Below, piece after piece: positions 1 through 64,000 of a DNA stretch of 64,000 bases. The DNA comes from Temnopleurus reevesii (taxonomy: Eukaryota; Echinodermata; Echinoidea; Temnopleuroida; Temnopleuridae). Location of the stretch: the NCBI GenBank assembly GCA_036244855.1, contig BQKZ01000627.1, forward strand, positions 42,714 through 106,713. Reading direction: 5' to 3'. Each line of letters starts with the position of its first letter. Within the stretch, counting starts at the first letter, position 1. The translations under genes were made by a program, and so were the position numbers. A model generated the notes under the pieces. The model was not told the DNA's origin. It searched no databases and was given only the letters and a program-made list of their open reading frames with translations.

Positions 1-216
1 TGTGTCGGTCGAGCGTATTTGGAAATTAAAAACGTTCCCTGGACGCACAGCCTACACTGGATATACGGTGGACTGACGCTCGATGTACACTCCTTGAGCG
101 CAAGCCGAACGCCAGTCCACCTTCTGATCCGCGCATACTGTGCACTCGGGGAACGCTTTAATTTCCAAAAACGCTGGGCCGACGCAGGCTAAAACGCAAA
201 GGTGTGAATGGGCCTT
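1..216. mobile_element. FB-A fold-back element, copy 1 (cut by the window edge)
   Basis: Starts inside the left arm (GTCGGTCGAGCGTATTTGG) and ends with the complete right arm, GACGCAGGCTAAAACGCAAA then GGTGTGAATGGGCC. The inner inverted segments GTGGACTGACG and CCAGTCCAC are visible. The left terminus lies outside the window. Confidence 0.85.
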
Positions 217-407
217 AATATAGGTTAATCCAAAGAGAGGTATGAGCTATGTATTGATATCATCCAATCATCTCTTTGATTCTTAGACATCATTACGAAC
301 ATGATGAAGTGCCTGGTCATGGGACAGACCTGGGATGGACCATGTAGTTCTAGAACGGGGATGGGGCCGGGTATTTCATGGGGAAATGTAGTAGCAGCGG
401 AGTACTC

Positions 408-590
408 AGGGGCCGATTGCTCAAAATGGTCTTAGCTATCCTCTTTTTTTCTCAGACGTCTTGATTTCTTGTGCCACCCTCGTAACATAGACATTAGTGG
501 CCATACGACTATGTTAAGAGGGTGGCACAAGAACTTAAGATGCCTTAGCATGAAGAGGATAGCTATAACTGTTTCGTGTAATTGGCCCCT
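408..590. mobile_element. FB-D fold-back element, copy 1
   Basis: About 183 bp. Left end GGGGCCGATTGCTCAAAATG then GTCTTAGCTATCCTCTT. Right end GAGGATAGCTATAACTG, then TTTCGTGTAATTGGCCCC. Inner arms (CTTGTGCCACCCTCGTAACA and TGTTAAGAGGGTGGCACAAG) are near-perfect inverse complements. Short open frames overlapping it on both strands are artefacts. Confidence 0.88.
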
Positions 591-3500
591 GAATTTCAAA
601 TGTACAAAAACAAAAACAAAAATCAAGAAAACAACCAAACCTATAAATCCTGTAACGATTTAAAAAGTATGTATAAGAAGTTGGTACAGCAACAATGCCC
701 TTTAGGGTTGAAATATGCACACTTGGGTGGAGATGTGGTGGTATATCCAACTTCCGGTGCACATTTCCACCATAAGAGTGTATATCTTCACCCTAGAGGT
801 GTCGTTACTCCAAGGGTGCATAATACACCCTAAAGGGAACACAATCGCCACCCTAAAGGATGCTGAGCTTGTTCAAGCGGCTGCATCCATATACGGGTAC
901 AGAATTGCGCCCTAATATCTTATGGTACATTAATGTTAATCGCCATGTTTACTTGTATAGAGCATTTAGACTCACTATATTCATGATATCATCTGAATGA
1001 CCTCATCGGGCCTTTTATTTTCACCCGATGTCTTTTCCGATTCCCCCCCTTTTTTTGAAGGGGGGGGGGCACCATATGATGGTGGCGGAGGGCATCTTTC
1101 CTCTAATATCTCAGCCTCTCTGCCCAGGTACGCTACACACCTGGTTTCAAAACAATATCTGATACTGCAGCCATGGCAGCAGTATGTTTCTTTGATTACA
1201 TGGGGTCATTATACCGCTAAACGTGAAAACATGTCTGGTATGACGCTATCAAACTTTGAAAACATCGACCATTTAACCCTGAGCTGTCATTCACTCGGAT
1301 GTTTAACCCCATTTTTATCTAATCATGTTGTGTATTATGGTTTATTGAAATAGGTTTATGATACCTGGAATATGACAGGGTATCAGCTATTGCGTCACAT
1401 GTACCTCTCTTCCGGATAGTGATATCATTGATATTTTTGTAAATTGCTCTCATTTCTAAGCGTAGGCCTAAACAAGGGGTGATATTTAAAAAAAAATCTC
1501 TATGGCTATAGCTCTCAAGCGAAAATAAGCATAATCAGAGCCACATGCATGGGAAAGCGCAAAGTTTGAAGAAGAAAAAAACATTTCAAAATCATAAGCA
1601 TGATAAACATAGCCCCATCTTTCAGTGCAAATCTTGTAACATTTCGCGCAATAGTTTTCAGCTACGTGTCAGAATTTTCAAAGTTTTTCTCGTGCTATTT
1701 TGAATACAGGTTTGCAATTTTATGGTCATATTTCCTCTGTTGAGATGCATAAAGTTTTCTTTAGCTTTAAGAGAGTAAATTGAATATTGGCCAACTTTTA
1801 CGTTGCCTGGCATGTTGCCGTCATGTCATAAGAGGCAAACGTTACGAAGACTGCGGATATTCTTATTCTGCCAGGGTTCGTAAATGGTTCCAAAAGGTTC
1901 ATTGCCATATTATTCGTTAACCAGGTATAAAAGTAAGTTCGCAAACGACCGCAATGGGTTTTGTGGTCGCCAGCAATTTCTATTGCAGTAAAGAATTGTT
2001 GAACGTTCGTAAATATTTGCGTCTCATTGAGATGCTTTCTTTATGGAGTTATAAGCATCCTAACTTATATCTCCATGCACCTACCGATATCTTCACCGCA
2101 CTTTTCATCCATGCCCGTCTTTCCGGCATGTCAGAGTGTACTTATCACGAGAAGATAGCAAACCAAAGCATGTCTTGTATGCTTGTCGCTTGGTGGTGAT
2201 TAATTTGAAGGGCCATACGTAGACACGACGTGGTAGTAATCTGATCTCTGCTGAGCGCCCCGCAACATTATTCATCTGTGGGACTACATGTCAGAGTGGA
2301 TAAGGGGGTTGCACGGGGGGGCTTGTTAAAATTACTGGCGTGGTGATGATTATGGTGGAGTAAAAAATGGAAGAAATCTAGGGCAACAGTCAGAAGGAAA
2401 GGAATCTGATATGAAATAATGAGTCTTGTGAGAACCCATTGAGAATTATGCGGACGTCATTGCCTGCTCTATAATTCAGATGTTCTGTTGTTATTCAGGT
2501 TCATATTTTGGCGCCTTGTCATTATTGTTAGTGTTCCAAATGATACGATGTATGATAAATACTTGATACACATATTTATCTTTTATAGTCCCAAGACAAT
2601 TGCTATTTATGAACCTAAAAAAGCAGGATAACCTGTGACCCCATTCTAATGATTTAATGTCGTTTTTATGCAAAGAATCGAACGTTGTGTGAAAAATTAT
2701 TCATTTTGCTTTATAAACAAAGACAGAGTTTTCTAGGTAATTTTTTTTTCAAAAGCATATACATGAATGTTTTGGTGTGATTGATTTTCAATAATCTTTG
2801 ATTTAAACGTTGCTATGTTAACACCATTGTTAAAAACTCTTGGCAATTTTCACTTTTATTAAGGGATATGAATATGAATATCTTTTGTTGTAAAACAATT
2901 TATCAATCACGACCTTATCGCGTCAAACTTATAGGCAGATGTACATTACTACACAGTTTATTTAGGGGGACACCCCAGGACTGCAAAGAAAAAAATTCAT
3001 AACTTATATCAGATTTTGTGGGAAATGACTACTTCTACATCTACTGTAGATCGCTACAATCAATGTGTGTTTTAAATACTATGCACTTTACACTATATAT
3101 TAAATCTGTGTCTACTTAAAAAGGACATCAGAACAGTACTCGAATGCATTAACCTACGGGTGGCTCATGGATACGAAAGTAGTGTTGAGCCACTGCGTTT
3201 GGTTAATACCAACTTCGCCCATCCTTCGGGGAGCTTGTCTGCGCAACTAAAACAATCGATCGGCCCAGATATGATTTCTTTTTATTTCATCTGGTTCGTA
3301 GGAACTATGATCTTCATGACACGTGGAAGGCGATCCCTAAACAGACGAGTAACATATGATCTGTGGGTCCTTTAGCACGTTCAAATTTGCGATCGATAAA
3401 GATAGGCATAAAAGACGTTCATCTGATGGTTCTAAATGGCATTTTCATGTGTTGAGGTCTACTTGTGTGTTTAAGTGCATGTGTGCGATGTGGTTTTCAA

Positions 3501-4634
3501 AGAAATGTGCCATTTAGTGCAAGTGCATTTCTTTATTTTAGTTCTTAATACCCTTAAGGTGAATGACTAGATAATTTCGTCAAATGTTTGAATTATCTTT
3601 TTTTTTATACTAAACATGCTAAAAGTCGTTAGTTAGTTCTCTTTAACTGAATATAAAAAATTGTTATAATATCATAACATTTCTATTATTGTTGTTAGTA
3701 CCATTGCTGTTATTATTATCACTATTATCATTATTATTATTAGTAGTAGTATTATCATCATTATTATTATTATCATATTCATAAATTATTAATATATTAT
3801 CATTATCTTTTATTAGGGAATATAGGAAACGAAATTCACATCTCATGGTTGAATGTCCGATGAAAAATAGTATAAATTGGAGCACAGCACACGAGATGAG
3901 TTTGCAATCAAGAAATAATTCTAGTATCTTTGATTTCATTCGGCTACAAAATAAGTCTAAATTCATGAGATTGTTCGGTAAACTGACGGAGTAAACTTGA
4001 ATATTGGAGTTTATTTCTTAGTATAAACTCAAAATATTATCCTATGCTTGATCAACTAAGAAGTAACTCCACATGAACCTATATACCTGAATATATTTTC
4101 AAATTGCATTAACAATTTGGGTAAGGTTCCATTCTATCTTATTTTTTATTAAACTATTCTTCACTGTTATTTTTTCATATTTGCCCAATTATTCTTGCGT
4201 TGTTATTTTAACTCATCCTCCTGCTCCTTCTTGGTCTTTTTAATCCTCTACTTCATCTCTTATATCTCCCCTTCTTCTTCTCCTTCTTTCCCTTTTTCAA
4301 CATATACCTTTATTTAAAATCGGTAACAAATAGGGGGCCATCAGGAAGGAAAAAAATAGGGACCCTCAGCTTGATGACTATGGGTCCATGCCAAACATCT
4401 GGAATATCGAAAGACAATGGAGGATTGGAAGGGGGCATTGGGTGAGGTATACAGACCATGCAGCAAACACAGGTTCATGTACACGCTAGACCCTTGGAAT
4501 GTGTGTCAAACCAAACGAGGGGCAATTATCCTGCTACATACTCTCCCGATGACGGATGACCCCGCCAAATCGGACAGCAAAAAAGGTCACGTGACATGGT
4601 TTAAAACGAGACTTGCGTGATGTTGTTTATAGTA
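591..4634. other. Intergenic, no gene recognised
   Basis: AT-rich sequence with a G-run near 1,060-1,070, a short run of ATT/ATC repeats (3,680-3,790) and scattered short open frames without homology that I recognise. The 690-860 part has several CACCCT/AGGGTG motifs, but I could not define an element. Confidence 0.5.
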
Positions 4635-4635
4635 C

Positions 4636-4772
4636 TTAAAGCCCCGGTCACATAGGGACCCAAAAACAACATGATTCAACACGACTCTTTGTTCTGAGGC
4701 AGTAAACTGTGAATTAACGAAGAGTCGTATTGAATCGTGATGCTTCTGGACCTGTATGTGACCGGGGACTTA
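4636..4772. mobile_element. FB-B fold-back element, copy 1
   Basis: About 135 bp with inverted ends AAAGCCCCGGTCACAT and ATGTGACCGGGGACTT. Inner arms are AACACGACTCTTTGTT and AACGAAGAGTCGTATT. Other copies are at 15.4 and 27.8 kb. Confidence 0.9.
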
Positions 4773-5204
4773 GCAGTCTCTAGCCTTTATGTAGCTAGAC
4801 GTCGCAATCATGAATGAAAATATACGACTGACTAACTGGCAATACTGTACTTCCTGTTTTATATTTCAGGAGATGCTTCAATTATAGATACAGATATTTG
4901 TGGAGTTATAATGGTGATAACATTTGCTGATTAAAATATCGTTCTAATCTGATTGTTTGATCTTTGTTTGATCAGAAAATAATTACAAAATATATGTACA
5001 ACCTATTTGATAGAAAAATGTATTCAAGATAAGCTAATGAATAGAGATTATCTGTTTTGAGCAAGGTATAAATATGATGATAATTTATTGAAGCGGTACA
5101 ATAAATACATACAAAAACACAACCTGACCAAATGTTATTGAAGATAAGGACTAATAGCCTGCATATCAATATCATATAGATGACGTTGGAGCAACTGATA
5201 ATCT

Positions 5205-5271
5205 GAAAAACAGCATGTGCTGAACTGGGTTTTTAACCGTGTTTAAATAAATGTATCAAATCAAATCAACA
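5205..5271 (+). mobile_element. 3' end of a retroelement with (TCAAA)n tail, copy 1
   Basis: The segment GAAAAACAGCATGTGCTGAA ... GTGTTTAAATAAATGTATC followed by ATCAAATCAAATC. The same segment recurs inverted at 54,970-55,041, also ending in a TCAAA-type tail. A shared unique part plus a simple 3' tail points to a LINE or SINE end. Confidence 0.6.
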
Positions 5272-5423
5272 AACTTTAAGATGGTCTCAGGAGAAATCAA
5301 ACATAATGCAACAAGTAACGTTTTTGCTGGTCATAAGAGAAAAGCAAACCTATATTAGTGACAAGTTATTGCATTCGTAAGATCGCTTACCAATCTTTTT
5401 TTCTGTGAAATAGCTAGAGGTAC

Positions 5424-5530
5424 CCACGACTTTACGAACGATTTATGACCCTTTATGCACTCATTGATGATACCAGGCACTGAATCGCACCTGAGAACGG
5501 GTCACAGGTCGTTCGTAGAGTCGTGCGTAG
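5424..5530. mobile_element. Short fold-back element
   Basis: Inverted arms CACGACTTTACGAACGA(TTTATGACCC) and (GGGTCACAGG)TCGTTCGTAGAGTCGTG enclose about 40 bases. About 107 bp in all. A single copy is clear in the window, with a weak related half near 22.53 kb. Confidence 0.65.
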
Positions 5531-7798
5531 ATCTACAAACAGGCCTATATGGAGCACAACCCATTGTCATTGCTTGTTAGCTCCTACATAACGAATAGAT
5601 ATAATAAACTTGTCAGGAACTTGAATTTAGAGGTAAGGTCAATATATTTCCCTCTTTGATAATGACAGAAAAATTAGACAAGCAAAACAAAGAGTTTGGA
5701 CAAAAAAGTGAGAACAAAGAACGAAGTAAAAAACAATTATTAATGTCCGATGAAATTACTAACTGATGAGAACAAAAAAAGTATATAGACAAATTCAAAC
5801 TTTCATGATTTTGGTGACGTCATACACGTATAAAGTTGAACACACATATGAATTGCTCGCCCATCCGAATTTTTCAATAATTAGAACGTTTATGTCAAAC
5901 TAAGAAGTTTCACAGATCACATCATTTTCAAGCTCTTTCTGTCAAAATAGGGAAACAACATAAACGTAACATGAAAACATGGACAAGAGAGAACTTTAAT
6001 GAACGAAAGATAAATCACACCGTACAAGAAAGTTAATTCTGAAAAAGTTTCATCGTCTTGACACTAAGCGGGAGAGACTCCTTCATGTGATACGGTGCTT
6101 TCATTTCCGTTGGCCAACATCCAACTTCAATACATCTTCCACTTGCCTTCGAAGAAACTCTCATATGGAACTCTCGAGTTAAAGGATCGGTTCGAGACAA
6201 TCGTGTGAGGCGTAATGTGGCTTTGATGTTGAAGCTTTTTGGGGTGGGGTACAAATATGAAATAGAGTATGATATGAATAAAACATCGGTGCGGGACGGG
6301 TGCAGAATAATATGACGAATATGACGAATAGCCAAATATACTTTATATGAAACGGGAAATTTTATTATTTATGTGATACATTTTTTGTAACTATAATGCT
6401 TTTTATTTTAATTTTTGTATTATCAATTGGGGGGGGGTGTTACCAATATAATGCCAGATAATGTATCTTTTTAACATTTAGGTAAGTCTTTTGCCTAAAA
6501 TGTTAACGCTTGAATAAGAACCCCCATGTTTGATATTAAAAAAAAAAAACTCATTTTGGGGCGGAGCGAGGCCAGTCCCTCTAACATTTTAAAGGGGGTG
6601 ACTATCCCATGCAAGACCCCGTAGCTACATCATAATCGGGTGATAAGACAAAACTGATCTCAAAAGACCTTCGTCAAGTAAGTGGCAATGTCAATGAAAT
6701 CGCGGTGCCGATTTAAAGAGTTGATATTTAGCCCAATTCAAACGAAAAGGTGGAGGCAATTTCTTATTTGATCACCGCTTCAGACCATCTCTCGGCATCA
6801 TCAGAATTGGACCATCTTCCGTCGGTTGTTATACAGCAATATGTATTCATGATGGTGGTCAAGTGTTTTCTCTTACCTCCAAATGAAGATAGAAGGAGGA
6901 GTCGAATATGATTGCGAGTCGGTTATTATTCATTGTTTCATTACAAAAATGATCAGATGACATTGATGTTAAGTGATGTGCATCAAAAGGACCTTTGGCA
7001 ATCACCTCAAAGATTTGAATAAAACTTGAACGAAATATTAACTACAATCGTTCAGCAAAGTGACGTCGGCGAAAATAAATTTGCCGTTATGGAGCATTGG
7101 ACAGCAAGGACAGGCGATTTCAAGAGCAATTGTTTTTGGTAAATTGGTTGAAGTTTGAAGTTTGATTTATGGGCCCGAATGTATTCATGCAGATGAGTGT
7201 GATGATAAATGGGACCTTTGCAATCACCCGGAAATGATTAAAAACAATATTGAATTGGCGTGTTAAGAAATACACTGTGGGTGTATAATTGGCATGAATA
7301 ATTAACGTACTCTCGTACGGTATGATTGTCAGCATGTTCTTTGATGGATACCTAGGAACAGGAGGAAATAAGTTCGAAGTTTGAAATTCGGACACATGAC
7401 CATTCAAAGTGATTGACTTATACACATAATGTATTATGGATGGAAACCAATAAAAAATCCAATGGAAATGGTTGAAGATGCTCCAAAAGCCAAATCATCA
7501 ATAAAAAAACACGAAAAAACAGAGAATAATAGTTTGAAATTCCCTTTACACTGCTAGTATACTAGTATTACTGTATTATGATTGAGATGATTTGAATATC
7601 TAAATTGATTGGATTGAAAGTCTTCCAGGGCAAAATTAGAATTTGGAGAGTTAGTTGAAGGTTCAGCAAAATTTCGTTCACTCTGCTGTCTAAATTCCTA
7701 GTATTTAAAAGTAAAATTAAAAGTTTTCAATCTAATAGATTGAAATTTCAATCTCATATAATTGGACTTTAAATCTATTAGATTGAAAATGTCAAGCC
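5531..7798. other. Intergenic, no gene recognised
   Basis: AT-rich DNA. A 100-codon minus-strand frame at 6,335-6,033 is slightly less AT-rich than its surroundings but has no recognised domain. There is a G-run near 6,430. Nothing else supported. Confidence 0.5.
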
Positions 7799-8308
7799 AA
7801 TTGTATTGATCCCTGACGACAATCTTTTCTTTTCACTTTTAAGTCCAAGAAATTTTGTGTGTCAATATGAGAAATACGAGACATTGAATATTTTATAGCT
7901 CTTTAGAAATTATGAAAAATACAAATTATTTTAAATCATATTTAGATCTATATAACGTTGAGGGATCTTTGTACAACACCATGGCCGTCAAAAGCCACTG
8001 TGTGATGGGTGCCAAAGTGCCCCCTTTAGAGTATGAGCTGTATATCAAATAAANAATTGTATTGATCCCTGACGACAATCTTTTCTTTACACTTTTAAAT
8101 CCAAGAAATGTGGAGTGTCAATATGAGAAATACGAGACATTGAAGATTTTGTAGCTCTTTAGAAATTATGAAAAATACAAATTATTTTAAATCATATTTA
8201 GATCTATATAACGTTGAGGGATCTTTGTACAACACTAGGGTCGTCAAAAGTCACTGTGCGATGGGTGCCAAAGTGCCCCTTTAGAGTATGAGCTGTATGT
8301 CAAATAAA
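7799..8308. repeat. 254-bp direct tandem duplication split by a single N
   Basis: The segment 7,799-8,053 (starting AATTGTATTGATCCCTGACG, ending GAGCTGTATATCAAATAAA) is repeated at 8,055-8,308 with roughly a dozen differences. The only base between the copies is the N at 8,054. It is either a true tandem duplication or two alleles joined by the assembler. Confidence 0.9.
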
Positions 8309-8488
8309 TGAAGAAAATGGTAAAAAAAAAAAAACACCCCTTCGTTCAAAGGTTATTGAAATGCACCCCTCTGAAACAATTGTGAAATATAGAACCATAT
8401 TCGGGTTCTTTACTTACAATAAAACCTTTAAAATACATATTGCTTGACAGTGTGTCTCTGAGATGCCGAGAAAAATCACAGGCATAAT

Positions 8489-8554
8489 TGGTCGGGTAGG
8501 AATCGAACCTACAATCGCCTGATGACTAGACAGGTCTCTAACCACTAGACCTAA
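8489..8554 (-). tRNA. tRNA-like sequence (tRNA pseudogene or SINE head)
   Basis: On the minus strand there is an A-box-like TAGTGGTTAGAG with a D-stem GTCT/AGAC, and a perfect T-arm (GTAGG-TTCGATT-CCTAC) containing the B-box. The anticodon stem is short (CCTG/CAGG). The 5' strand of the acceptor stem does not pair with the 3' CCGACCA. So it is not a functional tRNA as it stands. A pol III promoter of a SINE, or a decayed tRNA gene, is more likely. Confidence 0.5.
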
Positions 8555-10195
8555 AAGTTTCTTGAAACTGTGGGTCAAATATTGCCCTAGATTTCTCTAA
8601 ACGTCTTTGACGAACCTATCCGAGACACTAACAAACTGACAAAGTCAGATCCTCGGTCGTTTTCTTTTTACATAACCTTACACTCTTACTAAAACTGACC
8701 TTTGGGAATCCTTTCTGATCTTATATTATCATGATTATCACACTTTAAAAACACCTTTTCCAAGGTCTACCCATGTTTCTGTAATATATGGCACCACTTT
8801 ATTTGATTAATGAACTGTATATTACGATAAAACCAGAAGCTAAGGACATTGCAGTAAGATTTGATTATAGTTTAATGATCTTCTGAAAACGAATTTTATA
8901 TATTTTCATTTTGAAAACAAATTTTTTTCCCTTAACTATCGTCGGGAAGAAAATTATGATGACCAATAATGATGATGGTATGTTCGACCTCATTGCTCTT
9001 GCAAACTGGTGTTTCGATAAAGAATTCTCGATGGGATATGGGGGCGATGTGCCCATACAGATTGTTCGTCTTTCTTTTGTCCCGACATTAACCATCATAA
9101 CAATTTTGTATTTTCCCTAAAAGTAAAAAATTAATAAATGAAGAAAATTGATTAGGAAAAGTATGACATATTTAGTTGTGATATAAATTCTTATTTTCTT
9201 TCCTTTAATCGAAATATTTTACCATTCTATTTAAACATGTCTTACGGAAATGCTGTGGAGTTTACAATCTTTAAACGTGAGAGGAATGAAACTATGAATT
9301 ACCCAATACTTAAAATCCAATTCTTTAATTTGAGAAGCTTTTTTATTTTTTAAACTCGAAGAATGTCAAAATATGTACAATTAAAAGGACACTTTTCTAT
9401 CACTGGAAAGTATATTAAATGAAGCAATAAAGTTACTCTTCTGCTAATGGAATTAGAAATGACTTTCGTTCATCAAATCATTTTGATGTTCACAGATTTT
9501 GATAGAAGACATACAACGCTTTAAAACCAGGGCAAATTCTTCCTTAGAGATCTATCTCTATAAAACTATTCATAAAACTATTCATAATTTGATATCCATC
9601 AGAGAGGATAACTCGCCATTTTAGGTTTAAAAATAAATCAATGAAGCTAAAAACTATATAGAATGAGTCCTTAAGAAGCAAATAAATACATCAATACCAA
9701 TGAATACTTGATGAATTAATTCTCTTTCTTGAGGCTACAGACAAAACGGGATTATAATTACCATCAGTGACGCACAAACAGCGATTACTGGTGGGCTTAT
9801 GCCAAGGAATTCGAATGCTAAATGCTACACCCCATCTTACAATGTATGCATTGTGCATTCAGAGGCATTACACGTAATAACTTGAAGAACCTTATGCAGA
9901 CGGGGTAATAAAGTACAATTAATCTAGGGATGTCTCACAGCTTAAGACCCCTCCACTTCCCCAATAAGACCCAGTCTCATCTTACAGGGAATCTCCTTAA
10001 TTAAATTGACGTCATATAATGAAATTATGCGCGCTTTGTGGTATAGCCGCAATGCCCCCAAATCTATGCTGGCATTGTGTATGATGATGGTATTTATGTT
10101 TTGAAGTGCAGGGTGAAGATTGAAATTCAAGATTTTTGAACGCCACAAGTATTATGATGATTTGGTGATGATACTGCTACTATACTGTTGCTCCT
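8555..10195. other. Intergenic, no gene recognised
   Basis: AT-rich, with scattered short open frames of no recognisable family. No clear repeat found. Confidence 0.5.
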
Positions 10196-10200
10196 AATAT

Positions 10201-10259
<59 letters not shown>

Positions 10260-10290
10260 TTACTACTATTACTACATGTACTACTAGTAA

Positions 10291-10349
<59 letters not shown>

Positions 10350-10702
10350 TTACTACTACTGCTACTACAAGTACTACGAATACCTCTGCTGCTACTACTA
10401 CTACTATTATTACCACTCCTACTACTACTACTACTACTAGTAGTAGTACTTCTACTACTACTACTACTACATTAAACTACTACTACTTCTATTACTACTG
10501 CTGCTACTATAAGTACTACGAATACTACTGCTGCTGCTACTACTACTACTACTTCTACTAATGATAATAATAATAATACTTCTACTAATACTGCTACTGC
10601 TGCTACAGCTACTTTAATATTATCATATTACTACCATATACTACTAATGCTACCACCACCACCATCTCTGTGAGTACTATTTGTACTACCACTACTACTA
10701 CT

Positions 10703-10754
<52 letters not shown>

Positions 10755-10780
10755 ATGCTACAACGACGACTACTACTTTT
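10196..10780. repeat. (TAC)n / (CTA)n trinucleotide tract
   Basis: Long, imperfect trinucleotide repeat in several blocks (10,199-10,360; 10,380-10,600; 10,680-10,755), giving artefactual poly-Leu, poly-Val, poly-Thr and poly-Ser frames. Ends in CTG/GCT-type triplets near 10,850. Confidence 0.97.
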
Positions 10781-10861
10781 TCTACTTCTATCACTACTTC
10801 TATTAACATTTATATCTATTACGAGAATGCTGATACTTCTAATCATGCTGCTGCTGCTGCT

Positions 10862-12201
10862 TCTATGGGCGTAGCGTTGAACGAGGAATTCGATTCAGGT
10901 GGGTTATATAAGCTATTGTTCAAAGGTGTGAGCCGGCCTTTAAACAGGTGAAATGTTCTCTGCTCATTTTTTGTCGAAAAATATACCCAAAATATAACCT
11001 ATTTTATGCGCGAAGAAAATTACGTGTTACCAGTGCAGTGATTTTATTTCAAAGGAAATAAGAAAATATAATACAATAAAATAAAATACAAAGGAAATGA
11101 ATGAAGTGATCGTGTAATAGTCAGGGCAATCTTGCACCAAACAATCATGACACTGCAACGCAGATATTAGGACATTCTTACGTTGCTATATTACAAAACC
11201 TACCTGAAACAAAAGTAGAATTTATTTTACACATGATACTTTAAAATGACATGTACTGCCTTGTATTATGAGAGGGCGCTTTTAAACGGACGAATAAAGG
11301 GAAATGACGAAGACGACTACTTAGATTAAAGATGTGTACATATGAATATAATAAAAGAAAGTCTATCCCGCGGCGAGGTTCGAATCTCAAACCTCTCGAT
11401 TTCTAATTAACATTCGCGGTCATAGTCCCGCAGTTGTAACTCAACAGCAATCATCTCGGGGTTTTAAGATCGGTACTGATCACAAATTTTCCTTTTCAAC
11501 ATAATTTCTCCTGAATAATGATCATTCTTAAATATTTTGTATTATTCATTTTATTGAATACATCACACTCAGTAATAAGGTAATGTGTTAGTTCTATAAA
11601 GAGGGGTCCAGTTTATGGTATTTTTATGAGCCAACATTTTGTGAAGATGTAAATGATATAAATGACGGATACAATGTTCATATACCAGGTTTAGAATCTG
11701 ATCACAGTCTCAATTTTCAATGAATTCACATTTCCATTCAAACTTTACTTCATTGATGTAAGCTTAAATGGCAACATATCCTTATGATTAAATTGCATTC
11801 TATTATCAATATTATTCTGATTTCTATATTCAATATCTTTTTGTGACACTGCTCTGCATTGCCGCATTTTTTTTAAACTTTGTGTTACTGGAGCAACTTT
11901 ATACTTAATACTTACGAATTGTTAATATTGCAAATTTCAAATACATTCATTCAACATATTTTTCACCAATTGAAATTTATACCTACATTTGTAATAATAA
12001 AGAGATTTACACAAATATTACGAAAGTACGATTATTGTTGTCATGTTAACTCTTACTTCTATTCAGCTGGTATTCTATTTACATTTCAACGTTGACCTCA
12101 TGCATATTCCGAAACGGTTAGCAACTCTTTATCACGTGAAGGTTGATTAAAATAAAAGAAAATAAGTGAATTATTATGGCTGAAATAAAACAATGTCTTA
12201 C
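10862..12201. other. No exon recognised downstream of the candidate signal-peptide exon
   Basis: AT-rich. I searched the minus strand for a continuation of the 12.2 kb exon and saw none. A GGTTCGAATC box occurs near 11,378 without a matching A-box. Confidence 0.5.
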
Positions 12202-12366
12202 CTTGACAGATGAAAGATGCTTGCAGGATCAACAGGGAGATCATCGCTTTGAGATCCATCTCCTTTATCACGCCAATCACTTTCCTCTGGATCAACCGGC
12301 AATGCCTCGGGTTCTGAAGTCTCCAGAAAACGAATCAAGCAAACCAGCTTGCCCGAGGTCCTTTAG
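12202..12366 (-). CDS. Candidate first coding exon with signal peptide (gene otherwise not seen)
   Basis: On the minus strand an ATG at 12,259 opens MDLKAMISLLILQASFICQ plus the first base of a Gly codon, then a perfect donor CAAG|GTAAGA. A good acceptor (TTTATTCAG, at 12,369-12,367) lies about 107 bases upstream of the ATG. The peptide is a plausible secretory signal. The architecture (UTR acceptor, signal peptide, phase-1 donor after a Gln-Gly) is the same as nAChR exon 1 at 35.7-35.9 kb, and the strand is the same. I found no matching downstream exons between 12,201 and 1, so either the next intron is very long or the exon is a chance or relic structure. The product is unknown; a second receptor-family gene is speculation. 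Confidence 0.4.
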
Positions 12367-12850
12367 CTGAATAAACAGCAACACACTTTGATATTTAACT
12401 AAAGTTCTGCGTCCAAAGTACCAGTTATATTCCAAACGCTTGAGAAAAAAAAGTGACGTTGAAGTGATTTTATTCAAGATTTTAGATGGAAATCACTTTG
12501 TATTGAGGATCGCCCTCCAGATAAGTCCGAAGTCAGAACGTTCGAAAGATGTCGTCTTTCTTCCAAGTAGTGTCTCTCAGCTGATAGTGAGGGGCTCGCT
12601 TGATATGAATATGAAGTTGTATAGTGTGCTGTTGGTGGAGCCGAGATGGGAATATCTTGTATCTCTGCTCCGAAGTTGGCGGCGCAGACGGACTAGTGTG
12701 CGCGCTCGCAGAGTGGGGGAGAGACAGAGAGACGGGAAAACAGACGATATAGAGGGCCAATATCATCACGTCACAAAATTTGCAGAGAAAGATTGCGAAA
12801 GACACACGAAACAAGAGCCCTCTGTTGTTCACTTGTAGCACAACATCGGA
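12367..12850. promoter_or_regulatory. Less AT-rich region upstream of the candidate exon
   Basis: A stretch with CpG-containing and GA-rich segments (12,660-12,740), unlike its AT-rich surroundings. It has overlapping open frames on both strands (12,440-12,838 plus; 12,841-12,533 minus) with no recognisable domain. It could be the promoter or untranslated first exon of the candidate gene at 12.2 kb. Confidence 0.3.
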
Positions 12851-13379
12851 TTGAGATTGGAATATTGAATTGAATTAATTCATTTCCTTTTTCATATACA
12901 TAATCAATGCAAAATAAAATCACAAATAGAACAAAATAAAGGAGGCGAGTTCCCTGAAAGCACAGTTTGTGTTGGGATCGCCTTTACAACAAAACAAAGT
13001 AAAACAAAATCATCTCTTTGAAGAAAAAAAGTTAAAGAAAATAAATTATTACATATTATTTTATTATTTGGAGTAAGCAAACAATTTAAGAATAAAACGA
13101 GATGGGTAAAGGAAGGAAAATGTTTGAGAGATAGAAAACGTAAGAGAGAAGAAGAGCAATGAGAAGAAAAAGAAAAAAAAAAGAATTTTGGCATTATAAT
13201 ATTAAATATCGATGTCAAGAGAGAGCACCTGGTGTATTAAACACTTGACAGCAAGCATTTCAGTTACAGGTGTTGGTCCTGTTGGACATTGAAACACTCC
13301 AGTACATTAGTAACCATATGCATATGTCAATGTTAACATAAATGCAGAGGAAAATATAATAGTACAAACAAGTATACAA
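12851..13379. other. 3' flank of the retrotransposon ORF
   Basis: Probably includes the element's 3' untranslated region (read on the minus strand). A/G-rich runs lie near 13,090-13,185. I could not identify the exact 3' end, a tail or target-site duplications. Confidence 0.35.
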
Positions 13380-14543
13380 TTACGAGGAAATTAAATTATT
13401 TTTCATTTTACGCGAGAAAGTATGCAGAGAAAGTGAATTTTGAACCGCTTCTGGCAGGGAGTTCCAAAGCTTGGGGCCTGAATAGCGAATGTCAAACTGA
13501 AATCTTCGGGTTCTATGTTTTGATAGGTGTATTTGGCTTGCACTTCTCGTATTATAATCATGGAACTCCGAATTCCTGCGGAAACAAAATTGCTCGTTAA
13601 ATTGACTAGGGAATATATTATTTGTACATTTATACATAAAGACACTCTGTTGGTGTAAGTTTATATCCGTTAATTTCAGTAGTTTTAAATCTTTAAAAAT
13701 AGGATTGGTGTGATCACGAAAGTTAGCTCCAGATATAATGCGAACTATCTTTTTTTGTAGGACTACCAGCTTACGGATATTCGTTTTGTTTGTGTTTGCC
13801 CAGATAAGATTACAATAGGTTAAATAGGGTAGGACAAGAGCACAGTATAAAATTCTTAGGATGTGTCCGGGAAGAAGGTGTTTGATTTTGGATATAATGC
13901 CAATACTTTTTGATATTTTGATTTCTACTTCAGAAATATGATATTTCCAAGAGAGGGAACTGTCCAAATAAACACCAAGAAACTTTGCCTTATCCACTCT
14001 TGGTAAGACTATGTTATCAATCTTAATGCTGATATCATCTTTACAAAATTTCTTTCCATTATGAAAAATCATATAATTGCATTTTTTTACATTTATGGAT
14101 AATTTATTTGCTCTGAACCATTCACATACCTGTGAAAGGCCTCGATTTGCTTCATCACAAAGGTATTTTAAATTTGAATTACTAATAAATATATTTGTGT
14201 CGTCTGCATAAAGTATGAAAGAGAGATTATATGCTGATTTATAGAGATCATTGATATAAATGATAAACAAGAGGGGACCAAGTAGGCTTCCTTGTGGTAT
14301 TCCACATGTAATTGTTTTAAGATCTGAAACAAAAGAGCTAAATTTTGTACATTGCAAACGATTGTTGAGGTAGCTCGAAAAGAACTCGAGGGCTGTCCCT
14401 CTTATACCGTACCACTTCAATTTCGATAAAAGGATTGTGTGATTAATCGTATCGAAAGCTTTCGATAGATCAATAAAAACCCCTAGTGCAAATTCGTTAT
14501 TTTCAAAGGCGTCCACTATCTTATTTGCACAGGGCTCACACAA
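13380..14543 (-). CDS. Non-LTR retrotransposon reverse transcriptase, 5'-truncated
   Basis: An uninterrupted 387-codon frame ending at TAA. It contains most of a LINE reverse transcriptase: block A FIDLSKAFDTI (about residues 23-33), block B CGIPQGSLLGPLLF (80-93), block C LYADDTNIF with the catalytic Asp pair at 114-115, then INVKKCNYMIF, FLGVYLDSSLSW and a C-terminal GPKLWNSLP segment. The layout fits the CR1/L2/jockey-like group; I cannot name the clade. The first codon is TTG and a TAA stop precedes it in frame, so the N-terminal RT blocks, the endonuclease and ORF1 are missing. This is the usual 5' truncation of LINE copies. The lack of internal stops suggests a fairly recent insertion. 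It is unrelated to the receptor gene beside it. Confidence 0.92.
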   Translation of the reverse strand: MCEPCANKIVDAFENNEFALGVFIDLSKAFDTINHTILLSKLKWYGIRGTALEFFSSYLNNRLQCTKFSSFVSDLKTITCGIPQGSLLGPLLFIIYINDLYKSAYNLSFILYADDTNIFISNSNLKYLCDEANRGLSQVCEWFRANKLSINVKKCNYMIFHNGKKFCKDDISIKIDNIVLPRVDKAKFLGVYLDSSLSWKYHISEVEIKISKSIGIISKIKHLLPGHILRILYCALVLPYLTYCNLIWANTNKTNIRKLVVLQKKIVRIISGANFRDHTNPIFKDLKLLKLTDINLHQQSVFMYKCTNNIFPSQFNEQFCFRRNSEFHDYNTRSASQIHLSKHRTRRFQFDIRYSGPKLWNSLPEAVQNSLSLHTFSRKMKNNLISS

Positions 14544-14610
14544 AATGCAAAAATCAAACTCTTATTCGACCAGTCCAGAGCCTATCAATAAGTAACTTAT
14601 AGATACACGA

Positions 14611-14772
14611 ATCAGAAGGTGGACAGACGTTAGGAATGCGTCCCGTTGAATGGGTGAAGGCAAGCCGAACGTCAGTCCACCGTCTGATCTGCCTATTTTG
14701 TTCTCTCGGGGAGCGTTTTTCAACAACAAAAAATGGGTCTACGCAGGATAAAAGAGCAATGGGTGTGAGTTT
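14611..14772. mobile_element. FB-A fold-back element, copy 6 (partial)
   Basis: The right two-thirds of the element: GGTGGACAGACGTTAG, then AAGCCGAACGTCAGTCCACC, GGGGAGCGTTTTTC, TCTACGCAGGATAAAAGAG and GGGTGTGAGT. The left terminus is missing; the element lies just upstream of the truncated retrotransposon ORF. Confidence 0.75.
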
Positions 14773-14826
14773 GCATTTATCTCAGGAATACTTTTATGCT
14801 GTATACGAGCCCTTGACTTCAGCAAC

Positions 14827-14905
14827 AATAATAATAATAATAATATTTCGGATTTATATAGCGCCTTTTCGGTCAGTATTGACTGGTCAAAGCGCTTCCG
14901 ATATT
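14827..14905 (-). mobile_element. SINE tail fragment
   Basis: An (AATAAT)n run followed by TTTCGGATTTATATAGCGCC and CAAAGCGCTT. In marine invertebrate SINE/LINE elements the reverse of this (GGCGCTATATAAAT...(ATT)n) is a usual 3' end, so the element reads on the minus strand. The head is not present. Confidence 0.55.
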
Positions 14906-15432
14906 ATTACAAAGGCAGCATACTCATGTTTGACCTAATCTAACACTGTATTCACCTGTGTACATATTATAACTACATCACAATAGTAAGAATGCCTATT
15001 GCATCATTTCATTAAGTGTTGCTAAATAGGGCGAATGCAATGGAGCTTGTCCTACCTAGCAACAAGCACTATATGTGATGACGTTCAGCTCAACTTTTGA
15101 AATCTGCATATAATGTAAATAGATCATGCATTACGAAAATCCTATATAACAAATCATTCAAAGGTGGTGGGCATGGGGAGTATAGGGAGCACTGCAAGCA
15201 GAAGGGACAAAGTACCAGGGCAAAGTAAACATCTTCATTCAAGTATCTTCAATAGCTTCATGAACACAAAAACAGATTCCCATGTGCGACCATTGTTCAA
15301 CATGTTTCCACAGAATATGGAGGATGGGAATTTAATTATGTGCCCATCTAGCTACTGTTGATGCTTGAATGGACGATGTTTACTCTGTCCCGGGCATTTG
15401 TCACTCTGCTCACAGTGAAGGGCTGTGAAAGT
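14906..15432. other. Intergenic, no gene recognised
   Basis: A 65-codon plus-strand frame at 15,164-15,361 has no recognisable domain. Nothing else supported. Confidence 0.5.
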
Positions 15433-15566
15433 TAAAGCCTCGGTCACATAGCACCCCGGAGGCAACACGATTCTCCTCGACTCGTTGTTCTGAGGCAGTT
15501 AACTGTGAATTAACAAAGAGTCGGGTGAATTGTGTTGCTTCCGGGTCCTATGTGACCGGAGCTTTA
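15433..15566. mobile_element. FB-B fold-back element, copy 2
   Basis: Ends TAAAGCCTCGGTCACATAG and CTATGTGACCGGAGCTTTA are inverse complements; inner parts are AACACGATTC and GAATTGTGTT. The flanking bases are GTTAAAG and CTTTAGTT. Same family as 4.64 and 27.8 kb. Confidence 0.9.
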
Positions 15567-15782
15567 GTTCAGAAATGTTTGTGGGAAAGGATATGCCGTG
15601 GAGTAAAATGAGAAAAAAATGACAGACCTAGACCTAAAATAGTAACATTACAGGTGATGAAACTGATGAAGTGGTTTGTTTGCATGTAAATATCAGGAAT
15701 TGTTGATATAATTAACATGATATAAGAATGCATCAGGAAAGTTTTAGACAAAAAAACGAATAAGTGAGAGCTAAACAGGTAT

Positions 15783-15814
15783 AGATAGATAGATAGATGA
15801 AGTGGGGGGAGAGG

Positions 15815-15864
<50 letters not shown>

Positions 15865-15875
15865 GGGGGGGGGGG
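15783..15875. repeat. (GATA)n, (GA)n and G-run low-complexity tract
   Basis: A few GATA units, then about 55 bases of GA repeats, then a G run. The reverse strand shows artefactual Ser/Leu-rich frames. Confidence 0.95.
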
Positions 15876-16477
15876 CTGAGGAGGGAGGAGGGAGGGATTG
15901 TCGGTAATTTGTGACCTTTGTGCACCTTTGTGTTGCATTTTGCGAAGTTAACTGTGACTGTTCTTCATTGTGGAATAGCGCCATCTTAAAACATTCTTCA
16001 CAAAAGGTGCACAGGCTTATCATATATTATCGTTTTATGGCCTACGTAATTATACCAAGCGTCTACAAGATGTACACAAGGATACGTTTGACTGATGCAA
16101 ATTATCTTCCCTGTTTATATGGTTTTTTAATCTGTTATCAAATATGCTGGGGATAAATTGGCTACAGACGCAATTGCGTGACTGACCATTTACATTAGAA
16201 ATATAAAGGTTATGTTTAAGACACAATGGGAATTTTATCTCCACCAGACCACAACCACCAACATCACCACGTCACCATCACCATCATATTCATACCCATT
16301 ATCACCATCTGCACTGAGCACCAGCAGCAGCAACAGCATCATCTCCACTATCGTCATTATCAAAACCATGACAGCCACCACCACCACCGTCATAATTATC
16401 ATCATCATGACCATTTATTTAATCATCATAATTATGATCATCGTCATCATCATCATCATCATCATCATCACTATCAT

Positions 16478-16500
16478 NNNNNNNNNNNNNNNNNNNNNNN
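16478..16500. other. Assembly gap (23 N)
   Basis: A run of 23 N between an (ATC)n tract and a C run; true length unknown. Confidence 0.98.
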
Positions 16501-16543
16501 CCCCCCCCCCCCCCTCTTCATCATCACCATCACCACCATCATA

Positions 16544-16708
16544 CCCTAGGCTTTCGGTGTGTGCAGGCGCAGAGCGTGATACAGGGTATGCATTGTATGA
16601 CTACATCACACCCAGCATTGATCTATGCTCAGCCTTGGCGAGAGCATGTTGACACACAATGCATACCCTGTATTACTCTCTGTACATGCACACAACGAAA
16701 GCCAAGGG
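16544..16708. mobile_element. Fold-back element inside the (ATC)n tract
   Basis: About 165 bp with arms of about 50 bases: CCCTAGGCTTTCGGTGTGTG on the left and CACACAACGAAAGCCAAGGG on the right, continuing inward as GATACAGGGTATGCATTGT and ACAATGCATACCCTGTATTA. It is flanked on both sides by trinucleotide repeats. Confidence 0.85.
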
Positions 16709-16724
16709 TCTGTTCTGGCAGACT

Positions 16725-16756
<32 letters not shown>

Positions 16757-16872
16757 CCCTCATTAACACCATCATCTCATTCCTCCCCCTCCCCTCCTCC
16801 TCCCCCTCCTCCTTATCATCCTCCCCATCATCCTCATCATCATCATCATCATCATCATCCTCCTCCTCCTCC

Positions 16873-16926
<54 letters not shown>

Positions 16927-16944
16927 CATCATCATCATCATCAG

Positions 16945-16983
<39 letters not shown>

Positions 16984-17100
16984 CATTAACACCATCCTCC
17001 CATTTCCCATTCCCCCTCATCCCCATCCTCCTCCTCCTCCTCCTTCTCATCCCCCTCCTTCTCCTTCTCATCATCATCATTATTATCACCATCATTTAAT

Positions 17101-17883
17101 TCTAATATTAAATCAGTCATCAGATTGATTATGATTCTAATTATGAGATACATATGGCTACTTCCATGGAACAATATAGCTGCAGTAGCAAAGACAAAAA
17201 CAACACCGGAACGAACTCATCAAAAGCAACACCACCATTAACAAAGGAACAACTATACCCTACATCGTGTTGGTTCTTGTATTGTGTCAAAACGTATATT
17301 TAATTAAATCTCCAACAAAACGGATGGAAGTGGAAATACATTTAAATATACACTGATAACCAGATAACCGATTACCAAGCTCTACACAACCGCTTGTAAT
17401 CGCAAACGATTTGGTTATTTGAAGACCAGTTAGAGTTATGCTTATATAGACATGGAAAAATAAGAAAAGGAAAAAAAAGGAAAAACAATTAGATCTCCAT
17501 TGCTGGAGTATAAAAAGAAATATGCAAATAGATTAATACAGATAAATTTGATATTTAAAATCACAGCAAGTCATATTAGCATCCAGCACTAGCTGCGGGA
17601 TCACCAAAGTAAGGTTTGTGTTTTTCTTTACATAATAATAAACATATTTTCATATCTCTCTATATAGGCTCTATATATTTCAATGTACACGCAATTCAAA
17701 AATGAAGAGAGACAAAGCCCTCTACGGCAATTTTGCGAACAGCATGAACAGCAAAATGAACTACCTCTACTCGTACATTGTAAACACCTTACTACGTTCC
17801 TCACCCCATGTACCAATAATGCCTTCACATGCATGGGATTACACATATATGCAGGACCAGCCGCAGAAATGTTCTACCAACCT
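17101..17883. other. Intergenic, no gene recognised
   Basis: AT-rich. Overlapping open frames at 17.68-17.96 kb run into the fold-back element and show no known domain. Confidence 0.5.
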
Positions 17884-17986
17884 ACAGGGCTGTTTACACT
17901 TTGGCCAAACTATCGTGATATTCTCCCCAACATGGCTATCTTGTGCGATGTGACAAGATAATTTGGCTACAGTGTGAACAGGTCCG
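17884..17986. mobile_element. Short fold-back element
   Basis: Inverted arms ACAGGGCTGTTTACACTTTG(GCCAAACTATC) and (GATAATTTGGCTAC)AGTGTGAACAGGTCC enclose about 45 bases. About 100 bp; no second copy noticed. Confidence 0.65.
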
Positions 17987-19745
17987 TATATCACATTAAG
18001 ATGAATAAAGAAAGACATACGTAAATCATGCTGTGTTCACACGAAGAATTATACTCTGACAATATAGCTTGATCACGTCGATCACATTATATCGTATGTT
18101 GTGTTGTTGACAATAATGTGCAACTTCTTTCTGATTTCAGACCAATACCAAAACAAACTCTAATTACTAAAAATTCAACGTGTGAACACAGATGTAAATA
18201 TTCACCATATAACCAACATAACGGAAAACATGGACAGTAGTTATTGTCTAAATCAAAAGCATTCAGCGACCATCCATTAATTGTCATTTGATATTTGATA
18301 TTATCTAGGTATATGCAAAATTGTTCTTTGATGGAAATACAAATACTCGGTTTTATTTCCCCCCCCCCATTTTGCTGCATTATAGGATATGGGAGTATAT
18401 TCTATCATATTGTATTGTATAATAGTTTGGCATGATCCCTCCAGAATTCAATCGACAAAACAGAATAGCACACATCCAAAATATACCTCTCCGTATATCT
18501 TAAACCTACTAGAACAATTATTGCATAATGATATATATATTTTACATTTAAAACTACAGAAATGATAAGATCCTTTACATTTTAATTTATTCAGAAACAC
18601 TATTTAGTGAATAGTATGACTTTCTAAATAAGAGCGCTTAGGAAAAATACCTAGTTCGTCAGATAAAAAGATATGCGAATAAAAGAAAGTGTTCTTTGAA
18701 TAGAATATCTAAGTACACTCTAATCATTTATGTCTATAATATGACACAAATACTTTGGTCGAATCTGTAGCGAGTGCAATTTATATCAGTAACAAAGGGA
18801 AGAAATAAAAAGCAAATAGATTAATCATGTTAATCGTCCTCGATTCGAATAATTGAAAATACTGATAGCATAACCTATTTCCAATACGGCGTCACAATGA
18901 CAAATTATATTTTACCACGCGTATTAAGAGTGTCAATTTTGATCAATATCATTCCCTCAATCTAACCCAGAAAAAAATCTAAAACGAATGAATAAAACAA
19001 ACAACCGAAATAAACCTTAGTCTAAATTTCATTTCATTTACCAAATAATGATTGTAGATATCTATACGATTCGTTCTAATATTGCTTCCAATTATCGTAA
19101 TAACTTTTTCTTGTCCGTTTTTGTCCGAATATAAGCAGAAAATGAGGTCCTTATAGTGACACAAAGAGTCATATCCATGGTAACATTTCTAATCTCAACA
19201 CAAATGTCATATTGCTAACCATTGTAATGTCATAGTCATCATGTTCACACCTAAAGAGCTATTACAGTTTACATGACTTTAAATATTTGTATCATGATGT
19301 AAAGTGGTAATAAAAATAAGTGATGAATATGATACACTTGATAATTGAGATATCACTTTACCTTACTTTACGCTAAGAAATAACATTAAAAAAATGACTA
19401 GTATCATGATGAAAGTTCAACGCCAGCGTTAAGAGATAAAATTCGATAGTCAATTTACCCTTATCGCATCTTTTAAGTAATGAAATTTGTATACAATTTA
19501 TATTTTCAGCTAGATAGAGAATATAAAAAATGCCTTTTTACACTCAAAAACATGATCACATGTACAGGAATTATTAACAGTCAAAGTAATGTCAAACCAA
19601 TGTAATTATATCATTAGTATGTCGATTATAAAATATACAAATTATCAATTTTGTTCAATCAGTTACATATTTCTTTCATGGTCTTAGTCTCAGTATTGGT
19701 AAAAACTAAGATACTGTTGCTATGGTTACCGACAGTGGCTGTTCA
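17987..19745. other. Intergenic, no gene recognised
   Basis: Very AT-rich. No exon, repeat or RNA gene supported. Confidence 0.55.
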
Positions 19746-21018
19746 ACCTCGGTCACAGGAGCTTCTATTAACTCGAGCAATATTGGCATCCATTCAGACG
19801 ACAACATTTCAAATGAATATGTGAAAATAGACTTCCGATAGTTATGCACAAATTTCTCCAAAATATCGTTCTGAAATAACAACCAATAGTTGTATCAATG
19901 AGTCGCCTGCATTCGTTGTGGGTAATTATTACCGACAAAAGCGCTCGGAGGTATCGGCACAAAATGACGGCGATGCGTAACTTCAAACTAATGATGACGC
20001 GAGGACTAACTCGAGTAGTTTGTTTTCCGTGTACATAAAGATGAACTTTTTATGAAGAACTGTATGTCAGCAGTTATCCGGAACTATGAAAACCACTATA
20101 GCACTGAAATCCTTGTCAAATGAATAACGAGAACTCTGTCTGTAACGACTGATGTGTATCAGTCAACTCCTTCAACATGCTTGATTGGTTTAAGGGAAGA
20201 GAAAATATACAATTTTTGGACAAAGTACTTCTGATTCAAGAGGTAATAGTAGTGTTTTGATGTTTTCAGATGAAACTTTTAAAAAAGATATCAACATATT
20301 AGCATACTCAGTACAATAGCAGATGGTAATTTTCCAAACTTAATGAGCCGAATGCACAAACTTTCAAGATTAGTTGATTAGTTTTGTTCTTGTATAGGAT
20401 TACCTTGAGATGATATCGCCCGTGTTTTCACGAAGCGACAGCAACCAGAAGGTAAAATTACACGAAATCATCACTATAGATACAATTTCATGTAAACGAG
20501 CTCTTATACAATAGGATAAACGTATTTCACTCGGGTGTCCTTTGATTTCTTCATGCAGCAATACCCTCCAGCTACCAACACCTCGTGAAAGCTCCGACGA
20601 TATGTAATAATAGATTATACAATCTGAAAGGATACAATGACATACGTTGGATTTAGCCCTTCTTGTTGTAATACCAGTCTCGAGTATAACGGTCGCATCA
20701 AGTTCGCTGATACTATCATTTCCGTTTAGTATGACACGCTTTATTCCACGAACATTTGCAGCTCCCAATCTGGACTTCATTGAACAGACCACTATCACCA
20801 TCTTCCTCTTGACCATCGACTAGCATCCATCGAACACCGCATCACCTACGGCATCGTCGTCGTCGTCCTCGTGCTCACTCACGGATTAAAACGCTTATAG
20901 TTGCCGATTCGATGACCATCAAGCTTACGCCGGACACTATCATGCATTCATAGCGGCGGCAAACTTGGTATGTTTTGTTAAAAGTCACAACCATAATAGT
21001 CCTGACTTAGTCAAGAAG
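19746..21018. other. 3' flank of the nAChR gene
   Basis: Probably the 3' untranslated region, at least in its first part. It contains a 138-codon minus-strand open frame (20,816-20,400) with no recognisable domain and a low-complexity GAC-repeat stretch near 20,850. I see no further receptor exon here. Confidence 0.4.
20740..20745 (-). terminator. Possible poly(A) signal of the nAChR gene
   Basis: An AATAAA on the minus strand about 275 bases after the nAChR stop codon. It is the first such hexamer I noticed downstream, but this is AT-rich DNA and the motif is common, so it is only a candidate. Confidence 0.25.
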
Positions 21019-21228
21019 TTATCCCGTGACTGGGAGTTCGGTTGTCGGTCCTTCCGTCGGAGCCTCTGTCATTGCGGCAAGATCTCTCTCGACCTGCGTC
21101 ACCACGGGCTCGAATATCAGAGGGGCCGATAGGATGATGCCTGATGTCCCGCAAATAACGCAAATTAAAAAAATCCAGAGAAATATCCGGTCGATTACCA
21201 TGGCGACGTATTTCCAATCTTCTGTTAC
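21019..21228 (-). CDS. nAChR exon 6: M4 and extracellular tail
   Basis: 210 bp including the TAA stop, acceptor ACAG. It reads [20 protein letters not shown] and continues through a hydrophobic M4 (about residues 455-479). The join after DDFNS is phase 0 and recreates the standard (E)[11 protein letters not shown] motif. After M4 there are about 35 further residues, rich in Thr, Pro and Glu ([16 protein letters not shown] at the end). Many nAChR subunits have a shorter extracellular tail. Confidence 0.95.
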
Positions 21229-24200
21229 CTGTAGATAATATGAGAAGGAAAAATACAGATAAAGATTGGATAAAAAATGATGACATTATGAGATCATAAT
21301 TAACAAAATGACCTGTGATAAACCGTAAGATGTACATGTATATTGTGTAATGGTAACGTCTTTGAATCGCAATGACTTGCCATCGATTTGAAGTCAATTT
21401 TCTTCACCATTTTCCACTTTTAGGGCGCTCAAACCATCGAGTTGGCAAGATGATGACGCAACATTTCACTTACTTTGGGGCACACAAATTATCTGATACC
21501 CTTTTTGTTTATATACCTTTTTTGCTTGTCATTGACTGATGGTGGGGGTTAGGGGGAGGGAAGTCGACCCCGGGTTGGAAAAATCCGGTTCACTAACCAT
21601 TTTCCATCTTTAGCTTGAAATTGAAAAAAAAAACGTGATTTTCCTCATCTATATTCATTATTCATTCTACATCTGGTCGCATTTATATCTTGTCGTGAGA
21701 TCCATGGACCTGTTGACAAGCACATGGGTATAGTTGGAACTGCTTTTGCAAATTCCTTGTCAGACTGAATAGAAAAAAATTATAAAGGACCATGTTACGC
21801 TTCAATGCAGGTATACTGATAAATGAAAGGCTGACCCTAACCAGTTATTTGATAGATCTGGCCATTTCTTTGTCAGATTTGGTAATTTGTGTCGTCAGAT
21901 ATTATATTCATGTGTCAGATATGGCCGTTCCTATTTCAGATCTGGTAATGTCTGTGTCAGGTCTGGTCATTTCCTTGTTAGATCTGATCATTTCGTTGTC
22001 AGATATTGTAACTTACATGACTTTATGTGTCAGATCTGGTCACTGTGCCAAATATGGTATCTCTGTTTTAGATCTGACCATTTCAGGGCCATTATCTATG
22101 ACATATGTGGCCCCCAAAACCCCTTTTCTATACGAACCTTTATTTTTAAAAAGGACACTTTCAATTTCACCAATATGATTTGTTTTTACTATAATCAACT
22201 ATTTCCCTTAAAGTGAACTAAAACTGACCCCGTTCATCATCATGCCACATATTGATGGGCATGGACTTTGAGTGTTTTACTTGAAATATCACATATCACG
22301 TTAAATCCATGTTCAATGACAATTGACGTAATGACCAGCTATCATGAGCCATACCTCATGTTGAAGGCAATGAGTTTCTTTTCATGAATGTTATGCAAAA
22401 TGCAATGCTTCCTCCTTTAATATAAGATTTTGAAACATGTAACGAAGACAAACCTTTTGGTCGCATACGTCACAAATAATGACCCTTCTGTTTCAAGATC
22501 TGTGACAGCCTGATCACAAGTCGTGCGTAAAGTCGTTCTTAAAGTCTTTCGTAACTTGGTAAAACGCCGTCCTGGTCATTTCTGTCGTCATATGTGACAT
22601 TTTCTTTGTCAGTACTTGTAATTTCTGTTTCAGATCTGGTAAATTATGTTTTCAGATGGTTTCATCTCTGTCAGGCCTGGCTCTGTCTGATGTCAGATAT
22701 AGTATTTCTGATACAGATATAGACATTCCTGTTTCAAATAATCTTGGTCACTTCTTTGCCAGAACTTGTAATTTCAATGTAAGATATGACCCTTTCGGAT
22801 TTGAAAATATCTGTCAGTCTGTCGTCAGATATATGGTAATTTCTGTCATATTATTATAATTATTATTATTATTATTAGTATTACTATTATCATTATATGG
22901 TCAAATGTACACCCAGGGGCCTGTAACATACAGTAAAAGAGATTATAGATTGATAATTAATCGTATATTTATGGTACCTGTTTTGTCATAGACTCACGAT
23001 TAATATCTATTGTAAGTTTAATTGCATCTTTTATGTTACAGATCGCATATATGGTAACTTCTGTGCCAGCTCGGGTCATTCTTTTGTCTCACATCTGGTC
23101 ATCTCCGTGCCAGATTTAGTTATTTTAGTGTCAGGTCTTTTCACTTCTTTGGCAGGAGGATGTTTAATGACGCTTGTAGCCAGTGACAAGTGGTCATTTT
23201 CCGACAGTTTCAATATCAACAGTCAGTGCTGACTAATTGTTGCTGGCGACAAGCTTACTGATACCTCCTCCTGGTCATTTTTGATAGGATAATCTCTGTG
23301 TTCATGGCCAATTCTGTGTCGAATCGGACCAGGTACCACAAATGCTTTATGGCACTGGAACGGAGATGGAGCAAAATAAATCTTTACCGTCTTTAATTTA
23401 ACGCCAGAATATTAAATCTTATACTAATCTATTTCCATCCATACTAACATCAATATTGAATGGATTAAAACCAATTCATCGTGAGCATATTTTGATGCCA
23501 AAATTGCAATGACACAACTAGTTTCATGTGTGCTGTTTTAATACATACGGATATGTATTCTTATTAAAGTCCACAGATCTTATGCCAGAGGGTTAAAACT
23601 GTCTTCACGTTGTACAATGTTGGCATGAACCTGACATTGTGTTAACGTAACACCGTTGATTGAATAATGCTTACTGAATTAAAGTCGTCCTCGCTCTTGA
23701 GATGCTGTGCAATAAACTTGACACCATCGACGGCCTGCTTGAACTCCTTCGAGTATCTGCCTCCTCCCTTCGACATTGAGGGCGTGTCCATGTTCGGACT
23801 CCCGACGTCATCGGAAAGAGTTCGGAGTTTGAAACTCGGGTGAAGGTTATCAAATATGTCGCGACCGTTGCTATGAGGGTTTTCCCCATCTTTGTGCACC
23901 ACCTCCTTAAGTTCAAAATAATTAACGTCCTTTTCCTTGGTATTGTGTTCTGGGTGTATGTGCCTCTTGGGTCTTTTCATGTACAATATCGGCGGCAAAA
24001 CTTCGAGGAAGACTTTACGCACCCACGGTCGCATCGTGTGTGTGCTGGGCGCTCTGTAGTGAATGTTCAGAACGATTACGGTGATGACGATGGAGAGGGT
24101 AACGAGGACCATGGTGAAGAGAAGATAGCGACCGATGAGGGGGATAAGAAGGGAGGTCGGGGGAATGATCTCCGCGATCAGCAGGAGAAACACAGTCAAG

Positions 24201-27200
24201 GCCAGAAGCACGGATATACAGAGTGTGATCTTTTCTCCTGAGTCTGAGGGTAGATAAAACACGAGAACTGTTAGAAAGGAGATGAGGACGCATGGAAGGA
24301 TAAGATTGACCGTGTAAAAGAGCGGCTTCCTGCGGATGTGCAGCGTGAATGTAATGTCCGTGTAGATTTCATCGCAGCACGGGTACTGAACGACATTCTT
24401 CTCAGATGGCGTCGAAATGATGTCCCATTCGCCGCTCTGCCAGTAATCTTCCAAATCGACATCGTCGCTCCAAGGATGCAAGTCGATCAGGCTGCCATCA
24501 TACGTCCACGATCCAAACTTCATCGGGCATGATTGCTCATCAAAGGGGAAGTATCTGACGTTGATCTTGCAAGAGCTTTTATAAATAGCAGGTGGGAGCC
24601 AATATACCGTGCCGTCGTTGTAAACCAAAGCCTTCGCCATTAGGGTCACCTCGTAGTTACCATCCGCACTGTGTGGAAAGAAAAGAAAATAGGTCTTAGA
24701 AATGGAGAAAATGATATTAGAATATCGAAGCTTCTCAACGTAATTTTTCCATCTTGTAATGTCCCGGGCCCCACTGCCTAATTTTTTAAAAAAATCATTG
24801 ATGCTATCGTTGTCAGTAATACTGCCTGCTGTATCCTCAACCCATTGACTACTGAATTCTGTAATACCCATACAATTTGTGTAGGGACTACCCGGTTCTA
24901 GTAGTCAAAGGGTTAATGATCATGATGATGACTAGCCAATGTGCCTCGTTGCGATGGCAATAGCTACTAGTAACAAAGTTACCATAAATGGTAAATTTCA
25001 TCCAACAGGGGCCCCCTAGGTGGTTTCTTTAAAGGTCTAATTGTTAAGACCAACTGTATGTTTTCTTGTATAAGTAAGAGATCACCCAATTCCTCAGAGA
25101 AGCAAATGGGATAGACCATCATTGAAGTAAAATCAAAAGAAATGTTGGATTAACTCTTTTGGCTTTCATTTGTTTCATTAAAAGTACGCGGTAATTCACA
25201 ACGAAATGTTTGGTATTTGTCGATAATGACGGTTCATTATAATAGAAGTGTTAATTATGATTAGGACATTTAATTTAGAAAAATCTCAGCAAATTGGGAA
25301 GGGTCACATCACTGACATGAACTAATTAGAAAAAAGTGTCTCTTCGTTAACATTAAAAGAGGTCGAAACAAATTAACAAATCTAAAACACACACGAAAAA
25401 ACCAAATCATTATCATGAATTAAAAAAGGTGCCCACCCCATGTGGATTAATCTATTTTAGTACAAATCATCTTTCAAAGTAAACAAAAAAGACAAACCAG
25501 AAAAGGTATATTAGTTTTTGGGCGCTTTGGGCCACATTGGGAGAAGCGCAGTGTAAGAATTAGTATTATCATTAATCATTATTAGTACTCGTTTATGGTT
25601 CGGTAGATACACCAGTACACGAAGACAACATTATTATTCGATTTTTTTTATTGACCGACACATAAAAGCATTTTATTCAAAAGAAAAGTTTTGATCATCA
25701 CATTTTCGGGTATGGTTGAGCATAATAAGATGATTTATTTATCGATTCTTCAGGCATTTTTCTTTAGATTATTTGAATTGAAATAGTGGGAAACAATACG
25801 ACAGAAACACCCATTGTATTCCTGTCATTAATACGTAATAAACTTATCAGACAATGGTCAACATAAAAATAAAATAAAAAGGAATAAAAACAAACCAAAC
25901 GGGAGATAATTAATGTACTTCATTAAAACAGCGGGCAAGCATTCGTGTCGATAGTATTAATGTGTCAATTGAAGAAGTACTTAAGTCAAATCAACCCTTA
26001 GTATCTTGCATGGTTGTGCTGGAAAAATCTTTATATCACTAAAATTTGTCATTGACATCCAAAGCATTAATAGCCTGCGTCAACACAGCGTTTTTGAAAG
26101 TTAAAAACGCTCCCCGGACACTCAAAGACGCAAGTCATACAGTGGACTGGAGATCGGCATACGTTCCTTGAGCGCAAGCGGAACCTCAGTCCCACCTTCT
26201 GATCCGCGTACACTGTGCGCTCGGGAAGCGTTTTTAATTTAAAAAAATACGCTGGGCCAACGCAGGCTAAAACGCAAAGGTGTGAGTCAACCATAAGATA
26301 TGTTGCAAAAGTGGCCTTTATACTTTGAGTTAATTTGATATAGGTACTTCTTCAATCAGGGTCACCAACTGTTCTGTTTCCAAAATCAGAACTCAAACAA
26401 CATTCCCAGAGTCACGTGACTTTTAAAAACGCAGGCTGTGACACAAATGGATCATCTTCATGCGATGGGGATAAGGTCAAATGAACTATGCATTCAGCCT
26501 TCTCTTACTCTGCAAACAAAGACACTATCAAGGTAGTTTATTTAGTGCCGTATATTACAAAGACACTATCAAGGTAGTTTATTTAGTGCCGTATAATACT
26601 CGTTGGAGTGTCTGTTTCTTGATGGGGGAATCTAGCACGGCTCTACAGAACAGTATGGTATGAACGGTGCTGTGCAGCTCCACCCCAATTCATTAATTCC
26701 TTCTTGTATTTGGCACTAAAACAACTTATGATTGGTCTTTGTTTGAAGAATAGCGTTCTCTGGTCACTCTCCTCAAACCATTCCTATCTTACTTGTTGTA
26801 CAGTATTAGACCAGGGGTCCATATTTCTTGGGACGGTACTCTAAGGACCTCTATATTCTCGTATTCTTCGAGATCCCACGTGAAACGATAGTCTTTCCAT
26901 TGCTGCTTTGAAAAGAAACGACATGGTAATAAGGACAAAACTCTAAAAGAATAACCAAAACCCGGATGTTGGTTTCATAGGTACTTCCTGTTTTTGATGG
27001 CTTCTGGGCATGTGGACACGCAGTTCCCAATTTATACGGTATAGAATAACAACACGTGCCTTTAGGTTGTTCAAATTATCAGGTAGCAAATCTAGTACAC
27101 CTGGTGCGCACATTGCTTACACTGCGCGAGATCCCTTCCGTACTAGATGAATACCCGGATGTTCCTACCTGGATATGAACAACCATGAAGGCAGGTATTG

Positions 27201-30200
27201 TCAAAGGAGACGTTAACGTGCTTTGCAGCAAGTTATCTCTTTTCGTTTTGGTTTAATATTTGGGGGTACTGCGGGAAACGTCACGAGTGTAGACGAAAGT
27301 AGGAAGATGCCCTAAAACCTAGGTAGTACTCTATAAGCATGCAATCTGCTTACTTGTTGTACAAGACCAGATCTGGGGTCCATATCATTTTAGATGGAAC
27401 GCGAAGAATGGAGATGTTGTCGTAGTCCACGGGGTCCCAAGTAAGCTTGTAATCTATCCATAACTGCTCATTATAGTAAAAATAAGATACGTTTGTTAAT
27501 AGAGTGACTTGTAATTTTGTGTGTTAGGAAACATCATGCTTACTTGTTGTACAAGACTAGGTCTGGGATCCAAATCATTTGGGATGGAACACGGAGGATG
27601 GCGATGTTGTCGTAGTCCGCAGGATCCCACGTTAGCTTGTAATCGTTCCATAGCTGCTCATTGTAGTAAAGACAATACATGTTGATTAATTCAGTAATAT
27701 GGTACCCTATTCATGAGGAAATATGTTTAGTAGGAGAGCAGAGTGTGTTCGAACAATGTCTGCTCTAACTCGTCTAGAGCGGCTGCGAGTACGAACAAAT
27801 TATATGCCACATTCGCATAGAAACCCAGAGGCAACACGACTCAACAAGACTCTTTCTTCTGAAGCATTAAACAGTGAAATGAACAAACAGTCGTGTTGAA
27901 TCGTGTTGCTTCCAGGGTCCTATGCAACCATTAAATACATGTGGTGAACGAACACACGCCACTCTCACTTACTAGCAGTACTAGATAAGATCTAAGCCCA
28001 TATCATTTGGGATGGAATGAAGAACACGGAGACAAGGTCGAAGCTCAAAGGGCCCAAAGTGAGCTTGTAATCTGTCCAATTGTGGTCTAACCTTTGGTTT
28101 ATATATTGATTTGTGACTTTATAATAAAGCAATCGATTTAAAACATTACTGATATGAACCTTGGTTTTAATTGAGAATGTGGGCAATGAGCAGTTTACAT
28201 ACATTTTTATATAATTACCCAAGTTACCTCCGCACAACCCATGTAAAACTATATTTCAGTGTAAAGGTATAATATACCAAAGATGATGATAAAAGTAAGA
28301 TGATGCGCTAAGTTTTACATTGGTGTTTATCAAGCAAACTAGCTCATCTTTCCCGGAGAGAGCTTCTGGTTGATACAATTCACTGAATGGGCTAATGTCA
28401 ATAAAAAATGCTATATTGATACATTTCAGAAAGTTACGGTATCCAAATGTCAATGGTTATTTTTTCCAGCCATTACAAAGGTCAATCAGAAAAAATAAAA
28501 GATCTCCTTCTAGAAATACTTCTACAACTAAAAACAGTTTTACATGGTTTTGGGAAGCTATGTTGGGGGAATTTGACAGGTAAAACTTCACTGCGAGTTA
28601 CCCACAACTTCCTCTTAACTGATGATCACACAACGAGCAAGTTCAATTACACAGAATGGAATAGGATAGTTAAAAATGGGTCAGAAATCAAACAACACAG
28701 CATTTTGAACACTGGATGTGCTAGAGAAGACCATGCGATGGGTTGAGGCAAATCAACTCTCTCCATGTGGTAAAGCAATCTGCAAGTCATTCCTATCTTA
28801 CTTGTTGTATAGAATAAGACCTGGAACCCAAATTTTCTGGGACGGTACTCTAAGAATCGTTATATTATCAAATTCGGCTGGGTCCCAAATGAACCGATAG
28901 TCATTCCAGTCCTGTTAATGAAAAATTGAAAACAATAATCTGATAATAATAACAAAAATAATAATAATAATAATAATAATGATAATAATAGTGATAATAA
29001 TAATAATAATCTAAATTGCAATTATGGGTTACCTTCAAGAGATTATCGAAATAAAAAAAGAGACATCCACCTTGGTAGGTTATCATCAGGGTAGTAATAG
29101 TACAATGAGTATGGTCCTTGGTAGGTTATGATCAGGATGGTAATAGTCCAATGAGTATAGTCCTTGGTAGGTTATCATCAGGGTGGTAATAGTCCAATGG
29201 GTATGGTCCTTGGTAGGTTATCATCAGTATGGTAATAATCCAATGAGTATGGTCCTTGGTAGGTTATCATCAGGGTGGTAATAGTCCAATGAGTATGGTC
29301 CTTGGTAGGTTATCATCAGGGTAATAATAGTCCAATGGGTATGGTCCTTGATAGGTTATCATCAAGGTGGTAATAGTCCAATGGGTATGGTCCGTGGTAG
29401 GTATCATCAGGGTGGTAAGAGTCCAATGAGTATGGTCCTTGGTAGGTTATCATCAGGTTGGTAATAATCCAGTGAGTATGGTCCTCGGTAGGTTATCATC
29501 AGGTTGGTAATAGTCCAAAGAGTATAGTCCTTGGTAGGTTATCATATCATCAGGGTGGTAATAGTCCAATGGGTCTGGTCCTTTGTAGGTTATTATCAGG
29601 ATAGTAGTAGTCAAGTGAGTTCGTTTCTACATGAAGTGATTGAGATTGATCGATGATAGATAATACGTCTGTCATCTTCAAGTAAAGATGGCATTTGACT
29701 CAATGTTACATGATTATTCTGCACGAAATCGTTGTTAATAATGAGAAACGCACGCATTACCTGTTTTAGCCAAACGTTGGTCGTCATAATTTGGTTCTTT
29801 TCGTCCTGTGAAGAAAAAAGTCAAAGGGAAATTAAACAATAATTTTACTCATCAATATTTTAGGAAAAATATATCTCTACCGTATTATCTCTAGACCCAT
29901 TAATCTTTGTCATGGATTAATAAATAAAGCAATAATGCAATTCACTTCCGGGTCATTGTCAATCATTCAGTCTTACAGTTCACCCAGGAATGTTGGGTTC
30001 TGACCTGTTTGAAAAGAGTTTCCTTTTCGTAGAACTACACACATCCAGAAACTATTTGGCTAACCCTCTCCTGGCACTTTTTTTTTTAATACTGGCTGAT
30101 ACTTTAAAACATGATGCTCATGATATTGTGCAGATTGTTACTGATCATTGGTGTACAACTAGCCATCATTGAATTGATATTTTTGGTGCAAACTTCATAA

Positions 30201-33200
30201 TTTCTTCAGAGAGATACAAAATCTGTATGACATGAAAATAGGGAATCTAAATACTTACAATGAAGACCCTATAGTTATCGTTTCAAAGAAATCATATCTT
30301 AAGACACCCTATTGATATATTTTAAAGAAATGATACTTTTGGGGGGAAAATAACATTTTATAACATTGATATAATAGCAATGAAATAACATATATATTGG
30401 CCAGTTGTGCACCTATGACATCATTAGTTGCCAATTTTCTAAATATATAAGCATTTGTAATTTTCTCATTAGTTGTCCATTGTTATATCTCTGTTCATCT
30501 GAGTTATCTTCTCCTACTGAATAAATATCATCATAATTATTATCTATATTTTTGCGGAGGGGGGGGGGGGGTAGAATATTTATGTAAGATACTTACAACG
30601 TCGATGAGTTGCGACATGGTCAGTCTAAAGTTGACCGTTAAAATATCCGAGTTGTTCTCGACTGGTCTGATAAGCCTGTTGTACTTGTAAAATAGTTTAT
30701 TGAATAGTCTCTCCTCAGCCTCTGACGATGTACATCCTGAAACATAAAAGAGCGATGATGAAATATATATGATTAAAGACGCGATGTAATATAACGATTG
30801 TATATAATTATATTCAGGTGAATGAAAAACCACCTCCCCCATTCCAGTGCAGAATGCCCATGGAGGTAACATTTTAGCATCTTTGAAGCACAAAATATTT
30901 TTAACAATTCATGTACACTATCAACCATTCAGATGACAATTAAGATCTGGCAGTTGAGATTTTTTTTTTAGAATAACACCAATGTTAATTATTGCCTTTG
31001 AATTCTTTGCTCAATTCCTAGGATCAATGATGAGATTATTGGAAAAGCAGTCTGGGCTTTCTAAAGCTCTTTGGATGCAGGGTTTTTTAGGCCCCTGTTA
31101 CACCGAAAAAAAATAGCGACCCTGGGTCGGTTTCGGGTCGCTTTGGGGTAGGTTTGGGGTCGTTAATTTGTTGGTGTAAACACGGAATTCTTTTCTTCGA
31201 TGTCAACTATATTTTTGCAGGTAAACGTGTAAGAATATGAAAAAAATACCGTTAACAATCTGGAGCCAATTGCACGAAATGGTCTTAGCTATCCGCTTCT
31301 TGCTAAGACGATTTGACTTCTTGTGCCAACCTCTTAACATGGACGTATAGACACAAGTGTATATGTTAAGAGGGTGGTAAAAGAAGTTAGGATGTCTTAG
31401 ATAAGACCATTTCGCGCAAAATGCCCCAGGTGATCATGGCGCATAAAGCAGATTTTCTGGAAAGCCTGCTTTCGCCTTCTTTGATTTTATAGTTTAGTGT
31501 GATAATAGAAAACTATTTTGAGATTTGGTACTTTAATCAAATGATCCCTCTGGCACTATTATTTATGTGCGAAGGATGGATGATAGAGGACAGAAAAAGG
31601 AAACCCAGATCGATCAGAAGAACAGCGACTCACTGTTTCTACTCGACGAAAATTGTTAGAATAATGAGATATGGCAGAAGCAGGTCATTGTCATTTATTG
31701 TAAATTAGACTGCTTGTCTGACTTCATTCAAATAGATCGCCTCAGGTCTTCCATAAATTAGCTCCACGGTGTGGCTCGTTGCGGATAAATAGATTACTCC
31801 TTCAACACGTTCCATCAAATTAAAGCCTCTGTTTTAGCGAAAAACTTTATAAACAAACCTGTATCAAATAGTCTTTTAATTATCATATTTCTATTTTCAC
31901 CATTTTAGAATATTCAGGTTTATTGTTCATACTTCCACACGCCAGTTGTCAAGATAAAGTGTATGATCACATTGATTATCATGTTTATCATCATAACGTA
32001 AACAGAAGCTCGCATTTCATTCAGGTAAATGTTAAAGATAAGAATGTTAGCCAGATTATATAGTTTGTATATGAATACAGTATTGAACCTCAAACTTAGA
32101 CTTTTTCTCAATTCTCGATTGGATTATCAAGGTAAGTTATCGCTAGTGTAAACCCCGTTGTAATGGAGACACTGGTGAAGTATCCCTTCCTTGGTGTGTA
32201 TATAAGGTAAAACACCACTCCGAAATTATTTTTTTAACTTTCGATTACAGTCACAAGCCCGCTCCGATTTCTATAGCATTGAGATGGCGCGTTCGACTTA
32301 ATATTGCAGAAATAAATCTTATCGTGTAAACTCTACATATACGCAGATTATGCCAATGCCAACAATCCAAGATATGTACAATGCTCAAAATAATTACACA
32401 GGTCTTCCTTTCTAGACCAAAAATTCGTAAACAAAATTAGATATTCAATCATTTTTGCTTACCCATGCATCCCCGGATGACTTAGTGTTAAGGCCGAATC
32501 ACAATTTTGCTATTTTAGCCGGTGTCGGCCCAGCGTATTAGGAAATTAAAAGCGCTCCCTGGAAGCACAATGTACGCGGATCGGACAGTGGACGGACGTT
32601 CGCCTTGTGCTCAAGGAGCGTACGCCGAGCGTCGGTACAACGGATGACTTGTGTCCATGTGCGTCCATGGAGCGTTATTTTTTCAATGTCCAAACACGCT
32701 GGACCGACGCAGGCTTAAAAGGCAAAGGTGTGAGTCGGCCTATAGCGAGACATGACCAAATGCGATAATACATCAATATTGAACATGACCAACTAAAACG
32801 AGCTCTACCACAGTCAAGGATCTTGTTCCTAATCCATTTAATCTATTACATACGTGTAGATATTTCTATTAGTAAAGACATGGCTGTCACGTCTGAAAAA
32901 CAGTCATCTTCGTTATAAATGTGACATTTGATGAGGTCCAGGCAAGGGGATTCATTGTATTGAGAGATGGAAAGGTGACATGGGGAGCTGGTGAAATAGT
33001 TGGCTTATACCAAACTTCAGTGATATAATATCTATCAAATACTTCTCCAAAACGTCCCACATGATAGTTAGTACCCCTACACAATCACTAACCATTACGG
33101 AAAGTCATAAAGGAGGGATTTACGATAATGGAATTAAAATTAGAAATATTTCATTTGCATTTTTCTATTTGTCATTTGTAGCATGATAATTCCATAAATG

Positions 33201-33569
33201 TCCATACATCATGTTCATACCATTATCAAAATGTCATATCCGAAATGTTTACAAAAAAAATCTCATTACTTCTTTATTCTATTACTGTTAAGTATAGTGT
33301 GGAATTCATGCAATTTGAAAAGCGATTTTTTTTTTCTCCTCAATTCTCGGAAAACATCCTTAAGAGGATAGTATCAGACGTATATTCCTTTTTTCTTTTG
33401 TAAGGGAGTGGTCATCACCACCACCGTCATCATCATGTGGTGGAGAGCATAATTTGTATTGCCTTCTTTTTTTNAATGAATAAACAAGGGGGGGGGCTCG
33501 AATTTGTACCAATTTGGGGCGAAAGCGGCATGCACAATTTATCTCTCTCCCTCCATGTCTCCCCCCTCT

Positions 33570-33613
<44 letters not shown>

Positions 33614-35878
33614 TTCAAGCGACCATCAACCCTTTTTTAACTTGGACCCGCCTTTAGTTTCCCCTATTCATCCTCCATGGCTACGCCATGATTCCTGGTG
33701 AGCTCGAAACGATTGCTTCAGAGATACTGAATCTCTGAAGGATAAGATTATAAGAACTCAACGGGGGTTTATTTACCACGAAGAAATGCACGCATGAGTC
33801 AAATGTTAAAGTATCATGTTAATTAAACATGGCGATATAGCCACGAATATTAAGGTCTAACAAAGTGACGTCGTGATTCTGATACATTTAAATTTTCCTG
33901 CAAATTGCCTTTCGATTTTAGAGATTAAGTTGGCATTCTAGATTTCAATGTAATGATGATGAATTTAGATTTGAAGGTGTTCCTAATTCAATTCTGAATA
34001 TTTACGCCGTGGTAAATGTAATACACAGCACGCCACATTACATTCCAATACGCAAACATTGATTTGGCAGCCAGGAAAATAGTGTTCAACCAGTAATGAA
34101 CGCCACACTTTCAAATGTCACGTGGTATTTTCAGGTTATATTTGGTATATTGGTTGTGTCTTTTGAAATCAAGATTCGTGCCCTGGCCGCGAGTTGGGAA
34201 GGAAATGAGAGCTACGGCGTGCAATCTAACATTTAAGCTCTCCTCCGCCATGTCTGGGAGAGGAGAAAGGAAAGAAAGGAAAGCATCTATTTAGCTAATC
34301 CTATGACGTCACTGTAAATGTTTCGCCATATATACGATGCGCTATCGGTCGTTTAGTGTGTTAGGTGTAGACGAGGGGAATGGGGTTTGTTTCGAGTTCG
34401 GTGGATGAAACAATCAAAGATAGATAGGAAAGAAGTGGGGTATGGAAGGATATATGCTACAAATGGCCATGCTTTAATACGAGTCAAGGATGGAGAAATC
34501 TTTGAAAAAGAAAGTTATCTGAAACGATTGTGGGGTTATCTTTAGGAGAATGATGGATGATATTTGTATTTTTTAAGTTGCCGAATAGATAGTGATAATG
34601 ATAATAATGATAATAATAATCATAGATATAAAAATGATAATAATTCAATGTGTTGGTTCACTTAGTTTTCATAATTATAGTACATTTTAGCCCTTTGAAC
34701 CCTGACTTATTTTCAAATTTCGTGAGCTATACCCCGAGTTATTTTACGTTTTGTGCATTCTTGACTTATGTCAAAAATTTGAACAATTCAATTCAATGTT
34801 TTTTTTTTTATCTTTAATCACATAAATTCTGTATTTGTCTACTATAAAAAGTTTATTCAGCACAGAATAAAATAATGAATAAAAGCGAATGTGCTGACAA
34901 ATAAAATGAATAGTGAATTTTACTTTCTCGGCATGGCCTGAAAACCGGCCATTAGGGTTCAAAGTGTTAGCAACAGAGTTGACGACAATATTTCAGAATT
35001 TAAAAGAGCGGTCTTCATTACGTTTAATGGCAAAGGATGCATTGATAAATTGGCGCAACCATAATTCAAGGTAATCATTCAAGGTCAAGTGATATGCAAA
35101 TACATGGACAAACTGTCTTGATGTAGGAATCGGACAACTCTGAACTTTACAAAGTCTGAACTTTACAAAAGTGTACCTATTAGATATTCAAAATGTAGAA
35201 ATAAAAAAAAAATGATAATGCAACAGGCTGATAAACTGTTTATGGAGTAAGGAGCCCCAAATTTTGCACCCCCACCCCGACCCTTTTCACAAACTTGTGA
35301 TCCTCTATTCGAGCATCCCCCCTTGAAAGAGATATTACGCCCAAATGCGAATATTCTCATATCATTACATAACATTTTAACAGTGAAAAAGATACCAAAA
35401 CCCCTTAAAGGGTTGCAGTATTTCATAATTTGATCAATATATAAATTCGAATCCGATTTTGCATTTTCAAACACACAAATATAATGGGCACTAACCGGAC
35501 AGGTTATTGTCTGAATACTGCACATACTGCACACTAAAGAAATGAAGGTGCAATCTTGCACCCTTAGCGGAACAGCCAACGGTGCAATAAAAACACCCTT
35601 TCGGCGGAGCTCTTCAAATTAAGCATAGTGAATACCACCACCCAAATGGGTGCTGTCATTGTACCCTGAGGGGTGCGAAAGGGTCCAAAATGACGCCCTA
35701 ACTTTTTAGTGTGTGAAGGATGATAAATGGGGCTTACCTTGTGCAAAGGCGAGGAGCATGATGGCTACTATCAAGGATTTCATGATCAAGCTGCATGTGG
35801 TACCCGTCCTACCCCTATCTACGCTGGTCGATGTGTTTCGGCATACCCTCAACGGTTGGCTGCAAAGTGAGTCCAGCC
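21019..35878 (-). CDS. Nicotinic acetylcholine receptor alpha-type subunit gene (whole gene, six exon positions)
   Basis: Ligand-gated cation channel subunit of the Cys-loop family, acting in the plasma membrane as part of a pentamer. The spliced reading frame is 35,783-35,738, 30,736-30,597, 29,805-29,761, one of four alternative 110-bp exons, 24,668-23,675, then 21,228-21,019. Every junction has GT/AG sites, the phases agree, and the total is 514 residues. Landmarks by residue: signal peptide about 1-16, loop D Trp74, loop A Tyr112, Cys-loop Cys147-Cys161, loop B Trp168, loop C Tyr209/Cys211-Cys212/Tyr216, M1-M3 about 232-316, M4 about 455-479. The vicinal Cys pair defines an alpha subunit. 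M2 has Glu at -1', Leu at 9' and Glu at 20', the pattern of cation-selective channels. The M1-M3 region most resembles the neuronal alpha3/alpha4-like group rather than alpha7, but I cannot assign a vertebrate orthologue, so no symbol is given. Exon 4 is the anomaly: five tandem copies, one dead. Confidence 0.95.
21843..22110. repeat. 21-bp degenerate tandem repeat, part 1 (nAChR intron 5)
   Basis: Successive units of about 21 bases of the form TCAGATCTGGTCATTTCTG. Because 21 is a multiple of three, the plus strand shows a 7-residue periodic open frame ([21 protein letters not shown]). That frame is a by-product of the repeat, not a gene. Lies in the last intron of the receptor gene. Confidence 0.8.
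22575..23330. repeat. 21-bp degenerate tandem repeat, part 2, interrupted by an FB-C element
   Basis: The same TCAGATCTGG-type units as at 21.84-22.11 kb, more diverged, continuing on both sides of a fold-back element at 22,916-23,040 and a short (ATT)n tract near 22,856-22,890. The repeat is therefore older than the insertion. Confidence 0.65.
22916..23040. mobile_element. FB-C fold-back element, copy 1 (nAChR intron 5)
   Basis: About 125 bp bounded by inverted ends related to GGGGCCTGTAACATAAA. The centre contains related inverted segments around ATAGATTGATAATTAATC. Similar copies are at 53.9 and 58.1 kb. No coding capacity; a non-autonomous DNA-transposon-like (MITE) element is the simplest reading. 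Confidence 0.7.
23675..24668 (-). CDS. nAChR exon 5: Cys-loop, loops B/C, M1-M3 and cytoplasmic loop
   Basis: 994 bp between a CCACACAG acceptor and a GTAAGC donor, encoding residues 115-445. Seen in order: the Cys-loop with 13 residues between Cys147 and Cys161, containing FPFD; loop B WTYDG (Trp168); loop [10 protein letters not shown] with the adjacent cysteines of alpha subunits; M1 with its conserved Pro239; M2 starting [18 protein letters not shown]3; and a cytoplasmic loop of roughly 125 residues. The loop ends in an amphipathic basic segment ([18 protein letters not shown]), as expected for the MA helix that frames the ion portal. In vertebrates this region is usually split differently or is one large exon in neuronal genes, so a single exon is normal. 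The frame continues upstream to an ATG at 24,871, but that part is intron. Confidence 0.97.
26071..26292. mobile_element. FB-A fold-back element, copy 2 (nAChR intron)
   Basis: About 220 bp. The left arm starts TAGCCTGCGT and the right arm ends in the inverse, ACGCAGGCTAAAACGCAAAG then GTGTGAGTC. The inner arms AAACGCTCCCCGG and CGGGAAGCGTTTT are also inverted. One of six family copies in the window. The outermost left end is lost. Confidence 0.85.
26517..26598. repeat. 41-bp direct tandem duplication
   Basis: Two near-identical 41-base units starting CAAAGACACTATCAAGGTAG, directly adjacent, in the intron just downstream of exon copy 4A. Confidence 0.85.
26793..26902 (-). CDS. nAChR alternative exon 4, copy A (last of the array)
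   Basis: 110 bp, acceptor AGCAG and donor GTAAG. It begins [18 protein letters not shown] and ends [10 protein letters not shown]. Like copy E it has Gly in place of the loop A Asp, and Arg-Phe instead of Lys-Leu near its start. There is no sequon at residues 93-95. The intronic bases following the donor (GTAAGATAGGAATG) are the same as those of copy E, supporting a common origin. It is the copy nearest exon 5. Confidence 0.9.
26903..27353. other. Intron between exon copies 4B and 4A
   Basis: 451 bp with normal splice ends. No other exon-like sequence or repeat recognised in it. Confidence 0.6.
27354..27463 (-). CDS. nAChR alternative exon 4, copy B
   Basis: 110 bp, acceptor AGCAG and donor GTAAG. 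It begins [18 protein letters not shown] and ends [10 protein letters not shown]. It has the canonical WxPD-xxLYN loop A. Asn-Ile-Ser at residues 93-95 creates a sequon absent from the otherwise similar copy C. Joined to exon 5 the codon becomes AA|T, giving LYNNADG, the usual family junction. On loop A sequence this or copy C is the most conventional version. Confidence 0.92.
27544..27653 (-). CDS. nAChR alternative exon 4, copy C
   Basis: 110 bp, acceptor AGCAG and donor GTAAG, same phases as the other copies. It begins [18 protein letters not shown] and ends [10 protein letters not shown]. It retains the conserved loop A Trp, Asp108 and Tyr112. There is no N-glycosylation sequon (Asn-Ile-Ala). 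It is very close to copy B in coding sequence and in the bases before its acceptor, so the two are a recent duplication. The spacer to copy B is only 80 bp. Confidence 0.92.
27802..27936. mobile_element. FB-B fold-back element, copy 3 (between exon copies D and C)
   Basis: About 135 bp with inverted arms related to CGGTCACATAGGACCC at the ends and CAACACGACTC / GAGTCGTGTTG inside. The outer ends are more diverged than in the copies at 4.6 and 15.4 kb. It lies inside the short spacer between the dead exon D and exon C. Confidence 0.75.
27973..28081 (-). pseudogene. Dead copy D of nAChR exon 4
   Basis: A recognisable but broken member of the exon array. It reads [15 protein letters not shown] and later PSQMIWA, followed at once by a TAG stop where the loop A Pro-Asp should be. 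The alignable length is 109 instead of 110 bases (one net deletion), the second Trp of the family is Leu, and no AG acceptor sits at the expected exon start (CCAC instead of CAG). The GTAAG donor survives. It is closest to copies B and C. Splicing it in would truncate the protein in the ligand-binding domain. Confidence 0.85.
28082..28801. other. Intron between exon copies 4E and 4D
   Basis: 720 bp. Contains short open frames in both directions but no exon-like match to the receptor and no clear repeat. Confidence 0.55.
28802..28911 (-). CDS. nAChR alternative exon 4, copy E (first of the array)
   Basis: 110 bp, acceptor AACAG and donor GTAAG, entering in phase 0 and leaving in phase 2 (the last Asn codon is completed by exon 5). 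It encodes 36 residues beginning [18 protein letters not shown] and ending [10 protein letters not shown]. Loop A Trp105 and Tyr112 are kept, but the residue after WxP is Gly instead of the family-wide Asp. Asn-Ile-Thr at residues 93-95 is a glycosylation sequon. Both the coding sequence and the intron just after the donor resemble copy A, so A and E form one lineage. It is the copy nearest exon 3. Confidence 0.9.
28932..29010. repeat. (TAA)n microsatellite
   Basis: Imperfect AATAAT repeats immediately upstream (in gene direction) of exon copy 4E, inside intron 3. Confidence 0.9.
29070..29625. repeat. 46-bp minisatellite, about 12 units (nAChR intron 3)
   Basis: Head-to-tail units of about 46 bases beginning CCTTGGTAGGTTATCATCAG and ending near AGTATGGT. 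I count twelve, with a few point differences, single-base deletions and one unit with an extra ATCAT. There are no unique spacers, so it is not a CRISPR-like array. It sits between exon 3 and the exon 4 array. Confidence 0.95.
29761..29805 (-). CDS. nAChR exon 3 (45 bp): loop D strand
   Basis: The exon encodes [15 protein letters not shown] (residues 63-77) between a CACAG acceptor and a GTAAT donor. A 45-bp exon at this place is a hallmark of animal nAChR genes. Trp74 corresponds to the loop D tryptophan that lines the complementary face of the agonist site in neighbouring subunits. Both ends are in phase 0. This exon is single copy here, unlike the next one; no second version is seen in the flanking introns. 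Confidence 0.95.
29806..30596. other. nAChR intron 2
   Basis: 791 bp between exons 2 and 3. A run of G (30,557-30,571) lies near the donor of exon 2. Nothing else recognised. Confidence 0.6.
30597..30736 (-). CDS. nAChR exon 2: N-terminal ligand-binding domain
   Basis: This 140-bp exon encodes residues 17-62: the N-terminal helix ([19 protein letters not shown]) and the first beta strands, ending at SQLIDV, where nAChR genes usually join the 45-bp exon. The acceptor is TTTCAG and the donor GTAAGT. It contains an N-x-S sequon (Asn43-Asn44-Ser45), a possible N-glycosylation site. The exon enters in phase 1 and leaves in phase 0. The sequence matches the family well at RP-V-N and LT-SQLIDV. Confidence 0.95.
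31262..31427. mobile_element. FB-D fold-back element, copy 2 (nAChR intron 1)
   Basis: About 165 bp. The left end is GGAGCCAATTGCACGAAATG and then GTCTTAGCTATC. The right end carries the inverse (TAAGACCATTTCGCG ... GCCCC). Inner arms CCTCTTAACAT and ATGTTAAGAGG form the centre of the hairpin. The same family occurs at 408-590. Confidence 0.85.
32490..32741. mobile_element. FB-A fold-back element, copy 3 (nAChR intron 1)
   Basis: About 250 bp starting AAGGCCGAATCACAATTTTG and ending GGCAAAGGTGTGAGTCGGCC. The ends are inverse complements over about 45 bases with mismatches. The interior contains GCGCTCCCTGG and GAGCGTACGCCGAGCG segments shared with the other copies. Confidence 0.85.
33572..33610. 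repeat. (TC)n microsatellite
   Basis: A nearly pure CT dinucleotide run of about 39 bases in intron 1. Confidence 0.95.
35738..35878 (-). CDS. nAChR exon 1: end of 5' UTR and signal peptide
   Basis: Coding starts at the ATG at 35,783-35,781 and reads [15 protein letters not shown] plus the first base of a Gly codon. It is followed by a donor GTAAGC at 35,737. The peptide is a short basic start plus a hydrophobic core, a typical secretory signal peptide. The exon ends in phase 1 and joins exon 2 as G|GA, giving Gly16. No upstream in-frame ATG is seen in this exon. A strong acceptor (pyrimidine-rich tract then CAG, at 35,881-35,879) lies 95 bases upstream of the ATG, so transcription probably begins in a further untranslated exon upstream. 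The coding part is clear; the upstream acceptor is inference from sequence only. Confidence 0.85.
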
Positions 35879-36368
35879 CTGAAAGAAGAGAACAAGATCA
35901 GTTGATTAACCATTTACGGCAAGGTGTTATCCAAGTAGTAATATTCCATAAAATTCCAGATTGTAATTATAAAAGATAATACATGTTAGACAATTTAACA
36001 AATTTGATCCGCTTATACAATCTCTACTCGTCCACGGGTCTTTTTTCTCTCCTGTGTTTGATAGAAGATTGGAAATCTGAAATGAAATGCAAATAATGGA
36101 TCAAGCAAATTCGTCATGGTTTATACATGAAGTTCTCATCTGTAATATTTTAACTGTCTTTTCTAGAAACACACCGCTTTTTCCACGCAGAATGCATTAC
36201 AAAGCACTGAGACCGTAACCATTCTCCCGCGGCGACACGATGTTGGTCCATCGCTCTGAACATTGTGGCATCCATCTCGTCAGTGGCGTGAGATGCGTTC
36301 CCGTGTCGCATCATCCTAGCTGATTCACCAGCGCTCCAACATTTCTCAGTCTTAACCACCCACCCTTG
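35879..36368. promoter_or_regulatory. Probable 5' region of the nAChR gene (upstream exon and promoter not pinned down)
   Basis: An acceptor at 35,879-35,881 implies a further untranslated exon. The less AT-rich stretch at about 36,150-36,350, read on the minus strand, is a plausible place for it. I see no convincing TATA box and cannot fix a start site. Confidence 0.3.
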
Positions 36369-36601
36369 AAGGCCGACTCATACCTTTGCGTTCTTATCCT
36401 GCGTCGTCCAAGCGTATTTGGAAATTAAAAACGCTCCATGGACGCACAAAGACGCAGGTCATACGGTGGACTGACGTTCAGCGAACGATGACTGACAGTC
36501 CACCGTCTAATCCGCATGTGCTGTGCGTCCGGGGAGAGTTATTAGTTTCGAAAAACGCTGGGCCGACACAGGATAAGAACGCAAAGGTTTGAGTCGACCT
36601 T
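36369..36601. mobile_element. FB-A fold-back element, copy 4 (just upstream of the nAChR gene)
   Basis: About 233 bp with well-kept inverted ends: GGCCGACTCATACCTTTGCG on the left and CGCAAAGGTTTGAGTCGACC on the right. It lies about 0.5 kb upstream of the first exon I can identify, so it may fall in or near the promoter. Confidence 0.88.
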
Positions 36602-39039
36602 GACACATTCATTCGACGAAGTAGCTCTAGTCAGCATGCATTCTTTCTTTTCCGAGAATCTGGCAAGCAATAATGGGCTTTAGCCTTGACCCCAGTATAA
36701 TAATTTCTGGATAATTCTGAAATTGGATTGCCATTATTTCGCAATAAAGGCAAGAAGGTAGAACTTGGATATTCAAAGAAAAGAACTACCCTATAATTTT
36801 GTTTGTGAAGAGGCATTGCTGACAAATATGATTTATTTTGTAGTAATAATCTGTAAATACATTTACTAATGTATCTACCTGCTGACCTGGCGAAAGACAG
36901 GTTGCATAAAAATCTGTGTCTTTAAAATAAAAATCTTTCTATTTCCCAGACTTTTTTTCTTCTTCTTTATCTTTATAATGTTTTCTTTTGTCAAATTTTT
37001 ACTTCCTGCTGATTCCTGGTTTTCTTTTTTTCTCTTTTCCCCAACATTTTGTGTTGATAATTGTATTTTTATTACATTGTCAATTTGTTAATATACTTTA
37101 TTTATATATGAAAAAATCATCCAATTTATTCTTTTGGAAGTATTTCTGCTATTTTTATTGAAAATATGTTATTCATACTAGAAATTTGTTCTTTTGAAAG
37201 ATAAAAATCCGTAAGATAATCTTGAATTTGTAATATTGAATATTGAAAACGAAGATTGAAAACGAAGAATTTCTTTTGAAACAAAATTTACTTTCTTGAC
37301 GAATTGAGAAATTACATTGAGGTGATTTCGTGTTTGTAGCACATGCTGTCCATATATCTGCTGGCCAAAAAAAAGTAATGATTTGAAGTTGTTTACATTC
37401 CGATGTGCGCAGTAAATGGCAACTGCAGAACTGTCTTTGGGGTACTCCTTTTGATAAATGGATTTAAATGTTGGCCCTTTTCCATGTTAAAATGTTAAAA
37501 TTTAGTAAAGTAATAACCAAATTATGTCAATACTGTATAAATTATGGACACATGTACTCTCATTCTATCCAATAATATAGGCCACGGTAACATTTTTGTC
37601 AAAGTATTACTGGACCTACGCGTAGTAAGGTCATCACGACAGCCAATACTTTCATTCATAATCGATACCAGGTCCATTAATAGGGCCTGTCATTGATACA
37701 TCAAGAGGACTTGCCTTTAGTTTTCCAACGAAGCGAGCAACTGCTGTCAGTTAAACAATTGTAAAATACCTACCCAAACTATGGCAGATCAAGGAGCGTA
37801 AAGAATTAGAGTATCTAGATTACAAACGTCTACAGGAAAAGGCGATAATCAATAGATTAGATGCGCTTGGAACAAAATCAAAAGGAGGTTTAAATTCTTT
37901 TGAGCGAACGGGTGATGTATTTGTGACCCAACGGAGAGTATCATTTAAAAATGGTGGGCATTTGTTGTCCGAATAAGAACAAATTAATCGATCAATGAAT
38001 GTGCTAGGGTGGTTTATAAGGATTTAATGCATAAGAAGCTAAAAAGTACACTGACTCACACGTACAGAAAACAATAACTAACGTTTGTCTGCTCTAATTT
38101 CGTATTAGGCAATAAAACTACTTTGATATTGTATAACTACCACGTTAGCGAATGCATAGGGAATGTATAATGATGTGGTTAAACTTATAAACAACCAAAA
38201 ATAAAATGTTCACAGAATTTAACAACATTTGCGACTAATAATACTATTCCCCAGATAGATAAACAATATGTGCCAAACCATTCTCCAGAAAAGTCCAAAA
38301 TAACAGGAAAAAGTGAAGATCAGAAAAAAAATCTATATATAGTGTTGTCCCTTGTGTACGGTATGTCCTCAACGCAGATATTTCATTTTCCATTTCGTTA
38401 TCGCTTTATTTGTTTTCCTGGTAAAGTATACTTGTATAAAAACAAAACAATATATAAGAAAAAAAAGCACAATGTAAAACAGTTATTTCATATGCAGAGT
38501 CTCTTGAATATTATAATACCTAAAAAGGTAAGCACACACGTACGAATTAAAATTTCCCCAGACTTTCTATGTCCCTGTAGGCGCTATTCATACATCAGAG
38601 ACACGCCGCTAGCTTCGCATGCCTTCTTGCCTCCATATGCCCCCCTTTTCATGCCTTGCGCACCCTCTTATCTCGTATTATAAAAAGTCAAGGTTACGAG
38701 ACGTGTTACGAACCATCCCTGCCCTTTCCACCAGGCTTGCAGGTCACGTGATGACCGACATATCACGAGGTGTGAAGGAAATTTACCTGAAGGAGTTGAC
38801 AGTTTGCATATTGTCAATGGACGGGATTAGACTTGGGCCACAAAATGAACAGCACATTTTTAGTTGAAATCATCATTTATTGCAAACGGATAGAAACATT
38901 TCTGTAAAAGTTTAGACGTGGTGAGTACGGTGGCGGATTATGAAAAAAATAAAAACAAAAGATACATCGAAGTAAAAAAAAAGGAGCCTGAGTGTTTTGT
39001 TTTTTTTGCATCCTAGCAGAATTATTATAATCATTTTGT
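36602..39039. other. Intergenic, no gene recognised
   Basis: Upstream of the receptor gene. AT-rich with T-rich stretches (36,950-37,140). The 137-codon plus frame at 38,270-38,683 has no recognisable domain. Confidence 0.5.
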
Positions 39040-39130
39040 AGATGGTATTTTGTATTGTATTCTACTTTGTTAAGCGCATAGAGACCCTTGTATTATGCGC
39101 GATATAAGCATAAGTTATTATTATTATTTA
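39040..39130 (+). mobile_element. Retroelement 3' tail
   Basis: A segment with TTAAGCGCATAGAGACCC, ATGCGCGATATAAGCATAAG and a final TTATTATTATT run. It resembles the 3' ends of other SINE/LINE copies in the window (50.1 kb). Confidence 0.5.
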
Positions 39131-41239
39131 TAAGCAAAATACAAACAAAATTGAAGTAAACAACACAAGTGTATATAGGGAGAGAAGGAAAAGGCAACTG
39201 GGGCGTGAAGAAAATATTGTGAGAAATCTATTTTTATAATTATACCTGTTTAACTGTACCATTATGGCCATTGAATGAAGTTCCCTGATCATTTCTTTAA
39301 ATCGTTTTATCTTCTCCCAATTTCATAAATATCATACAACCATATTCTTTGATGACCCACTTTTTCTCCCTAATTTTCTGGTTCATTGTAAAATTAACTT
39401 ACAAGATATATACCTTTAACATACATGTATACGTTCAAATCACATGCATACTTTTGAAGTTCACTTTCAAAACTTGCCTGAGGCTTGTGAGGGATAGCAG
39501 GCAAAAATGTACAAGATATATTCCGTATACAAGGGATTCAAAGACACTGCGCCAGTATATCCCTGGAACATTCATAAATTGAGATTTCTTAAGCAGTAAA
39601 TCTGCGTGTTTGATCCATGTTGCAAATTTGCTCACCAATCTACACCAACTTGATGAAATCAGATTGGACATGTGATATAAGGCAACATTCACAATAATCC
39701 TATTAGTTACAAGACTTTTCTGAAAGACTCAGAGAACCAATCAGAAAGGCACGATAAGTTTATGAATTAACACCGATCTGAGACGCCAAAGTATAATAAG
39801 CCAAAGCTTGTTCATTAACCTCCGACACAAATGAAGAATATGCACCTCTTTGTGGGCCGTTAGCGACAATATTGAATAAATTAAATATCATTACGTCACC
39901 CAGCGAAATTAATCACAAACCCTTCAAGAATATCAATATAACCCTTTTTGGTCAAAATGTCTTCGACGTAAATGTTTAATATCTTATTACTAAACCATCA
40001 GTCCGCAAAACGTCTGCTTGTGATAAATCGATGGATTTGTTCTAGATCAGATTAATTAGTGTGATATGTATTTTTAGTTGAGCAATTCGGAACAGACGCC
40101 ACGTATCTTCTAATCTACAAACATGTATTGATATTATCAACATTGAATTGCGTTGTTTTTTTATGTTATTTTATACAGTATTTACTTCCATGAAATTAAT
40201 ACAGATTAGTTTGAATACCTAAATATTTTATTAGACCGTAGGTGCAAATTTGTGAAAACTTTTGACATTTGACATACTTTCACTTTCATTCATGTCACTG
40301 CATTCCAATAGACCAAGAACAACCAAACCATAACTAACAAACTCCGATGTTGGAGCATTCTAATTTGGTAAAGGAACTTTATAGATCCTTCTGCTCCAAC
40401 TCTGCAAAATCACTTGGTGTTCTGCACCATCGCAGCTGCTTGCACCTCGGCCTGCAAATGATCTTCAAATTGGCAGTTGCTTCTCGCTCTTCATTTTGCA
40501 CATGACTGCTGATTCGTTCATTAATGTTCCAGAATTCCGGTCTTCACACTCGGATGCCCACCGAGAATTACTCTCCTTGAGAATCTTCTCCGAAGACGAG
40601 GAATGGTTGAGGATTCCTTTAAACCTCGGCGACACCAGGACCGCCGACTCCAGTTGAATTGGGTGTTTAATTACCGTGTAAATATTAAACGATTTTACCG
40701 CCTCTTCGATGGTAATGAAACGATGTATTCTTCATTATGACATATGGGGAAGCAAATTGATACATCCTGATTGATTTCTTGACGTGATTTATTCATCTTG
40801 TCAAAATTATTCGAACTGACATTAATGACGTGAATATTTAATTTGAAAACGAGTGGTGATGATGGTCATAGTAGAATAATGCTCTCACATAATTATTAGG
40901 CTACACGTTTTGGGATATAGTTTTTTTTTTTTAAATTTCATGTTGAGTAAATGTGAGCGCACATTTACCAATCATTGGACAACATCCAATAATAACTTCT
41001 CATATAATCCTGAAACAAAATATTCAATTGCAATCACACTATTCTTAAAATCATCAAAATTTACAACAATAGGATTCTGTCACGATTCAGTCAAAGGTAC
41101 AATTCCAAAACCTTTTCCCTTTTTCCCATTTTTTCATTTTCCCTTTTTCTTTCTTTTACACGCGTAGATATAGAAGGCAGCACATTTTCTGCTCCACCAA
41201 GACAAAAATATTTCATTTGAATCATTTTCTTTGCTATTC
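39131..41239. other. Intergenic; one weak exon-like stretch
   Basis: Mostly AT-rich. The part 40,465-40,731 is less AT-rich and open on the minus strand for 88 codons (for example TIEEAVKSFNIYTVIKHP), but has no recognised domain and no clear splice sites. Confidence 0.35.
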
Positions 41240-41888
41240 AGTAATTTGGGGGCTCTTTAATTTCTACAGACAGAGAATGATATACATGTAGAATGTGGAA
41301 TTTCTCAACCAAAACAGTTTCCTTTTCCTCTCCATCGGCATGTTGGTGGTGATGCAGATGTTTTTTTCTCTCAAAATTGTCGTTTGTATATTAATTTGGC
41401 GTTATCTCAATTCTATAGATTGAGATATACATGTAGAATGTGGAATTTCTCAAACTTCGATCATTGCTGGCTACAACTCACGTACTCCAAAAACAGTTTT
41501 CTTTTCTACTCTCCATCGGCATGGCGGTGATGATGAAGATGTGGTCTTCTCACAATTGTTGTTAGGAATTTGGAATTTATTCATTTGAACGTCATTGACA
41601 TGTATAGCCAACATTTTGTTCTGATTACATTTTTTTCATACACATTGTGTTATATCAAATAAATTATACAAAGTAAAGAAAATATAAATGATTTAGTAAC
41701 AATAATGAAACAATGTTTGTAAACATTAATTTGGGGTTCTTTCAATTCTATAGACTGAGATGCACATGTAAAATATGGAATTTCTCAAAATTCGATCATT
41801 GCTTGCTACGAGTCACATAATCCAAAATCCAAAAACAGTTTTCTTTTCTTCCATCGGCATGGTGGTGATGATGAAGATGGTTTTTGAG
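41240..41888. repeat. Three diverged copies of a ~150-175 bp segment
   Basis: Copies at 41,240-41,389, 41,390-41,565 and 41,728-41,888 each run TAATTTGG...TCTATAGA-TGAGAT, then ACATGTAGAATGTGGAATTT, then a T/C-rich part and CCATCGGCATGGTGGTGATG. Copies 2 and 3 are separated by an unrelated ~160-bp stretch whose first part recurs at 60.9 kb. Confidence 0.85.
41566..41640 (-). mobile_element. Dispersed repeat end, copy 1
   Basis: On the minus strand this reads CAGAACAAAATGTTGGCTAT ... GACGTTCAAATGAATAAATT, then CCAAATTCC. The same sequence occurs on the plus strand at 60,872-60,940. It lies between copies 2 and 3 of the triplicated segment, so it may be an insertion. Confidence 0.65.
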
Positions 41889-43929
41889 TCGATCAACCAT
41901 CCGGGGCTTGATCACTCTTGCAGACCTCTTTCACTGCTTATGATGGTGAAGAAAAGCAGTTGATAACCTAATTAAAGTTTCGATCCATTAGTGCTCCTTC
42001 TAGGGGTGATTGGTGATGACAGACAGCTGAGAATAGCTCCTGCTCTGTATCGGATCATCATGCATGGGACTTCTACAAACTTGGTTTAAAGACATAGCTG
42101 AGCTCAGGTATATACACACTGGCATGATTAAGAAATGAAGGCTAACTTGCACGCCCTAAACTTAAAACAGAGGTCTGTTTGGATGCAAATGTAGTTTGTT
42201 TGCACTGATGAGTACACATTGTGGTATGAATCCAAATTTACATCCAAAACTTTTAAATCGCATTTATTCATCACGAAATTCGCATCGCATAAATCTTCTA
42301 ATAATACTTTTTATAAACAAAACCAAAATCATACCTATAATCCTAAACGTATCTAATCTGCACCTATGAAGGGGCCAAATACATTTTATGGTCAATAGAA
42401 CACTTTCTTATCACTTATGTTATTATATAACATGGAGAAGGAGAAAATCATAGCGATAGTCCATAGCCCATTTCATTACCATACACAAAGGTACCATACA
42501 CTGTTCACGAGGAATATGCTATATATTGTCGTCACAATATGTGGTGTATTGTACTATGAGGGTTGAACCCATCGACTCCTAAAACCTGCAACCCCAATAG
42601 GATTTGTACGGTGACCAACATTCACAGTATGAAACGGGTTAAACCCACACCGATCAGAGGTAGATGTTGACTTGGTGGATATAGATCCCCGGGGCCAGGT
42701 GGATGAAACAGTAGGGCGCCACCATCTGGTAGCCTTGTCAACAGCCACGGGACACTTTTAAGTTAATTTGATACAGATACAAGGTCGGTTTATGAGATGA
42801 TTTCACTTTGCTCATTAGATAGACAACAATGCTTCCATGATCATAAATTGTTATATGAAGAATGATAAACAAAACTCGACAATTCATGGATTTTCACCAA
42901 AGGTATTCATAATCAACTGCAACTTTGCAAATTGTAACGTGCATGAATGGGTTTGATTGGCCCATTCCGATCAACTGCACATTGCGATCAATTGCAACTT
43001 TTGAACAATGCCCGCTAAGCCATATTTATCAACAGAAAATGTATGCAATGTACTCCTAAAACTTATTAACCATTATATTTATATTTATGCCAAAATAACT
43101 GCATCTCATGCAAAGAGCTTTATATAAAATATAAAACTCTTTGATCTGATGCAAGAATACAGGAGGCAATGGGGCATGTTTGTAAACAAGACCATGAAGA
43201 CCCTAACAGCCTCATAATGGACCGCTAGAAGAGTGAAGGTGCTGAGTGGATGGCGGGACCGTACTGGGACTGCAGTAGAGGAGGGGGGGGGGGGGTATAC
43301 ATTAGCGCATGATTTAAAGTATTGTACCCCTGATAACGGTCAGTTTCTAGCTGATAAATTATTATCCTCGGCCTGGCCTGGTAGGGAGACATGTAGGCAT
43401 GCAGAGAGCATAGCGATGTGAGTAGAGCTCAAAATAAAGCACCATTTCGATCGGTTCAGCTCGGCACGCGGCCAATGGCAGGCAAAAGCGAAATATTCCT
43501 ACGTCCTTTATTGATTCGTGTGGCCCAAATCTAAACATGTGTCGGCCTACGTTAGCCAATACACGCTGAATGCACCCGTGCTCTTCGGCGGTGCTTCTCC
43601 CATTTCTCCCTCTTTTTTTCAATCATAGACACACTCCGCATGCTCAGGATGGCGAGCATGCAACGATTGCCTATATCCGGGACTAAAGCAAAGAGCTACT
43701 TGGGTGTGTTTTTTTAGAAGGAATGAGAAAAGGAGGGTGGTGTTGTTGTTTTTTGCTCTCGGGCATACTACTTTACGAATGGAAACTAGACGACCCTCTT
43801 CTGGTCCAAAACACAATCAACTTTAACCAATTACAACAAAAAAATGATCAGTGTAGGCAATAAGATATTCTTATATGCATTTATAATAATATCATTTAAA
43901 TTTGAAGTTGTAAAGCGCATTTTCATTAA
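41889..43929. other. Intergenic, no gene recognised
   Basis: Short open frames only. A G-run near 43,282-43,293. A less AT-rich part at 43,360-43,620 contains no recognisable domain. Confidence 0.5.
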
Positions 43930-44211
43930 ATAATAATAATAAGAATAATTATAATAGGTCCATTTATATGGCGCAATGCATATACTCTACTGCGCTTGAT
44001 ACTAGGTACCATATTATAACCCTGGCTATAACTGCCGAGCAAGCCAGTTAGGCGCTTAAGCATTCCAAGGAATACATTCCTGCTAGGTACCAATTTTTCA
44101 CCTGGGTCGAGTGCAACAAAGTGCGGGTAAATTTCTTGCTGAAGGAAATTAGTGCCCTGGGTGAGATTCGAACCACCGACCCTCTGGTTAAGAGGCGAGA
44201 GTCCGAACCAC
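43930..44211 (-). mobile_element. tRNA-derived SINE, apparently full length
   Basis: Read on the minus strand: a tRNA-like head (TCGCCTCTTAACCAGAGG, then GTCGGTGGTTCGAATCTCAC containing the pol III B-box), a ~200-bp body (CCAGGTGAAAAATTGGTACC, GCTTAAGCGCCTAAC, GCGCCATATAAATGGACC) and a 3' tail of ATT units. This is the normal layout of a tRNA SINE mobilised by a LINE. About 282 bp. It has no coding function. Confidence 0.85.
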
Positions 44212-45263
44212 TATTATTCGAAACGTCCAGACTATTTCATTTCATGAATAAAATCATATCACACAAATAGCCAACAACAATCTATGATTGATGACATGAT
44301 TATTCTCCGTCGTAAAAGATTAAACGGTTATTACCTCTTACTGCATTATTTCATTTCTCTTGTTCTCATACTTCTAAAAGTTCGTTCTATCTGGACCAGT
44401 TCATGTTCACTTTATGTATGACATTTCTAATTCCGTTTTTACAGATTCAGAACTACCATTTTCCGATAATTTGCAATTTTGAATTTGTTTTTCTGTTTAG
44501 ATTTCAACTTTATAGAATAATGTAATTGTTTTGTAAGGAAATATGGTTTAATCATTTCCTCGGCCATTCACTTATTCATAATCATATTACGCGTCGAGCG
44601 GCCGATGGAATGCACGTTCTTTCAAAAGGTTTTAGAAATATTTCATGTTTAGATAACCTCCAGAAAAGCTGTGTTGTTCGATAATACCCACCCAAAACGC
44701 AAGATGGCAGCCATTGTTGAATATAATAGAGGTTACATACAAAAGATTGGAATCGATACACGTCAGCTGTTATAAGATGTCTGTTATCAACAAACTGTGG
44801 AACTTTATACACCATTCCTTAAGTTAATGCATGGGGAAGATGCCGTAAAAATATAATGAAAAATTCCAATATGGGAAAAATTATTGTAGCATGAACAAAG
44901 GAACCGCGAAATGTTTTTAAAGGTTGTGGTGTGTGAGTGTGTGTGTGTGTGGGGGGGGGTGGGGGTCTGTGCGCGTATTAACTGAGAAAAGTAAGGGCTG
45001 CGACTCCCCATCCCTTCCTTCAACCGCCCCTGCTGGTTCCAATGTTCCAATTATTCTTAATTTATACTGATATTTCAACTGGCATATACATGTATTGCTT
45101 TCAATGTAATGTTCGGGGAAAATCCCTTATTACCCATTTAAAGCATGACTATTCGTCGCTACCATACTTTTTTTCGAAGTTTTTCAAGTTTCAAATCCAT
45201 TTTTCTGCCGCACTTTTTCTCATGCACCTCGCAATAAAAACCTTTTGAAAAATTTTGAAAAAG
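44212..45263. other. Intergenic, no gene recognised
   Basis: Contains a short (TG)n plus G-run tract (44,928-44,965). No exon or RNA gene supported. Confidence 0.55.
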
Positions 45264-45821
45264 TTTTAATATTTGCTGTCTTCAATAGCCATCAATCTCT
45301 TGAAACATTTAGTCCCCCGTTTTAAACCTATCAATATCACGAATAGAAAGCTCTACTCTTTGTTGTTCAAGCCATGTGCTGGCCGTAAATTAAATTTCGT
45401 CACGTTGTGGGTCCGATGAAAAAGTGTAATGTAATTGTAGCTCAGTATCACCCTACCATTGCATGATCTCATAATGTAAAGAGCTTCCCATACCTGTATA
45501 CTATCATTTCTTTGAAAGGGGTGATACATTTTGTAATCAGTGCAGATTGCTGATTGCTGATCGATATATACAGTATAACAAGATGCTGTAGAATGACATA
45601 GCTAACAATCATATTCTTACACTATACATATTAATAAGTCCCACTTGTGTTTTCAAGTAGTTTTCGTTCATATTGTTATTGCAACCTATTTCTATCAGTA
45701 AGAGTTACAGGATATGATAGCATATGCTTTTGAACCCTAGAACTCGGCTATCATGCATTAACTTCTTGAATCTAATCTGCAGCACCAAGAAAATTGATCG
45801 CCAAATATATGTGTTGTCTAC
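45264..45821. repeat. Two adjacent repeat halves that recur inverted and in swapped order at 49.2-51.0 kb
   Basis: Half 1 (45,264-45,550) is the inverse complement of about 49,186-49,473. Half 2 (45,554-45,821) is the inverse complement of about 50,712-50,978. Both match very closely (few differences per 50 bases). The two halves abut here at about 45,551 but are about 1.2 kb apart in the other locus, in the opposite order. Confidence 0.9.
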
Positions 45822-48819
45822 TTTTGCATTGTCTGGAGATGACATAGCTTGAACTAAAAAAAATAAACTCAATAATGCATGAGGACAATGCACTAGGATC
45901 GAGAGTGCAATGTCTTGAGAAGATTTCCCCTGATAATCTCTCATCTTTCGCTCCCCTGTTAACTGGGGCGAGACCTATTCGCCCAAACAACTCTTAACTA
46001 CATTTACCATCTGAGATACACTTCTACGGTATATAATAACCATTGCAAAACACAATCACGTCACATCATCTCGAAATCAAATATTTCTATCCCCAATATA
46101 TATTTGTCAATGTTATCATCTTCAAAATGGTCTTTGTTTCTATGAAAGTTGTTTATTATTATGTTTCACGAGCCTTGCATTATATGCAAGCGCATTTTAT
46201 TTGTTTAGATTTATTTATTTGGTTGTATAAGCAGATAGTAGCCAGCTGATGTGAGCGAACTAATCAAATTTGACTCTGTTTCTAGTTGGGTTTGACTGAA
46301 TATTAGTAAACTAATGACAAGTTTACTAGTTAGCCCACAGCTTACTCGTCTAGTCACTTTTTGAAAAATGAATGAGTATGTTGCTTTTACTTCGTCCATG
46401 TGTAAGAAATTATCGTAATTTGATCATTTTGTTTTTTGATAGAAGACTGGCGTAAAAATCCACAAAATGCTCTTGAAACGGTACTGGTGTTGATTTATCG
46501 GCAAATAATGCAATCTTGTATGTTTGACAAGCGCAGAGAGAGTATCGGAATGGGTGAAAAACATGGCTGGTATGCCAGTCATGCCAGTGCGAGTTAATCA
46601 CAGCGTTCACGCGAGGTTGATGGAGCGTATAGCCGCGATTGAGACCCCGCCACGTTCACATCCAGATTAGATGATCCGTGCCTCGATACATGGCTTGCTC
46701 TACTTCAGGCGAGGGTCCCTCGCTTTCATCCCGAGCTGGTAATTTTTCTGACGCTTAATTTGGAGATATCCGACACTAAACTGACTTCTTTCTTTCTCCC
46801 CATCTCGTGTCAAGCGATTCATATTCTCCACCTTCTTGCAATTTTGCAAATTTTCAATGCCTGCAAATACAATAACTGAATAAGACTTTCCCTCCCCAAC
46901 CACTCACTCTCTACCCTGTTTATTTTCACACTTTGTCCTTTTCACGATCTTTCCTACATGTATATTCGATAGGTAATTATAATGTTAGTTCGATGCAAGC
47001 TATTATAGGTTTTCATTAGAATTCAAATAACATACATTACATTAAGCCTGAATTGATGTGATATTATAATGGGCATATATCGATGGCAAATCGCTGCTAA
47101 TTAAGGCAAATTAATCGAAAACACCATAAGGCATTTCATTTTCGGTGTCATCGCGAGGTCAATTTCGTACCAGTTTTTTTTCTTAGTAAAGGCGCCAATT
47201 TAAAGAATATTTTATGACTTCTCATTCATTGCGTCCGGAATGGTCCAGACCAATGATGCATTCCCCTTATATTCCAAATGCAGCGTGATTAAAAGGACAA
47301 AGGATACGGGCAAAGAAAACAACTTCCATTGATGCTTTTTCCCCTTTTCTTCCCTCTTATTCCATGGAGAAATATCGAACACAACTGCTCAGTGAATGAA
47401 TAGGGACCATTTTCTTTGTGTGATCATGAAGTTTATGAAGGTTTGAATGAAATTGTTTACTTTGTCCAATTCCTTCGTCCTTACTTCTCTTAGTGCCTAT
47501 AACCCTTTGACGATACCTATCGTCATAAATTATATTAGTGAAGCTTCGAGGAATATCGGAAATGTACATAACGAAGTGTCCACATCATCCCCGAGTCCAC
47601 GCGAGAAAAAAAATAGCGGAGAAAGGGAAGGAATGGCGGCGACATTCTAAGAAAGTGAGATCCTATTTTCACCATTGCCTGATTTGGAGTTATATTTGCC
47701 ATCAATCCATTTCGGAAATGATCGAATGTACTTGGTCATTTTTGAAAGACAAGTGACATTTAAGACAACCATTATTCCAAATGGCTGTGATAAGTACTCA
47801 GTAAGGCGGATGCAAAGCTCCAAAATTGATCCATTTCGTGACATGAACTACATTTGGACGAGGCATTTTGTATGTTGACATTGGTCAGAATTGAAATACA
47901 CCATGTCAATGTATATATTATCTCCAGCATAGCAATAGGAAATATTTGAATGACCTTATTCTTTGCCGAGTGTTTTTTTTAAATAAAACTCAATAACCCC
48001 CTAACGAGACATCACACGTCTCAGAGACCGCAGAACAATTTGAAAAGTGGGGGCTGTCAGAGGAGGGGGTTGTATTTTTACACCCCTTCATAGGATTGAA
48101 CGTAATAACTAAAAAGTGGGGGTCCCGCAATCCCTGCATCTATCACGTCACATGTCTATTACATACAAATCCAATCCAATCAAATAAATATATTGATACA
48201 AAATATAATTTTGGATTATCATAAAAGAGTGAAGTCGTTAGTGTCTGGCAGAAAATTCCGAGCACAGGGTGCCGCGATTTAGCATTTTAAAACAACAATT
48301 TGTACACACTGCACCCACTCAAAGTCTGCAGAACTATATCAATGTAGCTCCATGCACCATGCAGCACAAATTCGAAGTATGTTAATAAGTTAACGCAACC
48401 AATTATGAGATCACAGCTATAATGAGAGCATCGATATAATTGATGAAAATTAATTATGGCTCTGGTGACAGGAGAATAAAAGACTGTCGACCCGTCCCGC
48501 CAAAAGTCAATATCACTTGCAATCAAGGACCATGTTAAAAGATTCCACCTACACAATAATGTAGAATTGACAATCTAAAACTTTGACAACGGAAGTAAAT
48601 TATTATGACACACGGACAAGCATGTTTCATGAACAATATCCCTATGTCATTAGAGTTTCATATTAATTTAGATTGTCCGTTCTGCTTTTAGATGCTGTAA
48701 TTTCACATGTAGACACTGGTATGTATTTTTGGAAGTAATAGTTATTACATGTAGCTATTGTGCCACATAACTATTTTTGTTGATGTTGTGGTTGCCAGAA
48801 TTTATAAACCTCCAAACAT
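45822..48819. other. Intergenic, no gene recognised
   Basis: AT-rich with many short open frames on both strands; none recognised. No repeat structure stood out. Confidence 0.5.
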
Positions 48820-48900
48820 GCCAAACGGGCCCACTGGAAGAGCAGCTAACTTACAGCTGAATGTGGATACCCTGGGTAAATAAGACATTATTATTATTAT
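48820..48900 (+). mobile_element. Retroelement 3' end with (ATT)n tail
   Basis: GGGCCCACTGGAAGAGCAGC ... GAATGTGGATACCCTGGGTA followed by AAATAAGACATTATTATTAT. It looks like the 3' end of a LINE or SINE. Confidence 0.55.
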
Positions 48901-49185
48901 CATTATAAACGGTTTAGATCGGTCGACAGTCATAAGTTACCGGAAATAAAAATGCTAAGTTGAGAGTAATAAAGAAGGGAAATACAAGTGTCGAACTAAA
49001 ACCAGATAAAGATGAACCTTATTGGTGGATGAGGGCGGGGTAGATCGTCTCTTGGGCTAGCAGAGTTACATGATACATGCAATAACAATGACACATCACA
49101 CATTGCTATGGGGTGTAGCATAATAATCTTAATAATGGTATGACTTTGTGGGGGTGACTCAGCTTACATGTAATAATCTATATTG

Positions 49186-49473
49186 GCAATCTGCACTGAT
49201 TACAAAAAGTATCAACCATTTCAAAGAAATGATAGTATACAAGTATGGGAAGCTCTTTACATTATGAGATCATGTAATGGTAGGGTGATGCTGAGCTAAT
49301 ATTACATGACAATTTTCCATCGGACCCACAACGTGACCAAATTTAAGTCACGACCAGTACATGGCTTAAACAACAAAGAGTAGAGCTTTCTATTCGTGAT
49401 ATTGATGGGTTTAAAACAGGGGACTAAATGTTTCAAGAGATAGGTGGCTATTGAAGAAAGAAAATATTCAAAT
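49186..49473. repeat. Inverted copy of repeat half 1
   Basis: Inverse complement of 45,264-45,550. The 77-codon minus-strand frame here is a by-product. Confidence 0.9.
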
Positions 49474-50220
49474 TTGATGTATAAAAGAAGCAAGATAATG
49501 AATGAATATAGGAATATGACAAAAATAAATAACAATTCTTGTAAGAACCACTAACTGACTGGAAGTTCGCTTCATCCCTTTCATAGTGGCTCTGACAGAG
49601 CGCAAACAAACCAAGTTATGATAAAAACAAAAAATAAGAACCCCCCCCCCCCCGGAACCCCGGAAATGAAGCAGAATTTTATAAATCTACCTAGGACCCT
49701 AATAATGGGTAACATTTAATTAATTCGATCTAGTCTGTACACATTGTATTCTATCCAAATCTGATTTTACAAATCTCTAGGAGAGTGTTTTTTCACACCC
49801 GTAAGGATTTTTAGCACGGTCAGACTGTAGAATTGTTAGGAGCTATTTGTAAAGCATCTCAATACACGATACACCCGGGCTACTGAGACTTGATGAGAAG
49901 AGTAAACACGAGCCTTTCTTTTCACATGTCACATACAATATTGAAATGTTTTACTTTAGGATTAAGGTGGTTTGAAGAAACTCTTCTTTCCAACACGCTC
50001 CAAGGGCACTTTTCAATAACATCTGTCTCCTCTTGTGAAATTGTATGTACAACATTTAACTTTTAAATAATTTAATTTCATTATTGTTGAATTTTTTTAT
50101 ATTATGAATTTGAAATGACAAGTGCGCTGGTGGCTGCCGGGCTAAAGCCAGGGTAATAAATGCAAAGCGCCTTGAGCACTCAGCAATGAGAGTGGATACG
50201 TGCGCTATATAAATTGCATA

Positions 50221-50251
<31 letters not shown>

Positions 50252-50711
50252 TATCATCTCAATTAAGAATAACCGCACTTTAATTATAAACATATTTGGT
50301 TTATTTCTATCTCCGCTATTTCGCAGTAACACATTTTAAAAGAGGAAACAGCTCGCATAGCTCTTATGATGCATTCGATATTGATGATTTATTTCATCGT
50401 TACTAAGATGAAGCTTTTAATTTCAATGACAACATGTTGCTCTGCCACTTTGTCATTATTATACCTCAATTATCTGGATATAATGTGCATGTCATAGACG
50501 CCGATCGAACGGACTTGCAGGTGATGTTGGCGCTCAATATGTCGCTTGAAAAAGTCGAATCGGGTATGTCTGTTGTCAAGTCAGAGGTAAATTGTTATAT
50601 GTTTATGGTCAGAGACAACTGATGCAGTTTTGAACGATCAATATGTAATAAACACAAAACTAACAATGGATGTCCCGCATTAATGCTGACATCATAGCTA
50701 TAAACTTTTAG
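49474..50711. other. Sequence between the two inverted halves
   Basis: About 1.24 kb without a recognised gene. It contains a C-run (49,642-49,653) and a retroelement tail (50,120-50,260). If the repeat is one large element, this is its interior. Confidence 0.5.
50120..50260 (+). mobile_element. SINE/LINE 3' end with (ATT)n tail
   Basis: TGGTGGCTGCCGGGCTAAAG, then CAAAGCGCCTTGAGCAC and GTGCGCTATATAAATTGCAT, followed by about 40 bases of ATT repeats. Related in style to the tails at 14.8, 39.1 and 43.9 kb. Confidence 0.65.
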
Positions 50712-50978
50712 GTAGACAACACATATATTTGGCGATCAATTTTCTTGGTGCAGCAGATTAGATTCAATAAGTTAATGCATGATAGCCGAGTTCTGGGGTT
50801 CAAAATCATATGCTATCATTTCATGTAACTCTTACTGACAGAGATAGGGTGCAGTAACAATATGAACGAAAACTATTTGAAAACACAAGTAGGACTTATT
50901 AATATGTAGTGTAAGAATATGAATGTTAGCTATGTCATTCTACAGCATCTTGTTATACTGTATATATCGATCAGCAGC
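50712..50978. repeat. Inverted copy of repeat half 2
   Basis: Inverse complement of 45,554-45,821. Confidence 0.9.
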
Positions 50979-53928
50979 ATAATTTATGTTGAAAATTATG
51001 TGATTGGACAAAACGTCAAAATATATGAATGAAAAGTTTTCTTTAGCTATAATGTTCCTATCATAGGAAGATACGTCATGTATATTCATCTAAGGGTCTT
51101 TTTAGTTGATTCTAATAAACGAGTTTGGTGTAATTGATCACTGTTAGCATTATGACAACATACTTCACATCTCTACAAACACGAATATCAGACGACGTCA
51201 TTATTATATTTGCAGGTAATTACTCATTATATTCGAGCTCATGGTTTTTAAAGAATTGTTTTAAACATTTCATCTTGAATTAAATGGGTAGAACGTTGAA
51301 CATTACGAGATGTAAAACCATCAATCTTTTTAATAATACATTTCTACTGGTTAGAATGACACGATAAGTACATATTAAATTCTTCTTACTTATCGTACAT
51401 TTTAGTAACCTACACAATTTAAATGTGTACCCATTATTTCATATGCATATTGATGTATGTTTCACGTACCTTCCACAAGTATGATATGTATTACCTGTGT
51501 CATTTATGTACTTATGTCGATACGTAAGATTTACAAAAGTTTAACATGACATAATTATGACAATTGGTCTACTATATGTGCTTTATCAACTTATAAATTA
51601 GAATTTTATCTTTGGACCAACATATATACTCCTGTTTTCAATACACTTACCAATGTACTTAAATACAGCTGTATACACTCTTGGCTCAATTCCAAGGAGA
51701 TGTATACAAATATTAAACTCAGATGGTAAACGTCTTACTTCTTCAAACTAAAAGACAATTTTTTACAAAAAGTACATACCTAGCGGGCCCGCCATCTGAT
51801 ATTAAGTATATTTCCGTATTTTATTCCTCAAAGTTCAGAATATCGAGAAATCGTCACGATTCTGTCAGCGATTCGTCCAAAGTGTTATGCAATATATTAT
51901 GTTAGTGCATCTCTATCATACGTACACACGTATTTCAAAAAGTTGTTTTTAAATCTCCGGTACTAATTCGTTAGAAGAACGAAAGAGTTGGGAACAATAG
52001 ATGAATAGATGAAAGGCGTCCTGAGATACGTAGTAACGAAGGCACGGTACGGGCCGGTGAATGTACCAATCATCTTACCGAGAATTTTAGTCTTCTGAAA
52101 CAGTCGTTTAGGGTTCGATTAGTTTATCACAATCGTTTGTTTATTTATTTACTTATTTATTTATTTATTCATTTATGCTAATTCATCTATACATGTTGAT
52201 GAATAAGTACTTATGGATTTATTTGACTGTGCATTTAACATTTTGTTTAGGCCTATATATTTATTAATTCGCTTAAAGATTGTTTTAGATAAAGTTGCCC
52301 AATAATGGAGAGCTTTTGAGTAAAGTGAAGTTAAAAAAGAGCTTGAGCTTTCGATAGCATAATCGTAATCATAAGCAAAATTACAAGAAAATGAAGTGAA
52401 CACACAAGTATATAGAAAAAATTGTTTTGTATTAAACATTAACCAGGGCCGATTTGAACAATACGTACCTGTTAATAAATTCTAATCACAATAATGGCAT
52501 GACAATTGGCTATGACATGCGACAATTTCTGAGATAATCATAAGAATAAGAATAATAATGAACGGCTTTTATGTAACTCTTATCACCTCTTCATGAGAAG
52601 TCCCTATAAGCGAACTATTGGAAAAATAGTTGTAAAGAAAAACTATTTTAGTTATCTTAATATTCGAAACTAGAATACCCCATTTAAATACAACCAGTAT
52701 GCCTACCGGGAGCATAACATGAATGAAACATTGGACAAGAATATTTGTTTATCTGCTGGACGAATGGGAAGAGACTAGCCGAGCCTCGGCTATGAGGTGG
52801 TTACGAAACGATCAGCCGGTCATAACGGCGATCGTACCATGTAATAGTTCGTCATCCAAAGTAGATAAATTCGAATCAATACGGATTAGTCTCCATTTTT
52901 ATTCTTCGTGGGGAGAAACAAGAAAGTTTATAGGAAAAAGGGAAAGGGGCTTTAAAAGCCAGTGGGGCTCTACTTAATTACTAGACTGAGTACCTTAATC
53001 GGGTAAATATCGTTAAGAAACTCCAAAGATGCCCAGGTTGAGCCAAAGGAACAGACAAGTAGGCTAGTACACTAGTAGATTGGTTTGGACCTATGGGAAA
53101 CCATGTCCATTGAAAATGACCAACATGGCCACAGTGACCTTCATGTATTTAAAGGCTATCGATGATGAATTAACCACTCATATGAATTTCTTGATCATAT
53201 CATGCATCCGGGCATTGAAGTACAAAGAGCAAACCGAGTAAGCTGCTAAAAATATACATGATGTAAAATATTCCCTCTTAAGATCGAGTGGTGTCCCATC
53301 TAATTTACTGCTTGAAAATGCTATACGTTTTCTCATATCACACGAAGATTCATTCCCCATTTTCCTTTCTCCTTTTTATCGTTTTTCGCGAGGCTATCAA
53401 GTTTTGCATCTAGTTAGTTAATTGAACCTCGACTACTCATTTTTTTTTCAAAAGAGGACAATAACTAAAACATGAAATTTGTATTCCTCCAGAAAACGTC
53501 ACGTTTGGGCATTTGAAAAGTTATCCATTCAAACTTCATCGACATATGCAGTCCAAATTGATATACACAGATACTGAGCAAAAAATAAGAAATTAAAAAA
53601 AAAAACGAGAATGTCGAGGGAAAAAATAACAACAAAAGGTAATACTGAAGCAAATAGAGTCATTATCGTGCGAGAAAGACCTAAAGTGTCGAATGAAGAG
53701 TCCTTTTCTCAATGGGGGCTGTATTTGCTATTATTCTCATTTTGGGGAAAATAATGCGTCTTGCATCTCTCCGTTGGTCGATTCGCATTGTAGTTCTTTT
53801 TCTCTCGAGGGGATAGTGCGTGTCCGAGAGTGCTTACAATCGAATAGTTAGCATTCAATTGAGCTTTCAAAGATGATTGGATGTAGGAGAAAGGGNGAGA
53901 AATAAAATGTCTGCTCAAAATGAAACCA
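50979..53928. other. Intergenic, no gene recognised
   Basis: AT-rich with a (TTTA)n tract at about 52,138-52,176 and a single N at 53,896. No exon supported. Confidence 0.55.
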
Positions 53929-54054
53929 GGGCCCCATAACATAAAGGTTTCCAATCAATCGGATAGATATCAATCGCAAGTCTATGGGTTATCTTGTACT
54001 AAAGTTTGCGATTGATCGCTAAATTTATCGTATCTATTTTATGTTACGAGCCCC
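53929..54054. mobile_element. FB-C fold-back element, copy 2
   Basis: About 126 bp, ends GGGCCCCATAACATAAAGG and ATTTTATGTTACGAGCCCC, inner arms around CAATCAATCGGATAGATATC and GATTGATCGC. Same family as 22.9 and 58.1 kb. Confidence 0.75.
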
Positions 54055-54969
54055 AGAGTCTTTCATACATTACACATGGACAAATGATGTTCATGTTACA
54101 AGGCAAATATGGTGGTTCTAAATAGACGAATTCCTGTTTATTTGGTGTGATGAAAATATTATATGCTTTTTATATCTGACATTGAGCTTATTGTGTGACT
54201 TCTACTAAAATGAAGCTGATATTACTCGTGCTGTTGAAGCAACTTTAAATCTTAATTGCGAAAACAGAAAATATCATTGCTTCTATGTGGATATATTTCA
54301 AATCATTACATAAAATAAAGCCATGCTTGGTTCATTTTGTAGTGTACCGATGCCTGGCCAATACGTAACCATGGTAACTTCATGAATATTTTTAGGCCTG
54401 ATCTCGATTTGACACTCAATTCAATAATGACTGGGAGCAAAAATTGAAGCCTAAGAGGATGTTGATAAAAAGTAACGGGCGTTACAGTGGCAGTTGATTG
54501 GCACGCTCCAACCAAGATCATTTTATCATGCGCATCTTCTCAAACGCGCAGACGATGCTCAACTGATTTGCAGTTGATTTGCGATCAATTAAAACTTTCT
54601 AGCATCACCCTCCCAGCCCTACAGAAAAATAGACTCACACTAGACCAACCCCATCATAACGCTCCTAGAAATGAACACATTCAAGTGTTTTTTTAATCCA
54701 TCTTAAAGACATTGTACAACTTTGTTTTCTTTAAAAGAAAAATCCCAACTGCTAGATCATAAGTGCTACCACAATGGCTGATGGTGTACATAAATAATTA
54801 AGCTCTAAATATATTAGGCTTCAAGATAAACGTTCAATGCTCAAAAGAGGTAAAACTTGAAATAATTTATGACCTCTATATAGGCATACTGTGCAATCAT
54901 AAAGCGACAGTGGTATGCTTTATTCAATGGTTATAGACAGTGCATGTATAATTTAATGTTATTTATTAT
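54055..54969. other. Intergenic, no gene recognised
   Basis: Nothing beyond short open frames. Confidence 0.5.
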
Positions 54970-55041
54970 TTGATTTGATTTGATTTGATACATTTATTTA
55001 AACACGGTTGAAAAGCCAGTTCAGCACATGCTGTTTTTCAA
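54970..55041 (-). mobile_element. 3' end of a retroelement with (TCAAA)n tail, copy 2
   Basis: TGATTTGATTTGATTTGATA, then CATTTATTTAAACACGGTTG and CAGCACATGCTGTTTTTC. It is the inverse of the element at 5,205-5,271, with the simple tail at its 3' end on the minus strand. Confidence 0.65.
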
Positions 55042-57545
55042 TGGGGCTGTGCAATTTTTCATTTTATGTTGTTAATCCATCAATCTAAACGTAATAACAT
55101 AGGACAGACAGCTTGATTTGATAATTTTTAAATAACAAAATCTTTACGTGTGATAACATCTTTAAGTCGGCACGGTCACAATGATTGGTGTTTTGATGAA
55201 CCCGATCGTCACAGACCGATGGAGTTGTCTTGATGAGGCGAGGGGGAGAAAGCATGAAATGAAGACGACATTTGTGCTTAATGAACGGTAACATTGTGAC
55301 AAGTCAATATGATGGCAAGATACAAGTCAAGAAGAAGGTATTCTATAAGTTTTGAACTTCTCCTTATATTCCTTTATCAGCTCCTACTTATAATACATGG
55401 ACTTGTAGACATTTTGTGTTAATGGTTTTTATTGTTATTGTTTTTCTATTACTGGTGTAATAACAAAGGTAAAAATCTTAAAATGACAAATACAGGCCAA
55501 TATTATATTCAATATTTTACAACAAACTGCAACTATTGCAACAAAATAGAATGATACTTTAACAAAAACAGAGAAGAAATAAGTCAAACGATGCAATGAT
55601 TAACGTTTTGATTCGTATTTGTAGCACTTTCTGACTAGTTTTGAAGTCTTTAAATGGCAAGTACCAAGATGTAAAGCAAATTGTGCATCGATTTGTAGCT
55701 GATCTTATTATCTTATCGAAATATGTTTTAGTAAAATGATTAGAAACAAAGTGTCTTAAAATGAATTATCTTTGTAATTTTCAGTTAGAAATTTTACGGT
55801 ATAGCAATAGTGCTGATAGCTTCTTCTTCATGTATTCATACCGTACATAAAATTGTTCATTAAATCAATACAAAATTCTTCAGAAATCCTAAAAACTTCT
55901 AACATTTCAAAATGATCATGTAAAAGCAGGAATGTGTAACCAGTTAACCAACAAATATTCATTAGGAGTGGGACTATACAAATTCGTATTTCTAATAAGC
56001 TATCCACCCATCCACATCATGTATTTTCATGCGGAGCGTTTAAATCTTGTTAGTAGACCGCGGGCGTGATACGAAGGCTTTTAAGTAACACAAGTTCACG
56101 GTCATATACATTGCCTGCCTCAAGATGTATATGAAATTCTGAATAAAACACTCCACGCAGCACAGCTGATTGCAGATATTTTTGTAAATCATACACTAGA
56201 TATATAATGTTTTATATTAATTTGTAATCATTAGCAGTTAATTCAACATGGACCACATTTGCATGATTCAAATAAAATCTTGCGTACCGGTATCTGAGTT
56301 CTCTTCAAGTATTATTATTTATGTATTTGAACGAAAATTATAGACCTATACAAGATGAAATGTTTCATGTACTATTTTTTATGTACAGTACATTAAGAAT
56401 GCATTTAAATGCGTGTTGATTTTTTATCAATATTTACTCAAATAAAGTTATCCAAAACACAAGAATGAAGAATGGTTGAGATCTAAAAGCAAAATTTTGT
56501 GTGTACAGGGCATAGAGATTTAGACCAGCAGACAAAGAAAATTAGGTCTTACATCTTATGTGCACAAATATGAATGCAGAGAAAAGGTGAAATTTGAGGA
56601 ACAACAAAAACAATATTTGATACTGTCATTAATAATTTTTAAGTACTATATATATATCTATATATATATACATATATATATCTTCATTTAAACAACATTT
56701 ATGAAATAAATTGGAATCAAGATAATAATTGGAATTGGAATAAAGATAGTGAATTTGATCCTACAACTTAAGCCAGGTAAATAAATACACGTATTGTGAT
56801 CTTCACGGGATCTGACATAGCCTTGGATTCAGACCTTAGGGCACATATCCCAAGAGAGATTGAATATTTCATGAACGCGTCTCCTAATACGGTCACCGAG
56901 AACTGACATTAAAATGACTGCTTTTGGCGCTGCCATTATCAACACACCATTACGACTAACACACTTCAGTAAGCGAAATTTAAAGCGCCATGAAGAAAAG
57001 AATTAAACCGGAATTTGTATCGCTTCTTTTAAAAGAAACCAACTTCCAAATAAATGTTTCGTTTCCTATTTCACGAGATTCAGTAAGTCTAGTTTTTTTC
57101 AGATATTTGATGGATTATTTTACTGTTCAATCGTTTGTTTGTTTGTCTGTTGTTTGATTGATAGTTTAATAGTTTGTTCGTTGCTTTTAGATCATCGATG
57201 TGTGCCTCTAAAATGGTTTCACATTTTCCAAGCTATCTAACAGTGGGTCAAGAAACTCGATTTCGTGTGTCAGGTCAGTGGTCATTATTTTGTTCTTCCA
57301 AATATTCCATTATTCATCCACTGGTCCAGTAGATGTTTGGTAAATAACATAACACTTCATGATGATAACACTCCATTTTGATTTTGAAACAAAAAGTCAA
57401 AGGCAAACATCCGAGATGCATCAACGTCCAAATATAGTTGTATGACAGCATGACACTGCAAATAAAAAGAAAAACATATTGATCACGCCCTCTCTGGCAC
57501 ATCTCAACCAGAATGTAAATAGAACGACAAGAGGTCAATACAATC
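55042..57545. other. Intergenic, no gene recognised
   Basis: Very AT-rich, with a (TA)n tract at 56,647-56,682. No exon supported. Confidence 0.55.
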
Positions 57546-58440
57546 CAGACCAGTTATGTCAAAATATGATGGATATCACACACGGTGCACGACTTGAAGT
57601 GGTGGAGGGGTCGAGGACTTCAGAGTGTCAAGATTCAAGATTCTTTATTCATTTTACAGTTCATTTATGACAACAAAAATATAAATCAGTAAATCGACAC
57701 CAAACATATTTCATTAACTTAAAAATACAAATAGATAATTCAAAGAAAACAAACATGAAGAAAATAAAGAGAGAGGGAGAGTGTCCAGACGACTTTTATT
57801 TTAAAGAAATATTATGACTGTTGCATACGATGTGTGCCTTAAATAGGGTGNAAAATATACATGTAATATATTTTGCACGATGCATACAAATTGAAGTAGT
57901 TTTGGAGTTGAGGAAATGGAGGGGGAGGGGGGGGGGTCAATCAGCATAACTTATATAAAAATGATTATGATGAATACATTGCACATGGTATACGGATTGA
58001 AATGGAGATGGGGTCGAGGAAAATGAAGGGGTTCCGCCCATATTTATATCAACATATGACGGATATTTCACACGGTATATGAATTAAAGTAGGGGGTAAA
58101 ATAGGAGAGAGGGGAGGTAAAGGTTCAAGGACGGTCCAGATCAGGGACCTGTAACATAAAAGAGATACGATAGATTGAAAATTAATCTTATCTCTATAGT
58201 ACATATTTTGCCATAGACTTTACAAATAATATTCATCGTAAGTTGGATTGCATATTTTATATTACAGGCACCAGTTATAGCAAAATATGATGAATATTGC
58301 ACTCGATGAACACAAATTGAAGTGGAGGGTTGGGTCGAGGGCATGGGGGCGGGGCCAGGGTCAATCCAGATCACTTATGTCAAAATATTGTAAATATTGC
58401 ATACACAGTATGATTTTGATTGGAGGCGGGGCCCGAGGAC
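57546..58440. repeat. Degenerate ~95-bp G-rich tandem repeat with insertions
   Basis: Units begin near CAGTTATGTCAAAATATGAT, continue GGATATTGCACACGGTATAC and AATTGAAGTGGAGG, and end in GGGTCGAGGA and a G-rich part. I see units starting near 57,550, 57,945, 58,045, 58,272 and 58,370, plus a partial one at 57,870-57,945. The array is interrupted by a ~240-bp unrelated stretch from about 57,628 (starting AAGATTCAAGATTCTTTATT), an N at 57,851 and an FB-C element. Confidence 0.75.
58144..58270. mobile_element. FB-C fold-back element, copy 3 (inside the 95-bp repeat)
   Basis: Ends GGGACCTGTAACATAAAAG and TTTTATATTACAGGCACC, inner parts GATAGATTGAAAATTAATC and ATAGACTTTACAAATAATA. Array units continue directly on both sides, so it inserted into the array. 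Confidence 0.8.
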
Positions 58441-60871
58441 AGAGAAGAGAGGTTATATCAAATTGCTTATTTCAAATGATATCACGCTATAATTTTCATT
58501 CTCGACCACAAAATATTTGCGTAGTAGAACTTCAATGTATTCAGGCAAGTATATATTTTTTTTAAACAGGTGTGTTATATCAAGTATATACACTGCACAA
58601 TTAATGCTTTATATTACACGTCATTTTGATTGTCCGAGGATGACAAAGTGATGTATTTTAGATGGATATAAATCTATAAACTTCTTACAACAGTATAGTT
58701 TTAACAAAACGACTCCATTAATATCAATCCGAAAACAAACAAACCTATCCCCTAAAAACACGGAGAAAAATATGTATGAGTCTCAGTTGCTTCAGCCACA
58801 CGGGCAACACAAAGTCAGATACCCAAGACCAGAGACTAATAGTTGAATAGTATTCATTTTTTTTAAAACAATTTCAATCATTAATTCTAATTTTGAAAGC
58901 AATGCTAAGGAATAGAGCAAAGTATGGGTTAAAAGATCCCACTATGTTCATATCTAAAGCTGATTAGACAGTCGCAAAGCAGGCGAATTCGTCCCCAAAC
59001 TACGACATAAATTAAACCTCCAGAATACTATATCATCACCAGATTTATACTTGTGTATACACTTTCAACAACTCGCCAACAAACACTAGCATTAGTCTGC
59101 AAAATCAAACGTTTTGGCCGATATAACACAATACATTGAAAGTACAGAGCGCCTTAAATATAACTATGCGATAAAACATTTATTTTTGCTGTGTCGCATA
59201 ATAGAAAAAAATTCGTTTGGTGTATTGTTGTAAAAATTATTTCAAAATATTATCATAAAACATTATGTTAATCAATTAATGGTGGTGTATACCTACAGAC
59301 TATTCAACACCATCACACCACTTCAGAAGGGAAGCAGACCGGGGCAAATGAATTTGATATTACACTGGCCGTACGGTTGACCGATGATATGTAAATCAGC
59401 GCCTTAGTTGATGTATCTGGCAGTGAATTCATGACGACTGTGAGTGGTTTTCCTGATGCTATCACCCAGTGCTCGTCCAATCAAATACCATACACAATCT
59501 AATGATTAAACTCGCAAGATAAGCACTATTTGATCGTTTTCAATCTCAGAATGAAATCACAAAGTGATGAGATTTTTGTGGCCACACGAACATGTTTTTC
59601 TGTGAAGGATTTCAAGTTCAAGGATACAGGCGGCCAACTCCTTTGCTTGTATATGAACAACGCAAATCTCGGCACGGTGTTGAATTAGAAAGAACAATAG
59701 ATAGTAATCTCACCGTCATACCAAATATCACGAAGTCATTTGGACCACAGATCAGTCTAATTATTGGTTTCAATGATCCTAAACATTTTAATGACTATAT
59801 GCTGCAGTATGCATGACGAAATAATGCCGAAATATTTTGCAACATTAAAAACATACGTGACAATATATTGAACTTTTAAGATTGAAAAGAAAAAAGGATT
59901 TGTAATTTCCGGAGTAATATTTCATATCTTTGTTGTGTGTTTAATGTTGTTTTGGTGCCGAGTGTTTGAGTGGAGAGGAACTAATCAAGTCAAACAGTGT
60001 CTCAGAGCATTTAATTTAAAACATAAAATCCCAAAATTTGATTATTTTTTATATTTATACGTCTTCACTGATTTCAAAATATAATTTCCTCATGATATTC
60101 CAAATTCTTACACATGATCGAATTTCTCCGCCGAAAAAAAAATCACCGAGCAATAATTAATGAGCCATGCATGCGCATAATGAATATTGTCAGTTTTATA
60201 AGAGAAAGCGACAAGAATAATTCAATTGAAAGGCAGTAACTCTAAAGTTGTGTTCGAGCACAAAGATAATATATTCATTTGCATGATTCCAGTCAATTTT
60301 TGCGGTCAGTGCTTTGATCTGATAAAACAAAACCAGCTGCCATGAGAAGGTCTTCACAAGGACTTCACAAAATCACAGGATTTTATTTCCTTCCATCATA
60401 TCATACATGCATATCAAAACTTCCTTATTTATTATTTTGCTTAGAGTTTACATACATCTAACATGGAAAGTGTCTCTTTTCTAACGAGCAAATGCAGTCA
60501 AAACGTATGTAAACAGAATCGGAGACTGTCAAAGTTATCCACTGTTTGCTTGCTTTCATCACCTGACAAAGGAAACGGAAATATGGATACAACATGACAC
60601 CAATTATTGTAAAAGTGTCAGAAATATGTTAATGTATTTTGATGATACCCTGTCGCAAAATCACTAGATACGTATCTGATGTTATCAAAAAGGAAAATCC
60701 ACTCATCAACACAAATTCTTAACCATGTTGAGGATGGAAAAAATTTATAATTTAGTTTATAAAAAGAAAACAATAAAACAAACATTTATCACACTTTATT
60801 GCAGTATTTCTTTTATCATTCATAAGATGTTTTTGGTCTATTTGTTTTCTGATGAGAAATATATATAATTT
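58441..60871. other. Intergenic, no gene recognised
   Basis: A 74-codon plus-strand frame at 59,592-59,816 shows no known domain. The 59,280-59,510 part is less AT-rich but carries no recognised feature. Confidence 0.5.
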
Positions 60872-60940
60872 TCAATCAGAACAAAATGTTGGCTGTGTAT
60901 ATCGATGACGTTCAAATGAATAAATTCCAAATTCCAAACT
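60872..60940 (+). mobile_element. Dispersed repeat end, copy 2
   Basis: CAGAACAAAATGTTGGCTGT ... GACGTTCAAATGAATAAATT then CCAAATTCC, the same as the minus strand of 41,566-41,640. A weaker relative (GAATGAATAAATTTTCAAAT) is at about 62,870. Confidence 0.65.
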
Positions 60941-62303
60941 ATCATAAAATACCCTAACGCCTGGCGTCAATAGGATCTTCCTTTAACATTCAGTTTGAAC
61001 TACACGTATTTAATGAAATCTTCAAATTTTCAGTTTGGTAGATATTTTTCTAAATAAAAAAAAACTTTTCAAAAGTGTACACGTCTAGAGCGATATAATT
61101 TTGTATGGCAATGAAGTTTAATCTATACAATAAAATCTCACGCGAGCGACCTCCATATCAATATTATCATGATATAAACATTCATATTTGATAGGAGTGT
61201 ACCCATGGAGAATGGTTTGATGGATCATCCTGATCCAATACACAAATTATTTCTCTTTTACAGGTAAACATAAAAAGAAAAGAGAACACCTTGATAGTAT
61301 CCTAAATTAATCTAGGGGCATTCGAAGAAGAAGGCTAAATATAGCAGAATTCTTGACGTCATGGATAACAATTGTAATGAGTTTGAGATAGGACTGGGGG
61401 TTTAGGATCATTACAGTGAATAAGGGATGTGCATCCAGGGTGTCATTGGAGGATGTCCTATAGTAAACTCCAGGTAGGAGGTGGTAGGAGGAGGCAGGTA
61501 GGAGGAGGAGGTCGAGACGAATGAAGGAATACCCATCTTAATGATCTTGAAAATGATTATGGTTATGAAATATAATTATGAAAATGGTGAATATAAAGGG
61601 TTGGGTGCAGCCTCGCCTAAATCAATGTGTCTCTCATTGGTCGAAATAACTGACAGGGATAAAGAGAGCAAATACAGAGGTAACTCTCTACCCCATCTCA
61701 ACAAATTCCGCATCCACCTTCACCTGGTGTAAATTGATGCGGGATGATGGTGATCTCCTGATGATGAGCACCACTGATGAAGGCCGACCAAGGAACGCGA
61801 CTGAATCGAGAGGAAAATGCTTGATTTGCCGACAAATCACTTAAGTGGTCTTCTCATTGAGGGGGTGAATTTAGATAGATTGGGTTTCGATGAATCCCGT
61901 TATCATCTCATTATGAGAAAAGGGTTAACTATTTGGAGAATTTATCGACTTAAGTTTAAACCAACCAACTTATGATAATGTGTGAATACATTCCTTCTCT
62001 ATATTTTCACGACTCCAGCATGATGCATCCTGAATGCTTGCTTTTTCGTTTCAGCTTTAAGCATTAAAAACTGTGAAAAAAATTGGCATTAAACAGCATA
62101 TCTGAAATGAAAAAAAAATATGAGAACAAATAAAAATATATCAACCTGCCGTGCAAACAGAAAGTACGTAACTTTTTAATGTATGTCAATTCCTGGCTTT
62201 AATACTAACTTGCTTTTATTAGTATTACTCCTGAACACGATTTTCTTGTGCCGATTATAATACAGAATTAAAATCTATTTCAAATGGAGCTGTGTGCTGC
62301 ATA
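60941..62303. other. Intergenic, no gene recognised
   Basis: Contains a short AGGAGG-rich tract (61,470-61,513). Nothing else supported. Confidence 0.5.
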
Positions 62304-62531
62304 AGGCCGACTCAAACCTTTGCATTTTAGCATGCGTCGGCCCAGCACTTTTGAAAATAAAAAAACCGCTGATCAGACGGTGGTATGACGTTCGGGTTGC
62401 GCTCAAGGAGCGTACTCCAAACGTCAGTCACACGTATGACCTGCGTCTTTATGAGTCCACGGAACGATTATAATGTTTAAAAAATCGCTGGGCCGATGGA
62501 TGCTAAAAACGGAAAGGTGTGAGTCGACCCT
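62304..62531. mobile_element. FB-A fold-back element, copy 5
   Basis: About 228 bp with ends AAGGCCGACTCAAACCTTTG and GGAAAGGTGTGAGTCGACCC. The interior contains GTCGGCCCAGC and GCTGGGCCGA, and the GCTCAAGGAGCGTAC segment shared with other copies. Both termini are present. Confidence 0.88.
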
Positions 62532-64000
62532 AAGGGAGCTAAAACTCAGCAGCAGATCGTGTGTTTTACACCTTTATAACGTATTCACCTGTGGAGTGCA
62601 CTTTCACTGACGCACTCTCAACTATAAAGAACGTCAATGATACTTGCACACTTTCGCCACCCATTTGTGTGTGTGGTAGCAAGCTATTGTACTTATACAA
62701 TAGCTTACCACAACCAGAAAAAATTCTAACGCTGCTTTGTTTAGTCTACAACAAATGGCAGTGTATATTGTGAAAGTTTTTCACTGTATGTACTGTATAT
62801 TTTCATGATCACATTAAAAAAGTATTAGTGATATGCTACAGAATGTTCACTGTATATGTCGAATATATGTGAATGAATAAATTTTCAAATTTCCAATTGA
62901 ACAATTATTTAAGTTAAATAACAGTATCGCACGGTGTCGTAATTCTAGTCAAAATTTATCATCATACTTTTTCTTACAATTATATAGATAACGATAGGAA
63001 ATGGATCTTCTCTCTGGTTTATTTCATCCCACATCATTCGCATGCATAGAGCCCTTTCCATCAAGCACTTCGAACTATCCGTGACCAGAATGAATCTTAT
63101 TGAAAAGGAATGAAGCAAAGGGAACGCGATCCATCGATTTCCGCTATGAAACCGGAACGTGTTCGTTACGTGAGCTTTCCAATCGCGAGCAGATCTTAAA
63201 TGGAACACAACATAAAGCCCTGTAATCATGGTGTTGTGTATAACCATAGACATACCACTCCGATGGTATAACCAATGACTTTCGACAATGGACAGTTATC
63301 TGTTACGTAATGAGATCGCTAGCGTGTGACTTCCATTGTCATCTGAATAACATTATCTTAATATTTTTCTACGTTGATGTCATGATGGTCACCGCGGATC
63401 AGGATGTATAGGGAGAAACAAGAGGTCTGTTTTCACATATTGAAATTGAACAAATCGTGTGCGCAGAAGGCAATAAATCAATTAAATCCTGAAAAACCAA
63501 TGTGCAGTTCTTATTTACGACGGACTACTTTAGTTACATGTGTTTTATTTTGGAAAAGGTAGATATATATTAATAATAAGGCTGAATAGTGATTGAACGA
63601 CTATCACTTATGATTCAATTTTTGCAGAATTCCTCATACTTTTCCAGAGATGCAAGATATATAGCCTGTATTGGTCATAAGTCTCTTGACGTTATTAAGG
63701 TCATCATGTGTGTCCGGGATTTTCCGGATAAGATAAACGCATATTTTATATCATAAAATCGACTGCTTCGCAATTTTGCTGCTCCAAATCTGAAGGATGT
63801 TCATTGAAAGTAATAGTCTAAAACAGGACTTCAACAAAAACCAAGACAGGGCAAAATGTTCCCTTGTCAATGAAAAAAAATGCACATAAGTGCTTTAAAT
63901 GTTAATCATCTGAATGCTCTCATCAAAATGCAAGCATAATCAGGCGCCGGTGACTACCATGACATCCAAGGAACAATGGCATTAATCGTCCATCTGAAAA
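62532..64000. other. Intergenic, no gene recognised
   Basis: A 102-codon minus-strand frame at 63,253-62,945 is the largest open stretch; it has no recognised domain. No repeat or RNA gene supported. Confidence 0.5.

Follow-up and report, generated by a model that had tools for sequence, protein, structure and literature searches.

Four intact tandem copies of a loop A exon in a nicotinic acetylcholine receptor alpha-subunit gene of a sea urchin: a candidate four-way, mutually exclusive cassette

Introduction

Why should a single receptor gene carry the exon for one part of its ligand-binding site five times in a row, with four of the copies intact, and why should those four fall into two classes at a residue that is otherwise almost invariant? 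The locus described here, from Temnopleurus reevesii, raises both questions. The residue is the aspartate of loop A, whose role is debated, in work by Lee and Sine (2004) and by Cashin et al. (2007) that PMC4006026 cites. According to PMC4006026, the nicotinic acetylcholine receptors (nAChRs) and 5-HT3 receptors (5-HT3Rs), which are cation-selective, carry a longer form of the W-x-P motif, W-x-P-D-I/V; the aspartate was first credited with acting indirectly, by hydrogen bonding to loop B, and later work described a redundant network in which it is not necessarily needed.

Results

The minus strand of the 64-kb window (the whole stretch of DNA that was analysed) holds a nicotinic acetylcholine receptor alpha-subunit gene, and all coordinates below refer to features on that strand. 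The coding part of exon 1 (35738..35783) runs from the signal-peptide ATG at 35783 to a donor (AFAQ G, followed by gtaagc); it was placed by tblastn with the S. purpuratus and L. variegatus proteins (P0001 and P0002) and with the signal peptide, which matched at 35783-35736, its end was counted by hand, and its frame is open further 5', as far as an AG at ~35880. Exon 2 (30597..30736, 140 bp) and exon 3 (29761..29805, 45 bp, ending at 29761 in phase 0) were located by tblastn together with the sequence; exon 3 encodes the loop D region. On the far side of the cassettes, exon 5 (23675..24668, 994 bp) encodes the remaining ligand-binding domain, including both Cys-loop cysteines, as well as the YPCC of loop C, TM1-TM3 and the intracellular loop, and exon 6 (21019..21228) supplies TM4 and the stop codon. 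A protein built with cassette E matches both Pfam channel domains (Neur_chan_LBD, PF02931, E 2.6e-77; Neur_chan_memb, PF02932, E 8.6e-79), and the top match of the gene product among solved structures is an alpha-4 subunit of a neuronal acetylcholine receptor (8ssz_A, E 4e-166). Exon 5 contributes the vicinal cysteines of loop C (YxCC, here YPCC) and the GEK before TM2 that marks cation channels. Because both channel domains are found together with the vicinal cysteines, the assignment of the predicted product as a nicotinic alpha subunit is supported. No tRNA was found by a tRNA search of the window, and an Rfam search of the window returned no match at gathering score.

Exons 3 and 5 flank four intact 110-bp loop A exons, cassettes A (28802..28911), B (27544..27653), C (27354..27463) and E (26793..26902), plus a dead copy, D (27973..28081, 109 bp), recognised from sequence, tblastn and alignment. 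Each of the four is open, is preceded by AG and followed by GTAAG, and is entered in phase 0 and left in phase 2. With D counted as an exon, the introns from exon 3 to exon 5 measure 849, 720, 319, 80, 451 and 2124 nt, the 80-nt intron (27464..27543) being the one between B and C. Copy D, which is closest in sequence to C and B, contains a TAG stop and a 1-nt deletion (a one-base gap in the alignment), and lacks the AG where the intact copies have their acceptor, one being present a few bases upstream. A tblastn search with the S. purpuratus protein recovered all five copies (C 8e-16, B 1e-14, A 2e-11, E 2e-11, D 2.6e-4). When matches up to E 1 were accepted, tblastn across the 64 kb turned up no additional cassette, and no duplicate of exon 2 or exon 3, that was convincing; the weak leftover matches had E values of 0.02 to 0.96, and some were antisense to cassette C itself.

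With exactly one intact cassette included, whichever of the four it is, exon 3 reads through into exon 5 in frame and at full length. An early stop follows from skipping (1/1), from two cassettes in order (6/6), from three (4/4) and from all four (1/1), such that every one of the 11 multiple inclusions stops early. An array of four such copies is far beyond chance. An earlier note on this DNA had described five copies, four of them 110 bp long with intact AG/GT sites, entry in phase 0 and exit in phase 2, and had reasoned that productive mRNAs should carry exactly one; its coordinates were exact and its frame logic holds for 0, 2, 3 and 4 copies alike. It had also read the gene as a nicotinic alpha subunit, with which the domain matches and vicinal cysteines agree, and had thought the animal other than an insect, as the best matches, to sea urchins, bear out. 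What it missed is a split among the intact copies, to which we now turn.

A and E together differ from B and C together at five residues: R/K at position 6, F/L at 7, E/D at 13, G/D at 31 and I/V at 33. Position 31 is the aspartate of W-x-P-D, Asp89 in Torpedo numbering. Loop A thus reads W-x-P-D, the canonical form, in B and C and W-x-P-G in A and E, with W-x-P and the loop A tyrosine retained in all four. For comparison we used 225 distinct proteins among the matches listed, which were found from this gene and are not a random sample. A strict pattern fits 206 of these 225 listed relatives. Of these 206, 205 have L at position 7, the other having M, and 205 have D at position 31, the other having E; position 33 holds V in 201, L or I in 2 each and A in 1. 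At position 6 most of the 206 have K (143) or R (56), and position 13 is variable. A looser match finds D at the loop A aspartate in 219 of 220 and E in 1 of 220, the motif being absent from 5 of the 225 listed relatives. None of the 225 listed proteins has a W-x-P-G loop A, and the three W-x-P-G matches that do occur sit in another stretch. The A-type protein search, with region 60-101, gave 9 candidates and 9 matches, and the E-type search, with region 47-105, is represented by the best 120 of 860 matches; both drew on a protein database with one representative per 90% cluster, in which isoforms more than 90% alike would be hidden.

Pairwise, the four intact cassettes are identical at 68 to 92 of 110 bases (18 to 42 differences). 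Third codon positions agree at 9/36 (A-B) to 24/36 (B-C), and first and second codon positions at 26 to 33 of 36. Nei-Gojobori estimates are dN/dS 0.07 with dS 1.01 for B-C and dN/dS 0.17 with dS 1.16 for A-E, and synonymous sites are saturated in the four cross pairs (A/E vs B/C). Fisher tests on rounded counts gave p 2e-6 for B-C and p 2e-4 for A-E. These estimates support purifying selection between the copies. Changes unique to one cassette (synonymous/nonsynonymous) number 4/4 in A (p 0.05), 2/0 in B (p 0.04), 1/2 in C (p 0.50) and 2/4 in E (p 0.60), counts so small that constraint is shown for the pairs rather than for each single cassette. In a neutral simulation (half the pairwise dS per branch, indels excluded, 20,000 runs each), the probability of ending with no stop and with AG/GT intact was 0.031 for A, 0.040 for B, 0.041 for C and 0.023 for E, and 0 of 20,000 runs each kept the protein as near its start as the real pair members are. 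Copy D, in the same array, is an example of what decay looks like. Since dN/dS is so low within the two pairs and the other pairs are synonymously saturated, the cassettes are, judged by their divergence, old, selected exons and not assembly copies.

Among the matches listed for a query with cassette C, the closest protein is S. purpuratus P0001 (91.8% over 497 aa), from an echinoid of the order Camarodonta, followed by L. variegatus P0002 (91.1%) and Diadema P0003 (84.3%). These three and a fourth echinoderm model, P0014, bear X2 isoform labels, which hint at other isoforms. Over the 36 residues, the S. purpuratus X2 model agrees with C at 31 and with B at 29, the L. variegatus X2 model at 32 and 29, and the Diadema X2 model equally with both, at 30 each; all three have D at position 31. 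B and C differ from one another at five sites. S. purpuratus and L. variegatus both agree with C at three of these; S. purpuratus agrees with B at one of the remaining two, and Diadema with B at one of the three. This pattern would fit a B/C split that predates these species or, alternatively, a later divergence of B from a C-like parent; the dS of 1.01 between B and C speaks for an old split.

Discussion

The reading that we consider probable is a four-way, mutually exclusive cassette of tandem-duplicated loop A exons in an echinoid nicotinic alpha gene. Two marks of mutually exclusive clusters are present: four homologous exons in a row that share their length (110 bp) and phase (0 to 2), and a means against double inclusion, provided by the reading frame. 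Each productive mRNA would carry one of A, B, C and E, and transcripts with a wrong number of cassettes would be removed by nonsense-mediated decay. Of the human mutually exclusive exon (MXE) clusters in PMC5740500, 377 (60%) include exons whose length is not a multiple of three, and in 57 (9%) a donor-branch point distance under 50 bp makes steric exclusion a possibility.

Joining of B to C may additionally be blocked sterically, by the 80-nt intron between them. This intron contains a branch-point-like motif (a motif match only) 33 nt before the C acceptor and 48 nt from the B donor, and three other candidate branch-point motifs at -61, -20 and -14; upstream of both B and C, a motif of this kind stands 33 nt from the AG. 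Steric exclusion of this pair is plausible, the 48 nt falling under the 50-bp human limit for a motif that is one of four candidates. Sterics for the other pairs are ruled out by the distances, 1148 nt for A-B (with D between) and 451 nt for C-E. The acceptor pyrimidine fraction, over the interval scored, is 0.57 for B and 0.62 for C vs 0.71 for A and 0.67 for E. A scan of the six introns for a docking site for RNA pairing, comprising 46033 pairs of 36-nt windows at step 12 and compared with 6 shuffles, found none: the best energy was -28.8 vs -27.8 to -36.4 in the shuffles, and no site had more than 5 partner introns, a maximum that each of the 6 shuffles reached as well. Pairs with an energy of -16 or lower numbered 2050 vs 1599 to 1852, above all 6 shuffles, pointing to somewhat more pairing capacity, yet no docking site; raised pairing capacity is reported in mutually exclusive clusters in the accessible text of PMC6071210.

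At the protein level, the choice of cassette would swap the segment from just past loop D through loop A. Subunits made with A or E would have a loop A that lacks the aspartate proposed to brace loop B, and could therefore differ in agonist-binding kinetics or in assembly; the effect of this loss may be strong or mild, because, in the later work, the aspartate is not necessarily needed by the redundant network. A bolder proposal, which we put forward tentatively and consider possible though rather less than even, is that the array is a splicing switch of the acetylcholine site: W-x-P-G receptors made with A or E would have markedly different agonist kinetics or another preferred ligand, and a single gene would let cells make either the canonical pocket or one without the aspartate.

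Other explanations of the array must be set against the four-way cassette. It could be that only the canonical B/C pair, or C alone, is productive, and that A and E, like D, are old copies on their way out. The named sea-urchin models P0001, P0002 and P0003 carry B/C-type cassettes, the changes that A and E have in common at otherwise near-invariant sites (L to F; D to G) could be damage, and the unique-change counts of E are not significant. Nonetheless both A and E are intact, AG/GT splice sites included, and the A-E comparison has a dN/dS of 0.17 (p 2e-4); moreover, their unusual residues are the same in both in spite of a dS of 1.16, which a retained class fits better than two separate decays, and we regard a B/C-only gene as unlikely. 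Some cassettes might instead be poison exons, a second cassette lowering expression through nonsense-mediated decay, with dosage control as the selected function. The early stops in 11/11 multiple inclusions are what this would predict, but it does not require the protein sequence to be kept, and the low dN/dS says that the amino acids matter; as the sole account of the array it seems to us quite improbable, although a poison-exon role can coexist with the mutually exclusive reading.

That the copies are artefacts of assembly or of haplotypes has nothing in its favour beyond 27 N in the window. False duplicates would be near identical, and here the intact cassettes differ pairwise by 18 to 42 of 110 bases, and the introns from exon 3 to exon 5 vary in length from 80 to 2124 nt; we rejected this explanation on the divergence of the cassettes, and give it next to no weight.

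How the four-way cassette compares with described systems depends on which exon is meant. The earlier note had cited alternative ligand-binding-domain exons of insect receptors, such as Drosophila Dalpha4 and Dalpha6, as precedent, and this part of its interpretation needs correcting: in Table 1 of PMC8505678, Drosophila alpha4 exon 4 stands under the Cys-loop, and alpha6 exon 3 and exon 8 under loop D and TM2, respectively. Homology to insect alpha4 exon 4, with its loop E and Cys-loop region, was not found, as the cassette here codes for the part of the protein up to loop A; the shared exon number, 4, is a coincidence. The legend in PMC2064938 that annotates insect alternative exons marks loops B to F and not loop A.

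The nearest parallels are nonetheless in the same family. Exons 3a/3b and 8a/8b/8c of insect nAChR alpha6 likewise arose by tandem duplication with exclusive choice, exon 3 within the ligand-binding domain (PMC8505678, PMC1919356, as excerpted), but exon 3 is a loop D exon, exon 8 a TM2 exon, and the copies number two or three. In silkworm alpha6 both exon 3 copies can be included with the frame kept, according to the excerpt of PMC1919356, whereas in the sea urchin double inclusion breaks the frame. Insect alpha4 exons 4/4' are also tandem alternative exons in the ligand-binding domain, differing in that they cover the loop E and Cys-loop region instead of loop A and number two (PMC2064938, in part), and Bombyx alpha8 has an alternative exon 7 at TM2 and TM3 (PMC2045683, in part). 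Among other Cys-loop channels, Tribolium RDL and GluCl have three tandem alternative exons, 3a/b/c, but these are anion channels, with three copies and changed residues near loop D (the portion of PMC2064938 at hand), and Ixodes RDL, also an anion channel, has a tripled exon with a variable stretch of 154 residues that may overlap loop A (PMC9219234, in part). Dscam and human clusters of 3 to 10 similarly choose one of several tandem exons (PMC1397879, PMC5740500, as excerpted); they belong to other gene families, and an RNA-pairing docking site was not detected in the sea-urchin array.

A search of titles and abstract openings, in mostly open-access literature, found no report, among the matches listed, of loop A exons used as alternatives or of echinoderm nAChR splicing, and the known cases compared here, as far as the consulted parts of their sources go, include no nAChR loop A exon and no Cys-loop channel with four copies. 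The nAChR alternative exons that we found described are those of insects, at loop D, loop E/Cys-loop or TM2, in two or three copies. The array is, so far as its DNA can tell, a selected four-way cassette. Its general kind is known, but we found no report of one at this position in the receptor or in this phylum, and its aspartate-free class was unexpected. If this reading is true, a four-way choice of loop A in a deuterostome would amount to a natural experiment on the debated aspartate.

Several repeats lie in the introns around the alternative loop A exons (cassettes) of the nicotinic receptor alpha subunit gene. In the intron that separates exon 3 from cassette A, a 46-bp unit forms an array (29070-29620), in which 12 copies of a 41-nt core were found, and an ATT/ATA-rich stretch adjoins this array and immediately precedes cassette A. 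In the intron following cassette E, a 41-bp unit is duplicated in tandem (26516-26597, 98% identity). The intron preceding cassette B contains a 45-nt inverted repeat, with arms at 27815-27859 and 27881-27925 that are 80% complementary across a 21-nt loop; it could be the remnant of a mobile element or a regulatory hairpin.

Elsewhere in the window, the minus strand carries a piece of a retrotransposon, an open frame of 393 codons (13380-14561) whose translation matches the reverse transcriptase domain PF00078 (E 1.7e-24). Long stretches of trinucleotide repeat occupy 10127-10951 and 16182-17128, the latter containing a run of N; in each stretch the repeats produce open frames in several reading frames, all of them artificial.

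At the 5' end of the receptor gene, an AG preceded by a pyrimidine-rich run occurs ahead of exon 1, at about 35880. Given this AG, and the longer N-terminus of the Strongylocentrotus purpuratus and Lytechinus models, the receptor gene likely has an upstream exon and alternative starts.
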